Below the pieces are notes generated by a model, which made no database searches, was not told the origin of the DNA, and was given only the letters and a program-made list of their open reading frames with translations. Source: Candidatus Zixiibacteriota bacterium (GTDB lineage: Bacteria > Zixibacteria > MSB-5A5 > SM23-73-2). Taken from it: a stretch of 59,865 bases of DNA. The DNA lies in contig JAUWYR010000011.1 in assembly GCA_030615745.1 (NCBI GenBank), positions 1-59,865 on the forward strand. The letters are read 5' to 3'. The position numbers and the translations under genes are program-made. Of this stretch, positions 1-59,865 are shown piece after piece (the stretch's first letter is position 1; each line of letters opens with the position of its first letter).

Positions 1-473
1 CTGGTGGTTCGAACTATCTGGCCGGAGATTTTCCAGATCTCCTTTTTTTCATCATAAGACTTATCCGGATCGATCTCGATTCCCAAAGTGGTGGCAAGCA
101 TTGTAGCGGCTAAATCCTCAGCATAGTCTCCAGCTTTTTTCTCAGTTTGACCAAAAGCCAAATGTTCGGAAAGGTATCCATATTGGGTTTTGTCAACCGG
201 TATTGCCAAACCTACTGAGGCGGAGATCAAACGATGGGGCTCGTTGGTCGAATTCCGGCTCATAACTGTAAAGACAACTTGCCCATCTTCCAAATGTCTC
301 AATCCAGCTGATCTGGGTATAAGCTTGCATCCGGGAGGAAAGATAGAGGATACCTGAACTAAATTAAGGTGCTCTATATAAGCTGAGCGTAAAGCAACCT
401 CAAAGCTGGATAACCTCTCCCTATGTTTTCCCACCCCTTTGGTTAGGAAAAGCTTTTTAGGAACTATTATCAT
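1..473 (-). CDS. pdaD: Pyruvoyl-dependent arginine decarboxylase (3' end cut by window edge)
   Basis: Converts arginine to agmatine for polyamine synthesis using a pyruvoyl cofactor made by self-cleavage. I translated the minus strand from the ATG at 473. The protein starts [17 protein letters not shown] and contains [13 protein letters not shown] around residues 43-55; the Ser-Ser pair is where this family cleaves itself into beta and alpha chains. Later segments ([31 protein letters not shown]) also fit the family. About 157 codons are inside the window, against a usual length near 160-180, so only the C-terminus is missing. The start is supported by an AGGAGGTGGAG ribosome site directly upstream and a sigma70-type promoter about 20 nt before that. 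The family call is firm; whether it works in biosynthesis or acid resistance cannot be told here. Confidence 0.9.
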
Positions 474-499
474 CTCCACCTCCTCTAAGGATTTGAAGA

Positions 500-528
500 T
501 TTATAATCTCAAAATCGGCAACGGTCAA
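500..528 (-). promoter_or_regulatory. Sigma70-type promoter of pdaD
   Basis: On the minus strand a TTGACC (-35), 17-nt spacer and TATAAA (-10) precede the arginine decarboxylase gene. The predicted leader is only about 20 nt and contains the AGGAGGT ribosome site. Seen directly; function inferred. Confidence 0.6.
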
Positions 529-889
529 GAAATTTGTCTTTTAAAATACAAAAAATAATTTCTTTAGCAATAAAAAAATAGCCCTTATAAAAAATTTTAA
601 AAGCAAAAAATCCAAAACTCTAAATTTTTTTAAGTGATGTTTTAGAGACTTAAATTCAGAAGTGGTTTGATGCTATTTTTTGGCTAAACAGGTAACTTAT
701 GGAGTGAACACGAAGGTGTGAGGAAATAAACTTTATAAGATATGCAGATATAGCTTTTAGTGTTTGTCCAACAAAATAAACCTAATACGTAGGGGAGACC
801 CTCGTGGTCTCCTGTTGGTGGCTGGGGGGGGACGAGCCCCTCCCCTACAGAAAAATTTGCATTATTTAATTGGAATGGTATTAGCTAAT
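529..889. other. Intergenic region between pdaD and the subtilisin gene
   Basis: AT-rich spacer without a convincing gene. Its last third holds a dispersed intergenic repeat (about 768-877), described separately. The rest shows no hairpin or ORF that I can support. Confidence 0.6.
768..877. repeat. Dispersed intergenic repeat, copy 1 (family A)
   Basis: About 110 bp, beginning near CAACAAAATAAACCTAATA and ending near ATTGGAATGG. It holds the hairpin GGAGACC-CTCGT-GGTCTCC and a GGGGACGAGCCCCTCCCC stem. A second, clearly homologous copy lies at about 50224-50349. That copy has a 15-bp insertion in the loop of the first hairpin. Confidence 0.85.
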
Positions 890-2740
890 TCATCTTATCT
901 TTGCAACTTTATAAATCTCGGATGAACCATTTATATTGACATAAATCAGATAGACCCCATTTGCAACTTCTTCACCTCTTTGGTTTGTTCCATTCCATCC
1001 GCTTTTGAAGAAATTATTTGGAGGGGGTAGCCAAGTTCCCAGAAGATTTTTTCTAATCACCTCTCCGGCGAGAGTGAAGACAGAGATTTTCACATCGTCA
1101 CCTTGAGCTGCCTTAACGCAAATGTAAATCGAATCGTCGAAGGGATTTGGATATGCTATGATTTTTTCAAACCTCAAAGGCGGATAATGAAATCCAGCGG
1201 CTTTCAGAGCATTAACAATTCCATATCCTATTGAATTATCAGGATTTTCAGCCTGGCTTGATGTCTCCCATAATCTTTTTCGTATCTGAATCGGAGTTAA
1301 GGTTGAATCGACATCCAGAAGCAGAGCGCATACCCCGGCAACCAAAGGGGTGGAAAGGGATGTTCCATTTGTAGTTCCATACCCCCCTCCTGGAAATGCA
1401 CAAAAGGTGTTTACTCCACGGGCTACTACGTCTGGCTTTATCCTTCCATCAGAAGTAGGACCTCTTGAGCTGAAAGAGGCTAAATTTCCATTCTTATCAA
1501 CTGCTCCAACAGCGATAACACTATCCCCATCAGCAGGAGCTATGATATAATACCAGGGTTTATCCCCTTCGTTTCCAGCCGCATTCACCACCACTACCCC
1601 CTTTGAAACAACAATATCTGCGGCAATTGTTGTTATAGCGAAGTTTCCATCCATATCTGAATAAGTGTACCATTCATTATATCCTAAAGAACTTGTTACT
1701 ATATCCGCTCCCTCACTTTCAGCCCATTCTATACCAGCAACCCAGTTATGTTCCTCAATTATAATCTCTTGATCCACCATCTCAGTTTTTGCCAGAAGAA
1801 AACTTGCTCCATATGCTGGACCAATAAGTGTATCCTCAACAAAACCTCCTAAGGCAGACCATACGCAAGTGCCGTGTGAGTCCTGACCCTCTGGGTCTCC
1901 AGGCTCATTCTGAGTCTCTTTATCGTTGTTAATAAAGTCATATTCGGCTAATACTCTTCCTTCTTCAAAAGCTTTCTTAAAAGCAGGGTGGTCTTTTCTA
2001 AATCCGGTGTCGAGTATGCAGATTAAAACCCCCTTGCCTGAATAGCCGAGCTGATGAAGCTCCGGAACATAAATCTGTGCTAACTGATAATATGATTGAC
2101 CATAATCTAATAAAAAAAGACCTTTTTCTGGCTTATAAAAAAGTTTTTGTTTGCTCTCTTCTGGAAGCTTTTTATAATATCTGACAACCTTTTTTATAGA
2201 CCGCACAAAGTCAAATCGAGATATTTCATCTATTTTTTCTTTGGTTACCTCGATACTAACACCATTAAGCCATCTCGATTTTGTGCGTATTTTGACTCCA
2301 ACATCTTTTATTTTTTTTATGTAATCTTTTGAAACAGGTAGATCTGATAGGTCGAAAATCTCTTTTTTACCTCTGAGCTTTCTCCTTTTAATTGCCTTAG
2401 GAGTAAAACTATCAAAACATTTTTGGATAGCTTCTTTATATTCTGAAAAAGTAGAAATTTTTTTGTCAGTGAAAAATACCCAGAATAAAAAAGTTGAATC
2501 AGAGGGCAATTTTTTCAAAAATTCTTGAGTCTTAAAATCTATTTTGGGAATCTCTTTTGGATATTTTAAAAAAATGTCATTTTTAGCTTGTGAAACACTC
2601 AAAAAAATTAAAATTAAAAAAACCAGACAAAAAAATCTTTTGAAAAAAGAAATTATGCTAAAAAGCAAAAAGGAGTTATCTAAAAAAAGACGACCGGCAA
2701 AATTTTGCCGATCGCCTGAGCTTTTAATATATTTCATCAA
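890..2740 (-). CDS. Secreted subtilisin-like (S8) serine protease with C-terminal sorting-type domain
   Basis: A secreted endopeptidase. The catalytic triad is visible as ILDTG (Asp244), DSHGT (His289) and NGTSLSTP (Ser461), with the oxyanion Asn in NAAGNEG (390). A propeptide-like segment lies at about 60-190. The last 90 residues (YPNPF ... ISVFTLAGEVI ... GVYLIYV) form an FlgD-like/type A sorting-type domain. The frame opens at an ATG with a GAAGGA ribosome site, but a terminator-like hairpin lies within the first 17 codons, upstream of the hydrophobic signal segment (about 33-52). A TTG at 2668 would give a tidier signal peptide beginning just before FSIISFFKRFF. The start is therefore uncertain, while the enzyme class is certain. 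The gene follows a cytochrome gene on the same strand. Confidence 0.93.
   Translation of the reverse strand: MMKYIKSSGDRQNFAGRLFLDNSFLLFSIISFFKRFFCLVFLILIFLSVSQAKNDIFLKYPKEIPKIDFKTQEFLKKLPSDSTFLFWVFFTDKKISTFSEYKEAIQKCFDSFTPKAIKRRKLRGKKEIFDLSDLPVSKDYIKKIKDVGVKIRTKSRWLNGVSIEVTKEKIDEISRFDFVRSIKKVVRYYKKLPEESKQKLFYKPEKGLFLLDYGQSYYQLAQIYVPELHQLGYSGKGVLICILDTGFRKDHPAFKKAFEEGRVLAEYDFINNDKETQNEPGDPEGQDSHGTCVWSALGGFVEDTLIGPAYGASFLLAKTEMVDQEIIIEEHNWVAGIEWAESEGADIVTSSLGYNEWYTYSDMDGNFAITTIAADIVVSKGVVVVNAAGNEGDKPWYYIIAPADGDSVIAVGAVDKNGNLASFSSRGPTSDGRIKPDVVARGVNTFCAFPGGGYGTTNGTSLSTPLVAGVCALLLDVDSTLTPIQIRKRLWETSSQAENPDNSIGYGIVNALKAAGFHYPPLRFEKIIAYPNPFDDSIYICVKAAQGDDVKISVFTLAGEVIRKNLLGTWLPPPNNFFKSGWNGTNQRGEEVANGVYLIYVNINGSSEIYKVAKIR
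2681..2714 (-). terminator. Rho-independent terminator behind the cytochrome gene
   Basis: On the minus strand a near-perfect stem (CGATCGGCAAAA / TTTTGCCGGTCG, one G-T wobble) is followed by a run of seven T. It sits about 45 bp behind the cytochrome stop codon and overlaps the first codons of the longest reading of the protease gene. This argues for a later protease start. Confidence 0.65.
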
Positions 2741-2758
2741 ATCCTTCGGAAATTTTTT

Positions 2759-3427
2759 TTATTCAGACTTCTCTTTTTTGGGGTAGGTATGGTCAATTGC
2801 TTTTGTAGCATCCTTGTATTTGAACTCTTTGTAAGTCGGGCTTTTCTTGTTATGACAGGTTACGCAGAGCTCTTCAGTCGGCTCGATAAGTCCATTCTCC
2901 ATTGCGAGCTTTTTGTTCTTCATTATCTTCATTGTCCAGTATTTTTCTCCAGGTCCATGACAGGCTTCGCAGGTAACACCCTCCTCCACAGAGTATTTTT
3001 CACCTTTTAAACTATCAGGAATACCATAAGCTGTTATATGACAGACAAGACATTCTTTTGATTTCTGTGGGTCTTTAATCTTTAGTTCTTTGGCAAGCTT
3101 TACCGATTCCTCTGTTGCCAGAGTTGCATAAGCTTTTGCATGAGGTCCTTTTAACCACTTGTCAAACAGCTTGCCAGTTTTGGGGAGATTATGGCATCCC
3201 TTACACTTTTTCGCACCCATATACTTGAAAACCGGAGCTTCAGCCTTTGCAGTGTCAGTAACTGCCTTCTCAGTTACACTTTTTACCTCCTTAATTTCCG
3301 CCTTTGTAGTATCAGTAACTTCCTTAGTAGCCTTGATTGTTGTTTCCTTTTTTTGAGCTAAACCCACTCCAACCACCAAAATTGCAAAAAGCCCAATCAA
3401 AAACCAGACGAAAACAACTTTTCTCAT
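2759..3427 (-). CDS. Secreted tetrahaem cytochrome c (c554-like)
   Basis: A periplasmic electron carrier of 222 aa. An N-terminal hydrophobic signal (residues 5-24, ending near GLAQ) is followed by a Lys/Thr/Glu-rich linker (26-65) with repeated VTDT-KAE units. Four CxxCH haem sites follow: CKGCH (75), CLVCH (126), CEACH (153) and CVTCH (188). Conserved spacer features such as KGPHAKAY and the GVTCEACHGPG block match the cytochrome c554 group. The start has a strong GAGGAGGTG ribosome site and a TTGACA promoter element upstream. No reductase partner lies next to it, so the donor and acceptor are unknown. The count of four haems is direct; the fold assignment is inferred from motif spacing. 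Confidence 0.9.
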   Translation of the reverse strand: MRKVVFVWFLIGLFAILVVGVGLAQKKETTIKATKEVTDTTKAEIKEVKSVTEKAVTDTAKAEAPVFKYMGAKKCKGCHNLPKTGKLFDKWLKGPHAKAYATLATEESVKLAKELKIKDPQKSKECLVCHITAYGIPDSLKGEKYSVEEGVTCEACHGPGEKYWTMKIMKNKKLAMENGLIEPTEELCVTCHNKKSPTYKEFKYKDATKAIDHTYPKKEKSE

Positions 3428-3487
3428 CTTCTTTTTTTCACCTCCTCATAATGAATACGTTTTTTATTTTCTTTATAGCTTGTGATA

Positions 3488-3515
3488 AATTTAACAAACT
3501 AAATTTTTTTGTCAA
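3488..3515 (-). promoter_or_regulatory. Putative sigma70 promoter of the cytochrome gene
   Basis: A perfect TTGACA on the minus strand is followed after 16 nt by TAAATT. The gene start with its AGGAGGT site lies about 60 nt further on. The -10 match is only partial. Confidence 0.45.
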
Positions 3516-3521
3516 AGATTT

Positions 3522-5759
3522 TCAGGTCACCTTTTCCATCATCTTAGGAATAGATTCCTCATAAACCTTGCGCATTTCCTGTACTTCAAGGTCAACAAAT
3601 TCGTTGATTTTTAAATTTTTCCCACCGACTTTGCCAATAACTGTAAACTTAGTTTTGTTCTTCTTAGCTATTTTTTTAAACTTTTCCAAATCTTTTTTTT
3701 TTAAACTCAATATAATCCTGGATGGAGATTCACCAAAAAGTAATGCGTCCGCTCTTATTTTCTCTTTAAGATTTATATTTACACCCAAAGATTTAGGTGA
3801 AGTTAAACAACACTCTGCTAAAGCAACTGCTAATCCCCCTTCTGCGCAATCATGAGCTGATTTTATTATCCCTTGCTGAATCGCCTCCAAACAGGTTTTC
3901 TGAACCCTTTTCTCCTCTTTCAAATCTATTTTTGGATTTCCCTTGACCAACTTATGAATAACCTTTAAATATTCAGAGCCATCCAGAGTATTTTTATTTT
4001 TTCCCAAAAGGATAATCAAATCACCCTCTTTTTTGAACCACTGAGTCGTAGCATCACTCATATCCTCCAAGATTCCGAGCATCCCTATCACCGGAGTGGG
4101 GTAGACTGCACCTTTTGGGTCCTCATTGTAGAAGCTCACATTACCTCCGGTAACTGGTGTCTCAAAGAACCTGCACGCTTCTCCCATCCCTGTTACACAT
4201 TCCACAAAAGTCCAGTACATCTCAGGCTTGTAAGGATTTCCAAAATTAAGACAGTTAGTTATGGCAACAGGCCTGGCACCTGAACAGACAACATTTCTTG
4301 CCGCCTCAGCAACTGCCATTTTCCCACCCTCTTTTGGATTCAAATAACAAAACCGTGGATTACAATCTGTTGTTAAAGCCAAGCCTTTTTTTCTCTTCCT
4401 TATCCTCAAGATCGCTGAATCTGAGCCAGGTCCAACAACTGTTTGGGTCCTGACCATAGTATCATATTGCTCAAAAACCCATCTTTTGCTTGCGATATTT
4501 GGGGAGCCTAAAAGTTTTAATAAGACCTCATTTAAATCTTTCGGAGGTTTAATCTTTGACAAATTCAATTTGCTTGTTTCTTTTAGGTATTTTGGCTTTC
4601 TTTTTTCTCTTTTATAAACTGGTGCACCACCACCTAAGACTAAAGAATAAGCAGGTATCTCAGCTACGACCCTACCCTTATTTTTTATCCGAAGCATTTT
4701 ATCATCGGTGACTTTACCGATTATTCTTGAATTCAATCCCCATTTGGAGAAAATCTTTTGAACTTTTTTTTCTTTTCCCTTTTTAGCTATAACAAGCATC
4801 CTTTCCTGTGATTCTGAGATCATAATCTCGTAAGGGGTCATGTTCTTTTCCCTGAACGGGACTTTAGATATATCTATCTCTATTCCGCTTTTGCCTCGAG
4901 CGGCTGTCTCAGAGGTAGAGCAGGTGATTCCAGCACCGCCCATATCCTGAATCCCAACTATTAAATCCGCCTTTATTATCTCCAGTGTAGCCTCTAACAA
5001 AAGCTTTTCCATAAATGGGTCCCCGATTTGAACCGATGGCCTTTTCTCCTCGGATTTCTCAGAGATCTCCTCAGAGGCAAAAGTAACTCCGTGAATTCCA
5101 TCTCTTCCAGTTGACGCACCCACTATCAGGACTGGATTTCCAGAGCCACAGGCTTTAGCCCTGGCAATTCTATCAACTTTAACCACTCCTACTGCCATAC
5201 AATTGACCAAAGGATTACCGGTAAATGAGTGCTCAAAATAGACTTCTCCGGCAACAGTTGGAACTCCAAAGCAGTTCCCATAATCACCAATACCCCGAAC
5301 CACACCATCGAAAAGATACCTTGTTCTTGGATTGGACATCTCTCCAAAATGGAGCGAATCTAAGGAGGCAATGGGTCTTGCTCCCATTGTAAATATGTCT
5401 CTCAGTATTCCACCTATTCCGGTAGCGGCACCCTGATAAGGCTCAACTGCACAGGGATGATTATGCGACTCTATTTTAAACACGACCGCCATCCCATCAC
5501 CTATATCAACTACTCCTGCATTCTCCTCACCCGCTTTTGCTAACAAGCTCTTTCCTTCACGAGGAAGGGTCTTTAACAAAGCTATAGAATTTTTATAAGA
5601 ACAGTGTTCTGACCACATTACCGAGTACATTCCTAACTCAGTATAAGTGGGATTTCTACCCAAGATCTTTTTTATCCTCAGGTATTCTTCTTTAGAAAGT
5701 CCGTGCTCCTTAACAAGCTTCCAGGTAACTTTAGGCTCTTTTGTAAGTTGTTCTTTCAT
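3522..5759 (-). CDS. purL: Phosphoribosylformylglycinamidine synthase, large catalytic subunit
   Basis: Fourth step of purine synthesis: ATP- and ammonia-dependent conversion of FGAR to FGAM, acting with PurS and PurQ. At 745 aa it is the small PurL type that needs separate partner subunits, neither of which is in the window. The N-terminal block [18 protein letters not shown] (41-58) holds the conserved His52. Glycine-rich nucleotide-binding stretches such as [10 protein letters not shown] and MGGAGITCS appear in order, followed by the second AIRS-like half. The gene has its own promoter at about 5822-5850. No strong ribosome site is visible before the ATG. Identification is secure. Confidence 0.97.
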
Positions 5760-6149
5760 TTTACATTAGAAATTTTAAAAATCAAATGCGAAGCTCTAGG
5801 AGTCCTTCGGACATTTATATAAATATATCTTGATATTAGTCTGAAGTCAACAAAATTCACCTCGATATTTTTTAAAGATTTTGTAACCTTTTGAGTCCTT
5901 TTGCTTAAAGTTTAATTGATTTAATGACAAATTATGCGTATGCCTCAAGGTCAAGAGACATCAAGAGATTGGTGTAATCTTTTAAATTTGAATAAGTTGC
6001 TGAAAACGAAGGGTATGATCGGTGACTGGACAGATTCCAAAAATTTGTGAGTTTTTTTTCGTATAAGTTATAGTATTATGTTAAGCTACCTTATAACCCT
6101 CTGTGATACAAAGAAATAAGGTTTTAGTCATTTAAGAGGTGAACTTATT
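5760..6149. other. Divergent intergenic region between purL and a small basic-protein gene
   Basis: About 390 bp, AT-rich. It holds the purL promoter (5822-5850) and a short TCCGAAGGA palindrome near 5802. I could not support a gene, tRNA or riboswitch in the remainder, nor a clear promoter for the plus-strand gene. Confidence 0.5.
5822..5850 (-). promoter_or_regulatory. Sigma70-type promoter of purL
   Basis: TTGACT, 17-nt spacer, TATATT on the minus strand. The leader to the purL ATG is about 55 nt. No purine riboswitch fold is apparent in that leader. Confidence 0.55.
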
Positions 6150-6152
6150 TTG

Positions 6153-6347
6153 ATGAATTATAGAATAACTAAGTTAGTTACCAAAGAAAAGAAAAAAAGA
6201 CATAAAGTCACTACCTTGCTAAGAAAAGCAAGGAAAGGGGATAAAAAGGCAAAAGAAAAACTACAAGCTCGATTCGGAATCAGGCTTTATTCTGCTAAAG
6301 AAAGAAAAAAGTATCAAAAGGAAAGCTTAAAAAACCACAGAAATTAA
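6153..6347 (+). CDS. Small, very basic protein of unknown function
   Basis: Encodes 64 aa from the ATG at 6153 (MNYRITKLVTKEKKKRHK...), preceded by TAAGAGGTGAAC as a ribosome site; a TTG three bases earlier is also possible. About a third of residues are Lys or Arg (RKARKGDKKAKEKL, AKERKKYQKE), and there is no signal peptide or membrane segment. A nucleic-acid- or ribosome-associated role would fit the composition, but I recognise no family. It stands alone on the plus strand between purL and a repeat-bearing spacer. Composition and ribosome site support a real gene. Confidence 0.55.
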   Translation: MNYRITKLVTKEKKKRHKVTTLLRKARKGDKKAKEKLQARFGIRLYSAKERKKYQKESLKNHRN

Positions 6348-6722
6348 GGATTTCTATCTTTAAATTCCTTTCTTCGATTATAAATATAAAGATGAAAAGA
6401 ACTTATCTGTCTTCGAATAAAATAAAAGAATTTCTCTAAGGGAATTCAAAAAGGGCAATAATAGTAAATTCGTTTGTGAAAATCCAGAACCTGATTTAAC
6501 TTTTTTATAGAAAGGTTAGGAGATCTCTGAAAAACTCATATTATCAACGCTCTGTCATTGCGAGGAGTCCATATGGACGACGAAGCAATCTCATTGGATT
6601 CCAACTATAAAGAGATTACTTCGTCCCGATGAAATCGGGACTCGCAATGACAAAAAGCATACTTTTTCAGAACTCTCGCTAGAAAAATAAAGACCCTCTT
6701 TTAGACCGAAAAAAATACTTCT
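6348..6722. other. Intergenic spacer with a CATTGCGAG-type repeat
   Basis: About 375 bp between convergent genes. It contains the palindromic repeat at 6555-6652; nothing else could be supported. Confidence 0.5.
6555..6652. repeat. GTCATTGCGAG palindromic intergenic element (family C)
   Basis: Roughly 98 bp with inverted ends GTCATTGCGAG...CTCGCAATGAC. Inner inverted parts are GACGAAGCAATCTC and GAGATTACTTCGTC, and a third stem is formed by CCCGAT/ATCGGG. Elements of this CATTGCGAG/GAAGCAATCT type are widespread in bacterial intergenic DNA. Only one copy is in this window. Confidence 0.8.
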
Positions 6723-9700
6723 TTAAAACTCTGCTCCCAGGGAGAAATAATACTCAGGTTTTGGCGAGACTGAGTCGAAATCGGTTCTCCAGGCTGTGTC
6801 GAACCTTAAAACGAAAAGACCTAAGTTAGCCCTTGCTCCAAAACCGAATCCAGCTTTGATATCATTTAACCTTATGCCATCCTTGGATGTCCCACCTTTA
6901 AATTCCTTAGTCCTTTTAACCCAAACTTTTTTTTCTGAGTCCCACCTTTTCCAGGCAGCTCCAATATCTAAGAAAATGTTCCCATTTATATAACTTAAAG
7001 TCAATGGCAAAGGAAACTTCATTGCAAAATGCTCGATAAAAGGATATCTCAATTCGAAATTGGCTAAGGCGAACCTTGTTCCAAAGATCTCATAATACCT
7101 GTATCCTCTTAAAGGTGTGACCACCTGAGCAAAATAGAGGTCCTTGATCCCATAAATATCTGAGGTGCCTAACTTAGGTCCGATCCAGTTGGAAATACCC
7201 CCTAAATAAAAATGCTTTGGATTATCACCATCACTCCTGCCACCAGATAGCCTGAATACAAAATTATACCTTTTGGCAAAATGCCAGTATTTTCTATAAT
7301 CGAACCAACCAGAATAATAAGATATACTATTATCAGATATTTTTGGTGAATATTCAAAACTATAAATACTTCTTGAACCATTGATCGGTCCGGTATAACC
7401 CCAGAGAATATTGTCTTTCACCCAGGAGAAATCAAACAAAGTTACTTTTACTGAACTATCCTCAAATCTACCAGTATAAGGATCAGGGTCATAATATCTC
7501 CTATCAATTGCAAGATAGGTCAATCCCCACTCCGCCCGGCTAAATTTGTTGAAGGGCAAAGAGAAAAAAGCTACTGCACCATAAAGTCTATCTGAAAAAA
7601 GCCTGTCCCAGGAGTCGATATAATAATATTTGGTATGAAAAATACCAGTCCCAAAATCCAACCTTTTTGTCAGATACTGATAATAAAACTGAAAATTGGA
7701 CTGGTCTATAGTGTTTATAAGGTCAGTTGCCAAAAGGAAATTGTGATTGCCAAATATATCTGAGAATATAACAAAGGATTGACCTCTGAATCCGAAGAAG
7801 GTATCGTAGCTTAAAGAGCCTGAGATCAAATCAGGGGTGAATTTTAACTTATATTTTTTCTTTTTATAATCCCCTGAGGGGAGTTTATAGGCAAATGTAT
7901 CGACAACTTCGTCTTCTTTTTCTGTGACTTTGCGAAAAAGTGAGTCAAGCTCATCTTCGCCTGCCTTGAAAACATAAGAGCTGAAATCTTTTTTCTGAGA
8001 AACCCCCTTTTTCTCCTCAAGAGATTTTCCCATTTCTGAATCTGAAGGGGCAAGCTTAGATTCCAAAGCTAAAAGGTAAGGAGTGTTGGGCAATGGTTCA
8101 AAAGGCGGGGGCGTAGGCTTTAACTCCTTTAAAAGAAAGATATCCCATCCACCCTGATAAAAGCAGGAGAATGCGATCTTATCTTCTTTTTTTGACCAGG
8201 ATGGGGAAAAACATCCGGACAAAACATTAGTTATCGGATAAACCCAAAGGCTATCCAAATCTTTTATATAGAGATTGTTGATACCATTCCGATTTGAAAC
8301 GAAACAGATTTTTTTAGAATCAGATGACCAGGTTGGGGAGAAGTTATCTCCCTCCGCTCCGGTAAGATGTGTAATTTTTTTAGTATCAACCTCCAATAAA
8401 AACAGATTGTAATTTCCGTAAACGTATTTTCCGCTATCAGATTCAGTTTCTTTTATGGGTCTATCTGAGGAGAAAGCTAAATACTTTCCATCTGGAGACC
8501 AAGCTGGGTCTTTATCATCATAAAGATCAAAGGTGAGTTTTTTTAGCTTTTCTTTCTTTAAATCATAAAGGTAAATATCTGATGTTCCATTTTTCAGTCC
8601 GACAAAGACAATCTTTTCTCCATCCCAGGACCAATCTGGAGAGAGCATAGCATCGAAATCAAAATTTACCCTCTTATAAATCTTTTTTTTCTTCACATTG
8701 ATAAATGACAGAACATCTTTTCCCCGGGTCTTTGAAACAAAAACCAACTTTTCTCCATCAAAAGACCAGGAAATTCCGCTCACATAGGAATGCAAGGACT
8801 CTAAGTCCCCTGATCTACCAGACTTAGCCAACCTCTCTATTACTTTTCCATCCACAGCAGAGATGATGTAGATCTCTGTATAATCACTTTTATCAGAGAA
8901 AATCGCTATCCTATCTCCCTGAGGTGAGAAGGCAGGCTTCTCATTTATAAATGAGCCATCCTTTTTATGAAAGGTAAGCTGTTTTGCAAAATCTTTTGGC
9001 TCCTCCCTTTGAGCTATCTCAGGCCAGTATATTTTCCTGAGATGTTTCATCCACGCCTCTGAAAAACTTTTGACATTCATTCCAATAGCAGATTCTAAGG
9101 TCCTATCCATACTTATGTGAGTTTTCCCCTTGGATAAAATTTCAGAGACCTTCTCCTTTCCATATTTTTCCACGAGATAAAGGATTGCGGACTGCCCCTC
9201 TTTATAAGCCAAATACCCTCCAACATAATCGAGTGGGACTAAATACCCATTTATGGTAGCATCCCTTATAACCATATCAGCCTCCATATCCCAGCCTCCT
9301 CTGGATGAGTATTCAGCAAAACCCTCAGCAAACCATAAAGGCAGCCTGAAAAGATACTGTCGGGATAAAAGTGAACCCAAAAAATTCCCATAGAGCATAT
9401 CATAGGTGAAAGCATGGGTGAGCTCATGATGAAGGACATGCCTGAAATCCTCATAGGAACCAAAAAAGGGAACCACAATTCTGTTTTTAAAAGCTTCGGT
9501 GAATCCTCCCACCCCCTCCTCGATAAGCTGAGGTATAACATTGGTCTGCTGAAACTCGTTGGGTGAATTATATAATATCACCGGAACCCTTTTTTTCAAA
9601 TCGTAGCTGAGCTGGTCACTCGCAACAAGATAGGCATCCTCTAAAGCATCTGCGGAAAACTTGGCGATATTATAACCATTCTCATAATAATAAATATCAA

Positions 9701-9845
9701 AGTGTTTGCTTTGAATATAATACCAGTCAAATGACTTATACTGGACTTTATTTTTGCCAAAATATTGAGCAAACCCCGTTGATGAAAAAAACAAGATTAA
9801 AAAAATTGTTAAAAAATAAAATCTAAAAATAAAATTTTTTCTCAT
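6723..9845 (-). CDS. Outer-membrane fusion: gluzincin metalloprotease, TolB-like propeller, beta-barrel
   Basis: Three modules in one chain of about 1040 aa. From the ATG at 9845 the protein begins MRKNFIFRFYFLTIF with a signal peptide ending near GFAQ. A peptidase-MA-like domain follows, with the zinc motif HHELTHAF (about residue 140) and a downstream WFAEGFAEYSS that would supply the Glu ligand. Then come several PD40/TolB propeller blades (PAFSPQGDRIAIFSD, PAWSPDGKYLAFSSDRP, PTWSSDSKKICFVSN). The last third has barrel-like alternating strands, Omp85/surface-antigen-like blocks (FYLGGISNWIGP, LRGYRYYEIFGTRFALANFELRYPF) and a terminal Phe. The frame opens 12 codons earlier inside murA, but the 9845 start gives a clean signal and a start 4 nt past the murA stop. 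It is probably co-transcribed with murA. Substrate unknown. Confidence 0.85.
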   Translation of the reverse strand: MRKNFIFRFYFLTIFLILFFSSTGFAQYFGKNKVQYKSFDWYYIQSKHFDIYYYENGYNIAKFSADALEDAYLVASDQLSYDLKKRVPVILYNSPNEFQQTNVIPQLIEEGVGGFTEAFKNRIVVPFFGSYEDFRHVLHHELTHAFTYDMLYGNFLGSLLSRQYLFRLPLWFAEGFAEYSSRGGWDMEADMVIRDATINGYLVPLDYVGGYLAYKEGQSAILYLVEKYGKEKVSEILSKGKTHISMDRTLESAIGMNVKSFSEAWMKHLRKIYWPEIAQREEPKDFAKQLTFHKKDGSFINEKPAFSPQGDRIAIFSDKSDYTEIYIISAVDGKVIERLAKSGRSGDLESLHSYVSGISWSFDGEKLVFVSKTRGKDVLSFINVKKKKIYKRVNFDFDAMLSPDWSWDGEKIVFVGLKNGTSDIYLYDLKKEKLKKLTFDLYDDKDPAWSPDGKYLAFSSDRPIKETESDSGKYVYGNYNLFLLEVDTKKITHLTGAEGDNFSPTWSSDSKKICFVSNRNGINNLYIKDLDSLWVYPITNVLSGCFSPSWSKKEDKIAFSCFYQGGWDIFLLKELKPTPPPFEPLPNTPYLLALESKLAPSDSEMGKSLEEKKGVSQKKDFSSYVFKAGEDELDSLFRKVTEKEDEVVDTFAYKLPSGDYKKKKYKLKFTPDLISGSLSYDTFFGFRGQSFVIFSDIFGNHNFLLATDLINTIDQSNFQFYYQYLTKRLDFGTGIFHTKYYYIDSWDRLFSDRLYGAVAFFSLPFNKFSRAEWGLTYLAIDRRYYDPDPYTGRFEDSSVKVTLFDFSWVKDNILWGYTGPINGSRSIYSFEYSPKISDNSISYYSGWFDYRKYWHFAKRYNFVFRLSGGRSDGDNPKHFYLGGISNWIGPKLGTSDIYGIKDLYFAQVVTPLRGYRYYEIFGTRFALANFELRYPFIEHFAMKFPLPLTLSYINGNIFLDIGAAWKRWDSEKKVWVKRTKEFKGGTSKDGIRLNDIKAGFGFGARANLGLFVLRFDTAWRTDFDSVSPKPEYYFSLGAEF

Positions 9846-9849
9846 CCTC

Positions 9850-11112
9850 TTATACCTTTTTTCTTTCGATTTGCGCCCCAACTTTTTTTAACTTACTCTC
9901 CAATCTCTCATAACCCCTATCTATATGATAGACCCTTAAGATTTCCGTTGTGCCTGAAGCAACCAATCCTGCTAAAACAAGCCCAGCTCCAGCTCTTATA
10001 TCTGATGCCATAACACTTGCGCCCTCAAGTTCTTCTACTCCATTTATAGTGGCTCTATCACCTGAGATTTTGATCTCAGCGCCTAAGCGAGTAAGCTCCA
10101 TAGCATGAGAAAACCTATCCTCGAAAACAGTCTCTTTTATATGGGAGGTCCCATTTGCCACGCAGGCAAGTGCCATAATAGATGCCTGCATATCTGTTGG
10201 AAAACCAGGAAAAGGATGGGTGGTCAAAGAGGCTGGCTTGAGTTTTTTTGGACCTTTGATCTTTATTTTTCTTCTATCTTCTGAAATATTTGCTCCCATC
10301 TCACAAAGCTTGGTTTTAACTATGCCCAGATGTTCTGAAATCACATTTTTTATCTCTAAATATCCTCCAGTGATAGTTGCTGCCATCATGAAAGTTGCTG
10401 CTTCTAATCTATCCGGAATAGGAGTGTAATCTATTGGTTTTAATTTTTTGACCCCTGTTACATTAATAGTGGAGCTTCCAGCACCTTCGATTTTTGCGCC
10501 CATTGAGTTTAAAAAATTAGCTAAATCGACCACCTCGGGATCACAGGCTGAATTTACAATGGTTGTCTTTCCTTCAGCCAATACTGCTCCCATAATAATA
10601 TTTTCTGTTCCGGTATGGGTGGGTCTATCAAAATAAATTACATTTCCTTTTAACTTATCGCATGATGCCACCACATATCCGTGTTCCTCCTTGACTTTTG
10701 CTCCTAATTTTGAGAAACCCAAAAGATGTAAGTTCACCGGTCTTGGTCCGATCACACATCCTCCTGGTAAGGAGACCTTAGCTTTTTTTAATCTGGCTAA
10801 AAGAGGTCCCAAAACTAAAAAAGATGCCCTCATCTTTCTGACCAAATCGTAGGGAGTCTCATAATTATTTATATTCTCGGCATTTATGACCACCTTCTTA
10901 TCCTTGGGATATGTTTTAACGTAAGCTCCTAAATGTTTTAGCACTTTAATCATAGTTTGAATATCAACTAAATCAGGAATCTGATTAATTATTATATCAC
11001 CCTTCTCCAAAAGTAGGGAGGAAGCCAAAATCGGCAAAACAGAATTTTTAGAGCTCTCGATCCGAACACTCCCGGAGAGCCTTTTTCCTCCATCGATTAC
11101 GAACTTATCCAT
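9850..11112 (-). CDS. murA: UDP-N-acetylglucosamine 1-carboxyvinyltransferase
   Basis: First committed step of peptidoglycan synthesis: transfers enolpyruvate from PEP to UDP-GlcNAc in the cytoplasm. At 420 aa it is full length. Visible markers are the N-terminal GGKRLSGSVRIESSKNSVLP (8-27) with the catalytic-site Lys-Asn, and LPGGCVIGPRPVNLH with the PEP-binding Cys119. Cys at this position predicts sensitivity to fosfomycin. The conserved PDRLEAATFM segment and the C-terminal DIRAGAGLVLAGL block are also present. A good promoter lies at 11177-11204. The outer-membrane protease/barrel gene starts 4 nt after its stop codon. Confidence 0.97.
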   Translation of the reverse strand: MDKFVIDGGKRLSGSVRIESSKNSVLPILASSLLLEKGDIIINQIPDLVDIQTMIKVLKHLGAYVKTYPKDKKVVINAENINNYETPYDLVRKMRASFLVLGPLLARLKKAKVSLPGGCVIGPRPVNLHLLGFSKLGAKVKEEHGYVVASCDKLKGNVIYFDRPTHTGTENIIMGAVLAEGKTTIVNSACDPEVVDLANFLNSMGAKIEGAGSSTINVTGVKKLKPIDYTPIPDRLEAATFMMAATITGGYLEIKNVISEHLGIVKTKLCEMGANISEDRRKIKIKGPKKLKPASLTTHPFPGFPTDMQASIMALACVANGTSHIKETVFEDRFSHAMELTRLGAEIKISGDRATINGVEELEGASVMASDIRAGAGLVLAGLVASGTTEILRVYHIDRGYERLESKLKKVGAQIERKKV

Positions 11113-11176
11113 CTTTCTCCCAAAATAAAATACGTTCTTTATCCATCTTCGATAAAGATAAAAAAGTCCTTTTTTA

Positions 11177-11204
11177 AATTATACTTAATTGACTTTCAAA
11201 GTCA
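11177..11204 (-). promoter_or_regulatory. Sigma70-type promoter of murA
   Basis: TTGACT, 16-nt spacer, perfect TATAAT on the minus strand. The spacer includes the inverted repeat TTGACTTTGAAAGTCAA, which overlaps the -35 box. It could be a regulator site or chance. Confidence 0.65.
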
Positions 11205-11319
11205 AGCAATCTTTGTCCGCAACTTATAAAAGCTTTGTTTATTTCTACCTCTTGATAAGAAGAAAGGTCTTAAATTTTGTTTGCCCATTTTTTATTTTTT
11301 AGTTAATTTAAAAAAGAAT

Positions 11320-12060
11320 ATGAAAAAAATTGTCTATTTTTTATCGGACGCACATTTAGGCTCAGAAAGCTTTGAAAAAGAAAAAATTAAAAAGATGATG
11401 CTTTTTTCTTTTCTTAAAAAAATTAAAAATGATGCAGAGGCTTTATATATCTTAGGAGACCTTTTTGAGTTCTGGTTCGAGTATAAAAACACTATCCCCA
11501 AAGAGCACTTTGACGTTTTAACAAAATTAAAAGAGATTACAGATTTAAAAATCAAAGTGTGTTATATAACCGGTAATCATGATTTCTGGTTAGGAGATTT
11601 TTTATCTGAAAAGATCGGAATAGAGATCTTTTTGGAGCCGACAACTGTATTTCATCAGGGAAAAAAGATGTTTTTGATACACGGAGACGGGTTAGCTAAA
11701 AAAGATAAAGGATATAGATTTTTAAAAAAGATTTTGAGAAATAAAGTAAGTATCAGCTTATATCGTTTGATCCCACCAGATTTAGGAATTCCTTTAGCCA
11801 AAAAAGTGGCGAGCCTAAGCAGGTCATATACTTCAAAAAAAGAGAAGGCGTTGGATGATTATATAGATTTTGCAAAAAATAAAATCAAACAGGGCTATGA
11901 TGCTGTGGTGATGGGACATACCCATTATCCGATGATAAAGAATTTAGGTGAGGGCCTGCCCGGCCAGGGGATTTATTTGAATACCGGGGATTTTTTTGAG
12001 AGGTTTAGTTATGGGAGGTTGGAGCAGGGTGAGTTTTTTTTAGAAGAATATAAAAAATAG
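11320..12060 (+). CDS. lpxH: UDP-2,3-diacylglucosamine hydrolase (lipid A synthesis)
   Basis: Cleaves UMP from UDP-2,3-diacylglucosamine to give lipid X, using a two-metal calcineurin-like active site at the inner membrane. All signature metal motifs are visible: LSDAHLG (residues 8-14), GDLFEFW, GNHDFW, HGDG and GHTHYP. From the ATG at 11320 the protein has 246 aa, the usual LpxH size; the frame extends 13 codons further to a TTG without support. Near the C-terminus the segment GEGLPGQGIYLNTGD includes residues encoded by a 15-bp near-palindrome found elsewhere only between genes. It lies just after the GHTH motif, where it seems tolerated. The gene is alone on the plus strand, away from the other LPS genes. 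Confidence 0.92.
   Translation: MKKIVYFLSDAHLGSESFEKEKIKKMMLFSFLKKIKNDAEALYILGDLFEFWFEYKNTIPKEHFDVLTKLKEITDLKIKVCYITGNHDFWLGDFLSEKIGIEIFLEPTTVFHQGKKMFLIHGDGLAKKDKGYRFLKKILRNKVSISLYRLIPPDLGIPLAKKVASLSRSYTSKKEKALDDYIDFAKNKIKQGYDAVVMGHTHYPMIKNLGEGLPGQGIYLNTGDFFERFSYGRLEQGEFFLEEYKK
11955..11969. repeat. 15-bp GC-rich near-palindrome inside lpxH
   Basis: CCTGCCCGGCCAGGG, identical to copies at 31679 and 50261 and near-identical at 36805 and 39970 (reverse). Here it lies in frame in a coding region. Confidence 0.85.
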
Positions 12061-12070
12061 TATAGGCGGT

Positions 12071-12093
12071 AGACCCACCTTGTCCCAGGGTGG
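12071..12093. other. Hairpin after lpxH
   Basis: ACCCACC...GGTGGGT stem about 10 bp behind the lpxH stop. There is no T-run, so it is at best a weak terminator or transcript-stabilising hairpin. The rest of the spacer up to 12311 holds only the promoter candidate listed below. Confidence 0.4.
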
Positions 12094-12191
12094 GTAAGAT
12101 GATAAGCCCTAATGTTAAGGGAGACTTGGGGTTACTGACTTTCAAGGGGTTTAAGAATAAAGAAGGAAGATACCTCTTTTTAAACTTTTCG

Positions 12192-12219
12192 TTGACAAAA
12201 GGAGAAAAAATCTTATCTT
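12192..12219 (+). promoter_or_regulatory. Putative promoter of the 1380-aa secreted protein gene
   Basis: Perfect TTGACA, 16-nt spacer and TATCTT, about 93 nt before the start codon. The start codon itself is preceded by GGGAGGCAAAAG. Confidence 0.5.
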
Positions 12220-12311
12220 TTATTCAGATAAGAAACTTTTCCTATGAACATTTTGTTCAGCAATTTTAGGGATGGAAGTATCCTTTTTGCAAATAATCTG
12301 GGAGGCAAAAG

Positions 12312-15300
12312 ATGAGTGATAAGTTAAAGTTTTGTATTTTATGCTTGCCAGTCCTACTGCTGGTTAGCACAGCCTTAGCCCAGGACACCCTGTGGACCAA
12401 GACCTACGGTGGGAGTAATGATGAGGATGGTTGCTGTGTTCGGCAGACTCAGGATGGGGGGTATATTGTGGCAGGATACACATCGTCATACGGAGCTGGT
12501 GGTGGTGATGTTTATTTGATCAAAACCAACTCACAAGGCGATACCCTCTGGACAAGGACCTACGGCGGGAGTGGGGGTGATGGCGCACATTCAGTTCAGC
12601 AGACTGAGGATGAGGGATATATTGTAGCAGGAAACACATCGTCATACGGGGCTGGTCTTATTGACGTCTACTTGATTAAAACCAACCCGCAAGGGGATAC
12701 CCTGTGGACAAGGACCTACGGGGGGAGTGAGGAGGAATATTGTTTTTCAGTTCAGCAAACTCAGGATGGGGGGTATATTGTAGCGGGATACACATCGTCA
12801 TACGGAGCTGGAGGCACTGGTGTATATTTGATCAAGACTAATTCACAAGGGGATACCCTATGGACAAGGACCTACGGCGGGAGCAGTGACGATGCTGGTC
12901 GCTCAGTTCAGCAGACTCAGGACGGGGGATATATTGTGGCAGGGGCAACAAAGTCATACGGGGCTGGCTATTACAGTATCTATTTGATTAAAACCAACCC
13001 GCAAGGCGATACCACCTGGACAAAAACTTATGGCGGGAGTGAGTTGGATATTGCTCTTTCAGTTCAGCAGACTCAGGATGGGGGGTATATTGTAGCGGGA
13101 TACACAAGGTCAAACGGAGCTGAATCTGATGATATGTATCTGATCAAGACTAATTCACAAGGGGATACCCTGTGGACAAGGACCTACGGGGGGAGCAGTG
13201 GAGATGTTACTTATTCAGTCCAGCAGACTCAGGGTGGGGAATATATTATGGCAGGATACACATACTCATACGGAGCTGGTGGTGGTGATGTTTATTTGAT
13301 CAAAACCAACTCACAAGGGGATACCCTGTGGACAAGGACCTACGGCGGGAGTGATAATGAATATGGTCATTCAGTTCAGCAGACTGAGGATGGGGGATAT
13401 ATTGTATCAGGAATCACTTGGTCATACGGGGCTGGTAGTAGTGATGTCTATTTGATTAAGGTAAAAGAGGGTGGGATTTCCACCATAATTCTTTTGGACC
13501 CGGACCCAAATCCTTTAGTTTCAGACGTCATGTCTGGCGGTGCGGTTTACCGATACTATCTAACAGTCGATTCGAATAATGTCCCACAACCGTACGTTTT
13601 CGTAGGTGTAGAATTCGACTCAGAAAGTAGAACCTTTATGAGTGATGAAAATGGCGTTGTCAAGTGTTCACTTTTGGCAGATGATCTGGGTACTCCCGGT
13701 CAGACAATTCCTGTTACTATTTCCTCCTTGAATGGGGTCCCTTTAAGTCCTTCTGACCAGATAACTTTTGATGTATCGATCCAAGAACGCAGGTATGAGA
13801 GGGAATTGGGCTTTGATGCCTCTGTTAATGCTTCCCTGTCTTTAGAGCTGGGTGGAGGAGTTTCTCAAGAAAGAGCGATAGCTATGAAACTTGAAGGGAC
13901 AAAAGATAATCCAGATAAGAACATAGCAGAAAGACTTTCCGAACTCTCAGCCAGTTTGGGTGTGGGAGGAGCCATAGGGGTTGGGTTAACTGTGGATTCT
14001 TTCAATGCCGGAGGCTATGCCGGAGCTGGCGTTTATGCTGGAGTTGGCGTATTCAAAAAAGAGGAATACGCATTCGACTACCCAGGATTGACCTTTGATC
14101 AGAGCGTTGCTGAGCTGTTAGTCATACTCGACCCCTCTACTCACACTGAGATGGACCCTTTGTATGTCCAGTTGTTCACTTTTTTACTGGTTAACTATAC
14201 GGAGATAGGACAGGTCTTACAAGACGCCTATGTCCGGGGAGACAAAGGGATCGAGTTTTTCGCTGGAGCAGAAGAGAATGTCACAGCCAACTCAGCCACT
14301 TTACCTATGAGCAACCCCCTGCTTAACCTTTCCCTGGACGCTTCTGGCAGTGTGGAAGGACGTTTTAAATGGCACATATATGAGAACTCTTTAGCTTCAT
14401 TTCAACCTCCTGAAGGAACAGGTTTTGAACTCTTGGGTAGAGTAAGCACCAGTGTTGATCCCAATTTTTCCGATTTTTCATTTGGTCTTCACCCTTGGAG
14501 CAGTATTGGCGACTTGCCACACGCTTTAGAAATATGGGATGAACATTTTCTTTTCGATGGACAGTTAGGTGGGAGGATCGACTTCTTGTATGACGGAGAG
14601 GGCAATTTCAGAATAGAGATAACCCTGCTTAGAGATATACAAACAGGTTCTGTGGAAACAATTACTGAGGACAGATTCTGGATAGATATAGATCAGCAGT
14701 GGGTGATGAATGAGATTATGGGTGTATTGACCTGCACTGATAATCTGTACCAAAGCATAGTCTCAGGCTTATCTGGGCCTTTCGACATTGCGACAACCCG
14801 CAACACTCTAGCAGCTATTGTTTTCGACATATTCTACAAGATTTACCAACTTCAGGAGAGTTTGCCATCATTAAAGATATATTATCAGCAAGATACGGGA
14901 GAATTTGACAAGCATGAGATGATAAAGCTTCAGTTCAATGTTGGAGTCTTGGTAGCATCTGGAGGCATAGGAGCTGAGGGCACTACTCACTTGGGTAAAA
15001 ATATGTGTACCAGAAAAGGAGTTTGGTTAGATGGGACACTTCGCTTACTGGAAACCTATACTGATGATTATTACACTTCAGTTGAAGCCGACGTTTTGCA
15101 GGTTCCTCAACAATTGATAGGTAATTTGGGGCAGCCAGTGCTTGATTTAGCTTACTCTGTATTCTCCCAAGTGGTTGAGGCTGGAGCCACTGTTATTGAG
15201 ATGGGTAATTCTTTTTTAACCTTGGTTGAAGGCGCTGTAGAAGTTGGAGAAACAGTAGGAGCGGTATTTTGGAATTGGTGGGGAAGTTCCCCTAAGGACA

Positions 15301-16454
15301 AACCAAGCATATTAGCTCCTGAGGAGTTTGCAGTCAGGTCTCAGATAAAGCAGCAACTGCAGGACTTTCACAACTTAGCTTACGGCATAGGTGGATTCTA
15401 CGATTTGAGTCCTAAGGGTTTGGTTCTGAATGCTTCTGGTGAGCTGACCATTGCCTATTCTGATAGCGAGATAATCGGAATGGACGAAACTCAATTGGCT
15501 ATGTATTACTGGAACGATTCCACTTCAACCTGGGCTTATTTCGGCGGAGTAGTTGATACTTCAGCAAATACTGTTACTGCAGTAATCGATACATTCAGAT
15601 TATATACCTTGGCTCCAGTTATGCCAGCATACAAAATTAATCTTATCCCAGATCCCGATACACTCTTGGCTGATAGCGTAAGTCTCTGTCACATAGTAAG
15701 TGACACCATTCGCAACAATAATGGCACAGTAGTAGAAGATGGAGAGATGTTCACGGTAAACTCAGATGCCGGCTCTATCCTGACGCCTGATGCTGATTCA
15801 GTCCTCGATGGAATCCAGATAGAATCAGACTACGGGATTATATCATTCGACCTTAAAGCACCGGCTATTGCCTGGAATGCACATATAACCGCTCGGAGTG
15901 TCAATGGCTGGGCTTTTGGGGAAGTTTTTGTAACTTTTATTGATACTACTGCTTTGAGCCCACCTTCTATCATAGCAGTCTTTTGCAAAGACACAACTTT
16001 AACTTTAAAGTGGCAACTGGGGAATGAGCTTGATCTTGCAGGTTATAAGATTTATTACGATTTGGATACCTCTGGACCTCCATACGATGGGATTTCTGCA
16101 TATGATCTACCTTCCCCTATAGATGTTGGTAAAACCGATACCCGAACTATATACGGTTTGCTATTCGATACAACATACTATTTTGCCTTAACCTCATATG
16201 ATATTTCTGGAAATGAGAGTCAATACTCTCAGGAGACAGCTATACCCTTCCCATTTGCTCACGGCGATGTCAACTCAGATGATAAACTCGACTTAGGGGA
16301 TGTGATATACTTAGCAAATTACTTATTAAAAGGTGGCACTCCTCCTACTCCTCTATATTCAGGCGATGTTAACTGTGATACTAACATAAATCTTTCCGAT
16401 GTTATCTACTTAGCCAATTACTTGCTCAAAGGCGGTCCGCCACCCTGCCCATAA
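12312..16454 (+). CDS. Large secreted protein with seven 52-aa repeats and a C-terminal dockerin-like domain
   Basis: A 1380-aa surface or extracellular protein of unknown role. A signal peptide (residues 5-23, ending STALAQ) is followed immediately by seven tandem 52-residue repeats (26-389). The typical unit reads TLWTRTYGGS ... SVQQTQDGGYIVAG ... SYGAG ... VYLIKTN.QGD, probably forming a beta-propeller. A long middle region (about 400-1190) contains Gly-rich and hydrophobic helical stretches I do not recognise. A fibronectin-III-like module (about 1215-1310, ITAVFCKD... DLAGYKIYYDLD) follows. The end (from about 1317) is a pair of EF-hand-like repeats, GDVNSDDKLDLGDVIYLANY and GDVNCDTNINLSDVIYLANY, as in dockerin I. 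The ATG has a GGGAGG ribosome site. Possible roles are adhesion or anchoring; no enzyme motif is seen. Confidence 0.88.
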   Translation: MSDKLKFCILCLPVLLLVSTALAQDTLWTKTYGGSNDEDGCCVRQTQDGGYIVAGYTSSYGAGGGDVYLIKTNSQGDTLWTRTYGGSGGDGAHSVQQTEDEGYIVAGNTSSYGAGLIDVYLIKTNPQGDTLWTRTYGGSEEEYCFSVQQTQDGGYIVAGYTSSYGAGGTGVYLIKTNSQGDTLWTRTYGGSSDDAGRSVQQTQDGGYIVAGATKSYGAGYYSIYLIKTNPQGDTTWTKTYGGSELDIALSVQQTQDGGYIVAGYTRSNGAESDDMYLIKTNSQGDTLWTRTYGGSSGDVTYSVQQTQGGEYIMAGYTYSYGAGGGDVYLIKTNSQGDTLWTRTYGGSDNEYGHSVQQTEDGGYIVSGITWSYGAGSSDVYLIKVKEGGISTIILLDPDPNPLVSDVMSGGAVYRYYLTVDSNNVPQPYVFVGVEFDSESRTFMSDENGVVKCSLLADDLGTPGQTIPVTISSLNGVPLSPSDQITFDVSIQERRYERELGFDASVNASLSLELGGGVSQERAIAMKLEGTKDNPDKNIAERLSELSASLGVGGAIGVGLTVDSFNAGGYAGAGVYAGVGVFKKEEYAFDYPGLTFDQSVAELLVILDPSTHTEMDPLYVQLFTFLLVNYTEIGQVLQDAYVRGDKGIEFFAGAEENVTANSATLPMSNPLLNLSLDASGSVEGRFKWHIYENSLASFQPPEGTGFELLGRVSTSVDPNFSDFSFGLHPWSSIGDLPHALEIWDEHFLFDGQLGGRIDFLYDGEGNFRIEITLLRDIQTGSVETITEDRFWIDIDQQWVMNEIMGVLTCTDNLYQSIVSGLSGPFDIATTRNTLAAIVFDIFYKIYQLQESLPSLKIYYQQDTGEFDKHEMIKLQFNVGVLVASGGIGAEGTTHLGKNMCTRKGVWLDGTLRLLETYTDDYYTSVEADVLQVPQQLIGNLGQPVLDLAYSVFSQVVEAGATVIEMGNSFLTLVEGAVEVGETVGAVFWNWWGSSPKDKPSILAPEEFAVRSQIKQQLQDFHNLAYGIGGFYDLSPKGLVLNASGELTIAYSDSEIIGMDETQLAMYYWNDSTSTWAYFGGVVDTSANTVTAVIDTFRLYTLAPVMPAYKINLIPDPDTLLADSVSLCHIVSDTIRNNNGTVVEDGEMFTVNSDAGSILTPDADSVLDGIQIESDYGIISFDLKAPAIAWNAHITARSVNGWAFGEVFVTFIDTTALSPPSIIAVFCKDTTLTLKWQLGNELDLAGYKIYYDLDTSGPPYDGISAYDLPSPIDVGKTDTRTIYGLLFDTTYYFALTSYDISGNESQYSQETAIPFPFAHGDVNSDDKLDLGDVIYLANYLLKGGTPPTPLYSGDVNCDTNINLSDVIYLANYLLKGGPPPCP
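12387..13478 (+). repeat. Seven tandem 156-bp coding repeats
   Basis: Seven consecutive in-frame 156-bp units (52 codons). Long stretches such as CAAGGGGATACCCTGTGGAC and CAGTTCAGCAGACTCAGGA are almost unchanged between copies. The variable parts are concentrated after YGGS and around SYGAG, which points to recent amplification or homogenisation. Confidence 0.9.
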
Positions 16455-16462
16455 AACAATAA

Positions 16463-16499
16463 GGGGCAGGGGTCCAACCCCTGCCCCAGCATTTTTTTA
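16463..16499. terminator. Strong rho-independent terminator between convergent genes
   Basis: Stem GGGGCAGGGGT / ACCCCTGCCCC with a 3-4-nt loop, followed by AGCATTTTTTT on the plus strand. It closes the 1380-aa protein gene and may also stop transcription coming from the opposite operon. Confidence 0.85.
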
Positions 16500-16575
16500 T
16501 CCGTTCACTCCGCTCTATCCGTTGACCATCTGTTTCATCTGTTGGGAAAAATCCTCATCCGTTAAATCTGTTCAA
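16500..16575. repeat. Degenerate heptamer tract running into the GH57 stop codon
   Basis: On the minus strand, units of the form AACAGAT / AACGGAT / GATTGAAC follow each other irregularly. They begin inside the last codons of the GH57 gene (QRIEQI) and continue about 60 bp beyond it. Related CATCTGTTGGGAA units occur near 23887, 32225 and 49205. Confidence 0.6.
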
Positions 16576-18724
16576 TCCGCTGAACAATCTTTACCTCCCA
16601 GATCTCCTGAGGCTTGAGCTCCATCTTCCAGTTCGGAAACAAAACTGTGCTCTGATAATTCTTCTCAAAGCCAGATTCGGATAAAGAGACTGTTAAAATA
16701 GGAAATCTCCATAAAGTTGCTGACTTGTCTATTTTCAAATTTATATCCAATCCTAAATCAGAATCTTTTATGCCAAAATCAGATACTTCATCTTCAGAGG
16801 AGATACACGTCAAGCCATTGTCCGCTAAATTTATTCCCTTAACATAAACATATTTTTCTGAATCTTTTGAAAGCATCCCGAAATTAAACTCCACCCCGAA
16901 CCATAAAAAAACGGGCTCTGAGTGATTATTTTTAATATTATAAAAAATCTCGATATCTTGAGATTTTGCTTTAATAACTATTTTTTTAAAAAGATTTATT
17001 GGAGCCCTTACATCCTCAATCCAGACCCAGCCATCTCTTAAAAGAGTTAAATACAAAATGTCTTTTTTTATCTCTATTTTATGCTGATAGTGCTGGTTGA
17101 TAAAATCTCCCTGTTCTGAATATTGACATCTTGAAAAATCGTCAAGTTTAGCATCCTTACCTAAAAAATGGTCTAAAAGTGATCCCCTTCTATACCAATC
17201 ATAGGTTAAATATTTATCCAGATCTTCTTCTTTGCTTAATACAAGGTCGTGAATACTTGCAACCTGGTTAGAATCATTTTCTTTTGGATTTTTCTCAAAC
17301 CTCTTACTCAACTCTTTAATCTTTTCATGATAGCCCTCTTCTCTTCTGGATAATATGTTCAAAAGGTTAAATGATTTTGGTTTAAAATCAAACTCCACCA
17401 AAGTTCCTCCTGAATGAGGTAAAAAACAGAAATTCAACAAAGGAGTTTCTATTAAAATCTCATCCTTTCCATCCTTATCCAGATCAAATACTTTGTGATC
17501 TATCCACTTTTTCTTTTTGTGGGAAAGCTCACCTAAAAGTTTATCAGCTTCCAAAAAGTTTTTCCAAACAGCATCTCTTAAGTTAGTAAGATAAAGCCCA
17601 CCGAAAACCCCGTGCCAGTATGGGTCATTACACTGGGCTCTCCACAAATTTTCTTTTGCTTCAAGAAGTTTATCTTCATCCACTTTTTTTGACGCTTCCA
17701 AATCTTTGATCTTATAGCTCAAATCGAGCACCCTTTTATGCAAGTGATTTGACTCGGGATATTTTGCCAAAAAGTTTCTCCAAAAACCACCCCGAACAAA
17801 TATCCCGAATCTCTGATAAAGATTTTCCCCCTTTAATTTTTCCTCGAGCTTTTCATATTCCCTGAATGCAGAGGGAAGTAAGGTCCACTGCGACATCTCA
17901 GCATAGGAGGCTGTGGGAAGATAAACCCTTCCCAAAGGAGAAAGCCTTTCCAAAACCTGAGAGAAGTGAAGCATACAAATCCAATCTTTGTTTTTCTGTA
18001 TCTGGTCTAAGAATCTTTCGAGCCACATGTCCTGGTAGCAGTGCTGGTATGTTTTTGGCCAGATTCCGAATTTCTCACCATCATCTGCATAGACTATGAG
18101 GTTATTTCCCTCCTCTGTTGCTATTTCTTTAAAATATTCTATGGTCTCTTCGGGTTCTTTAAAAGGTATAGCATATCTTAAGGTCTTGCTTATCGGGAAG
18201 AGATTGAGTTTATATCCCTGCTCCTCTGTGACATAATATCCTAAAAGCTTTTGTTCAGAAAGCCCTGAATATTTGAAATGAGTATCGTCTAAGATCACAA
18301 ACTTTATCCCAGCTAAAGATAATATTTTTGGAAGATGAGGTTCCCAAACTCTTTCGGAAAGCCACATCCCAGATGGGTCAATTTCAAGCTCATTCTGAAT
18401 AAACTGGGTCAGTTTTTGAATCTGACCGATCTTATCCCAGTCAGGAATTACGGGCAAGATCGACTCATAATAGGAGCCGGTTAAAAGTTTTACCTGACCC
18501 CCTTTGACCAATCTCTTAATCAAATCCAAAGCCTCAGGATGATTTTTCTTAATCCATTCAAATAACACTCCGGAGTAATGCAAAGACACTTTAAAATCAG
18601 GGTAGTTTTCAATTATTTTAAGAAAAGGCAAATAGCCCTTTTGGTAGGAATCCTCGAAAACGTGTTCGAAGTTACCTATGGGCTGATGATTATGTATTCC
18701 AAAGGCGAAATTAATCTTTTTCAA
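16562..18724 (-). CDS. GH57 family 4-alpha-glucanotransferase / amylase
   Basis: A cytoplasmic enzyme that remodels alpha-1,4-glucans (glycogen or maltodextrins). The GH57 catalytic motifs are clear: HNHQP (11-15), WLSERVWEP (121-129) with nucleophile Glu124, and YADDGEKFG (212-220) with the acid/base Asp. TYQHCYQDMWLERF also follows the 4-alpha-glucanotransferase pattern known from Thermococcus litoralis. At 720 aa it has the N-terminal (beta/alpha)7 barrel and a long beta-rich C-terminal half. Its start overlaps the end of mlaD by 4 bp, so it is the last gene of the LPS/sigma54 operon. The C-terminal hexapeptide is encoded by an intergenic-type heptamer tract. Transferase versus hydrolase cannot be settled from sequence alone. 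Confidence 0.92.
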   Translation of the reverse strand: MKKINFAFGIHNHQPIGNFEHVFEDSYQKGYLPFLKIIENYPDFKVSLHYSGVLFEWIKKNHPEALDLIKRLVKGGQVKLLTGSYYESILPVIPDWDKIGQIQKLTQFIQNELEIDPSGMWLSERVWEPHLPKILSLAGIKFVILDDTHFKYSGLSEQKLLGYYVTEEQGYKLNLFPISKTLRYAIPFKEPEETIEYFKEIATEEGNNLIVYADDGEKFGIWPKTYQHCYQDMWLERFLDQIQKNKDWICMLHFSQVLERLSPLGRVYLPTASYAEMSQWTLLPSAFREYEKLEEKLKGENLYQRFGIFVRGGFWRNFLAKYPESNHLHKRVLDLSYKIKDLEASKKVDEDKLLEAKENLWRAQCNDPYWHGVFGGLYLTNLRDAVWKNFLEADKLLGELSHKKKKWIDHKVFDLDKDGKDEILIETPLLNFCFLPHSGGTLVEFDFKPKSFNLLNILSRREEGYHEKIKELSKRFEKNPKENDSNQVASIHDLVLSKEEDLDKYLTYDWYRRGSLLDHFLGKDAKLDDFSRCQYSEQGDFINQHYQHKIEIKKDILYLTLLRDGWVWIEDVRAPINLFKKIVIKAKSQDIEIFYNIKNNHSEPVFLWFGVEFNFGMLSKDSEKYVYVKGINLADNGLTCISSEDEVSDFGIKDSDLGLDINLKIDKSATLWRFPILTVSLSESGFEKNYQSTVLFPNWKMELKPQEIWEVKIVQRIEQI

Positions 18725-19617
18725 AAGAGCTCGAACTTAAAATATCTTTTGGGGTTTTTCTTTATATCCTTGACCAATTCATCGACAGATTTGGTGGTGT
18801 TCTTAAGTTCCTCATATAAACTTTTATCATTTATCAGCTTACCCAAAGTCCCTTCACCTCTCTCGATTTTCTCGGAGAGAATTTTCAAAGAAAAAGACAA
18901 GGAATCGAGCACCTCGGTAATATTTTTAAACCTCTCGGAGGCGCTGGCGAAATTATCCACTGTAGAGTTCAGTTTTTCTTTATTATCGTCCACCATCTTT
19001 TTCAACTCAGATGAGGCATAATGGAGGTTATTCACGGTTTTGCCTATCTTTTTTTTGTTCTGAGCTAAAAGGGAGGATAAGTCCTCTGAAAGTCTTCTCA
19101 TATTTTCAATAGACTTTTTTATCGACTCTTCAGCCCAGGCTGTTCCAAAGGTCCCCTGAAGATTAGAAGTTAATCTCCTGATCTCAGTGATCATCTCTCC
19201 CATCATTCCCATCACCTCAGGGATACCGCTATCAAAAAAACCTTTTTGGAGTTTGGATAAGTCCAGCAGTATCTGGCTATGACCAGGCTCTACCTCAATA
19301 TATCTTTCTCCCATAAGGCCTATGTTTTTCACAGTGAAGCTCGCATCCTCCTTTAAAATCACATCTGAGGATAGATTGAAGGTCACCAGAACCTCACCTT
19401 GATAAATTACCATCTTTTCCACCCCACCTTTAGCCACTCCTAAAACCGCCACCGGATCCCCGATCTCCAAAGCACCCACATTGGGGAAAAGGACACTATA
19501 GGTGTATCTTTCTTGTCTGAACTTATATTCTTTGAGCCAGATAATCCCCCATGCAAAAATAATCACTGCTAAAACCACCACCAACCCCACCTGTAGCTCA
19601 ACTTTTCGATCTCTCAT
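18721..19617 (-). CDS. mlaD: MCE-domain lipid transport protein (MlaD-like)
   Basis: A periplasmic substrate-binding component of an Mla/MCE lipid transporter. One N-terminal membrane anchor (residues 8-28, LQVGLVVVLAVIIFAWGII) is followed by an MCE domain (about 35-115: PNVGALEIGDPVAVLGVAKG ... NIGLMGERYIEVEPG). A long helical tail from 130 onward has coiled-coil character, as in larger MCE proteins. No mlaE or mlaF gene is nearby, so the permease and ATPase must be encoded elsewhere. The ATG is preceded by a CGAAGCATTCTTCG palindrome instead of a clean ribosome site. The gene lies 30 nt behind hprK and overlaps GH57 by 4 bp. Confidence 0.9.
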   Translation of the reverse strand: MRDRKVELQVGLVVVLAVIIFAWGIIWLKEYKFRQERYTYSVLFPNVGALEIGDPVAVLGVAKGGVEKMVIYQGEVLVTFNLSSDVILKEDASFTVKNIGLMGERYIEVEPGHSQILLDLSKLQKGFFDSGIPEVMGMMGEMITEIRRLTSNLQGTFGTAWAEESIKKSIENMRRLSEDLSSLLAQNKKKIGKTVNNLHYASSELKKMVDDNKEKLNSTVDNFASASERFKNITEVLDSLSFSLKILSEKIERGEGTLGKLINDKSLYEELKNTTKSVDELVKDIKKNPKRYFKFELF

Positions 19618-19620
19618 CTT

Positions 19621-19634
19621 CGAAGAATGCTTCG
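19621..19634. repeat. CGAAGAATGCTTCG palindrome before mlaD
   Basis: A 14-bp near-palindrome directly ahead of the mlaD start. On the minus strand it reads ATGCGAAGCATTCTTCGA, so it also contains its own ATG and a seven-codon mini-ORF ending across the mlaD ATG. A matching sequence forms the first codons of kdsB (31135-31148). Confidence 0.7.
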
Positions 19635-19647
19635 CATTTTTTTAAGT

Positions 19648-20616
19648 TTATTCTATATCACTTTCTAAATAGTCTCTTACTAAGCTTTTTCTATAGATCT
19701 CCCCAGTAAGTCTACGTGAGAAAGCCTTGGCTGGATGCTCTCCATACGTTTTAAGCATATGACTCATTGCGATAACCTCTGAGATCACCGTGATATTCTT
19801 GCCTGGGGAAACAGGGAGGATAATCAAAGGGATCTCAACTCCTAAGATAGTGGTGAACTTATCCTCCACCCCTAATCTCTCAAATTCTTTTTCATCCTCC
19901 CACCACACCAGCATGACTTCCACCTCGATCCTTTTCTGGATCCTAATGGCTCTGATCCCGAAAAGTTTTTCTATATCTATAATCCCGATACCTCTTATCT
20001 CCATATGATGACCTAAGAACTCAGAACCGGTCCCGACAATCACCTCGGGCGCTTTTTTTATCACCTTTATTATATCATCAGCTACAAGTCGATGCCCCCT
20101 CTCCACCAGATCAAGTGCACACTCAGACTTACCTATACCCGATTTACCAGTGTAGAAAAGCCCCACCCCATACACATCCACCAAGGTTCCATGTAATGTA
20201 ATGGAAGGGGCGAATATATTTGACAAATACGCGCTCAGTCTATTGGTTAGCTCAGCTGTGGAAAGTCTCGATTGAAAAATTGCAATCTTTTTCTGATTAG
20301 CAAGATCGACCAACTCCGGGGGTGGCATTATATTCTTGGTAACTATTATACAGGGAAGAGCAAACCTCATTATATTCTCGATAAGTTTTTTTCTTTTCTC
20401 TGAATCTAAGCTTTTAAGATAAGCCAACTCTGTCTCACCCAAAACCTGCGTTCTCTCATAAGCGAATCTATCTATAAACCCAGCAAGAGCCAGACCTGGT
20501 CTATGAATCTGCTCATCCTTGATCTCTTTTTTAAGCCCATCCTCATTGGTTAAAAGGGTAAGCTCAAAAAAATCCTTCCTTTGTTTGTACATTTCCTCTA
20601 CGATGACCTTACCCAA
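19648..20616 (-). CDS. hprK: HPr kinase/phosphorylase
   Basis: Phosphorylates and dephosphorylates HPr (or an NPr-like partner) on serine, linking carbon status to regulation. At 322 aa it is full length. The Walker A motif GKSGIGKS lies at 157-164, followed by LVADD. The HprK signature EIRGIGIIDIEKLFG and the capping IEVEVMLVWWEDE follow. Its place behind rpoN and hpf is a recurring arrangement in bacteria that have only a partial PTS, where HprK serves regulation, not sugar uptake. No HPr gene is in the window. The ATG follows hpf by about 20 nt. Confidence 0.96.
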   Translation of the reverse strand: MGKVIVEEMYKQRKDFFELTLLTNEDGLKKEIKDEQIHRPGLALAGFIDRFAYERTQVLGETELAYLKSLDSEKRKKLIENIMRFALPCIIVTKNIMPPPELVDLANQKKIAIFQSRLSTAELTNRLSAYLSNIFAPSITLHGTLVDVYGVGLFYTGKSGIGKSECALDLVERGHRLVADDIIKVIKKAPEVIVGTGSEFLGHHMEIRGIGIIDIEKLFGIRAIRIQKRIEVEVMLVWWEDEKEFERLGVEDKFTTILGVEIPLIILPVSPGKNITVISEVIAMSHMLKTYGEHPAKAFSRRLTGEIYRKSLVRDYLESDIE

Positions 20617-20636
20617 TTTTTCTCACCTTCCTTAAA

Positions 20637-20993
20637 TTAATCCCCTTCTTTATCCAGAGCGGCCTCAGATTTTGTCTGGCCTCTTAAAGCCAAAGCCTTT
20701 TTTACCTTTTTGTCCTTCAATTTCGATTTATATTTTTTAAGCTGTGCTTCCATTTTCTCTATCGCCTTCTCAATCGATGAATAAATATCGTAGGAGCGAT
20801 GCTTGCTACTCAACACAGTGCCATAAACCTTGGTTGTAAGCTCAGCGGTTATTCGGCTTTTCTCTGAATCTAATATCAGATGACAATCTATTATGTGGTT
20901 AAAATATTTTTCCAATTTTTTGACCTCCTTTTGGGCGAAATCTTTCAAGTCTTCTGTGAGGTCAAAGTGTCTGGCAGTTGTTCTGATCTGCAT
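20637..20993 (-). CDS. hpf: Ribosome hibernation promoting factor (short HPF/RaiA family)
   Basis: Binds the small ribosomal subunit in slow growth and blocks tRNA and mRNA sites. The 118-aa protein has the single HPF/RaiA domain (MQIRTTARHFDLTEDLKDFAQKEV ... with DCHLILDSEKSRITAELT) and a Lys-rich tail, lacking the long-form dimerisation domain. It lies between rpoN and hprK, a very common order in which hpf is expressed with sigma54. Confidence 0.93.
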   Translation of the reverse strand: MQIRTTARHFDLTEDLKDFAQKEVKKLEKYFNHIIDCHLILDSEKSRITAELTTKVYGTVLSSKHRSYDIYSSIEKAIEKMEAQLKKYKSKLKDKKVKKALALRGQTKSEAALDKEGD

Positions 20994-21094
20994 AAAAAAC
21001 TCCTTTCCTTAAAAAGGGTTTTAAAAAAGATTTTTTTGAAAACAAAAGCAGAAGTAAATTGGATGTTTTTCAACTCTCATCTGAGATTTTATAG

Positions 21095-22495
21095 TTAATC
21101 ATTTTCCTTTACTCTTTTTCTGAACCTGGCAGGCAAAATCTTCAACTCCTCACGGTACTTGGTTACTGTGCGTCTGGCTATATTTATCTCTTCTTTTTTT
21201 AATAGGTTACAGATCTGCTGATCGGATAAAGGAGAGAGTGGGGCTTCTGTTTTTATGATTTTTTCTATTAAGTCTTTAACACTGCGCCTTGAGAGCTCCT
21301 CACCGTTCTGTTTTTGAAGCCCTTTATTGAAGAAATGTTTTATCTCATACATTCCTTGAGGAGTCTGCACATATTTATCATTAGCTACCCTTGAAATTGT
21401 GGCAACGTGCATTTCCACCTTATCTGCGATAGTCTCCATAATAAGTGGCTTAAGATAGTCTGGTCCATTTTCAAAAAAATCTCGCTGTTGTTCAACTATA
21501 GCCTCCACCACTTTTATCATAGTGGTGCGACGCTGATTCAAAGCATTCAAAAACCAACGAGCCTGTTCTAATTTCTTTTTGATATATTCTTTGGTCTCAG
21601 GGGTTGATTTGGAACTTTTTTTGACCAGCTTCTTATAAGCTGGATTTATTCTCAGACGAGGCACATTTTTGTCGTTATGATAGACCACATAATCTTCCCC
21701 GATCTTCTCCACGATCAGGTCCGGAATAACTGGAGCCGCTCCCGGGGTAAATCTTCCGTAAGCTGGCTTTGGAGAAAGGCTTCTTATCACCTCCATAGCC
21801 TTTTGCGCTTCCTCGAACCCAACACCTAAAATCTTAGCCAGCTGGGAAATGCTTTTTTTATCTAACTCGCTTAAATGATTTTGAACAATCTTGTAAGCTA
21901 AAGTTTCCTTGAGATTTTTCCCCCTCAACTGAATTAAAAGGGACTCTTTTAAATCTCTTGCTCCTACCCCTGGAGGATCAAAACTTTGAATCAGGGATAG
22001 AATTTTTTTGGTGGTCTCAGGTTCCGATTTTAGGGTATCGATTATCTCCTCAATCGAACAGCAAAGATAACCATTTTCATCGATATTTCCGATGATATAC
22101 TCACCTATTTCGTACTCCTCTTTGGAGAGTTTGTGGTAGCTGAGTTGTTCTAAGAGATAGTCATACAAAGTCTTCTCAAAAACAAAAACAGGTTCTGCTT
22201 GCTCTTCTTTTTTCTCCTTCTCAAATCTAAATTTATATCCGATATCATCGTCCAAGTAATCCTCCCAGTTGATCTTCGAGAGCTGGGGGTCAATTTGGAC
22301 CTCCTCCTCAGATAAGCCTTTTTCCTCCTCATCTGTCTCAGTCGGAGGCTCGACCTCCTCTAAGAGGGGATTGATTGCCAGTTCCTGACGTAGAGTCTGC
22401 TCAAGCCTCAAAAGAGGCATTTGAAGCATTCTTAAAGATTGAATGAGTTGAGGAGCTAAAATCTGCCTGAGTTTAACTTGAAGTCCTAATTTCAT
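21095..22495 (-). CDS. rpoN: RNA polymerase sigma-54 factor
   Basis: Directs polymerase to -24/-12 promoters and needs an enhancer-binding ATPase. The 466-aa protein has the N-terminal activator-interacting region (MKLGLQVKLRQILAPQLIQ SLRMLQM), an acidic region II (50-115), the core-binding region and a helix-turn-helix (ADKVEMHVATISRVAND). The diagnostic RpoN box ARRTVTKYREEL lies near the end. A matching sigma54 promoter is seen at 38467-38482. Located between lptB and hpf, its classical neighbourhood. Confidence 0.97.
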   Translation of the reverse strand: MKLGLQVKLRQILAPQLIQSLRMLQMPLLRLEQTLRQELAINPLLEEVEPPTETDEEEKGLSEEEVQIDPQLSKINWEDYLDDDIGYKFRFEKEKKEEQAEPVFVFEKTLYDYLLEQLSYHKLSKEEYEIGEYIIGNIDENGYLCCSIEEIIDTLKSEPETTKKILSLIQSFDPPGVGARDLKESLLIQLRGKNLKETLAYKIVQNHLSELDKKSISQLAKILGVGFEEAQKAMEVIRSLSPKPAYGRFTPGAAPVIPDLIVEKIGEDYVVYHNDKNVPRLRINPAYKKLVKKSSKSTPETKEYIKKKLEQARWFLNALNQRRTTMIKVVEAIVEQQRDFFENGPDYLKPLIMETIADKVEMHVATISRVANDKYVQTPQGMYEIKHFFNKGLQKQNGEELSRRSVKDLIEKIIKTEAPLSPLSDQQICNLLKKEEINIARRTVTKYREELKILPARFRKRVKEND

Positions 22496-22531
22496 ATTTT
22501 CGTCTCTTTTTTATATCTTTATCGGAAGAAT

Positions 22532-23257
22532 TCAATTCAACCTAAATTTCTCTCCTAAATAAATCTTTTTAGCCTCAGGATCAGAGGCTAAAAACTGAGC
22601 TGAACCCGATTTCAAAACCCCTCCATCACACATAAGATAGGCTCTATCAGTTATGGAGAGCGTTTCCCTCACATTATGGTCTGTTATCAAAAGACCCAAG
22701 CCTTTCTCTTTCAGCCTGTGAATTATTTTCTGAATATCCTCAACAGCTATTGGGTCGATCCCGGAGAAAGGCTCATCCAAAAGCAAAAACTTAGGCTGGG
22801 TTACTAAAGCTCTTGTTATCTCAACCCTTCTCCTTTCCCCTCCTGAAAGAGTATAGGCTTTGTTTTTGGCTAAATGGGATATATCGAGCTCATCTAAAAA
22901 ATATTTCAGTTTCTCTTTTTTTTCAGATTTTGAAAAGTTTTGCATCTCCAAGATAGCCATTATGTTCTGCTCCACAGTCAGTTTTCTGAAAATAGACGGC
23001 TCCTGAGAAAGATAGCCAATACCTCTTTTAGCTCTCTTATACATAGGCAAAGATGTAATATCCTCATCATCTAAAAGAATTTTCCCGAAATTCGGCTTGA
23101 TAAAGCCAATTATCATATAGAAAGTGGTGGTCTTTCCAGCTCCATTAGGACCTAAAAGTCCAACGATTTCACCCTGTTCGACCTCAATTGAGACAAAATT
23201 GACCACCTTCCTTCTCCTATATATTTTTACTAAATTTTGGGTTCTTAAGATTGACAT
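22532..23257 (-). CDS. lptB: LPS export ABC transporter ATP-binding protein
   Basis: The ATPase of the LptBFGC complex that pulls LPS out of the inner membrane. The 241-aa protein has Walker [10 protein letters not shown], the Q-loop region [18 protein letters not shown], the signature [11 protein letters not shown], Walker [13 protein letters not shown] and the H-loop TDHNV. SQEPSIF is typical of LptB as opposed to other small ABC ATPases. It is preceded by lptC with only 12 nt between them. The usual lptA gene is absent at this point. Confidence 0.95.
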
Positions 23258-23269
23258 TTTTTTATAAAG

Positions 23270-23830
23270 TTATTCGATCTCTTCATTCTCTTTTTTATGG
23301 ATTTCTCCTTTTACCCATCTTTTTATCTTAAAATTCCTCAAATTCTGGTCCGCCTCAAGTCCATATCCGGTCATTATATCCTTTCCTTTGGTCATCTTTA
23401 CAAACTCATCCGTGGTGATCTTATTTATTTTAGGATCCCATTTTAAGCTTTCGGTCTCAAGTTTTATCCCATCATCTGTGACCACAAAAACATTACCTAA
23501 AACCTCTAAGTTCTGTCTTTTCTCCCATACCCATCCACTATCTGCAGTAAGATGAGAGGTATGTTCTCCTAAGGTATCGTAGAAATCGACTTCAAGTGTT
23601 TTCGCCTTTGTAAAATCCTTATCCACCCATTTAAAAATAGATCTCGCTTTTATAACTGTCGATTTTTTACCGTTAACAGTAAAAACCATGGTAGCATTCT
23701 CAATAACCTGGTCTGGTAAATCTTTTATCAATTTTTTTTTCATCTTTTGGTCTTCACCGCATCTGAGAAAAAGGATGATTCCTAATATTATTATAATATA
23801 TAATCTTATAAAATCCAGAGTTTTTCGCAT
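23270..23830 (-). CDS. lptC: LPS export periplasmic bridge protein LptC
   Basis: Accepts LPS from LptBFG and passes it to the periplasmic LptA bridge. The 186-aa protein has one N-terminal anchor (residues 7-24, FIRLYIIIILGIILFLRC). Its Cys24 could alternatively be a lipobox cysteine. A beta-jellyroll region follows with the LptC/OstA-like pattern (HLTADSGWVWEKRQNLEVLGNV, LETESLKWDPKINKITTDE). Assignment rests on this pattern and on position next to lptB. The domain is shared with LptA, so a merged role cannot be excluded. Confidence 0.85.
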   Translation of the reverse strand: MRKTLDFIRLYIIIILGIILFLRCGEDQKMKKKLIKDLPDQVIENATMVFTVNGKKSTVIKARSIFKWVDKDFTKAKTLEVDFYDTLGEHTSHLTADSGWVWEKRQNLEVLGNVFVVTDDGIKLETESLKWDPKINKITTDEFVKMTKGKDIMTGYGLEADQNLRNFKIKRWVKGEIHKKENEEIE

Positions 23831-23927
23831 CTTTGTAACTACTAACCTCTAAAAGTATACGATTCTAAAAAGGCTTCTACCTATGACTATCTGTTTAATC
23901 TGTTGGGAGTCAACCTTTTTTCATGTG

Positions 23928-24752
23928 TTATGTTGGTTGAGACTTCCATCTTTTGTGCATCCAGACCCATTCAGATGGGTTTTCTCTTATTATCTTCTCC
24001 AGCTCCTCAGTATAAAGTTGGGTTATTTGAACCAAATCTTTTTCTTTTTCCCCTGTTGGGGTAAAAACAATAGGTTTTTTTACAATAATTTTGTAACCAT
24101 ATCTACCCATTCTTAAAATAGCCAAAGGGACTATTGGAAAACCATACTTCAGGTGAAGAAGTGCTGGTCCTAAGGGTGTTTTGGCTTTTTTGCCAAAAAA
24201 ATCTACATAAACCCCCTTGACTTTTTTGGAATCCTGATCAGCTAAAATGCCCAAGACCCTCCCCTGACGCAAAGTAAAAATCATCTTGCGAATATCCTCA
24301 GTAGAGTTTATATTCTCCAATCCCATCTTCTCTCTGTTCTCAATCAAAAGCTTGTTCAATTTCGGGTCATAAGCCTCTCTTCCAACTACAGATAGCTTAT
24401 AACCTCTTAAGGAAAGATAAGCTGCTAAAAGCTCGAAGTTCCCGATGTGTCCGGTAAGAATAATAACCCCCTTCCCCTCTTTGTAAACCGAATCAAGATA
24501 CTTTAGCCCTTCAACAAAAACTATTTTTTTTATCTTTTCCCAGTTAAAACTTCTCAGACGTGCAACATCTGCTGAATTTTTACCCAAATTTTCAAAAACC
24601 TGAACAGAAATTTTTTTTATCCTTTTTTCATCGAATTTATCCCTCAAAGCAAACTTTAAATGTTTAAAGGTTGTTCTTCTATCCTGGATTAATAAAAAAT
24701 AAGCCAGCCTTCCTAAGAGTTGACCTAAAAAAACAGAGCTTTGACGGGGCAA
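23928..24752 (-). CDS. lpxL: Lipid A acyltransferase (LpxL/HtrB family)
   Basis: Adds a secondary acyl chain to KDO-lipid IVA at the inner membrane. The catalytic HxxxxE motif is seen in LTGHIGNFE, with LADQDSKKVKGVYVDFFGK and TPLGPALLHLK further on, as expected for the family. The first usual start codon is a TTG at 24752. However, the open frame continues upstream and encodes KNFCVFWFVRFLIILFNLLP, the hydrophobic membrane anchor these enzymes normally have. The upstream frame begins immediately after the kdsD stop codon with ATA (24821), preceded by GGGGGTGG. The true protein therefore probably starts at a non-standard codon and has about 297 aa. Confidence 0.88.
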   Translation of the reverse strand: MPRQSSVFLGQLLGRLAYFLLIQDRRTTFKHLKFALRDKFDEKRIKKISVQVFENLGKNSADVARLRSFNWEKIKKIVFVEGLKYLDSVYKEGKGVIILTGHIGNFELLAAYLSLRGYKLSVVGREAYDPKLNKLLIENREKMGLENINSTEDIRKMIFTLRQGRVLGILADQDSKKVKGVYVDFFGKKAKTPLGPALLHLKYGFPIVPLAILRMGRYGYKIIVKKPIVFTPTGEKEKDLVQITQLYTEELEKIIRENPSEWVWMHKRWKSQPT

Positions 24753-24821
24753 AAGATTAAATAAAATAATCAGGAATCTGACAAACCAAAAGACGCAAAA
24801 GTTCTTCAGCTTTTTTCTTAT

Positions 24822-25781
24822 TCAAACCACCCCCGCCTTCAGAAGATCGTGAAGGTGAATAATACCTTTTGGTCTTCTTTGAGGATCAGGTATTATAAGA
24901 CAGGTTATGTTATAAGATTCCATAACGTTTAAAGCTTTAGCAGCCAATTCCTCGCCGTCGATAGTTTTCGGATCAGGAGTCATCACCTCTTTTGCTTTTA
25001 ACTTGAAGATAGCATCGGTCCTCTCAACCAATCTTCTCAGGTCCCCATCAGTGAAAATTCCGACCAGCTCTTTTTTTTCATTAACCACTGTGGTGGTTCC
25101 AAATCTTTTTGATGTCATCTCCAGAATGGTCTCCTTCATATTTGCCTGTTCGGATACAGTTGGTATAGAATCCCCGGTATGCATTATATCTGAGACTTTC
25201 AAAAGTAGTTTTCTTCCTAAATTTCCCCCTGGATGCAAAAGGGCAAAATCCTCCGGTGAGAAATGCCTCTCGTCCAGAAGGGCTAAAGCTAAAGCATCTC
25301 CCATCACCAAAGCTGCGGTGGTGCTGGAGGTTGGAACCAAATTATTGGAACAGGCTTCACTATCCACCGATACATCTATAACAACATCAGATTTTTCTGC
25401 CACCGGGGACAAAAGATTCCCGGTAAAAGTGATTATTGGAACCCCTAACCTTTTGAATATTGGAAAAAGCTGGTAAAGCTCATCGGTCTCACCAGATTTG
25501 GTTATAGCCAAAATCAGATCATCTCTTCTCACCATCCCTAAATCACCATGGATTCCTTCAGCAGGATGCAAAAACATAGCTGGAGTTCCAGTTGAGGCTA
25601 AGGTTGCCGCTATCTTTTTCCCTATTATTCCAGATTTACCAATTCCGGTGACTATTACCCTACCTTTGCAATTTAAGATCAGTTCAACAGCTTTAACGAA
25701 CCGTTGATTGATCTTTTTCTCCAACTCCAAAATAGCTTCAGCCTCCCTTCTTATAACCTCTTTTGCTTTTTTAATTATCAT
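24822..25781 (-). CDS. kdsD: D-arabinose 5-phosphate isomerase
   Basis: Interconverts ribulose 5-phosphate and arabinose 5-phosphate, the first step of KDO synthesis. The 319-aa protein has an N-terminal SIS domain (GIGKSGIIGKKIAATL at about 46-61; LHPAEGIHGDLGMV; SVDSEACSNNLVPTSST) and two C-terminal CBS domains (about 205-319). This is the KdsD/KpsF layout. The ATG overlaps the kdsC stop by 4 bp, and the lpxL frame begins directly at its own stop codon, so translation is probably coupled. Confidence 0.96.
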   Translation of the reverse strand: MIIKKAKEVIRREAEAILELEKKINQRFVKAVELILNCKGRVIVTGIGKSGIIGKKIAATLASTGTPAMFLHPAEGIHGDLGMVRRDDLILAITKSGETDELYQLFPIFKRLGVPIITFTGNLLSPVAEKSDVVIDVSVDSEACSNNLVPTSSTTAALVMGDALALALLDERHFSPEDFALLHPGGNLGRKLLLKVSDIMHTGDSIPTVSEQANMKETILEMTSKRFGTTTVVNEKKELVGIFTDGDLRRLVERTDAIFKLKAKEVMTPDPKTIDGEELAAKALNVMESYNITCLIIPDPQRRPKGIIHLHDLLKAGVV

Positions 25782-26323
25782 AAAAACTCCCCCGGATCAA
25801 TATTTTTACTCTCCAATATCAAATCTATAACCTCTCTGACAGCACCCTCACCACCCTTTGCAGAAGTTATATATTTTGCAAACTTTTTAGCAAAAGGGTT
25901 TGAACCTGAGACCGCAACAGGTAATCCAACCTTTTTTAAAATTGGAACATCCAAAAGATCATCTCCAATAAAACATATCTCAGCATCTTTGACCTTTAAT
26001 TTATTCTTAATTTTTTTATAAGCAACCACTTTTTTTCCAACTCCCAAAAAGATATGTTTTATCTTTAATTCTTTTGCCCTTATTTGAGTCGCTTTGGAGT
26101 TCCTGCCTGATATTAAAGCAACCTCAATACCTGACTTCATAAGGAGATAAATACCCATCCCATCTGAGACATTAAATCTTTTAGCTTCACACCCGTCATC
26201 ATCTATAAAAAGACTATTATCAGTCAAAACCCCATCAACATCCAAGATTAAAAGCTTTATTTTTTTTAAATTCTTTTTTATTCTTTTCAATTTTTCTTTG
26301 CGGAGCATCTCCGTATGGATCAA
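25778..26323 (-). CDS. kdsC: 3-deoxy-D-manno-octulosonate 8-phosphate phosphatase
   Basis: Removes phosphate from KDO-8-P. The 181-aa protein is a HAD-superfamily type C0 phosphatase with motif I LLILDVDGVLTDNS, motif II LISGRNSKAT and motif III CFIGDDLLD. The longest start is a TTG whose bases overlap the kdsA stop (TTGA). An ATG five codons later lies within the palindrome CGGAGATGCTCCG, resembling the palindromes at the starts of mlaD and kdsB. Either start is possible. It is flanked by kdsA and kdsD with overlaps on both sides. Confidence 0.95.
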   Translation of the reverse strand: MIHTEMLRKEKLKRIKKNLKKIKLLILDVDGVLTDNSLFIDDDGCEAKRFNVSDGMGIYLLMKSGIEVALISGRNSKATQIRAKELKIKHIFLGVGKKVVAYKKIKNKLKVKDAEICFIGDDLLDVPILKKVGLPVAVSGSNPFAKKFAKYITSAKGGEGAVREVIDLILESKNIDPGEFL

Positions 26324-27147
26324 GAGATTGACGATAAAAATTCATCTAATTTTTTTATTTGAATCAAAAGCTCTTCGAGTCTTTCCAGAGGGAGCATAGA
26401 TTCTTTGTCGGATAAAGCAGAGCTAACCTCAGGGTGAGTCTCAACAAACAGTCCATCACACCCGCAGGCTAAAGCAGCTCTGGTTAATGGGAGGATAAAC
26501 TGAGGTTCTCCTCCTGAGCATTCATCCTCTCCTCCTGGAAGCTGTAAGCTGTGAGTGACATCGAATATAACTGGATGGCCTGAGCTTCTCATTATAACCA
26601 AAGACCTCATATCAACAACCAAATTATGATACCCGAAAGTGGTTCCCCTTTCAGTTAAAAGTATCTGGGGATTACCCACTGATTCAGCCTTCTCAGCAAT
26701 TTTTTTCATATCCTCAGGAGCCATAAATTGCCCTTTTTTGATATTTAATGGTTTTTTTGTCTTCGCACAAGCTAAAACTAAATCGGTCTGCCTGCACAAA
26801 AATGCAGGTATCTGCAAAACATCTGCCACTTCTGATACAGGCTCTGCTTCAATTGGATTATGAACATCTGTAAGAATTGGAACTTTCAGCTTCTCTTTTA
26901 ATTTCTTGAGGATTTTCAGACCCTCATCCAGCCCCGGACCCATATAGGATTTTATACTTAATCTATTTGCTTTCAAATAAGAGGATTTAAAAATATAAGG
27001 GATGTTGTGTTTTTTGGTTAGCTCAATTATCTTCTCAGCAGTTTGAAAAGCAATTCTTTCTGATTCTAAAACACAGGGACCTGAGATCAAAACCAAAGGG
27101 TTTTTCTCCCCAATTTTAATCTCCCCTACTTTAACTAACCCAGCCAT
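26320..27147 (-). CDS. kdsA: 2-dehydro-3-deoxyphosphooctonate aldolase (KDO-8-P synthase)
   Basis: Condenses PEP with arabinose 5-phosphate. Family landmarks are LISGPCVLES, FKSSYLKANRLS, the PILTDVHNPIEAE stretch, VLQIPAFLCRQTDL and FDVTHSLQLPGG. I place the start at the ATG at 27147 (MAGLVKVGEIKIG), which has an AAAGGA ribosome site 7 nt upstream; the frame remains open for 20 more codons into the preceding GIY-YIG gene. With that start the protein has 275 aa, the normal length. CRQTDL keeps the Cys typical of metal-dependent KdsA enzymes. Confidence 0.96.
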   Translation of the reverse strand: MAGLVKVGEIKIGEKNPLVLISGPCVLESERIAFQTAEKIIELTKKHNIPYIFKSSYLKANRLSIKSYMGPGLDEGLKILKKLKEKLKVPILTDVHNPIEAEPVSEVADVLQIPAFLCRQTDLVLACAKTKKPLNIKKGQFMAPEDMKKIAEKAESVGNPQILLTERGTTFGYHNLVVDMRSLVIMRSSGHPVIFDVTHSLQLPGGEDECSGGEPQFILPLTRAALACGCDGLFVETHPEVSSALSDKESMLPLERLEELLIQIKKLDEFLSSIS

Positions 27148-27197
27148 CTTACGATCCTTTGAAAAATTTATCGACCTTATCTTACGGTGTTTTGTTT

Positions 27198-27521
27198 TTA
27201 AGACCATTCACAACCAAGAACAGGGCACCTCCAGTATGTCCCAGGTGGTGCTGCGGGGTGATTAGCATTATTAGGCGGATCATATTTATGATACCATTCA
27301 CATTCTAAATAATAAGCCTGCATTGGAGAGGTCGCGTACTCGAACCAAAAATATTTGTAGTCAGTTCCCTCTGTTAGAGAATTCTTGACACGTGTAGCTA
27401 AATTAGTATCTGATCGGCCGACATAGTGAGCCACTCTGCCATCCTGTGATAAAATATAAACCCCAGGCGAAATCTTCGTTATACGAGAATCAATGTGTGA
27501 AATAGGATATGGACCTTTCAT
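27198..27521 (-). CDS. GIY-YIG domain protein
   Basis: A small (107 aa) protein with a GIY-YIG-nuclease-like core. GVYIL (about 21-25) stands for the GIY strand, YVGRSDTNLATRVKN (38-52) for YIG plus the catalytic Arg helix, and AYYLECEWYHKYDP (70-83) supplies the Glu-bearing helix. The C-terminus is Pro/Trp/Cys-rich (RCPVLGCEW). It starts 2 nt after the stop of an Ntn-hydrolase-like gene, so the two are surely co-transcribed. They split the otherwise standard KDO operon between pyrG and kdsA. DNA- or RNA-cleaving activity is inferred from the fold only. Confidence 0.7.
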   Translation of the reverse strand: MKGPYPISHIDSRITKISPGVYILSQDGRVAHYVGRSDTNLATRVKNSLTEGTDYKYFWFEYATSPMQAYYLECEWYHKYDPPNNANHPAAPPGTYWRCPVLGCEWS

Positions 27522-27523
27522 AT

Positions 27524-28558
27524 CTATATCTTCTTATCCTGTTTTTCTTTTGCTACAAAATAGCCTGCGTGATGATATTCTTCTCTTGACATAAATCGGA
27601 AACCTTCAGCTTTTGTAACAAGTGCAATATGTACTTCCCCACCGACAGTGGGCATCCCATCACTAAATTGTTGTGATTTTATCATAATATTAACGAAAAA
27701 ATCAACGCATTCAATCGCATTCTGTTCAGAGAAATCACCCCAAGTTGCTTGAAAACGATCAAGATCCCATCCATCACTGAACATTTCCAACTTATCTATT
27801 TCCTCGACACTGAGCACGGAGATTTCTATAGAGATATTTTTTTGTTTTAAAAACTCAGTTATTTTGTTTCGATATTGCTTTAACAGTTCTCTGTGACGAT
27901 CACGAATCTTTCCTCTATTTTTGCCATCAGTGCCGAAAACTAATCGTTGAATTTCTTTCATTTGTCCCCCGAAAACTATACCGAACTTTCCTTTTTTTAG
28001 TGTTTCCTTTATCTCCTTTTCGGGTAACTTTATTCGCACAATTGTAGGAATTGGACTCCTTTTGTCATAACCTCCTAAAATAAATTCTAAATCTAGATCT
28101 AGCTTTCTTTTTTCATCAGGATACTCATCTACATAATATTTTGAAATAAAATTCAGAAATTTACTGGCTATACTTTTTACCGCGTAATTTATCGATTTAG
28201 GTTTTGTACGAAAAACGCTTTCTTTGCTCTTGAATTCCTCAATCAAGCTTTTTATAGTGCGGTCTCCAATTGATGCAATACCTGTGGTCATTATACCCAT
28301 TTCTAAGGGCTCAAGAGAGAACAGTTTGGTCATATGAGTCATATGTGTATAAGGTATATGCTTAGACTTTCTATATATACTCCCGAAATCTGTAAGAAGC
28401 GGTTTACCTTTTTTGTCTCTCTTTAATTCAAGTTTTTTTTTAGTATCGAAAAACTCAAGTAAATCAAAGGGGTGTATTAAAAGTTCTGTGGTTGTTCCCA
28501 AGCTATCACAACCAAAAACCAGCGCATCTTTTGTTGCTAATGCGACCAAAGTGGTCAC
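27524..28558 (-). CDS. Proteasome-like Ntn hydrolase family protein
   Basis: 344 aa starting from GTG with a strong GGAAGGAG ribosome site. The N-terminus, Met-Thr-Thr-Leu-Val-Ala, would expose Thr after Met removal. Counting from that Thr, Asp falls at position 17 (FGCDS), as in proteasome beta subunits and HslV. A later MTKLFSL could hold the Lys33 equivalent behind an insertion of about 45 aa. Further matches are GIMTTGIASIGDRTIKSLI, LEFILGGYDKRSP, GIVFGGQ and the C-terminal VGGEVHIALVTKAEGF. This points to a peptidase- or amidase-type fold. It is longer than proteasome, HslV or Anbu subunits and contains a Lys/Arg-rich segment (about 205-245). Substrate and assembly are unknown. Confidence 0.65.
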   Translation of the reverse strand: MTTLVALATKDALVFGCDSLGTTTELLIHPFDLLEFFDTKKKLELKRDKKGKPLLTDFGSIYRKSKHIPYTHMTHMTKLFSLEPLEMGIMTTGIASIGDRTIKSLIEEFKSKESVFRTKPKSINYAVKSIASKFLNFISKYYVDEYPDEKRKLDLDLEFILGGYDKRSPIPTIVRIKLPEKEIKETLKKGKFGIVFGGQMKEIQRLVFGTDGKNRGKIRDRHRELLKQYRNKITEFLKQKNISIEISVLSVEEIDKLEMFSDGWDLDRFQATWGDFSEQNAIECVDFFVNIMIKSQQFSDGMPTVGGEVHIALVTKAEGFRFMSREEYHHAGYFVAKEKQDKKI

Positions 28559-28710
28559 AGTTACTCCTTCCTCATTTTATGAGTTGTTTCTTTCTCGTGA
28601 TTACTTTTTTATTTTCGACTTTCTTAAACTTTATTTGCCTCTTTTTTCTTATAAAACTTATGTAATTACACCCTTAATCAAAAATAAAACCTGATAAAGT
28701 TATTTCAATT

Positions 28711-31154
<2,444 letters not shown>

Positions 31155-31165
31155 AATTTAATTCA

Positions 31166-31193
31166 ATCTTAAAAACTAAAACCATTTTGTCAA
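31166..31193 (-). promoter_or_regulatory. Promoter of the kdsB-to-GH57 operon
   Basis: Perfect TTGACA, 16-nt spacer, TAAGAT on the minus strand, immediately behind the gatC terminator. The predicted transcript starts within about 5 nt of the kdsB ATG. Confidence 0.6.
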
Positions 31194-31214
31194 CAAAAAA
31201 AATCCGAAGGATTC
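31194..31214 (-). terminator. Short terminator behind gatC
   Basis: On the minus strand the stem AATCC-TTC-GGATT is followed by at least six further T. The stem is short but GC-clamped with a UUC(G)-type loop. It separates gatC from the next promoter. Confidence 0.55.
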
Positions 31215-31301
31215 ATAAGAATATGATCGCTCAAATTTAAGCCATCATCGAAATACGTTAAGTAATTGAAAGACTTTAAATTAATCCAGACGAATAAATT
31301 T

Positions 31302-31586
31302 TTAAATCACTTTCGGGACTTTAAAATACCCATCCTCTTTTTCAGGTGCATTAGCCAAAGCCTCATCTTGAGACAAAGATTTTAAAACCTCATCTTCCCT
31401 TAAAACATTTTCCATCGGGATAACACGGGAGGTGGGAGGAATACCTTCTGTATTCACCTCTTTTAACTGGTCAATATATTTGATGATGTTATCCAACTCT
31501 TTTTGAAATTTCTTTTTCTCTTTTTCTGAGAGCTCCAATTTAGCTAAACCAGCGACGTATTCGACATCTTTGATACTTATGGCCAT
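31302..31586 (-). CDS. gatC: Asp-tRNA(Asn)/Glu-tRNA(Gln) amidotransferase subunit C
   Basis: A small subunit that holds GatA and GatB together during transamidation of mischarged tRNA. The 94-aa protein has the family pattern: IKDVEYVAGLAKLELSE at the start, ELDNIIKYIDQLKEVNTEG in the middle and LREDEV...NAPEKEDGYFKVPKVI at the end. AAAGGA precedes the ATG. gatA and gatB are not in the window. Repeat-rich DNA lies upstream and no promoter is obvious. Confidence 0.95.
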   Translation of the reverse strand: MAISIKDVEYVAGLAKLELSEKEKKKFQKELDNIIKYIDQLKEVNTEGIPPTSRVIPMENVLREDEVLKSLSQDEALANAPEKEDGYFKVPKVI

Positions 31587-31612
31587 AATTTTTCCTTTGT
31601 GTTAATGCTTTT

Positions 31613-31720
31613 TGGAGTGTCAAGCCCCCCCGCATTTTGCGGGGGGATCTACGACTTTAGCTTGACTTAGTAAACCTGCCTGCCCGGCCAGGGAAGGTTT
31701 ACACTCCAGAATCGCATCTT
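31613..31720. repeat. GGAGTGT-type intergenic repeat with inserted 15-bp module (family B)
   Basis: Begins GGAGTGTCAAGC, contains a CCCCCCCGC/GCGGGGGG stem, then GGATCTACGACTTTAGCTTGACTT. It ends in TAAACCT / AGGTTTA arms enclosing CCTGCCCGGCCAGGG, closing with ACACTCC. Related copies are at 50431-50480 and 53924-53973. Confidence 0.8.
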
Positions 31721-31731
31721 ATGTTCCATCG

Positions 31732-31850
31732 GGGTACCTTACCCCGATGTTTATGGAATGTAGGGACAACCCTTGTGGTTGTCCTATTTAAGGACAGGGA
31801 CCCCGATAAATCGGGATTTCGCAGAGCTCAACAAGCCCTGTCCCTACATA
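31732..31850. repeat. Composite hairpin repeat region
   Basis: Contains ATCGGGGTA-CCT-TACCCCGAT, then GGACAACC-CTTGT-GGTTGTCC. A larger stem GGACAGGG...CCCTGTCC encloses CCCGATAAATCGGG. It lies directly behind the 879-aa protein gene, where it could stabilise or end the transcript. Confidence 0.7.
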
Positions 31851-31853
31851 AAA

Positions 31854-34493
31854 CTATTTTATCAATAACATTTTCTTAACTTCTGTAAATTCACCTGCCT
31901 TAAGCCTGTAAAAATAAATTCCAGATGAGACAGAATTCCCCTTATCATCCTTCCCATCCCAGATAATTTTATACTCACCCGGCAGTTTGTCCTCATCCAC
32001 CAGAGTCTTGACCCTCTGCCCCAGGATATTATAAATCGTAAGGGTAGTGTGAATGGGACTGTTAACTGTTAACTGTGAACCATAAATTGATTTCTGGGTG
32101 GTGTGGACAGGACTGTTTACCGTTTTCCGTGAACCGTGAACCGTGAAGGGAATGGTGGTAGCAGGGTTAAAGGGATTAGGATAGTTCTGGGACAATGAAA
32201 ATTTCGCTACCAAATCATCTGTTTCATCTGTTGGGAATTCTATATCAGTATATTTTGCTGAATCAGACCAGGGACCTTCTCCATAAGAATTTATACCTCT
32301 CACCCTCCACCAGATTGAAGTGTCAGGAAGATCGGTAACAAAGCAACCATTGGTTGTTACTGTAGTATCAATAATTAAAGAGTTGGCAAATGTAGAATCA
32401 TCATCTATCTGAAGCTGATAAGATGTTGCTCTTAAAGCCGGTTCCCAAAGGAAAGCTTGATCCACTGCTCCTTCTGTTCCATTAGGAGGGAAGACCAAAA
32501 TAGGCTTGTCCGGAACCGAAGGCGCATCACTTAAATAGATTCTTCCCAATTGAAAGGGAGTGTAATCATAAACGCTTGAAAAGGGCCAGTAACCCACATC
32601 GTTACCTAAGGTATACCAGCCAACCCCTGAGATATAAACAGAGAAACTATCTGCTCTGTCCCAACAATCAACAAAGAGCAGGATAGTGTTTCCAGGTTGA
32701 GAATTCAATTTCCATTTCGGATCGGTTCCAAATGGAATTTTTATCTCAAATTGCTGATGACCGCTACTTGTTCCGAATCCAAACTCCCAGCCACTTATCG
32801 GAACGAAAAGACCTCGGTTTTCCAGGGGGACATAATTGTAGGGCGATGAAGGATCAGAGATCAAATGCCCGAAAAATAAAGAATCAGAAGCTATTGAATG
32901 GTTATCGACCCAGAGTCTACCCTCAGATGAGTCGGACGCAAAAAAACTATCGCCGGTATCATCTATGCCAATCAAACACCCGTCATACTCGGTATCAGTT
33001 GTATCCTGGGGAATATCGAGGGCAATATAAAAGTAATTGGAATCATTTTTTATATACATAATAGCAGCAGAAGAATCATAACAATGCACACCATACCAGC
33101 CAATAACGTAGGGATTTCTCACAAACCTGGATATGTCATATCTGTTAGCATCATTCCATTCGGTATCATTGATAACCCCGTCGCAGGAAGGAACAGTACC
33201 ACTCCAGGGTGAAATCAGATGTGTTCTTTCTGCGTAGATGAGTCCTTTTATGGTATCATCCAATAGAACTTGGTCAGTTGAAAGATCTGTGCTATATTTA
33301 ATGATATAAGAACCACGCTCCATCGGAACCCAGCTATTGGGAAAGGGAACCTCAACAGAATCCTGAGAGGAAATATCACTAAGAAAGGCAGAGACCGAAT
33401 AGATATCAACTGAATTTCCCAAAGAATCTTTTCTGGAAACATCGCAGATAACCGAAATATTGGTCTCTTGGTTTTCAGCGAGATTTAAGACCTTTACTGA
33501 ATTGTCCGAAAAAGAAGTTCCTGTCTCTTCAACATAATAAAATAGATAGGAAATCTGGTCATAATCATCATGTGGATAATCATAAGCTAATATCTTTTTT
33601 GGAGCCACATTGTGAGTTATCTGGGTAGTTTTTTTGAACTTTATAGCCAAACCGGAATCAGGCAGATTTTCATATCCATCAAGTCCCATCCCATAATATC
33701 TCAATCCAAAGTATCTGGTATAATCCTGTATCCCGATCAAAGCAAAAGAGTCGAGATGGGCTGGTTCCCCATAGGCAATAGTGTTAGGGGTTTTTACAGA
33801 AAAATACTGAAAAGTTATAGAGGAATCTCTTGAAGTGAGAATAAGCTCAAAAGTGACTGCATCTGGAGTAGAAGCCTCCGCATAAGGCTTCACATTTTTG
33901 TATTCGACTATAAAAGTATCCAAAGCCGCGTTAGTCCAGTAATAGACCGTCCCTCCTCCGTAGGCGCCTGGATCTAAATTGAGATCGTTCCAGAAAGGAG
34001 CCAATACATTGGAAAACTTCATCCCCGGAATCCATGCATTGTAAAACCATCCATCATCAGTGAGAGTATCGTGGGTAAAAGAAATCGCTCCATTTGTTCC
34101 AATGTAAATCGAGTCAAATGTCTGACCATTATATACAAAGTCAAATCCAATTGAAAAAGGACCTGCGGTTCCATCATCTAATGGATAGTAGCCTAGCCTT
34201 GAATACCACTGGTAAGAGTAGACTGGAGTTCCACTACTGATCTCAATCCAGTTATAGGTCGGTCCTTCAACATCATCGCTATCCAGATAGGTGTAACCAT
34301 ATCCATTAGGACCGCCTTGGGAGAAAAGAAATGGATTTGAATGACCTTTGTAAATAGGTCTTGGCAATTTAGTTTTCTCTGAAAATATATGGGAGCGCCC
34401 TATTTTTTCTATCCTTTTTGATTTTGACCAAGAGAGGTTAAAAATTAAAATAAATAAAATTAAAAAAATAACACAAACTTTTAATGTTTTCAT
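31854..34493 (-). CDS. Large secreted protein with a CBM9/DOMON-like domain and C-terminal sorting-type domain
   Basis: An 879-aa exported protein of unknown role. A signal peptide (5-23) is followed by a long beta-rich region with a GFDFVYNGQTFDSIYIGTNG stretch typical of surface proteins in this group. A segment around 425-640 (SCDGVINDTEWNDA ... DSNYFYIALDI) resembles CBM9/DOMON-like sugar- or haem-binding folds. A fibronectin-like module (about 675-765) precedes the last domain. The end (SQNYPNPFNPATT ... LTIYNILGQRVKTLVDE ... GIYFYRLKAGEF) is a standard FlgD-like/type A sorting domain. Two tandem-repeat tracts are embedded in frame: FPTDETDD before that domain, and the TVNSP-HTT duplication inside it. 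Promoter and GGAGGAG ribosome site are clear. Confidence 0.87.
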   Translation of the reverse strand: MKTLKVCVIFLILFILIFNLSWSKSKRIEKIGRSHIFSEKTKLPRPIYKGHSNPFLFSQGGPNGYGYTYLDSDDVEGPTYNWIEISSGTPVYSYQWYSRLGYYPLDDGTAGPFSIGFDFVYNGQTFDSIYIGTNGAISFTHDTLTDDGWFYNAWIPGMKFSNVLAPFWNDLNLDPGAYGGGTVYYWTNAALDTFIVEYKNVKPYAEASTPDAVTFELILTSRDSSITFQYFSVKTPNTIAYGEPAHLDSFALIGIQDYTRYFGLRYYGMGLDGYENLPDSGLAIKFKKTTQITHNVAPKKILAYDYPHDDYDQISYLFYYVEETGTSFSDNSVKVLNLAENQETNISVICDVSRKDSLGNSVDIYSVSAFLSDISSQDSVEVPFPNSWVPMERGSYIIKYSTDLSTDQVLLDDTIKGLIYAERTHLISPWSGTVPSCDGVINDTEWNDANRYDISRFVRNPYVIGWYGVHCYDSSAAIMYIKNDSNYFYIALDIPQDTTDTEYDGCLIGIDDTGDSFFASDSSEGRLWVDNHSIASDSLFFGHLISDPSSPYNYVPLENRGLFVPISGWEFGFGTSSGHQQFEIKIPFGTDPKWKLNSQPGNTILLFVDCWDRADSFSVYISGVGWYTLGNDVGYWPFSSVYDYTPFQLGRIYLSDAPSVPDKPILVFPPNGTEGAVDQAFLWEPALRATSYQLQIDDDSTFANSLIIDTTVTTNGCFVTDLPDTSIWWRVRGINSYGEGPWSDSAKYTDIEFPTDETDDLVAKFSLSQNYPNPFNPATTIPFTVHGSRKTVNSPVHTTQKSIYGSQLTVNSPIHTTLTIYNILGQRVKTLVDEDKLPGEYKIIWDGKDDKGNSVSSGIYFYRLKAGEFTEVKKMLLIK
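32050..32155 (-). repeat. Short tandem repeats captured in frame in the sorting domain
   Basis: On the coding strand, GTTCACG-type and AGTTAAC-type heptamers occur in tandem within two related blocks. These give GSRKTVNSPVHTTQKS and GSQLTVNSPIHTT. The domain normally runs PFTV...HTTLTIYN without the extra unit, so the block looks like an in-frame expansion. Confidence 0.7.
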
Positions 34494-34533
34494 TTCTCCT
34501 CCAGGATAAAAGTTTTAACTCAAAAGTCTTTTC

Positions 34534-34562
34534 TAATAAGATGCATTTTAAGTCATTGTCAA
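34534..34562 (-). promoter_or_regulatory. Promoter of the 879-aa secreted protein gene
   Basis: Perfect TTGACA, 17-nt spacer, TTATTA; the leader of about 35 nt ends with TGGAGGAGAA before the ATG. Confidence 0.6.
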
Positions 34563-34634
34563 GAATTTTTTGAACCCTCCTTAAGATAACATCGATAACA
34601 GGATTTATCTTAAAAAATCCCAATCATTTTTGTT

Positions 34635-34663
34635 TTGACTTTTCTTTTTCTTCAAATTAAATT
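34635..34663 (+). promoter_or_regulatory. Promoter of the cupin gene
   Basis: TTGACT, 17-nt spacer, TAAATT on the plus strand, about 20 nt before an AAGGAG ribosome site. It is divergent to the secreted-protein promoter. Confidence 0.6.
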
Positions 34664-34691
34664 GAAGAAATCGAATTAAAAAGGAGAAGCG

Positions 34692-35036
34692 ATGATTAAA
34701 AGAAACTACAAGGAGATGAAATCAAATGAGCTTAAACTTGAGGATGCTAAAGGGGTTTATATTAAGTGGATGATATCCAAAGATGATGGTGCTCCAAATT
34801 TTGCCATGAGATTTTTCGAGATTGAACCGAAAGGTCATACCCCATATCATAAACATGAGTGGGAGCATGAGGTCTTTATCAAAGAGGGTGAGGGAGTTTA
34901 TGTCTCCGAGGGAAAAGAGATAGCTTTTAAATCTGGTGATGCTATTTTCGTCCCTCCTCTTGAACCTCATCAGTTCAAAAACACAAAAGACAAAAAGCTT
35001 GAATTTTTATGCATAATTCCCAATAAAGGAAAATGA
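34692..35036 (+). CDS. Single-domain cupin protein
   Basis: A 114-aa metal-binding beta-barrel protein. Cupin motif 1 is GHTPYHKHEWEHEVFIKEGEG (about 46-66) with the His-His-Glu ligands, and motif 2 is FVPPLEPHQFKN (about 90-101) with the last His. Proteins of this type bind small molecules or act as simple dioxygenases or isomerases; nothing here fixes the substrate. It has a clear promoter and AAGGAG site. A Nudix gene follows on the same strand after 42 bp, so the two probably form an operon. Confidence 0.85.
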   Translation: MIKRNYKEMKSNELKLEDAKGVYIKWMISKDDGAPNFAMRFFEIEPKGHTPYHKHEWEHEVFIKEGEGVYVSEGKEIAFKSGDAIFVPPLEPHQFKNTKDKKLEFLCIIPNKGK

Positions 35037-35078
35037 ACATAGATTAAAAAAACTTTTGATAACAAACTATTCTCTCTA

Positions 35079-35639
35079 ATGCACCCTCAAAACGAACAAA
35101 TCAAAAAAATAGAAAAAGAATTCGGAAAACCCAAAGAGCTTGAAATGTCTTTCCCCATGGGCAAAAGGGAGTTCGATGATTTGCTTCACAGTATGAGGGA
35201 TGGAAGGTCTTCAGATATAACTCTTTTAATTTTTAAAGATAACCGAGTCATAGTAATTGCAAAACCATGGTATCCGAATGGTCTATGGAGAATCCCCTCA
35301 GGAGGGTGGAAGCCGGATGAAAGCTTAGTAGAATGCGCAAAAAGGGAAGCGTACGAGGAGACCGGAGCAAAGATAAAACTTAAAAAATATATTTTGAGGA
35401 TCAATGTGACTTTTACTTATAATAATAAAAAGGTTAAATGGACCTCCCATATCTTTGTTGCAAGATATTTGAAAGGAAAGCTAAGACCTGTGGATACAAA
35501 AGAGATAAAAAAGGTTGGTCTTTTAACATTAGAAAAGCTCGGAAAACTAAAACCTCTATTATTAAGACAAAACTCAGGAGGTTTAGCCTACCGTGCTTTT
35601 CTCACTGAAGAGGCAATAAAAGAAATAAGAAAAAAGTGA
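35079..35639 (+). CDS. Nudix hydrolase
   Basis: Hydrolyses a nucleoside diphosphate linked to another group. The 186-aa protein contains a complete Nudix box, GGWKPDESLVECAKREAYEETGA (about 67-89), with all catalytic Glu residues (REAYEETG). Substrate class cannot be told from sequence. It is downstream of the cupin gene and followed by strong intergenic hairpins. Confidence 0.92.
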   Translation: MHPQNEQIKKIEKEFGKPKELEMSFPMGKREFDDLLHSMRDGRSSDITLLIFKDNRVIVIAKPWYPNGLWRIPSGGWKPDESLVECAKREAYEETGAKIKLKKYILRINVTFTYNNKKVKWTSHIFVARYLKGKLRPVDTKEIKKVGLLTLEKLGKLKPLLLRQNSGGLAYRAFLTEEAIKEIRKK

Positions 35640-35645
35640 ATCATG

Positions 35646-35731
35646 GAGTGCAACAACTTGTTGTTGCTCTTGTTATTTCGGGGTACCTTACCCCGAAACA
35701 AAAAGGTTCAGGGTAGGGGTACCCTGAACCA
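35646..35731. repeat. Cluster of three perfect hairpins behind the Nudix gene
   Basis: First, GAGTGCAACAAC / GTTGTTGCTC arms (also at 54174-54199, inverted). Second, CGGGGTA-CCT-TACCCCG (also within 31732-31752). Third, GGTTCAGGGTA-GGGG-TACCCTGAACC with 11-bp arms. There is no T-run. Confidence 0.75.
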
Positions 35732-35740
35732 ACGAAAATT

Positions 35741-35805
35741 TATCTCAACTCTCTTTCTCCAGTCTCTTTCTCAATTCTCTATCTCAACTCTCTATCTCAA
35801 CTCTC
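35741..35805. repeat. 13-bp minisatellite spanning a stop codon
   Basis: Five consecutive 13-bp units (TATCTCAACTCTC and variants such as TTTCTCAATTCTC), plus a degenerate sixth. The stop codon of the adjacent minus-strand gene lies in the fourth unit, so the last residues (VEIES) are repeat-encoded. Confidence 0.85.
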
Positions 35806-36650
35806 TTTTTCAAATCATACAAGCAATTCTCAGGGTCTTTTATCCCGGCTAAACAGAAAAGATGCCTGAAAACTCTTTCCCTCGGAGAACTCTTATCAAC
35901 CACGTCTAACAAACATCCCTTCTCACAGACCAAACATCTCTCTGGCTGGCAATCGAATTCTGTCCCGGTTGATTTTGCTACTAATGCCTCGCTTAAATCC
36001 CAGGATGAATTATCAGACCTTTTGGAGAAATCGACATACCTGGCTTTCTTCAACACAATCCTGCCTCGATCAACTTCTAATCTCGCTTTGAAATCGAGCT
36101 TATCACCTCTGGAGAAATTGTATTTTTCCTGTGCTCTTACACTCACCCGAGCATAGACATAATCATCGAAAAAAACTCTATCGATCCACCCATTTTTAAA
36201 ACTCAAAAGGAAACCTTTGAATCTTAAGGACTGTCCATTGGGGTAAATGATTTTTTTCAGATGAGGTTTAACCGAGTTTATCTCTCCTGAAAACTCAATG
36301 TCTTTTCCTAAAACTTCCCCAAGCCATTCCTCATATTCTTCCAAAAACTTTTTGAATTTCTTAAACTCCTCTTGAGCTAAAAGAAGCTCAGGCTGATAGC
36401 AGACTTTTTCTTCATAATATTCTTTACATCCAAAACATTTCTTACCCACATGCTCAAAACCTTTGGGACAGGACCTTCCCTTGTTCAAAAGCCTGCATCT
36501 CCAGAAGAAATAGATACATCCCTGAGGGAAGCAATTCTTTTCTCTTAAAACATGATAAGCTGAGACGCTTTTCTCGAACTTAAAATGAGCCTTATGAGAA
36601 CAACGAAAAACATCCTGACGTTTGTATTGATTTTTCAAAACTTTTTGCAT
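35784..36650 (-). CDS. Cysteine-rich protein of unknown function
   Basis: 288 aa, no signal peptide or membrane segment. An N-terminal Cys-rich part (C17, then C40, C45, C52, C61, C69, C72, C81) includes CFPQGC and CFGCKEYYEEKVC. It could bind zinc or an iron-sulfur cluster. A short helical stretch (90-115) and a beta-rich middle (about 130-215: GQSLRFKGFLLSF, VYARVSVRAQ, DKLDFKARLEVDRGRIVLKKARYVDF), OB-fold-like in appearance, follow. A second Cys cluster closes the protein (CQPERCLVCEKGCLLD). The pattern suggests nucleic-acid binding, but I do not recognise a family. The 3' end runs into a 13-bp minisatellite. Confidence 0.65.
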   Translation of the reverse strand: MQKVLKNQYKRQDVFRCSHKAHFKFEKSVSAYHVLREKNCFPQGCIYFFWRCRLLNKGRSCPKGFEHVGKKCFGCKEYYEEKVCYQPELLLAQEEFKKFKKFLEEYEEWLGEVLGKDIEFSGEINSVKPHLKKIIYPNGQSLRFKGFLLSFKNGWIDRVFFDDYVYARVSVRAQEKYNFSRGDKLDFKARLEVDRGRIVLKKARYVDFSKRSDNSSWDLSEALVAKSTGTEFDCQPERCLVCEKGCLLDVVDKSSPRERVFRHLFCLAGIKDPENCLYDLKKRVEIES

Positions 36651-36663
36651 GATATTTTAGTTT

Positions 36664-36838
36664 TTTGAACGTAGGGACAGACATTTATGTCCGTCCAGAC
36701 TCAATTCCAACTTTTTCGTCAGGTAACTCTAACACCCATCCCAAAGCATCATTTACGTGGCAGTCAGGTCCCCTGACCTGACTGCGTTCTTCCAGCCAAG
36801 TCAGCCTGCCCGGCCTGGGGGGACTTGGCTGGCACTCT
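36664..36838. repeat. Composite hairpin region with variable-arm stems
   Basis: Holds GGACAGACAT / ATGTCCGTCC, then GCAGTCAGGTC-CCCT-GACCTGACTGC (11-bp arms). It ends with CCAGCCAAGTC / GACTTGGCTGG arms around a loop containing GCCTGCCCGGCCTGG. Confidence 0.8.
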
Positions 36839-36920
36839 TAAAAGTAAATGTATTGTCATTTTTCGGATGGACATAACATCCTTTTTTGCATCATTAAATA
36901 TACGTTTTTAATTTCTCACA

Positions 36921-38300
36921 TCAGAAACTGAAAAGAATCTTCAGAGCAGGGATTGCAAAATCTAAAGCAAATGCAAAGGAGACTAAATACATCAGCCAGT
37001 GAACCTCTTTTCCTTTTCCAGATAAAAGCTTAATCAAAGAGAACATAATAAAGCCCACCCCGATGCCATTTGAGATGCTGTAAGTTAAGGGCATCACTAT
37101 CATTATTAGAAAGGCGGGGAAGGACTCCTCGAAATTGAAAAAGGGTATCTCTTTGACTATTGTCATCATCAAAAAGCCAACTATTATCAAGGCAGGAGCT
37201 GTAGCCTCATTTGGAACTATTCCAAAAATGGGGGTGAAGAAAATGGCTAATATAAATAAGACTCCAACAACAAAAGCACAAAGACCTGACCTTCCTCCAA
37301 CTGATATTCCTGCGGCGCTTTCGATATAGGTCGTCACTGAGCTGGATGAAAAAGCACCACCTAAAGCTGCTCCTAAGGAGTCAACTAACAAAACCTGCTT
37401 GATTCTTGGTAAACTCCCCTTTTTATCCAGAAACTTACCCTCAGTTCCAAGACCTATAACCGACCCTAAGGTATCAAAAAAGTCAGATAACATCACTGCA
37501 AAAATCAAGGTAACAGAAGTTATCACCCCGAGTTTACTGAAAACCAAAAAATCGAATTTTCCGATAATTGAAAAATCAGGAAAAGATACCAAAGTTAATG
37601 GAATTCGGGCAACCTCAGAGCCAGCATAGGCTCTAAAACCAGAAAGATAGTTTATCGCTATTGCAACTATGGTTGAGAATATAATTCCGATAAGAAGTGC
37701 ACCTTTTACCTTTCTTCTTATCAGAATTGCAGTGAGCACAAGACCCAAAACGGAGACAATGACCGGAAGCCTTGTAAGGTCCCCTAATGTCACTAAAGTT
37801 GATGGATGAGCCTGAATTAAACCAGCGTTCTGAAGACCAATTAGAGCCAAAAAAAGACCGATTCCCACTGATATTGCCTGTTTTAGAGATAGGGGGATCG
37901 CATTCATCACCGCTTCCCTGAATCCGGTAATAACCAAAAAGGTTATTATTATTCCCTCGATCACAATCACTCCCATGGCAGTTGGCCAGGAAAGACCCAT
38001 AGTAGCAACTATCTGATAAGCAACAAATGCATTCAAACCCATTCCAGGGGCTAAGGCAAATGGATAGTTAGTCCATAACCCCATCAAAATACACACCAAA
38101 GCAGTTGAAAGGCAGGTTGCAGTTACACAGGCAGAAAAGGGCAGACCCAACACTTTTAGCTCAGGGCTCCCTGAAAAGCTCAAAAACTGAGGATTGACAA
38201 AGATGATATAGGACATAGTCAAAAAAGTGGTGACCCCTGCCAAAAGTTCAGTTTTAAAATTAGTGTTTAGCTCTGATAATTTGAAAAGTCTCTCTAACAT
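36921..38300 (-). CDS. Purine permease of the AzgA/NCS2-like family
   Basis: Imports adenine, guanine or hypoxanthine across the inner membrane with protons. The 459-aa protein has about 12-14 hydrophobic segments. Family blocks include ELLAGVTTFLTMSYIIFVNP (19-38), FALAPGMGLNAFVAYQIV, LSDFFDTLGSVIGLG and SSSVTTYIESAAGISVGGRSG. These place it in the AzgA/PbuG group, not the UraA group. Exact substrate is not predictable. I looked for a purine riboswitch upstream and found none. Confidence 0.93.
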   Translation of the reverse strand: MLERLFKLSELNTNFKTELLAGVTTFLTMSYIIFVNPQFLSFSGSPELKVLGLPFSACVTATCLSTALVCILMGLWTNYPFALAPGMGLNAFVAYQIVATMGLSWPTAMGVIVIEGIIITFLVITGFREAVMNAIPLSLKQAISVGIGLFLALIGLQNAGLIQAHPSTLVTLGDLTRLPVIVSVLGLVLTAILIRRKVKGALLIGIIFSTIVAIAINYLSGFRAYAGSEVARIPLTLVSFPDFSIIGKFDFLVFSKLGVITSVTLIFAVMLSDFFDTLGSVIGLGTEGKFLDKKGSLPRIKQVLLVDSLGAALGGAFSSSSVTTYIESAAGISVGGRSGLCAFVVGVLFILAIFFTPIFGIVPNEATAPALIIVGFLMMTIVKEIPFFNFEESFPAFLIMIVMPLTYSISNGIGVGFIMFSLIKLLSGKGKEVHWLMYLVSFAFALDFAIPALKILFSF

Positions 38301-38466
38301 ACAAACTCCTGTGATGAATTCAAACCATAAGATATAGGTTTATTCCCACATTTTTTCACATTGTATGCAACTGTTTTCATAAACTAAAAAATTGACTTTA
38401 AATTTAATTCGTTGTGTCCAAAGGAATTATCTTCTTTTTCTGTTTCCTTTATCAAAAGAATTCTTT

Positions 38467-38482
38467 TGGCATAAGCATTGCA
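38467..38482 (+). promoter_or_regulatory. Sigma54 (-24/-12) promoter
   Basis: TGGCATAAGCATTGCA matches the TGGCACG-N4-TTGCW consensus with exact 16-bp geometry and both invariant GG and GC pairs. The expected start point lies about 12 nt downstream of the -12 element. The first gene of the cassette begins at 38524 after a GGGGAGCGGG ribosome site. Confidence 0.75.
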
Positions 38483-38523
38483 TAAAAAAGTTATTGCTTG
38501 TAACAAAAAACAAGGGGAGCGGG

Positions 38524-38748
38524 ATGAAAATAAAATTTACACTCACCATGAAAAACCTCTTGGTTGAGGAGAAGCTGATAAATGAACTTGCCATATCTTG
38601 GATCTCTGACCTTTCCCAGGAAGAGGTTTTATCACTTTCCCAAAGGTGGGTTTCTGATAAGGATTTTTTGAACCAGCAGATGATTGGCTTACAAAAAGTG
38701 GGTGAGTCCAGTTTGACAATTGAGCCTTTGGAGGAGGTAAAAAACTGA
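38524..38748 (+). CDS. Small soluble protein of unknown function, sigma54-controlled
   Basis: 74 aa from the ATG at 38524 (MKIKFTLTMKNLLVEEKLI...), chosen because GGGGAGCGGG precedes it; the frame is open further upstream but crosses the promoter. Composition is ordinary and slightly acidic, with a helical middle (ISDLSQEEVLSLSQRWVSD) and no membrane segment. I do not recognise it. Its stop codon overlaps the next start (TGATG), so it is translationally coupled to a small membrane protein. The sigma54 promoter suggests induction by a stress or nutrient signal through an enhancer-binding protein. Confidence 0.6.
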   Translation: MKIKFTLTMKNLLVEEKLINELAISWISDLSQEEVLSLSQRWVSDKDFLNQQMIGLQKVGESSLTIEPLEEVKN

Positions 38749-39074
38749 TGCCTTTATCTTTGGAGTTAGCCTTTATAATAGAAAACATCATCTTATTTTT
38801 CAAAACTGGATTTGAATGGTTTGTTCAGTTGAATCATTATGTAAAAGGAAACTTTGGATTTTTCGCCCAGGTGGCTTTGGATTTAGCCATCTTATATTTC
38901 CTTTTCCTTCTGGTAACAAAAATGGTCAAGGTGGCATTCGATATGCTTAAGTTTGTTGTTCTCCCCTCTTTGCTTTTGACCGGGATCATATCATTCTTTT
39001 TGCCCTATACTTTTTTAAATCTTTTACCATTTTGCACCGGAACGATGATAATAATAAACCTTTTAAGGACCTAG
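38748..39074 (+). CDS. Small membrane protein, sigma54-controlled cassette
   Basis: 108 aa with two to three hydrophobic helices: about 38-62 (FFAQVALDLAILYFLFLLVTK), 68-86 (FVVLPSLLLTGIISFFLPY) and 88-106. An amphipathic N-terminal stretch is also present. The start overlaps the preceding stop by one base. No known family recognised. The paired small soluble and membrane proteins behind a sigma54 promoter resemble phage-shock-type envelope stress cassettes in layout only. Confidence 0.65.
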   Translation: MPLSLELAFIIENIILFFKTGFEWFVQLNHYVKGNFGFFAQVALDLAILYFLFLLVTKMVKVAFDMLKFVVLPSLLLTGIISFFLPYTFLNLLPFCTGTMIIINLLRT

Positions 39075-39126
39075 TCTTTTCAGTCAGGATAAGATAAATT
39101 TATTTTTTTGAAATTGTCAATAAAAA

Positions 39127-39288
39127 ATGAAGATTTTTAAAAGAAAAAAAGTTAAAAAGATAAGCTGTCCTTTTTGTGGAACTGAGATGAAAAAGCAAAA
39201 AGACAGGTATATCTGCACAAAATGTTTTGCTGAGCTAAAAGGGGATACTGTTATTTTTCATAACATAAACCAGGATTTTCAGAGTTAA
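39127..39288 (+). CDS. Mini zinc-ribbon protein
   Basis: A 53-aa frame: MKIFKRKKVKKISCPFCGTE ... then YICTKCFAEL near residue 28. The CPFC...CTKC pairs form a classic zinc ribbon, and the N-terminus is strongly basic. It lies 52 bp behind the small membrane-protein gene on the same strand and could be the third gene of the sigma54 cassette. No good ribosome site is visible, so expression is less certain. Confidence 0.5.
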   Translation: MKIFKRKKVKKISCPFCGTEMKKQKDRYICTKCFAELKGDTVIFHNINQDFQS

Positions 39289-39323
39289 AGAGTTTACATC
39301 TAAACCTCTGAAGAATATAAAAA

Positions 39324-39854
39324 CTAAATACAGCTTTTCAAACTTAAGCTCACCCCCTTCAGTTCCTTCTTAAACACTTCATAGGACTTTTTATCATACA
39401 ATGCAAAGATAACAGTCTTTAAACTTTTAGCCTTTGGCAGAAATTCTTTGACCACACCTATCATTATTTTGGCGCACTTATCCGTTGGAAATCCACCAAC
39501 TCCGGTCCCTATTGCTGGAAAAGCCAGAGAACTCAAGCCTAACTCCTCAGCTCTTTTTAAGCTGTTTATAGTTGAGTCTCTGATAGCAAAAGCATTAGTT
39601 TTCAAATCCCTTCCCATACCTGCTGCATGGATAACATATTTAGCTTTTAGATCACCAGCAGTTGTAAAGATAGCTTCTCCAATTGGTATTGGTGCTTTTC
39701 TTACCGCCTGTTCCTCGATTATCTTTCCACCTTTTTTCTTGATCGCCCCTGCGACCCCACTTCCCATAACCAAATAGTTATTAGCCGCATTGACTAAAGC
39801 ATCAGTTGAAAGCTCAATTATGTCTCCTAAATAAAGGGTTATAATCGATTCCAT
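39324..39854 (-). CDS. Macro-domain protein (ADP-ribose binding/hydrolase)
   Basis: Binds or hydrolyses ADP-ribose derivatives such as O-acetyl-ADP-ribose or ADP-ribosylated proteins. From the ATG at 39854 (MESIITLYLGDI, AAAGGAG ribosome site) it has 176 aa. ALVNAANNYLVMGSGVAGAI holds the catalytic-loop Asn-Ala-Ala-Asn and Gly-rich motifs, and FPAIGTGVGGFP is the second ligand loop. The frame opens 28 codons earlier only because the upstream hairpin repeat lacks stops; those codons are not part of the protein. It lies tail-to-tail with the sigma54 cassette. Confidence 0.93.
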   Translation of the reverse strand: MESIITLYLGDIIELSTDALVNAANNYLVMGSGVAGAIKKKGGKIIEEQAVRKAPIPIGEAIFTTAGDLKAKYVIHAAGMGRDLKTNAFAIRDSTINSLKRAEELGLSSLAFPAIGTGVGGFPTDKCAKIMIGVVKEFLPKAKSLKTVIFALYDKKSYEVFKKELKGVSLSLKSCI

Positions 39855-39876
39855 TTTTTTCTCCTTTCTCACTAAG

Positions 39877-39999
39877 TGCCAGTCGAGTCCCTCGACTCGA
39901 CTGGATCCTCCCGCCAGGTCAGGGGACCTGGCGGGCACAAATTAATTTTTTAAGTGCCTGTCGGTTCCCCCCTGGCCGGGCAGGCTGACCCGACAGGAT
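39877..39999. repeat. Three adjacent variable-arm hairpins
   Basis: CCAGTCGAGTC-CCTC-GACTCGACTGG, then CCCGCCAGGTC-AGGG-GACCTGGCGGG. The third has arms CCTGTCGGGTC/GAACCGACAGG (reverse strand) around a 19-nt loop with the GCCTGCCCGGCCAGG module. All have 11-bp arms whose loop-side end is GTC/GAC (GTC/GAA in the last). Confidence 0.8.
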
Positions 40000-40010
40000 A
40001 TTCTCCATTT

Positions 40011-41462
40011 TTATTTTTCCATTCTTCTCCTGAAAACGTAGATGAAAAGACCAATAAAGAAAGCTCCTAAGAGAAACTCAATTCCTGCAACCAAATTCGC
40101 AAAATCTCCTACTAATTTGTATTGCTGAAATCTCCATAAGGGGAAAAAGCCTTTTAGGCTGAAGGAAACGGAAGTAAGATAATCTTTTATAATCGTCCAA
40201 ATTGGTGCGGTATTTTTGAAAGCTATTTTGTATTTGAATATCAGGGTTTCATTTTGATCTGCGGCGTGCAATCCTATGAACATATAGATAATGCCAAAGA
40301 TTAAAATTAGAGCAACAGAACTCAAACCTACATTTCTTAGCTTCTCTCCATATCCGCAAGAAAGCTTTAAAATCCACAGGAAAATCCATTTAAAGAAATC
40401 CTTCGGCAATTTACAAGCCATCCTTTTACACTCCTGCTCCCTGAAATGAAACATCCCTGCTTTCGCAAAATCCCTTTTGTTATGGAACTGCACCTTTAAC
40501 TGCCCGTATATTTCGCTGGTTTTGAAATAGAATTGATGCTTTTGTTCCTGTTTTATTTCCTTTGACTCTTCTAATGTGATTCCAAATGGTAATTCCATTT
40601 CATTTTTTAATTTGTAGCTCCAATCCCATTCGACTAGACTAAAATCAACATTTTTGAGATCGACTTCTGTGAAAATACATTTTCTTAAATCAACACCAGT
40701 GAAGTTTGCCTTCGCTTTAAAAATGGTTCGGTCAAATCGAATCTTCTTAAGAAATTCGGAGAAATAAAAATTGACTTCTTCTCCCAAAAATTCTGCCAAA
40801 CTAAAACTATTATTTCCTCCAGAAAATTTCGCTTTATTGAAGACGGTATTTTGCCCTGAAAATTCCGCTCCAAAAAAGTAGATATTTTCGCTTGAAAATC
40901 TCGTGTCAAAAAAGTAAGTGTTTCTTGCTGAGAATTTACACCTGATAAATTCAGTCTTTTCGCCTGTAAATCTTGCTTGACTGAAGTTGGTGGTCACGCC
41001 TGAAAATTTAGATTCCGCAAAGTCTGTTTTTTTGCTGGAGAATTCCGCCCACTCAAAGTCTGTGTAGGTTTTTGGACCTAAAAACTTCGCACCATAAAAG
41101 GTAGTATGCTCTCCTGAAAATTCCGCTCCCGTGAAGAAACTCTTGATCTCTGCAAATTCTGTCAAGCTAAAGTCAGTTTGTTTCCCCATGAACTGCGCAT
41201 CACAAAAATACACAGTCTTTTTAAATTTAAATTTTCTGAAGCTTACAGAATCAGGGAAGAAAAAGCCTTCGAAATGATAGGCATCTGAATCTTTATCTTG
41301 TAGTATCTTTTCTATCCCCTCATTGAACTTTTTAATATCCTTATCCTTCCTTCTCTCGTGAAAAACACAAAAACCCTCCTTAGAATCCTCCAATGCCTCA
41401 TAAGGACACTCCCAGCCTGTGATTGAGCTTTTATATTTACATTTCCTCTTAACCTCGCTCAT
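40011..41462 (-). CDS. Pentapeptide-repeat protein with C-terminal membrane helices
   Basis: 483 aa. The N-terminus has a Cys/His cluster (C8, C19, C32, H35) likely to bind zinc. Residues about 60-280 form repeats with a central Phe and A(D/E)F units: FTGAEFSGEHTTFYGAKF, FSQARFTGEKTEF, FFGAEFSGQNTVFNKAKF. This is a pentapeptide-like beta-solenoid with a longer (about 13-aa) period. Two hydrophobic helices (about 378-395 and 452-476) flank SVSFSLKGFFPL, at the place where related pentapeptide proteins carry an ion-channel filter; here no TxGYG-type filter is left. It has its own promoter and sits directly downstream of a TIGR04255/HEPN-like operon. Possible role: membrane effector or sensor. 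Confidence 0.75.
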   Translation of the reverse strand: MSEVKRKCKYKSSITGWECPYEALEDSKEGFCVFHERRKDKDIKKFNEGIEKILQDKDSDAYHFEGFFFPDSVSFRKFKFKKTVYFCDAQFMGKQTDFSLTEFAEIKSFFTGAEFSGEHTTFYGAKFLGPKTYTDFEWAEFSSKKTDFAESKFSGVTTNFSQARFTGEKTEFIRCKFSARNTYFFDTRFSSENIYFFGAEFSGQNTVFNKAKFSGGNNSFSLAEFLGEEVNFYFSEFLKKIRFDRTIFKAKANFTGVDLRKCIFTEVDLKNVDFSLVEWDWSYKLKNEMELPFGITLEESKEIKQEQKHQFYFKTSEIYGQLKVQFHNKRDFAKAGMFHFREQECKRMACKLPKDFFKWIFLWILKLSCGYGEKLRNVGLSSVALILIFGIIYMFIGLHAADQNETLIFKYKIAFKNTAPIWTIIKDYLTSVSFSLKGFFPLWRFQQYKLVGDFANLVAGIEFLLGAFFIGLFIYVFRRRMEK

Positions 41463-41578
41463 CTTTCCTCACTTTTAGGTGCTTGTCCTCATATCTCACC
41501 CGCAGGTTTCCCAACCGCTCAAAAGCGAGACAGACAAAAGCGTAAATTAAGGAATAAAGAAACGTGTTTTTTTATTTT

Positions 41579-41607
41579 TATTTATAGAAAAACGTGGTGA
41601 ATGTCAA
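41579..41607 (-). promoter_or_regulatory. Promoter of the pentapeptide-repeat gene
   Basis: Perfect TTGACA, 17-nt spacer, TAAATA on the minus strand, about 110 nt before the start. The gene can therefore be expressed independently of the upstream HEPN-like operon. Confidence 0.55.
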
Positions 41608-41643
41608 GGAGGTTCTGAGTATGTTTGAACAAAGAAAAAATTT

Positions 41644-42012
41644 TTAAGGTGTTGGCAAAAGTCTAAGTATGTGGTTTTTTATTGTATTAAACTCTTGAGT
41701 AAAAAGTTGATGCACTTCTTGGGGCTGAAATTGCTGAAGGTCATATCTTGCACCTTCACTGTCATCTTTTAATGTTCTATAATCTCTGTATATCCGTTTC
41801 AGATCGCTGAGTTTTTGAAAGTAAGCGTCTCGAGCCTTATGTTTCCTAAGATGGATGTCTTTAGTGGCCAAGTATGCCTCAACATAGTGAAGAGCAGAAT
41901 AAAATATGCCAGTTACAACCCAATCAAGAAATATAGTGGAATCTAACTCGAAGTGGTTTATAAATTTTTCATTATGGCCTGCTTGCCTTAAATGATTTCT
42001 CCTATCGGGCAT
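41644..42012 (-). CDS. HEPN-like small helical protein
   Basis: 122 aa, predicted almost entirely helical. FLDWVVTGIFYSALHYVEAYLATK followed by HLRKHKARDAYFQKL resembles the HEPN layout, in which a membrane-like helix precedes a conserved His/Arg segment. A strict RxxxxH motif is not obvious; H-L-R-K-H is the nearest. It is the third gene of an operon after a TIGR04255-type protein and an unknown. No clear ribosome site is visible in the 12-nt gap. It may be a toxin- or sensor-like subunit. Confidence 0.55.
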   Translation of the reverse strand: MPDRRNHLRQAGHNEKFINHFELDSTIFLDWVVTGIFYSALHYVEAYLATKDIHLRKHKARDAYFQKLSDLKRIYRDYRTLKDDSEGARYDLQQFQPQEVHQLFTQEFNTIKNHILRLLPTP

Positions 42013-42024
42013 AGTGCGGACTAT

Positions 42025-42663
42025 TTATCTTGTATAAATTAATTTAGATCCAGGCGGAACTTCTTTTTTAACATCTTTAAGTGAGCAAAAGACTACGTGG
42101 AAGTCAAAGCTAATATTAGTAAAATGTTCCATCAACTCCATCTCTATATCATATATTTTAGGTCTTATTTCCTTATCTTTTTCATCTATAATAGTCCAGA
42201 TACAAACCTGCTCATCTTCTACAGTGCCGAATGCTCCTCTTACTTCAGGTATTTTAGAAATTTTTTCCCTAAAGAAATCTACTACTTGATTCCAATCTGT
42301 AATTCTTAGTTTTTCTTCTTCGTAAGTTTTGGTGTCTGCAGGTCGAATAGGGGGTTCAGTTATTAAAAGTCTGTTTAATAACATATATTGGAGATAAATG
42401 TCAATTTCAGGGAGAAGGCTTTTAATGGAGTGTTCAAAATGACTAAGTAGGCGCTCTTCTAATTCGAAGTGATATCTGCTTCTTATGTAAGCATTCACAT
42501 ATAATTTCCAATCATCAATATGATCTCGAAGAGCTGACGGATCTAAAAAGTAGGAGAATTGCGTGCTCGATAATAAAACCTTTCTCAACGGAAGAGAATC
42601 TTCGCCAGTTCCGTCAGCTTTATAGTCCACCTTTTTTGTTTCAAGTTCCTCGACTGTGTTCAT
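42025..42663 (-). CDS. Unknown protein in the TIGR04255/HEPN-like operon
   Basis: 212 aa, soluble. The N-terminal half is helical (ALRDHIDDWKLYVNAYIRSR, LLSHFEHSIKSLLPEIDIYL). The C-terminal part alternates strands and helices (VRGAFGTVEDEQVCIWTII, IYDIEMELMEHF, FDFHVVFCSL), recalling nucleotidyltransferase-like folds, but I see no GSxxxxxDxD catalytic motif. Its start overlaps the previous stop (ATGA) and the next gene follows after 12 nt, so it is tightly bound into the three-gene unit. I do not recognise a family. Confidence 0.6.
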   Translation of the reverse strand: MNTVEELETKKVDYKADGTGEDSLPLRKVLLSSTQFSYFLDPSALRDHIDDWKLYVNAYIRSRYHFELEERLLSHFEHSIKSLLPEIDIYLQYMLLNRLLITEPPIRPADTKTYEEEKLRITDWNQVVDFFREKISKIPEVRGAFGTVEDEQVCIWTIIDEKDKEIRPKIYDIEMELMEHFTNISFDFHVVFCSLKDVKKEVPPGSKLIYTR

Positions 42664-43418
42664 AAAAGTTTCCCTGTCCTCATATACTCTTTAAATTCTT
42701 TTGTCACACTTGCGAGAAATTCATCTTCTATTAAATCATGAAAATCTACAATTACTTTATCAAAATCTTCACGCTTGCTTTCAATATCGTTAAAACAATC
42801 AAAATCTAAAATATAGATACCAACTTTTTGGCTATCCTCCCTTCTGGTTGCTTCGCCGATAAGACCTGATCGTATAGTAAGTTTTTTATCAGATTTATTT
42901 AATCTGACCTCTGCGAAAGTAGTTATAATGTCATTGATTGGAAAATGATTAAGAGCTATGAAAGGAACTATATATTTCGTAAAATCGTAAAAACCATTTA
43001 CTTTTTTAATTTCAATATTGTTTATATAGCGTAATCCGATTCTTTTGAATATCTCAATTTGATAAAGTTCACAGAACTTCTCGAAATAATTTTTAAGTTT
43101 TCTCTTGAAATCATCAAAACTCACATACCCTTTGGTTATGTAATTAAAATTGCTACAAGAAATCCTTAAAATTTCTGATCTTTGTTCATTTTCAAAAACG
43201 TACACACGAGTTCCCATTTGACGAACCAGTTCAGGCACAGCTATTTCAGGAACAGACTTCAGTGAGTGCTCCCAAGTAAATTTGGGTAGGTCTTTTATGA
43301 TTTTGTCTTGATAATCAGATATCTCCTTGTCTATTTTTAATCTAGAGTCAAAATTGACTTCAAAAGCGACTTCCTTCACAGGTGGAAATGGAAATTTCTC
43401 CCTTTGTGGCTTATTCAT
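42660..43418 (-). CDS. TIGR04255 family protein (sporadically distributed)
   Basis: 252 aa. The opening FPFPPVKEVAFEVNFDS, the middle LYQIEIFKRIGLRYINNIEI and the C-terminal DLIEDEFLASVTKEFKEYM correspond to the TIGR04255 family as I know it. That family is known for scattered distribution and has no established biochemical role. AAAGGAAGG precedes the ATG. It is the first gene of a three-gene operon and ends in a 4-bp overlap with the next gene. The patchy distribution and the HEPN-like partner suggest a defence or toxin-antitoxin role; this is inference. Confidence 0.7.
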   Translation of the reverse strand: MNKPQREKFPFPPVKEVAFEVNFDSRLKIDKEISDYQDKIIKDLPKFTWEHSLKSVPEIAVPELVRQMGTRVYVFENEQRSEILRISCSNFNYITKGYVSFDDFKRKLKNYFEKFCELYQIEIFKRIGLRYINNIEIKKVNGFYDFTKYIVPFIALNHFPINDIITTFAEVRLNKSDKKLTIRSGLIGEATRREDSQKVGIYILDFDCFNDIESKREDFDKVIVDFHDLIEDEFLASVTKEFKEYMRTGKLL

Positions 43419-43637
43419 TAAAAAATACCTTCCTTTCGCTCTTTTAGAAGTTCAAATTAAAATTAACAAAAAATCAAAAAAAGTCAATCATTAATTTCAT
43501 CAATTATTAAGCTAAATAAAAAATCACCCATCTTATATAATTTATCGACAAAATGATGTCTGCTGATTGTAAAAAATTAGCACTCAAATAAATTCACCTT
43601 ATAAGATTAAAAAGCTAATACTTTATACTCGAAACGA

Positions 43638-44216
43638 TTATTGTCCCTTTATCAACCTCTCTGTTCCTAACCAAGCGGTTTTGGAATCTATAAATTTAAA
43701 TAAATTTATTATAATCCAGGCACAGAAAATACCTAATAAAGCTCCCCCGATTATGTCTGAAGGATAGTGAACTCCAACATATATTCTTGAAAACGATACC
43801 AGAAAAGCTATTGAGAAAAAAACGACTTTAGCTTTTCGATAAAAATATGAGATTAAAGTTGCAACTGCAAAAAGGTTGGTGGCGTGGGATGAGGGAAAGG
43901 AGCCAGCTTTGGAACAGTAGACTAATAGGTGAACATCCGGCAAGACGTTGCAGGGGCGAACTCTCCCAACTAAAGGCTTTATCAGATGTGAGGAGGTCTG
44001 GTCCGAAATTGCGATCAATATGAGTAAGAATAAAGCTAATATTCTCCCTTTTCTCTTTCCAAAGATAAAAAGTAAAAGCCAGGCTACCCACATCGGAATA
44101 AGCCAATAGTCCCTTGTGGTAATCCCGACCATTATAAAATCGAAAAAAGAATTTTGAAGTTTTAGATTTATAAAATAAAAGATAAAAACATCCAAGTTTA
44201 AAAGAAACTCAACCAT
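43638..44216 (-). CDS. PAP2-family membrane phosphatase
   Basis: An integral membrane phosphatase acting on lipid phosphates such as phosphatidic acid, undecaprenyl diphosphate or lipid A phosphates. The three PAP2 motifs are present: KPLVGRVRP, PSSHATN, and SRIYVGVHYPSD. Several hydrophobic helices surround them. The ATG at 44216 (MVEFLLNLDVF) is preferred over a TTG five codons upstream that lies in a GCAAGGCT/AGCCTTGC hairpin. About 192 aa, normal length. Exact substrate is open. Confidence 0.9.
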   Translation of the reverse strand: MVEFLLNLDVFIFYFINLKLQNSFFDFIMVGITTRDYWLIPMWVAWLLLFIFGKRKGRILALFLLILIAISDQTSSHLIKPLVGRVRPCNVLPDVHLLVYCSKAGSFPSSHATNLFAVATLISYFYRKAKVVFFSIAFLVSFSRIYVGVHYPSDIIGGALLGIFCAWIIINLFKFIDSKTAWLGTERLIKGQ

Positions 44217-44301
44217 ATTTCTTTTTTGCAAGGCTAAAGCCTTGCGTTACGATTTAGAAAAAACTTAGTTTCTTAGAACAAAAGTCTTCAACCATTGTTT
44301 A

Positions 44302-44940
44302 TCAAAAGAATTTAATCTTCCCCTCTGTAGAATCTACCAATGTTTTTTTTAACTCTTCTACAAGGCTTTTTCTGATTTGGATTTGGAGTTTAACCTCATC
44401 CTGAAAATCTGTGTTTATGATTTGACAATCGAATCTACTTATGGCTTTGCTAATATTACCATAAAAGTTAACTGGAAAGGAAAAACTTATCTTTATTTTT
44501 AAAATTTTTTTCATCAACTCACATTTATTAAGGGCATTTAAAGCAGACTCTTTGTATGCTTTTGACAACCCGGAAGTCCCTAATTTTATCCCCCCGAAAT
44601 AGCGAGTAACGACCACTAAGACATAACTCAGGTTTTTTGTTTGAATTGCTCTTAAAATCTGCTTTCCTGCTGTTCCTCTTGGCTCACCGGCATCGCTTGA
44701 CTTACAAATCTCTTGATGCATTCGCACTTTTTCTTTTCCTTTTCCTTTTCCCAAAACATATGCATAACAATTATGTGTTGCAGAAAAATGCTTTTTTCTC
44801 ACCTCTTTTATCTTCTGTTCTGCCTGTTTTTGGGTCTGAATGGGAGATGCCTCTGTCAAAAAAACAGAACCTTTTACCACCAGTTTATCCCTAACAGAGC
44901 TTTTGATGGTGAGGTATTCATCCTCAGAGATTTTTAGCAA
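44302..44940 (-). CDS. YigZ/IMPACT family protein
   Basis: 212 aa with both family domains. The N-terminal part contains KGSVFLTEASPI, KHFSATHNCYAYVLG, SDAGEPRGTAGKQIL and VVVTRYFGGIKLGTSGLSKAY, the IMPACT signature. A smaller ferredoxin-like C-terminal domain follows (KIKISFSFPVNFYGNISKAI). Bacterial YigZ function is unclear; a link to translation or co-translational regulation is known for the eukaryotic relatives. The start is a TTG preceded by AGGGG. It follows a small helical-protein gene by 20 nt in the dprA transcription unit. Confidence 0.92.
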   Translation of the reverse strand: MLKISEDEYLTIKSSVRDKLVVKGSVFLTEASPIQTQKQAEQKIKEVRKKHFSATHNCYAYVLGKGKGKEKVRMHQEICKSSDAGEPRGTAGKQILRAIQTKNLSYVLVVVTRYFGGIKLGTSGLSKAYKESALNALNKCELMKKILKIKISFSFPVNFYGNISKAISRFDCQIINTDFQDEVKLQIQIRKSLVEELKKTLVDSTEGKIKFF

Positions 44941-44960
44941 GGATTTTACCCCTATTTTTT

Positions 44961-45212
44961 CTATGAATCCTTCGGATTTCTTTTCACTAAAAACTGCTGG
45001 ATTAATCTTTTCAACCTTGAACCGTAGATCAGATCGAACTTCTCCATCTGCTCAGGAATGAGTTCTTTAGCTTTTAGCCTGAGCACAGAAGCCTTGGTTT
45101 TCGCCTCACCCAAGGTTAACTCGCCCCTTTTTATTCGTTCACAAAGATCGTCAACAACCTTTTTTAGCTTCTTGATTTTTTCATCATATTCTAAAAAGTC
45201 TTTTTTTTTCAT
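44961..45212 (-). CDS. Small Lys-rich helical protein of unknown function
   Basis: 83 aa from the ATG at 45212 (MKKKDFLEYDEKIKKLKKVV), which lies 2 nt after the dprA-like stop; the longer frame overlaps that gene and is not needed. The sequence is almost all helix with heptad-like spacing (IKKLKKVVDDLCERIKRGEL, LIPEQMEKFDLIYGSRLKRLIQQF). No known family recognised. Position between a DprA-like gene and yigZ suggests co-expression. Near its 3' end the sequence contains the AATCCGAAGGATT palindrome. Confidence 0.6.
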   Translation of the reverse strand: MKKKDFLEYDEKIKKLKKVVDDLCERIKRGELTLGEAKTKASVLRLKAKELIPEQMEKFDLIYGSRLKRLIQQFLVKRNPKDS

Positions 45213-45214
45213 TT

Positions 45215-46081
45215 TTATAAATAATTTAAAACCAAATCCAGATCCTGTACCCCTCTGATGATCAAAGCGCCCACATCTTTCCAATGCGGGTCAGATAAAA
45301 ATCCCTCTTTTTTGACAAGAAATACAGGTTTTCCCTGGTCTTTTGCTCTTTGTCCCGCATCTATTACCCCTTTTGCATCTGGTCTTGTCTCCACCACAAT
45401 AACTGCCTGAGATAAGCCCACGATGATCCTGTTTCTCGACATAAGCTGACCCACGTTTACCGGAACATTCAAAGGGTATTCGGTTAAAAGGGCACCGTTT
45501 TCTGAAATCTCTTTTGCTAAGTGGATGTTCTCTTTTGGATAGATATTTCCTAGCCCGTTTCCTAAGACCGCATAGGTTTTTCCCTCACCTATTAAAGCGC
45601 CCATATGAGATTCTTTGTCAATCCCTTTAGCCAGACCACTCACCACCATCACCCCACGCGAGGCTAATGCCTTTCCTAAAAGAATCGCTTCCTTTTTTCC
45701 TTCCTCGGTTGGTTGTGTAGTCCCAACTAAAGCTATAGAGCTCTGCTTTTTTAAAGGAAACTTCCCTTTGTAATATAAAAGAGGAGGTGGGTCATCGATT
45801 TTTTTTAAAATAGAAGGATAATTATCATCCAAGATTGTGGAGATGCCGATTCCTAACTCTTCGAGAAAAAGAATATGTTCTTCTATCTCCGAAAGCTTAT
45901 CCTGTGAAGCAAAGATTCTTTCTGCTTTGGCTGGGTTCATCCCTGGCAGTTTTTGAATTTCCTCCAAACCCACTTTATATATATTTTCCGGCGAACCAAA
46001 AGCAGAAACCAACTGCTGAAAAGTCTTTGGTCCAACCTTACCTTCCTCTCTTAAAGCTATTACATATTTTCTGTAATCCAA
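45215..46081 (-). CDS. DprA/Smf-like DNA processing protein (divergent)
   Basis: Related to the recombination mediator that protects incoming single-stranded DNA and loads RecA. An N-terminal helix-hairpin-helix-like part (FQQLVSAFGSPENIYKV ... LPGMNPAKAERIF) precedes the Rossmann domain: ALVGTTQPTEEG, VVSGLAKGIDKESHMGAL, YAVLGNGLGNIYPKEN and SRNRIIVGLSQAVIVVE. The usual SGSLITA stretch is replaced by PDAKGVIDAGQRA, and the C-terminal winged helix of full DprA is absent (288 aa). It may be a DprA-type Rossmann protein with another task. A good promoter lies upstream. Confidence 0.85.
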   Translation of the reverse strand: MDYRKYVIALREEGKVGPKTFQQLVSAFGSPENIYKVGLEEIQKLPGMNPAKAERIFASQDKLSEIEEHILFLEELGIGISTILDDNYPSILKKIDDPPPLLYYKGKFPLKKQSSIALVGTTQPTEEGKKEAILLGKALASRGVMVVSGLAKGIDKESHMGALIGEGKTYAVLGNGLGNIYPKENIHLAKEISENGALLTEYPLNVPVNVGQLMSRNRIIVGLSQAVIVVETRPDAKGVIDAGQRAKDQGKPVFLVKKEGFLSDPHWKDVGALIIRGVQDLDLVLNYL

Positions 46082-46184
46082 AAGAACGCCTCTTCAAAAA
46101 TTAAAAAATAATTCAAAATCTCTATTTTATAAAGCTACGGACTTTTCCCCTTTTTTGGAAGGCGAATTCACAAAAGCAATTTTC

Positions 46185-46213
46185 ATAGTATCTTGGTATC
46201 CTGTCTTGGTCAA
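46185..46213 (-). promoter_or_regulatory. Promoter of the dprA-like operon
   Basis: TTGACC, 17-nt spacer, TACTAT on the minus strand, about 100 nt before the start codon. Confidence 0.5.
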
Positions 46214-46322
46214 GGTCAAAATAACCTGTCAAAAAAATATTGCAAACTGATAAGAAAAGGGAATTGAATTTTGGTTCCAAAAAAGGGACATAGACTCTTC
46301 AAACAATTTGAGATCTCCATAT

Positions 46323-47561
46323 CTAATCTGAGACCATAAAAATCTCTTTTGCAGTAAGAAGATTTAATGTGTGAATCACATCATAAGCATATTCTTTGAA
46401 ATCTGAAAGATACTCTTCTTTTATCGGTTCAACTGAGGGGACTTCAATCTTTAAAGGATTTACATACCTCCCGTTAACTTTACATCTGTACTCAAGATGA
46501 GGACCTGTTGCAACCCCGGTTTGCCCGACATATCCAATTAGTTGTTTCTGCTTAACCAGAACACCTCTTTTTACTCCCTTGGCAAACCTCGAAAGATGAC
46601 CGTAAGATGTTACAAATCCTTTTGGGTGTTTTATCACGATGGTTCTGCCCAAGCCCTTTTCCCATCCGCAAAAGATCACTTTTCCATCACCAGCTGAGAC
46701 AACAGGAGTTCCAATAGGTGCGGCATAATCTATCCCATAATGGGGCCGGTAGACCTTATAGATCGGATGAAGCCTCGAATATGAAAACCGGGAGCTTATC
46801 CTCCTGTAGTTCAGAGGAGAACGTAGGAGTGCTTTTTTCAAGCAAAAACCAGAGGGGTCGTAATATTCTTTTCTCCCATCCTTGTCCTGATGCAATATCG
46901 CTTGGTAAATCTTTCCAGATAAATTATATTCACTCACTAAAATATCACCATATCTAACAAACTCGGAATCTTTATAATATTCCTCGAAGAGCAATCTAAA
47001 TTCATCTCCATCCCTTATCTCTGTTAAAAAATCTATGTGCCAGGCAAAAATGTCTGAAAATTTTAAAACAAGCTCTGGGTCTTTGCATTTACCTATCATC
47101 GATTCCCATAAAGAGCTACAGATTTTTCCGCTCAAACCTTTTACAACAGACCTCAACTCAACTGGCTTTTTCTCAGCAAAAAGCCTCCCATCCCTTTTTT
47201 CTATTATGTATTTTTGTTCCAATCCTCTGAAGTATTCAAAAAAAACAAAAGAATCGGCTTCGTCATAGAAAAAGACAAAAGAATCACCAGGAGCACACCT
47301 TTTTGGATCGAAGACCTCTTTTAATTTTTCAGATATAGTATAAACAATATTTTGCGGTCCCCCATTTTTTAAAAGCGAAAGATAAAGTGACTCGTTTTTT
47401 TTGATCTTGCCACTCAAAATGCAGGTGAGCTCTAAGGGTTTTTCTTCTGTGGTTGTTTTATCCTCCTTCTTTTTGTAAAAACTTAATTTGACCACTAACA
47501 ATCCGACAAAAAAAAGGACCAGAAAATAAATGAAAGGCTTAAAGATAGGTTTAAATTTCAA
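46323..47561 (-). CDS. Membrane-anchored M23 peptidase-family protein
   Basis: A peptidoglycan endopeptidase or regulator of that type. One N-terminal anchor (residues 9-28) is followed by an OapA/LysM-free periplasmic region of beta-rich sequence (35-260). A C-terminal LytM/M23 domain follows: HYGIDYAAPIGTPV supplies the His and Asp ligands and SYGHLS the next His. The last motif reads GPHLEYRC, so the His of the usual HxH pair that binds zinc is Glu. 412 aa. It is followed upstream by the Memo-AMMECR1 gene 14 nt away, so both are likely co-transcribed. The Glu may weaken or alter activity. Confidence 0.88.
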   Translation of the reverse strand: MKFKPIFKPFIYFLVLFFVGLLVVKLSFYKKKEDKTTTEEKPLELTCILSGKIKKNESLYLSLLKNGGPQNIVYTISEKLKEVFDPKRCAPGDSFVFFYDEADSFVFFEYFRGLEQKYIIEKRDGRLFAEKKPVELRSVVKGLSGKICSSLWESMIGKCKDPELVLKFSDIFAWHIDFLTEIRDGDEFRLLFEEYYKDSEFVRYGDILVSEYNLSGKIYQAILHQDKDGRKEYYDPSGFCLKKALLRSPLNYRRISSRFSYSRLHPIYKVYRPHYGIDYAAPIGTPVVSAGDGKVIFCGWEKGLGRTIVIKHPKGFVTSYGHLSRFAKGVKRGVLVKQKQLIGYVGQTGVATGPHLEYRCKVNGRYVNPLKIEVPSVEPIKEEYLSDFKEYAYDVIHTLNLLTAKEIFMVSD

Positions 47562-47575
47562 TCTTTTTTTCCTGT

Positions 47576-49114
47576 TTAGAAAATATCTGCAGAGAAAATA
47601 TAAATTTCAGTTTCCTTATCCTTCCAGCAATTAGATTCCATTCCCGCTTTCAGGCAGGTCTGCTGTAAAAACGTCTCTTTGTCCCATCGGTAATCAGTGG
47701 CAACCTGGGGAAGTAAAAGTCCAGAATAAAAGCCCCCTTTCATATAAAGACCATGCTTTCCGATCTGAATCTTATCTATATCCTTGATTTTTTTCAAAGG
47801 TGTCAGAACCGATATCTCAATTTCTAAATCTTTTAATTCATCCTCAGTTACTGGAGGGAATCTCGGGTCTTTTAATGCGGCTGCCTCTGCCATCTCCTGA
47901 ATGGTGATATACAAGGGTTTTATCGCTTCGATGTATCCGATGCAACCTCTCAGGTTTCCATGTTTTTCAATGGTGACAAAAGCTCCCCTTTTTTCTTTTA
48001 AGATCTCCGAATCGATCTTAAACTCAGGAACAGGTTCTCCTTTTACCTTGCATTCGATAGTCCTTTTAGCGATATCCTTCAAGATCTTTTTATCCCTCTC
48101 AGAAAGCCCTGAGTCCAGCCCGACTTTCTCTTTTTCTACCTTTTTCCCCTTTGGTTTGTTCCCGGAATTGAAAAAGACTGCTGACATATACCCTACAACA
48201 CCGGAATGATCCCCGGTCACATCTCCTGAATTCGCATATTTCAAAACCAAAGACCTATCCGCACCTAAGGCTTTGGATGCCAGCATCGTAGCTATCATAG
48301 GTCCACCACCACAGGCTTCACATACACCTTTTGATAAATCATCGAAAAGTCCTTCTGGATCAAATGAGTTGACATGCTCCATCACTATCTTATCCAGTTT
48401 CACTGCAAAATCATAAGGGTGAAAATGTGAGAGGTCAGAGCTCGCCACAATAAGAGCATTTTTATCTTTTAGAACTTTGGCTAAAGCGTCTCCTAAGGCT
48501 TTACTCGATTCCCAGTCCTGATCACCCATCACCACAGGAACAAGTTTAAATTCTCCCAAGACTATTTGAAGAAAAGGAAGCTGAACTTCCAGAGAATGTT
48601 CATCTCTTGAGCCTCCAAACGTGTGTCCTTTTTCAGATAAAAATACATCTTTGTTTTGTTCAGCGATTTTTTTAGTTAATTTTTTATCAACCTCGATTTT
48701 GCCCAAAGGTGTCTGATAAATTGCTCCATTATAAACAGAAGACCCTGAAAAAGGTAAAGTATGGCTGGGTGCGATCACAACCACAACGTCGAATTTCAAA
48801 CCTTCTAAAAGCTTATATCCATAAGCTGCTACCTGACCAGAATAAACATAGCCAGCATGAGGGGAGATCAAAGCAACGATTTCACCTGAAACATCTTGTT
48901 TTTTTACTCTATTAAAAAACTCAGCGATCATCTGGGAAAGTTGAACCGGATTTTGAGGATAAAAAGTCCCAGCAACCGCAGGTTTTCTTATCACCTCTGT
49001 TTGTTTACTTTCTTTTGCCATCTTTTTTTCCTCCGCTTTAGATTGAGGAGATGATTTACACTCCATTGATAAGAATATAAAAGAAATTAAAAAAACGATT
49101 AAAAGTTTTCTCAT
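47576..49114 (-). CDS. Memo-AMMECR1 fusion protein with N-terminal signal sequence
   Basis: 512 aa joining two parts of the AmmeMemoRadiSam system. Residues about 43-320 form the Memo (protein B) dioxygenase-like domain (RKPAVAGTFYPQNP, ISPHAGYVYSGQVAAYG, SSDLSHFHPYDFA, CGGGPMIATMLASKALG). Residues about 345-512 form the AMMECR1 (protein A) domain (GAFVTIEKHGNLRGCIGYIE, DPRFPPVTEDELKDLEIEIS). The N-terminus MRKLLIVFLISFIFLSMECK is a clear export signal with a Cys that could be lipidated, although Glu before Cys is not a good lipobox. The radical SAM partner is not in the window. Known members are usually thought cytoplasmic, so the signal is notable. Confidence 0.9.
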   Translation of the reverse strand: MRKLLIVFLISFIFLSMECKSSPQSKAEEKKMAKESKQTEVIRKPAVAGTFYPQNPVQLSQMIAEFFNRVKKQDVSGEIVALISPHAGYVYSGQVAAYGYKLLEGLKFDVVVVIAPSHTLPFSGSSVYNGAIYQTPLGKIEVDKKLTKKIAEQNKDVFLSEKGHTFGGSRDEHSLEVQLPFLQIVLGEFKLVPVVMGDQDWESSKALGDALAKVLKDKNALIVASSDLSHFHPYDFAVKLDKIVMEHVNSFDPEGLFDDLSKGVCEACGGGPMIATMLASKALGADRSLVLKYANSGDVTGDHSGVVGYMSAVFFNSGNKPKGKKVEKEKVGLDSGLSERDKKILKDIAKRTIECKVKGEPVPEFKIDSEILKEKRGAFVTIEKHGNLRGCIGYIEAIKPLYITIQEMAEAAALKDPRFPPVTEDELKDLEIEISVLTPLKKIKDIDKIQIGKHGLYMKGGFYSGLLLPQVATDYRWDKETFLQQTCLKAGMESNCWKDKETEIYIFSADIF

Positions 49115-49198
49115 TTAGATCACCTTCTTTAATTATATTAATACGTTTTCAAAAGTTTCCCAACAGATTAAACAGATTAAATGATACCTCTGTTTAAT

Positions 49199-49245
49199 CC
49201 CTTCATCTGTTGGGAATTCATCCCTTCATCTGTTGGGAATTCATC
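49199..49245. repeat. Tandem CATCTGTTGGGAATT repeat
   Basis: Three neighbouring units built on (C)CCTTCATCTGTTGGGAATTCAT, preceded by AACAGATTAAACAGATTAA in the same spacer. Related single units are near 16540, 23890, 32225 and 51003. Confidence 0.7.
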
Positions 49246-49252
49246 AAAGAAC

Positions 49253-49951
49253 TCACAAAAGCTCCATAACTCCTTTCTCCCTCAAGCTCACATAACCATC
49301 TTCTCCTATTATCAGATGGTCTAAAACATATATCTCCATCATCTTTCCCACCTCTGTTATCTGCTGAGTTATTTTTATATCATCATCCGATGGCTCAGGG
49401 TCACCTGATGGATGATTATGAGCTAAAATTATCGCTGCTGCTCCGTATTCTATGGCTGGGCGAAATATCTCCCTGGGATGGACTATACTTAAATTTAAAC
49501 TGCCGATTGATATGACCTCATCATGAATTAACCTGTTTCTTGTGTTGAGATAAAGTCCTCTGAAATGTTCCTTCTGAAGCTTTTTCATATCTGAAAGGTG
49601 CTTATAAACATCCTCTGGGTCTTTTATAGTTGGGATTCTTCCTTTATCCTCCAAGAAAAATCTTTTTCCTAATTCAAAAACAGCGATTATCTGACAGGCT
49701 TTAACTTGTGGAATACCCAGAGTCTGCATTAACCTACCCACATTTTTCTCATAAGCGATAGCTTTTGACCCATAGTCTTTTATTATCATCCGGGAAAGCT
49801 CCAAAACATTTAAGCCCTTGTATCCAGTGTTTAAAATGATAGATAAAAGCTCGAAGTTTTTTAAAACATCCGGACCATACTTGATAAGCTTCTCCCTCGG
49901 CTTTTGCTCCGCCTCTAGCTCCTTTAGTCTTATTCGGTAATCCTCAGGCAT
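49253..49951 (-). CDS. radC: RadC/JAB-family protein
   Basis: 232 aa. An N-terminal helix-hairpin-helix-like part (LSIILNTGYKGLNVLELSRM, LMQTLGIPQVKACQIIAVFELG) precedes the JAMM-type metal domain with LAHNHPSGDPEPSDDD, the conserved EVISIGSLNLS block and LDHLIIGEDGYVSLREKG at the end. The original repair role of RadC is disputed; a metal-dependent hydrolase fold is well supported. AAAGGA precedes the ATG. Confidence 0.94.
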   Translation of the reverse strand: MPEDYRIRLKELEAEQKPREKLIKYGPDVLKNFELLSIILNTGYKGLNVLELSRMIIKDYGSKAIAYEKNVGRLMQTLGIPQVKACQIIAVFELGKRFFLEDKGRIPTIKDPEDVYKHLSDMKKLQKEHFRGLYLNTRNRLIHDEVISIGSLNLSIVHPREIFRPAIEYGAAAIILAHNHPSGDPEPSDDDIKITQQITEVGKMMEIYVLDHLIIGEDGYVSLREKGVMELL

Positions 49952-49974
49952 AACTGATGATTCCTTTTCCCTAA

Positions 49975-50001
49975 AGTATAAATTTGAAGATTTAAAGTCA
50001 A
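49975..50001 (-). promoter_or_regulatory. Putative promoter of radC
   Basis: TTGACT and TATACT on the minus strand with a 15-nt spacer, shorter than ideal, about 30 nt ahead of the ATG. Confidence 0.35.
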
Positions 50002-50095
50002 GGAAATTGAAAAAATCTTATGAAAATTGGAGTGTAAAGCTTTAGCTTTACTTTTAATGCAAAACAAAAAAGTGGGATAAACCTACCGCTATTTG

Positions 50096-50128
50096 GAGTG
50101 CAATCCCGCTAAGAGCGGGATCGCACTC
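50096..50128. repeat. Long perfect-stem hairpin
   Basis: GGAGTGC-A-ATCCCGCT, AAG loop, AGCGGGAT-C-GCACTCC: about 15 paired bases per arm with one internal mismatch. It resembles the ends of family B elements. Confidence 0.7.
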
Positions 50129-50223
50129 CGATGTATTACTCAGTTTCTCTGTGCTGTCGGGAGTTTCCTCCCGGCAGGGATGGGTCTCAGGAGGTAATCC
50201 CTGACACCATCTGTAAGTGCTTA

Positions 50224-50349
50224 TCTAACAAAATAAACCTAATATGTAGGGAGACCCTCGCCTGCCCGGCCAGGGTGGTCTTCCGTTGGTGGTTGGGAGG
50301 GGACAAGCCCCTCCCCTACAGAAAAAATTACATTATTTAGTTGGAATGG
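50224..50349. repeat. Dispersed intergenic repeat, copy 2 (family A) with 15-bp insertion
   Basis: Aligns along its length with 768-877. The main difference is CCTGCCCGGCCAGGG (50261-50275) inserted between GACCCTCG and TGGTC, in the loop of the first hairpin. Confidence 0.85.
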
Positions 50350-50500
50350 CACTATTGCCTATAAGTCTCCACCGACTCCAAGGTGAAGAGAATCCAGAAA
50401 AAGTCAAATCTATAGGATGATGTCTTTGAGTGTAAAGTCCCACCTAAGGCGGGATCTACGACTTCAGCTTTACTTTACTATAAGCAAACACAAAGTGTAT

Positions 50501-50547
50501 TATCAACCTACATCGGTAACAGAATTATCAACTAACATGGGTAACAC
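50501..50547. repeat. Two 22-bp direct repeats, possible insertion-sequence end relic
   Basis: TTATCAACCTACATCGGTAA(CA) and TTATCAACTAACATGGGTAA(CA), three mismatches, period 25 bp. Tandem GTTACC..TGT..GTTGA motifs of this sort are seen at the ends of some integrase-type insertion sequences (IS481/IS21-like). No transposase remains. Confidence 0.5.
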
Positions 50548-50650
50548 CTTTAGGCATGTTATATTTTCCCGCCAAAGGCGGGATGCTTTTTAGCTTCGGG
50601 AATTCCTATTCCCGAAGCATCCAAAAATTAATTTCAACCTCACTATCCAA

Positions 50651-50926
50651 CTATTCTATTCCTGCAGCTATTTTTTTATTAATTTCTTTGGCAGAGTTGT
50701 TTGCATCGACCATTCCCCAAATCCAGAGGATAGGAGTAGTAATGAAACCAACTATAACAAAAATTAATGCCAGCGATATCACATAAAGGATAATAAAAAG
50801 AATCCCTTTACTTATCTGCCCATTGTAGATTTGACCAAGTCCCATAAAGAAGAAGGATAGAACAGTTGCAATTCCTGGATTTTTATAGATTTTCGGGGGT
50901 TGAGTGGTGGGGCTTTCATTGGACAT
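50651..50926 (-). CDS. TM2-domain-like small membrane protein
   Basis: 91 aa with two membrane helices: NPGIATVLSFFFMGLGQIYN (about 16-35) and GILFIILYVISLALIFVIVG, then TPILWIWGMVDANNSAKEIN. The Gly-rich turn MGLGQIYNGQISKG between helices and the WGMVDA end match the TM2 pattern. Function of bacterial TM2 proteins is poorly known. AAGGAGG precedes the ATG. No obvious operon partner. Confidence 0.8.
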   Translation of the reverse strand: MSNESPTTQPPKIYKNPGIATVLSFFFMGLGQIYNGQISKGILFIILYVISLALIFVIVGFITTPILWIWGMVDANNSAKEINKKIAAGIE

Positions 50927-51089
50927 ACAGCCTCCTTGATTTAAGTTAAATAAATTTACTCAAGTTTTTCCAGATCCATTTAAAGTCTTACCTGCACCAC
51001 TTCTTAAACAGATTAAACCCCTGTTTGTAAAAATAAATAAGCACAAGTTTTATCCACCTATCTTACTGCACTCAAGTTTATTTTTTATT

Positions 51090-53822
51090 TTACACTGTTG
51101 TATAAGCTTGTCTTCCCACCACCGCCTGTGCTGCAGCCAAGCGGGCAATTGGAATCCTATAAGGGGAACAGCTCACATAATCTAATCCTATCTCATGGCA
51201 GAAGATCACCGATTCCGGGTCACCGCCATGCTCCCCGCAGATTCCGATCTTCAGATCAGGTCTTTTTGACCTTCCTTTTTTGACCCCCATCGCAATTATC
51301 TGTCCTACCCCTTTCTGGTCGATTGATACAAAGGGATCAAAGGGTAATATACCGTGCTCAATATAATACCTTATGAATTTCCCAGCATCATCTCTCGAAT
51401 AGCCGTAGACCATCTGGGTCATATCGTTTGTGCCAAAGGAGAAGAACTCAGCCTCAGAAGCTATCTCGTCAGCGGTCAATGAAGCTCTCGGGATCTCGAT
51501 CATGGTGCCAACCAAGTATTTTATCCTCACCTTATATTTTTTCATTGTCTCCTCTGCTACCCTGACTACAATCTCTTTTTGATTTTTGAACTCCTCCAAA
51601 GTTCCAACCAAGGGAATCATCACCTCAGGGACAACCACCTTTTTCTGTTTAGCCAGCTCACAGGCAGCCTCAAATATCGCCTTTGCCTGCATCTCAGTCA
51701 TCTCAGGATAGACAATCCCCAATCTACATCCTCGGTGACCTAACATCGGATTGAACTCAGATAGCTCCTCCACCCTTGCTAAAAGACTCTCTTTTTCCTT
51801 TATCTTTTCCGGTTCCTCATTTTTTGCTTTAAGTTCAGCTATCTCAACTAATAAATCCTCTTTTTTTGGCAAAAATTCATGCAGAGGAGGGTCTAAGGTC
51901 CTGATTGTCACTGGGAAGCCCTTCATCACCTCGAAAAGACCTTTGAAATCAGATTTCTGGAAAGGCAAAAGCTTATTAAGTGCGGCTTCCCTCTCCTCTT
52001 TTGTTTTGGCTAAAATCATCTCTCTGACAATGGGGAGTCTATCCTTGGCAAAAAACATATGCTCGGTGCGACACAAACCTATTCCTTCAGCCCCAAATTT
52101 TATCGCCTGCTCAGCATCCTTGGGAATATCCGCATTTGCTCTTACCCCAAGCTTTCTTATCTGGTCAGTCCACTCCATGAACTCGCCAAATTCACCGGTC
52201 AAAGCAGGCTGAATAGTGGATGCGATTCCTAAGATCACCTCTCCTGTGGTTCCGTTTATGGAGATGTTGTCTTTTTCTCTTAGTATATATCCTTTAACAG
52301 TAAAAACTTTTCTTTCCTCGTTTACTCTTATTTCCTCACATCCGACAATGCATGGTATTCCCATTCCTCTGGCCACAACTGCTGCATGGGAGGTCATTCC
52401 ACCGCGGGCAGTTAAAATCCCAACAGCCACTGCCATTCCACTAATGTCATCAGGATTAGTCTCTTTTCTCACTAAAATGACATTCTCTTCTGAATTCGCC
52501 AATTTGACTGCATCCTCAGCTGAGAAAACGATTTTTCCTGAAGCGGCTCCCGGAGATGCTGCTAACCCTTGTGCAATAATTTCCACTTTGGCATCTGGAT
52601 CAATAATCGGGTGTAAAAGCTGATCGAGTTGGGATGGCTCTATTCTTCTTATTGCCTCCTGTTTGGAGATAAGTTTCTCTTTTACCATGTCAACCGCAAT
52701 CTTCACCGCGGCATGGGCAGTCCTTTTGCCTGTTCGGGTCTGAAGCATATAAAGTTTTCCCTCTTGAACTGTAAACTCAAAATCCTGAATATCCTTGTAA
52801 TGTCTTTCTAACTTTTTGGTTATGAACAAGAGCTTTTTAAAAAGATCGGTTCTTTCCTTTTCCAGCTTTTCTATCTGTTTAGGAGTCCTTATTCCTGCCA
52901 CCACATCCTCGCCTTGAGCATTATCAAGATATTCACCGAAAAGCTTTTTCTCACCGGTGGATGGGTTACGGGTGAAGCCAACCCCGGTTAAGCTATTTTC
53001 GCCCATGTTTCCAAAAACCATAGTCTGAATGTTGACAGCTGTTCCTAAATTTGATGGGATCTGGTTGAGCTTTCTATAATGGATAGCTCTCGGATTGTTC
53101 CAGGATTTAAAAACCGCCTCTATCGCCATCTCGAGCTGAACAAATGGGTCTTGAGGAAAATCCTCCCCGGACTTAGATTTTATTTTCCTTTTAAATTTGG
53201 AGATTATGTCTTTTAAGTCCTCCACCAGAAGAGAGGCATCCATTTTTATCCGGTGTTCCTCCTTTTTTTTCTCTATTATCTTTTCAAACTCAGATTTATC
53301 AATTCCCAACACAACATTTCCGAACATCTGGATAAAGCGTCTGTAGGAATCGTATGCGAATCTATCATTTTTGGTTTTCTGAATCAGCCCTTCTGTTGTC
53401 TTCTCATTCAGACCCAAATTGAGAATAGTGTCCATCATCCCGGGCATAGAGAATTTAGCTCCTGATCTAACAGAGACCAACAATGGGTTTTTAGTATCAC
53501 CAAATTTCGCCCTAACCAATTTTTCCACTTTTTTGAGATTTTCCGCAATCTCTTTATTTAATTTCTGGGGCAGGCTCATGTCGTTTTTATAAAAAAGATT
53601 ACAGACCTCGGTTGAGATAGTAAATCCTGGTGGAACAGGCACTCCGATATTGGTCATCTCAGCCAGACCAGCGCCCTTTCCTCCTAAAAGGTCTTTTAAC
53701 TTTTCTCCTCCCTGTGCTTTTCCTCCACCAAAAAAGTAGATGTGCTTTCTTTTCTCAGAGATAGTTTTTACCTTTTTTGTTTTTCTCTTTTTTCTGACTT
53801 TAGCCTTTTTAACTTTTGGCAT
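51090..53822 (-). CDS. ppdK: Pyruvate, phosphate dikinase
   Basis: Interconverts pyruvate, ATP and phosphate with PEP, AMP and pyrophosphate; serves gluconeogenesis or pyrophosphate-linked glycolysis. 910 aa. The ATP-grasp part begins LLGGKGAGLAEMTNIGVPVPPGFTI (about 44-68). The swivelling domain has the phospho-His in GGMTSHAAVVARGMGIP (about 480). The TIM barrel contains GIGLCRTEHMFF, NPMLGHRGCRLG and the C-terminal GICGEHGGDP with catalytic Cys. An unusually Lys/Arg-rich extension of about 25 residues (PKVKKAKVRKKRKTKKVKT) precedes the enzyme. The ATG has a TGGAGGA ribosome site, so the extension is likely translated. Confidence 0.97.
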   Translation of the reverse strand: MPKVKKAKVRKKRKTKKVKTISEKRKHIYFFGGGKAQGGEKLKDLLGGKGAGLAEMTNIGVPVPPGFTISTEVCNLFYKNDMSLPQKLNKEIAENLKKVEKLVRAKFGDTKNPLLVSVRSGAKFSMPGMMDTILNLGLNEKTTEGLIQKTKNDRFAYDSYRRFIQMFGNVVLGIDKSEFEKIIEKKKEEHRIKMDASLLVEDLKDIISKFKRKIKSKSGEDFPQDPFVQLEMAIEAVFKSWNNPRAIHYRKLNQIPSNLGTAVNIQTMVFGNMGENSLTGVGFTRNPSTGEKKLFGEYLDNAQGEDVVAGIRTPKQIEKLEKERTDLFKKLLFITKKLERHYKDIQDFEFTVQEGKLYMLQTRTGKRTAHAAVKIAVDMVKEKLISKQEAIRRIEPSQLDQLLHPIIDPDAKVEIIAQGLAASPGAASGKIVFSAEDAVKLANSEENVILVRKETNPDDISGMAVAVGILTARGGMTSHAAVVARGMGIPCIVGCEEIRVNEERKVFTVKGYILREKDNISINGTTGEVILGIASTIQPALTGEFGEFMEWTDQIRKLGVRANADIPKDAEQAIKFGAEGIGLCRTEHMFFAKDRLPIVREMILAKTKEEREAALNKLLPFQKSDFKGLFEVMKGFPVTIRTLDPPLHEFLPKKEDLLVEIAELKAKNEEPEKIKEKESLLARVEELSEFNPMLGHRGCRLGIVYPEMTEMQAKAIFEAACELAKQKKVVVPEVMIPLVGTLEEFKNQKEIVVRVAEETMKKYKVRIKYLVGTMIEIPRASLTADEIASEAEFFSFGTNDMTQMVYGYSRDDAGKFIRYYIEHGILPFDPFVSIDQKGVGQIIAMGVKKGRSKRPDLKIGICGEHGGDPESVIFCHEIGLDYVSCSPYRIPIARLAAAQAVVGRQAYTTV

Positions 53823-53856
53823 CTTATATCCTCCAGATTAACTTCTTAAGAATTTA

Positions 53857-53885
53857 TAAATATAAGCAATTTTATTAAAAATCAA
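53857..53885 (-). promoter_or_regulatory. Promoter of ppdK
   Basis: TTGATT, 17-nt spacer, TATTTA on the minus strand, with a TGGAGGA ribosome site close to the start. Confidence 0.5.
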
Positions 53886-53923
53886 GGATATTTTTAAAAA
53901 AACAAAAGTTTTCCAGATAGAAT

Positions 53924-53973
53924 TGGAGTGTCAAGCCCCGCATAAGCGGGATCTACGACTTTAGCTTGACTTG
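53924..53973. repeat. GGAGTGT-type intergenic repeat (family B)
   Basis: GGAGTGTCAAGC, a short CCCCGCATAAGCGGG stem, then ATCTACGACTTTAGCTTGACTT. GTCAAGC and GCTTGAC pair as outer arms. Homologous to 31613-31672 and 50431-50480. Confidence 0.8.
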
Positions 53974-54275
53974 CCTATCTCAGTTAGAGTTCAGAAGTTG
54001 AAGATTTTTATTGTCATTTCATTAATATGTACCATTGAACTTTGAACCGTTTAACTTATTTTAGCTTAGCAACTTAGCCTCAACACCATTTAGATTTAAC
54101 TGATAAATTACATTTCTTAAAAAAGTTCCCTTTCTCCAGAGTACTTGTAATACAAAGACTTATCCTTTAATATGAGCAACAACAAGTTGTTGCACTCCAA
54201 AAAGGGTTTTTAAATCCTCTTGCGGAACAGGGGCTTTGTTCGTATATTTTGAATTGACTTTTAAAATTTAAAAAA

Positions 54276-57116
54276 ATGTTCAAAGAAGCGATAAGAATAA
54301 AGGGCGCAAGAGAGCATAATCTTAAAAATATTAATATAGAGATACCCAGGGAAAAGCTTGTGGTTATAACAGGTCTTTCCGGCTCTGGTAAATCCTCCTT
54401 AGCTTTTGACACCATCTACGCTGAGGGACAGAGGAGGTATGTGGAATCCCTTTCTGCTTATGCTCGTCAATTCTTAGGTATGATGGAAAAGCCCGATGTC
54501 GATTTTATCGAAGGGCTTTCGCCTGCTATCTCAATTGAACAGAGGAGTGCAGCTAAAAATCCAAGGTCAACAGTAGGGACGATTACCGAGATATATGATT
54601 ATCTGAGATTGCTTTTCGCCAGAGTGGGTGTTCCCTATTGTTACAGGTGCGGAAGAAGAATCTCACAGCAGACCACAGAGCAGATCGTGGACTCTGTTAT
54701 GTCTCTTCCGCAGGGGACTAAAATCCAAATACTTGCACCTCTGGTCAGAGGGAGGAAAGGGGAGTATCGTGAGCTTTTCGAGGAGGTTAGAAAGGAAGGA
54801 TATGTAAGGGTTCGAGTTGATCGAAGGATAACAGAGCTCGATTCCGATATTAAACTCGATAAGAACAAAAAGCATAATATAGAAGTGGTTGTGGATAGAC
54901 TTCTGGTTTCTGATAAGATAAAAAAAAGGCTTGCAGACTCTCTGGAAACAGCTCTTAAGTTGGGCTCAGGAATAGTGTTAATCGATGTTATGGAAAAAGA
55001 GGAGCTTTTGTTCTCTGAGCATTATGCCTGTGTTTTCTGCAATATCTCCTATGATGAGCTTACCCCACGGATGTTTTCATTTAACAGCCCTTATGGAGCC
55101 TGTCCTACCTGTGCAGGTCTGGGGACTAAGATGGATATCGACCCGGATTTGGTTATTCCAGAGCCTAAGTTGACCATAGCACAGGGAGCTTTAGCGCCCT
55201 GGGGAATACCCTTTGGCTCCTGGTATGAGCATAAACTTGATGCTTTAGCCCAACATTATGGGTTCGATTTTTATACCCCGTTTCAGAGACTACCGGAAAA
55301 AGTAAAAGAGGTTTTGTTATACGGCTCCGGTAAGGAGGAGGTGAAGTTCGAATGGGAATACGAAAATAGAAAAGGTGGTGGAGAATATTGGGATAAATTT
55401 GAGGGAATCATTCCTCATCTCGAAAGGAGATATAAAGAGACGGAATCTGAGGGAGTTAGGGAGTGGATAGAGAAATATATGAGGATAAGACCCTGCCCTG
55501 AATGTGATGGAGCGAGACTGAAAAAAGAAAGCCTCTCAGTTAAAGTTGGCAGGTTTTCCATTAACGAGATAACCTCCTTATCAATCAAACAGGCAAAGAA
55601 GTTCTTTTACGATTTAAAACTTTCTAAAAGGGAACAGTATATAGCCAAACAGATACTAAAGGAGATAAATCAGAGATTAGGTTTTTTAATCGATGTTGGT
55701 CTGGATTATTTGACTCTGGATAGGTCAGCAAGCACCCTATCAGGAGGAGAGGCGCAGAGGATAAGGCTTGCCACCCAGATCGGGTCAAGATTGGTCGGGG
55801 TTTTATATATTTTGGATGAGCCCTCAGTTGGTCTACATCAGAGGGATAACAGAAGATTGCTTAATACGCTTATGGAGTTAAGGGATTTAGGCAACACTGT
55901 TTTGGTGATTGAACATGACCGGGAGACTATTCAATCAGCTGATTATGTGATCGATTTAGGACCAGGAGCAGGAAATGATGGTGGATGGGTGGTGGCTAAA
56001 GGAACTCCCGCAGAGATTAAAAAGAGCAGAAAATCCTTGACCGGAAAATACCTTTCCAGAAGGCTGTCCATTCCTGTTCCAGAGCAAAGAAGAGAGGATA
56101 ACGGGGATTTTATTTCTATTGTAGGCGCAGCAGGGAACAATCTGAAAAGTATCAAAGTCGACATTCCTTTAGGACTTTTCACCTGCATAACCGGGGTGTC
56201 AGGTTCGGGCAAATCAACTCTTATAAATGAGACCTTATATCGGGTTTTGGCTAATCATTTTTATAATCATAAGACCTCTCCTCTTCTCTATGAGAAGGTA
56301 ATAGGTCTGGACAGAATCGATAAGGTGATAAATATCGACCAATCCCCGATCGGAAGGACTCCCAGGTCAAATCCTGCAACCTATACTGGTGTGTTCACCC
56401 ATATCAGGGAGCTTTTTGCTCAGATTCCTGAGGCTAAGGTGAGGGGATACAGAGCTGGAAGATTTTCATTCAATGTCAGGGGCGGAAGGTGCGAGGCTTG
56501 CGAAGGGGATGGGATAATAAAGATCGAGATGCATTTTTTGCCGGATGTTTATGTTCCCTGTGAAGTTTGTAAAGGCAAAAGATATAATAGAGAGACTTTG
56601 GAGATCAGATATAAAGGTAAAAACATTTCCGATGTTTTAGAGTTGAGCGTGGATGAAGCTTACAGGTTTTTTGCGAATATTCCCAAGATAAAAAGGAAAC
56701 TTCAGACCTTAGTTGACGTTGGTTTAGGATATATAAAGTTAGGTCAGCCAGCAACCACCTTATCAGGTGGTGAAGCTCAGAGAGTCAAGCTATCAACAGA
56801 GCTTTCCAAAGTTGCTACTGGAAAAACATTTTATATCTTAGATGAGCCAACCACCGGTCTTCATTTCGAGGATATAAAGATGCTTTTGAAGGTTTTGAAC
56901 CGATTAGTTGAAAAGGGGAACACTGTTTTAGTTATAGAGCATAACATCGATGTTATAAAATCAGCTGATCATATAATCGATTTAGGTCCTGAGGGAGGGG
57001 ATGATGGAGGTGAGGTAGTTACCTCTGGAACACCAGAGGAAGTTGCATCTAATTCAAAATCTTATACCGGGCAGGTTTTGAAAAGGGAGTTGGGGTTTTG
57101 TAAGACTTTGAAATAA
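54276..57116 (+). CDS. uvrA: Excinuclease ABC subunit A
   Basis: Damage recognition subunit of nucleotide excision repair; a double ABC ATPase that loads UvrB on DNA. 946 aa, full length. The two Walker A motifs are [14 protein letters not shown] (about 33-46) and [13 protein letters not shown] (about 640). Two signatures read [17 protein letters not shown] and [15 protein letters not shown], and Walker B is [10 protein letters not shown] and [10 protein letters not shown]. Zinc-binding Cys pairs are visible (CVFC...CPTC; CEAC...CEVC). No clear ribosome site precedes the ATG. A damaged copy of the final coding stretch lies 147 bp downstream, so the current C-terminus (GFCKTLK) seems to be newly acquired. 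Confidence 0.97.
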
Positions 57117-57250
57117 TGCTTTTGGGGAGAAGTTTTCTCTGTTGTTGCCGAATTTGTAATTCGGCAAGATGAGGACTTTGTTATAAATGCAGCCGCAACA
57201 TAAAAATCTTATACCGGGCGGGTTTTGAAAAAGGAGCTGGGGTTTGGGGG
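57057..57250. repeat. Duplicated uvrA 3' end
   Basis: About 44 bp of the uvrA end (from AAATCTTATACCGGGC through TTGGGGTTT) recur at 57203-57246 with few changes. The start-to-start distance is 147 bp, a multiple of three. The second copy still reads KSYTGRVLKKELGFGGRGR before a TGA. Between the copies is a stretch with the hairpin TTGCCGAATTTGTAATTCGGCAA. Confidence 0.75.
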
Positions 57251-57435
57251 TAGGGGGAGATGAGAAAATCAAATAGTTTGACTTAACAGTAGGTCCATCA
57301 GAACCTATCAAATCTGAAATAAAATCTTAAAGCCAAAATATAAAAATGTTGGATTATTTTTGTCATATGATTGTTGACATTCGAGTGAGGATGTAGGTTA
57401 GCCTATTTTACACCTCCATTACAGAATTGAGGTTA
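57251..57435. other. Intergenic DNA behind uvrA
   Basis: AT-rich spacer between the duplicated uvrA end and the convergent Cas2-like gene. No feature supported. Confidence 0.4.
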
Positions 57436-57705
57436 CTATTGGTTGGAATGGATCCAATTGGATACTTCTTCCGACATACCAATCCACGCTGAAGGGGCAG
57501 TTACAGTACCTACAAATAATTTATCATTTCGATCCAGAACCTGGCTCAGATAATTTCGCACTTGGACAGGCGTAGAATCGGTATAGATCAAGTACGATGA
57601 GCCACCTATTCGCGCCCAACCCGGATAAGTCTTTATCTTCTTTAATAGGACATGGTAGTTTTTTCCGGGCTCGTTTAAGTCATAGGTTATTATTAGCACT
57701 CGCAT
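57436..57705 (-). CDS. Cas2-fold / SinR-like small protein
   Basis: 89 aa. RVLIITYDLNEPGKNYHVLLKKIK at the start, SSYLIYTDSTPVQVRNYLSQ in the middle, and NDKLFVGTVTAPSAW near the end follow the ferredoxin-like pattern of small proteins annotated SinR-like. These are distant relatives of Cas2 and VapD. The Asp in YDLN occupies the position of the Cas2 metal Asp. There is no Cas1 or repeat array nearby, so this is not an adaptation gene. It follows a HEPN-domain gene by 12 nt. Role as antitoxin or nuclease is inference. Confidence 0.7.
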   Translation of the reverse strand: MRVLIITYDLNEPGKNYHVLLKKIKTYPGWARIGGSSYLIYTDSTPVQVRNYLSQVLDRNDKLFVGTVTAPSAWIGMSEEVSNWIHSNQ

Positions 57706-57717
57706 AATTTGTTCTAC

Positions 57718-58473
57718 CTACAGCTTATTCATGTTTTTGGCGATTATTGTAACCAATCTTATGCAATACTCTGCGTCTTTCTTTGTCACGAGTTTTTCTT
57801 TTGGGGGATTTTGATTTAGGTCATAGTCACCTCTGTGTGCAATTACATGTCTTCGTTTAGTAAACCTATCTAAATCAGTTCGTAAAGTATCTTCATTAAA
57901 TTTAGCAGAAATTGCAACTTCATGAAATATGTCATCGTAACCTACCATCTTCATATAGTCTGTTATTATCTTCGTTCCTTGGAAGGATCTGTTTTCAAAA
58001 TCATTTTGAAATGCTTTCTCTACACGATCCAGGAGATCATCTTTTCTCGCAGATTCAAGAAGTCCGTCATCTTTCAAAAATTTTTTTATCTGGTTGGTCA
58101 AAGAGTCAGGAAGGGATGCAGACTTTTTTGCTAATAATTCTCGGATTTTAGCGATTACAAACGTTCGAACAAAAGCATCAAGAGCAGACACTGCCAAAAC
58201 GATTGCAGCGCGGTGAGCATCAGCCAGATATTTTTCAGGTTTTGATTTTTTGCCGTGAGCTGCTTTGTGAAGTTTAATAAGGTTCTTGGCTCGTTCAATG
58301 CAAAGCGAGAAGATGTCATACGATGTGAGCTTCGCAGCAGCTTCAGTGACTGGTTGACTAGTTTTTGTCTCTCCCTGTGAGGGAACGACGCGTCCCGTGG
58401 GTTTAGCGCCTCGCCCTTTAGCCTCGGTGATTGTGCGTTTATTCCGTCGCTTTTGTTCTTTCCGCGTTTTCAT
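57718..58473 (-). CDS. HEPN-domain protein (putative RNase)
   Basis: 251 aa. A basic, disordered N-terminus (RKEQKRRNKRTITEAKGRG, to about 50) precedes a helical domain. HRAAIVLAVSALDAFVRTFV (about 87-106) and TKRRHVIAHRGDYD (about 204-217) correspond to the two core helices of RiboL-PSP/MAE-type HEPN proteins. RHVIAH supplies the RxxxxH catalytic motif of HEPN ribonucleases. It is transcribed from a TTGACA-N17-TATTTT promoter that has a close duplicate upstream of the next gene, and is followed at 12 nt by a Cas2-fold gene. Most likely a toxin- or defence-type RNase; unproven. Confidence 0.72.
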   Translation of the reverse strand: MKTRKEQKRRNKRTITEAKGRGAKPTGRVVPSQGETKTSQPVTEAAAKLTSYDIFSLCIERAKNLIKLHKAAHGKKSKPEKYLADAHRAAIVLAVSALDAFVRTFVIAKIRELLAKKSASLPDSLTNQIKKFLKDDGLLESARKDDLLDRVEKAFQNDFENRSFQGTKIITDYMKMVGYDDIFHEVAISAKFNEDTLRTDLDRFTKRRHVIAHRGDYDLNQNPPKEKLVTKKDAEYCIRLVTIIAKNMNKL

Positions 58474-58776
58474 GGTATCCTATGCCTTGGTAGTTTATCG
58501 GGATTTACCTCTGCACCTAACCATCGATTGCGAAGAATACATTCTTCCTATTCGCTGATCCTGCTCTTTTTACAGAACTTCATTTAGGAGCAACGTTAAT
58601 CTCTAAATTAACACAAAATACTCCTTTTGCCTAAACCTGTCAAGCTTTTTTTACCCCATTTTTCTTATAAAATAGTTATACCCAGCCGCCTCTTTTGAAG
58701 CTGTAGCGCGAATTTATTTGTGCTTTTTGCACGGATAGAACCCGTGCCTGCAAACTTTAGCGTCTGGGCGGAGTTT
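58474..58776. other. Promoter-bearing spacer, related to the spacer at 59386-59770
   Basis: About 300 bp. It holds the promoter at 58615-58643 and a hairpin-prone ATTTGTGC...GCACGG...CCGTGC stretch. The segment around 58565-58650 resembles 59480-59565. Confidence 0.6.
58615..58643 (-). promoter_or_regulatory. Promoter of the HEPN/Cas2-fold operon (duplicate 1)
   Basis: TTGACA, 17-nt spacer, TATTTT. The -10 lies 142 bp before the HEPN start. Flanking AAAAGC before the -35 and TTAATYTC after the -10 are shared with duplicate 2. Confidence 0.7.
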
Positions 58777-59385
58777 CTAACTATCCCTTTCAACAGGAAT
58801 CGGTTGGAACCTTTGATCTATCGGTCGAATAGTCTTTGCCCTCAAATCCACCTGCCTTCGGGTTTTCTGAAGCTTCTGGATGTCTACATCTAAGGATTTG
58901 ACTTCCTTCTGGGTCTTTTTTGACAGTTCAGCAAATTCAGTTCGCTTGTCAGGTTGGACCGCCTGGTTCTGAGCTAATGCCTCATACTCGGCTTGGAGCC
59001 TCTCAAAGTCTGCCCTAAGTGCTTTTGCCCTTTCCTCTGCTTCAGCTAAGTTCTCCGTTAAAGCAGAGTTTTGTGCCTCGATCTCTTTGGCTGCGAACTC
59101 AATCTCTAAAAGTTTTATCCTGCTGTCCAGGTTCAGTATGTCAAGTTTCCTGCTGAGTACCGGTTTAAACTGAGTGGTGATCCAGGCGGTTATAAGAATT
59201 GCGGTGACAATACCGCCCACTAACCACTTTGCTAAAACCGTGGGTGAGCACCACCTCTGACCAAGCCTTTTTTCCACTTCTTTGGCTTCAAGGTCTAATT
59301 TCTTCTTTTCAGCCTCATTTTTAGCAATCTCGGATTCGAGCTTTCTTTTATCCCCTTCGGATAATGGCTGGTTTTGTTGGTTCAT
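58777..59385 (-). CDS. Coiled-coil membrane protein of unknown function
   Basis: 202 aa. An N-terminal charged helix (9-42, KRKLESEIAKNEAEKKKLDL) leads into one membrane helix (about 53-70, WLVGGIVTAILITAWITTQF). A long coiled coil (about 80-185, LLEIEFAAKEIEAQNSALTE, AEAEERAKALRADFERLQAE) follows, ending in a basic tail. No enzymatic motif. Topology resembles scaffold or stress-sensing membrane proteins, but I recognise no family. It has a good AGGAGGT ribosome site and a promoter nearly identical to that of the HEPN/Cas2-fold operon, which lies immediately downstream on the same strand. Confidence 0.7.
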   Translation of the reverse strand: MNQQNQPLSEGDKRKLESEIAKNEAEKKKLDLEAKEVEKRLGQRWCSPTVLAKWLVGGIVTAILITAWITTQFKPVLSRKLDILNLDSRIKLLEIEFAAKEIEAQNSALTENLAEAEERAKALRADFERLQAEYEALAQNQAVQPDKRTEFAELSKKTQKEVKSLDVDIQKLQKTRRQVDLRAKTIRPIDQRFQPIPVERDS

Positions 59386-59526
59386 ATCTACCTCCTGTTA
59401 GTTTTAATTTTTTATTTTACAATTTCAAGCTGATTCTGGCTAATCCAAGAATAAAGCTGCACATTCCCCTATCTAACCCTTTTTACAAAGTATGATTTAA
59501 AGCAATTTTAATCTCCTATTATACAG

Positions 59527-59555
59527 AAAATACTTCCCCTTCCCAAGCCTGTCAA
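59527..59555 (-). promoter_or_regulatory. Promoter of the coiled-coil protein gene (duplicate 2)
   Basis: TTGACA, 17-nt spacer, TATTTT, with the -10 142 bp before the start codon: the same elements and the same distance as duplicate 1. Confidence 0.7.
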
Positions 59556-59679
59556 GCTTTTTCTACTGAATTTTTGGCACAGAAGAATCCCCTTGAACTG
59601 CCTGATTCGGAGTTATGAATTAAAAGATATTTGTGTTGGTTTGGATGAAACCCGTTCACACAAACTTATATGAGATATG

Positions 59680-59731
59680 GCGGGGTTTTATCCCCGCCAC
59701 ATAAAGTCCCGAGGTTAAGGAAATCCTCGGG
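59680..59731 (-). terminator. Tandem hairpins behind the cold-shock gene
   Basis: CCGAGG-TTAAGGAAAT-CCTCGG and GGCGGGG-TTTTAT-CCCCGCC. Neither has a proper T-run, so termination efficiency is uncertain. Confidence 0.4.
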
Positions 59732-59770
59732 TAGACCAACGATATATTTTAGGATTTTAGTTTCTCTAAA

Positions 59771-59865
59771 TTATATCTTCTCGACGTTTTTTGCCTGAGG
59801 TCCTTTTTGTCCCTGTCCTTCCTCGAAGCTAACTCTGTCACCTTCTTGAAGGGTTTTGTATCCTT
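59771..59865 (-). CDS. Cold-shock protein, C-terminal part (5' end outside window)
   Basis: The minus strand reads GYKTLQEGDRVSFEEGQGQK GPQAKNVEKI then stop, the C-terminal half of a CspA-type OB-fold RNA chaperone. Only about 31 codons are in the window. GPQA.NV is the family end motif. Followed by stem-loops in the spacer. Confidence 0.9.
   Translation of the reverse strand, partial: GYKTLQEGDRVSFEEGQGQKGPQAKNVEKI

Follow-up and report, generated by a model that had tools for sequence, protein, structure and literature searches.

We identified a two-gene module, composed of a putative proteasome-type N-terminal threonine hydrolase and a minimal GIY-YIG protein, which is inserted in a house-keeping operon of a Candidatus Zixiibacteriota bacterium and recurs with the same gene order in unrelated bacteria and in an archaeon. 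In a genome of Cloacimonadota the pair lies within a type II restriction-modification (R-M) operon. We tentatively favour, at somewhat less than an even chance, its interpretation as a mobile accessory of R-M-linked defence, in which the hydrolase would control the nuclease or its targets.

The locus

The window, i.e., the whole stretch of 59,865 nucleotides that was analysed (contig JAUWYR010000011.1), encodes the pair between pyrG and kdsA, in a cluster that comprises KDO genes and genes for lipopolysaccharide transport. An earlier note, made from the sequence, had placed it inside the KDO operon. This is correct, as are the coordinates it gave, the GTG start followed by Thr-Thr-Leu-Val-Ala, and the gap of 2 nt between the stop of the hydrolase gene and the start of the GIY-YIG reading frame. 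The features of the locus are the following:

28711..30399 (-): pyrG, upstream flank of the insertion; kdsA is directly downstream of it in G002, G004, G006 and G008
28559..28710 (-): AT-rich leader (25% GC) between pyrG and the hydrolase gene, from sequence and composition
27524..28558 (-): hydrolase gene, 344 aa, GTG start; by sequence, a putative proteasome-superfamily N-terminal Thr hydrolase, PMI-like
28553..28555 (-): predicted codon of the catalytic Thr1 (residue 2), from the sequence; invariant in alignment A6
27198..27521 (-): gene of the minimal GIY-YIG nuclease, 107 aa, with a conserved Cys/His tail; motifs kept in four orthologues and a Nocardiopsis protein, model with pLDDT 76, best matches UvrC GIY-YIG 1yd6
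26320..27147 (-): kdsA (likely start), downstream flank of the insertion, from homology to relatives

The leader contains a strong ribosome-binding site (GGAAGGAG) ahead of the GTG of the hydrolase gene. Promoter and terminator scans gave no more than chance-level matches. The longest kdsA reading frame (from 27207) overlaps the stop of the GIY-YIG gene. Alignments with the KdsA of relatives start near the ATG at 27147, and the gap between the GIY-YIG gene and kdsA is therefore likely to be of ~50 nt.

The GIY-YIG protein

The GIY-YIG superfamily is defined by the GIY and YIG boxes, a central Arg and a C-terminal Glu (PMC1564403). The 107-aa protein is a complete minimal domain of this kind: its GVY and YVG boxes are separated by ten residues, and the superfamily's Arg, Glu and Asn are all present. 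The residues G20-Y22, Y33-G35, R36, R44, E73 and N87 are kept in the four orthologues and in a protein of a Nocardiopsis plasmid, annotated as GIY-YIG, which is 38% identical to that of the window. The AlphaFold model (pLDDT 75.7) has the order strand-strand-helix-strand-helix, and in a structural search its four best PDB matches were all the GIY-YIG domain of UvrC (1yd6), with a probability of up to 0.87 and an E-value of only 0.14. The motifs and the predicted fold bear out the earlier description of the gene as GIY-YIG-like, and the identity of the protein is firmly established.

The protein shares with the UvrC domain the two boxes, the Arg, Glu and Asn, and the predicted topology. It differs from UvrC in being free-standing, with 107 aa and no other domain, and in having a Cys/His tail (NxNHPAxPPGxxWxCPVxGCPWS). 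Cys74, His78, His88, Cys99 and Cys104 are conserved, and these residues may bind metal.

The relative on the plasmid of Nocardiopsis flavescens (CP054934.1, L022 5932-8065) is followed by a gene encoding an ATPase of the HSP90/gyrase type, with genes for an HNH endonuclease and a nucleotide pyrophosphohydrolase nearby. Judging from this locus, GIY-YIG proteins of the window type may have other partners too.

The hydrolase

The product of the first gene has the active-site pattern of proteasome beta subunits: Thr1, Asp17, an equivalent of Lys33, and the oxyanion Gly. The window has 40 open reading frames with 150 aa or more, and among these it is the only one with Thr or Ser at position 2 and Asp at position 18. 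Thr2, Asp18, Lys78 and Gly93 (the same residues in the numbering of the full protein) are invariant in 13 aligned homologues with 22–70% identity (alignment A6); the last three are also invariant in alignment A9. The spacing between Thr1 and Asp17 is constant in every member, including two distant ones, L003 and L004, which have in the nucleophile register a Ser (Ser1 in L003) or a Thr (Thr1 behind a signal peptide in L004). Since the four residues are invariant and the spacing is fixed, the pattern is not due to chance. We infer from the sequence that removal of the initiator Met exposes the N-terminal Thr.

Database searches gave a less uniform picture. No meaningful match was found in Pfam, NCBIfam or PDB using either window protein as single query, and the hydrolase had no match in Pfam. 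With a profile built from six members (A1), the best 24 PDB matches were all proteasome beta subunits, in register from Thr1, with an E-value of 6.6e-4 at best. The A8 and A9 profiles matched proteasome beta with E-values of 0.01–0.03, among chance matches, and the A6 profile matched no proteasome in PDB. One or two members of A9 match the Pfam family Proteasome (PF00227, best E-value 1.4e-5). Single-sequence searches of PDB with L003 and L004 did not retrieve any proteasome, and a profile-profile comparison with the local HslV (four sequences) found nothing. The AlphaFold model obtained with 13 sequences was of low confidence (pLDDT 39.6), and the fold search using it returned noise. The proteasome-type Ntn hydrolase proposed in the earlier note, which had pointed to the Asp at 17 from the first Thr and to the stretches FILGGYD (159–165) and GGEVHIALVTK (306–316), all present in the 344-aa protein, is supported by the residue pattern and by weak profile matches. 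Together these partly support membership in the proteasome superfamily, with the alpha-beta-beta-alpha sandwich as a putative fold.

Fuchs, Alva and Lupas (2021, PMC8665760) described 22 new families of proteasome homologues from prokaryotes, and reported no gene context that would point to a function. The window hydrolase fits an uncharacterised homologue of the "PMI" type in its residues and insertion sites. It resembles this group, and especially PMI-5 and PMI-6, in Thr1/Asp17/Lys33 and in having no propeptide (PMC8665760). The distance between Asp17 and the Lys33 equivalent is 60 instead of 16, i.e., ~44 extra residues, and G198-Q279 spans 81 residues compared with 28 in L003, which places ~50 extra residues in the later helical region. 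These additions fit the insertions at S3/S4 and H3/H4 given for PMI-5 and PMI-6 (PMC8665760), with strands and helices placed by register and not from a model. The sections consulted make no mention of a GIY-YIG partner for the PMI group, and the article argues that large insertions may prevent ring stacking. The protein shares the predicted nucleophile and catalytic residues with the 20S proteasome beta subunit, HslV, Anbu and connectase, in addition to the weak profile match to proteasome beta. It differs from them in its large insertions, and no AAA+ gene adjoins its gene in the window. A normal HslV, with HslU, is encoded separately in the genome.

Pairing of the two genes

Close homologues of the hydrolase (59–71% identity) were found at five loci, and at each of them the same GIY-YIG gene lies downstream in the same orientation:

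Window, Zixiibacteriota: pair, 2 nt apart
G006 (L023), Zixiibacteriota metagenome-assembled genome (MAG) of the window genome's order, from a different family: pair
L024, Cloacimonadota MAG: pair split by an IS110 transposase
L025, Euryarchaeota MAG contig (archaeal): pair
L026, unclassified bacterial MAG: both genes frameshifted

The two proteins diverge from those of the window in step, with identities of 70/71, 67.5/73 and 60/54%. The values of dN (~0.19) and dS (~1.5–1.9), computed with NG86, show that both proteins are under purifying selection, and the active-site residues of both are invariant across homologues. In L024 both reading frames remain open on the two sides of the IS110. The frameshifts of L026 may reflect decay or an assembly error. 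The split of L024 and the frameshifts of L026 indicate that the pair is dispensable. The coupling noticed at the window locus is a recurrent one in the close family, which is paired at all five loci; phages and prophages with a distant hydrolase (~25% identity) had no relative of the window GIY-YIG gene in the flanks searched.

Downstream of the GIY-YIG gene, the unrelated genomes of L023 (7386-7520) and L026 (6671-6898) both have a short reading frame (LYKDKFI..VLWNLLGSxFKKHE, ~65% identical).

Mobility

In four genomes of the same order (G002, G004, G006 and G008), pyrG is followed by kdsA without interruption, with aligned ends ~20–30 nt apart, and the window pair adds ~1.5 kb at this junction. 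Since the two flanking genes abut in relatives, the pair was inserted into a house-keeping operon of the window genome, and its earlier description as an acquired module holds. G006 has both the uninterrupted pyrG-kdsA junction and the pair, the latter at another site. The close form is rare: it was found in two of the 133 genomes of the window's phylum and in one of the 125 of Cloacimonadota. The pair is horizontally mobile between unrelated bacteria and an archaeon. A repeat search and inspection revealed neither a recognisable target common to the insertion sites nor flanking repeats of note. Scans of viral contigs gave no matches for the close pair or for the GIY-YIG gene, and phage matches were of the distant hydrolase type only.

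Association with restriction-modification

The gene order at the Cloacimonadota locus (L024) is N6_N4 methyltransferase, hydrolase, IS110, GIY-YIG, DpnII-type restriction enzyme (Pfam E-value 3e-7) and a second methyltransferase, all on one strand except the IS. The restriction enzyme of this operon occurs in 14 of the 125 Cloacimonadota genomes. In all 11 other genomes that were checked the methyltransferase-restriction enzyme junction is empty, with aligned ends from -1 to 30 nt apart. Because the two genes abut in these 11 relatives, the pair of L024 was inserted between the methyltransferase and the restriction enzyme of a type II R-M operon.

In L026, the pair is surrounded by what remains of the same R-M operon. 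Upstream of the hydrolase gene is the terminal portion of the methyltransferase gene seen in L024 (27 aa at 56%, 120 nt at 72.5%). Downstream of the GIY-YIG gene is the initial portion of the L024-type restriction enzyme gene (44 aa at 57%, 109 nt at 75%), with another N6_N4 methyltransferase gene behind it. The arrangement of L024 was therefore once present in another lineage, and has since decayed. The R-M link is based on these two loci, probably with one common history. No remnants of either gene were found beside the pairs of the window and G006, and no R-M genes adjoin the copies of the window, G006 and the archaeon, whose contig ends soon past the pair. Upstream of the archaeal pair (L025) there is a gene for a small XRE-type regulator, whose similarities include R-M control proteins.

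The earlier note had suggested that the pair is possibly a defence or quality-control system. Defence has circumstantial support, in that the pair lies within a type II R-M operon in L024 and among the remnants of the same operon in L026; we found no support for quality control. In PADLOC, the hydrolase had no match and the GIY-YIG protein only a partial one, to the candidate family PDC-S14 (E-value 4e-4).

The Cloacimonadota genome of L024 (G133) has a second copy of the restriction enzyme gene (L070 2451-3155), 87% identical and preceded by a different gene. We considered the latter as an AIPR abortive-infection protein, which is not supported by Pfam. The slot upstream of this restriction enzyme may hold various accessory genes.

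Possible functions of the pair

In the interpretation that we tentatively favour, the hydrolase would be ready once methionine aminopeptidase takes off Met1, and the product of the second gene would be a minimal nuclease cutting invading DNA. Through limited proteolysis, or alternatively peptide ligation, the hydrolase would control this nuclease or the targets of the latter, so that the nuclease does no harm before it is needed or is eliminated after use. The pair would then be an accessory of the host's defence against foreign DNA, able to ride in type II R-M operons. This supposes that both proteins are active enzymes, that they either act on one another or share a pathway, and that defence is the benefit they provide. 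In a more specific form, which we consider unlikely, the pair would be an undescribed type of defence: a proteasome-like Thr enzyme, either a protease or a connectase-like ligase, would directly process, license or tag the GIY-YIG nuclease, so that proteolysis and DNA cleavage would be coupled, and the carriers would include R-M operons. We found no description of a GIY-YIG gene paired with a proteasome homologue, or of the insertion of such a pair in R-M operons, in the literature searched, which had most subscription literature outside it; to this extent the pairing is undescribed, in line with the earlier note, which knew of no such system. If the two proteins do act together, proteasome-type chemistry would be linked to DNA-targeting defence. 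The recurrent partner gene, the mobile distribution and the place within R-M operons provide a concrete lead for one type of proteasome homologue.

The main rival is a selfish homing-like element, in which the GIY-YIG enzyme would drive its own spread into gene junctions with the hydrolase as cargo, requiring no benefit for the host. Homing endonucleases are found among GIY-YIG enzymes (PMC1564403), the insertions at intergenic junctions are clean in several genomes, and the occurrence in the two phyla is patchy. Yet, the 107 aa leave no room for the DNA-recognition region of free-standing homing endonucleases, the insertion sites show neither a common recognisable target nor repeats, and the hydrolase is always present alongside and strongly conserved. 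We regard this explanation, too, as having a rather small chance. Somewhat less likely is a toxin-antitoxin or addiction pair, where a toxic small nuclease would be neutralised by the hydrolase (or the reverse), an arrangement that could explain why the module persists and moves even if it has no direct part in defence. The adjacency of the two genes, with a gap of 2 nt, their co-divergence, their mobility and the R-M genes beside them would suit such a pair; against it, both frames stay open in L024 after an IS split the operon, and a large enzyme encoded first with a small nuclease second is unusual in toxin-antitoxin pairs.

The position of the pair between methyltransferase and restriction enzyme in L024, and that of the remnants in L026, would also fit a control of restriction, the hydrolase degrading or trimming one of these two enzymes and the GIY-YIG protein repairing or removing restriction-damaged DNA. 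ClpXP-mediated restriction alleviation follows a comparable logic. However, the copies of the window and G006 have no adjoining R-M genes, and the 11 related R-M operons do without the pair, so that we hold this role to be improbable, more so than an addiction pair. The least likely explanation, and a very doubtful one, is that the peptidase and the DNA-repair-like nuclease have nothing to do with each other functionally, and are merely hitch-hiking neighbours. Distant hydrolase homologues do occur without this GIY-YIG gene, and the relative on the Nocardiopsis plasmid has other neighbours, but the two genes keep the same order at all five close loci, across phyla and two domains.

Distant relatives of the hydrolase

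Besides the close homologues, which come from an order-level relative of the window genome and from three other MAGs, the hydrolase has homologues in Pseudomonas, Stenotrophomonas, Luteibacter and LESphi2-like phages of Pseudomonas. In temperate phages of Pseudomonas they adjoin the integrase, a usual place for accessory genes. The "proteasome subunit beta" of a LESphi2-like phage (OQ594955.1, P21_63) is 24–25% identical to the window hydrolase over nearly its full length, with the same M-T start and a GCDSL motif; unlike in the window, no relative of the GIY-YIG gene adjoins it, and a reading frame of ~67 aa comes next.

This reading frame, unannotated and overlapping the stop of the hydrolase gene, follows the phage-type hydrolase genes of Pseudomonas (L005 ~1297-1500, L028 7017-7222, L029 7013-7216, L030 7016-7222, L019 6013-6213). 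Its motif is conserved (SGQIGS...CSDRSGxIPSxQD...TFRNGxVEV), and its small product may be a substrate of the hydrolase, or a partner. The related hydrolase from the window genome's genus (L004 437-1336) has a signal peptide that would end directly before Thr1 (SKA|TVNVV), and signal peptidase might thus expose the nucleophile outside the cytoplasm. In L003 (829-1245 and 1456-2271), the related hydrolase with Ser1 has a CPxC-containing insertion and is encoded upstream of a Doc-like toxin gene.
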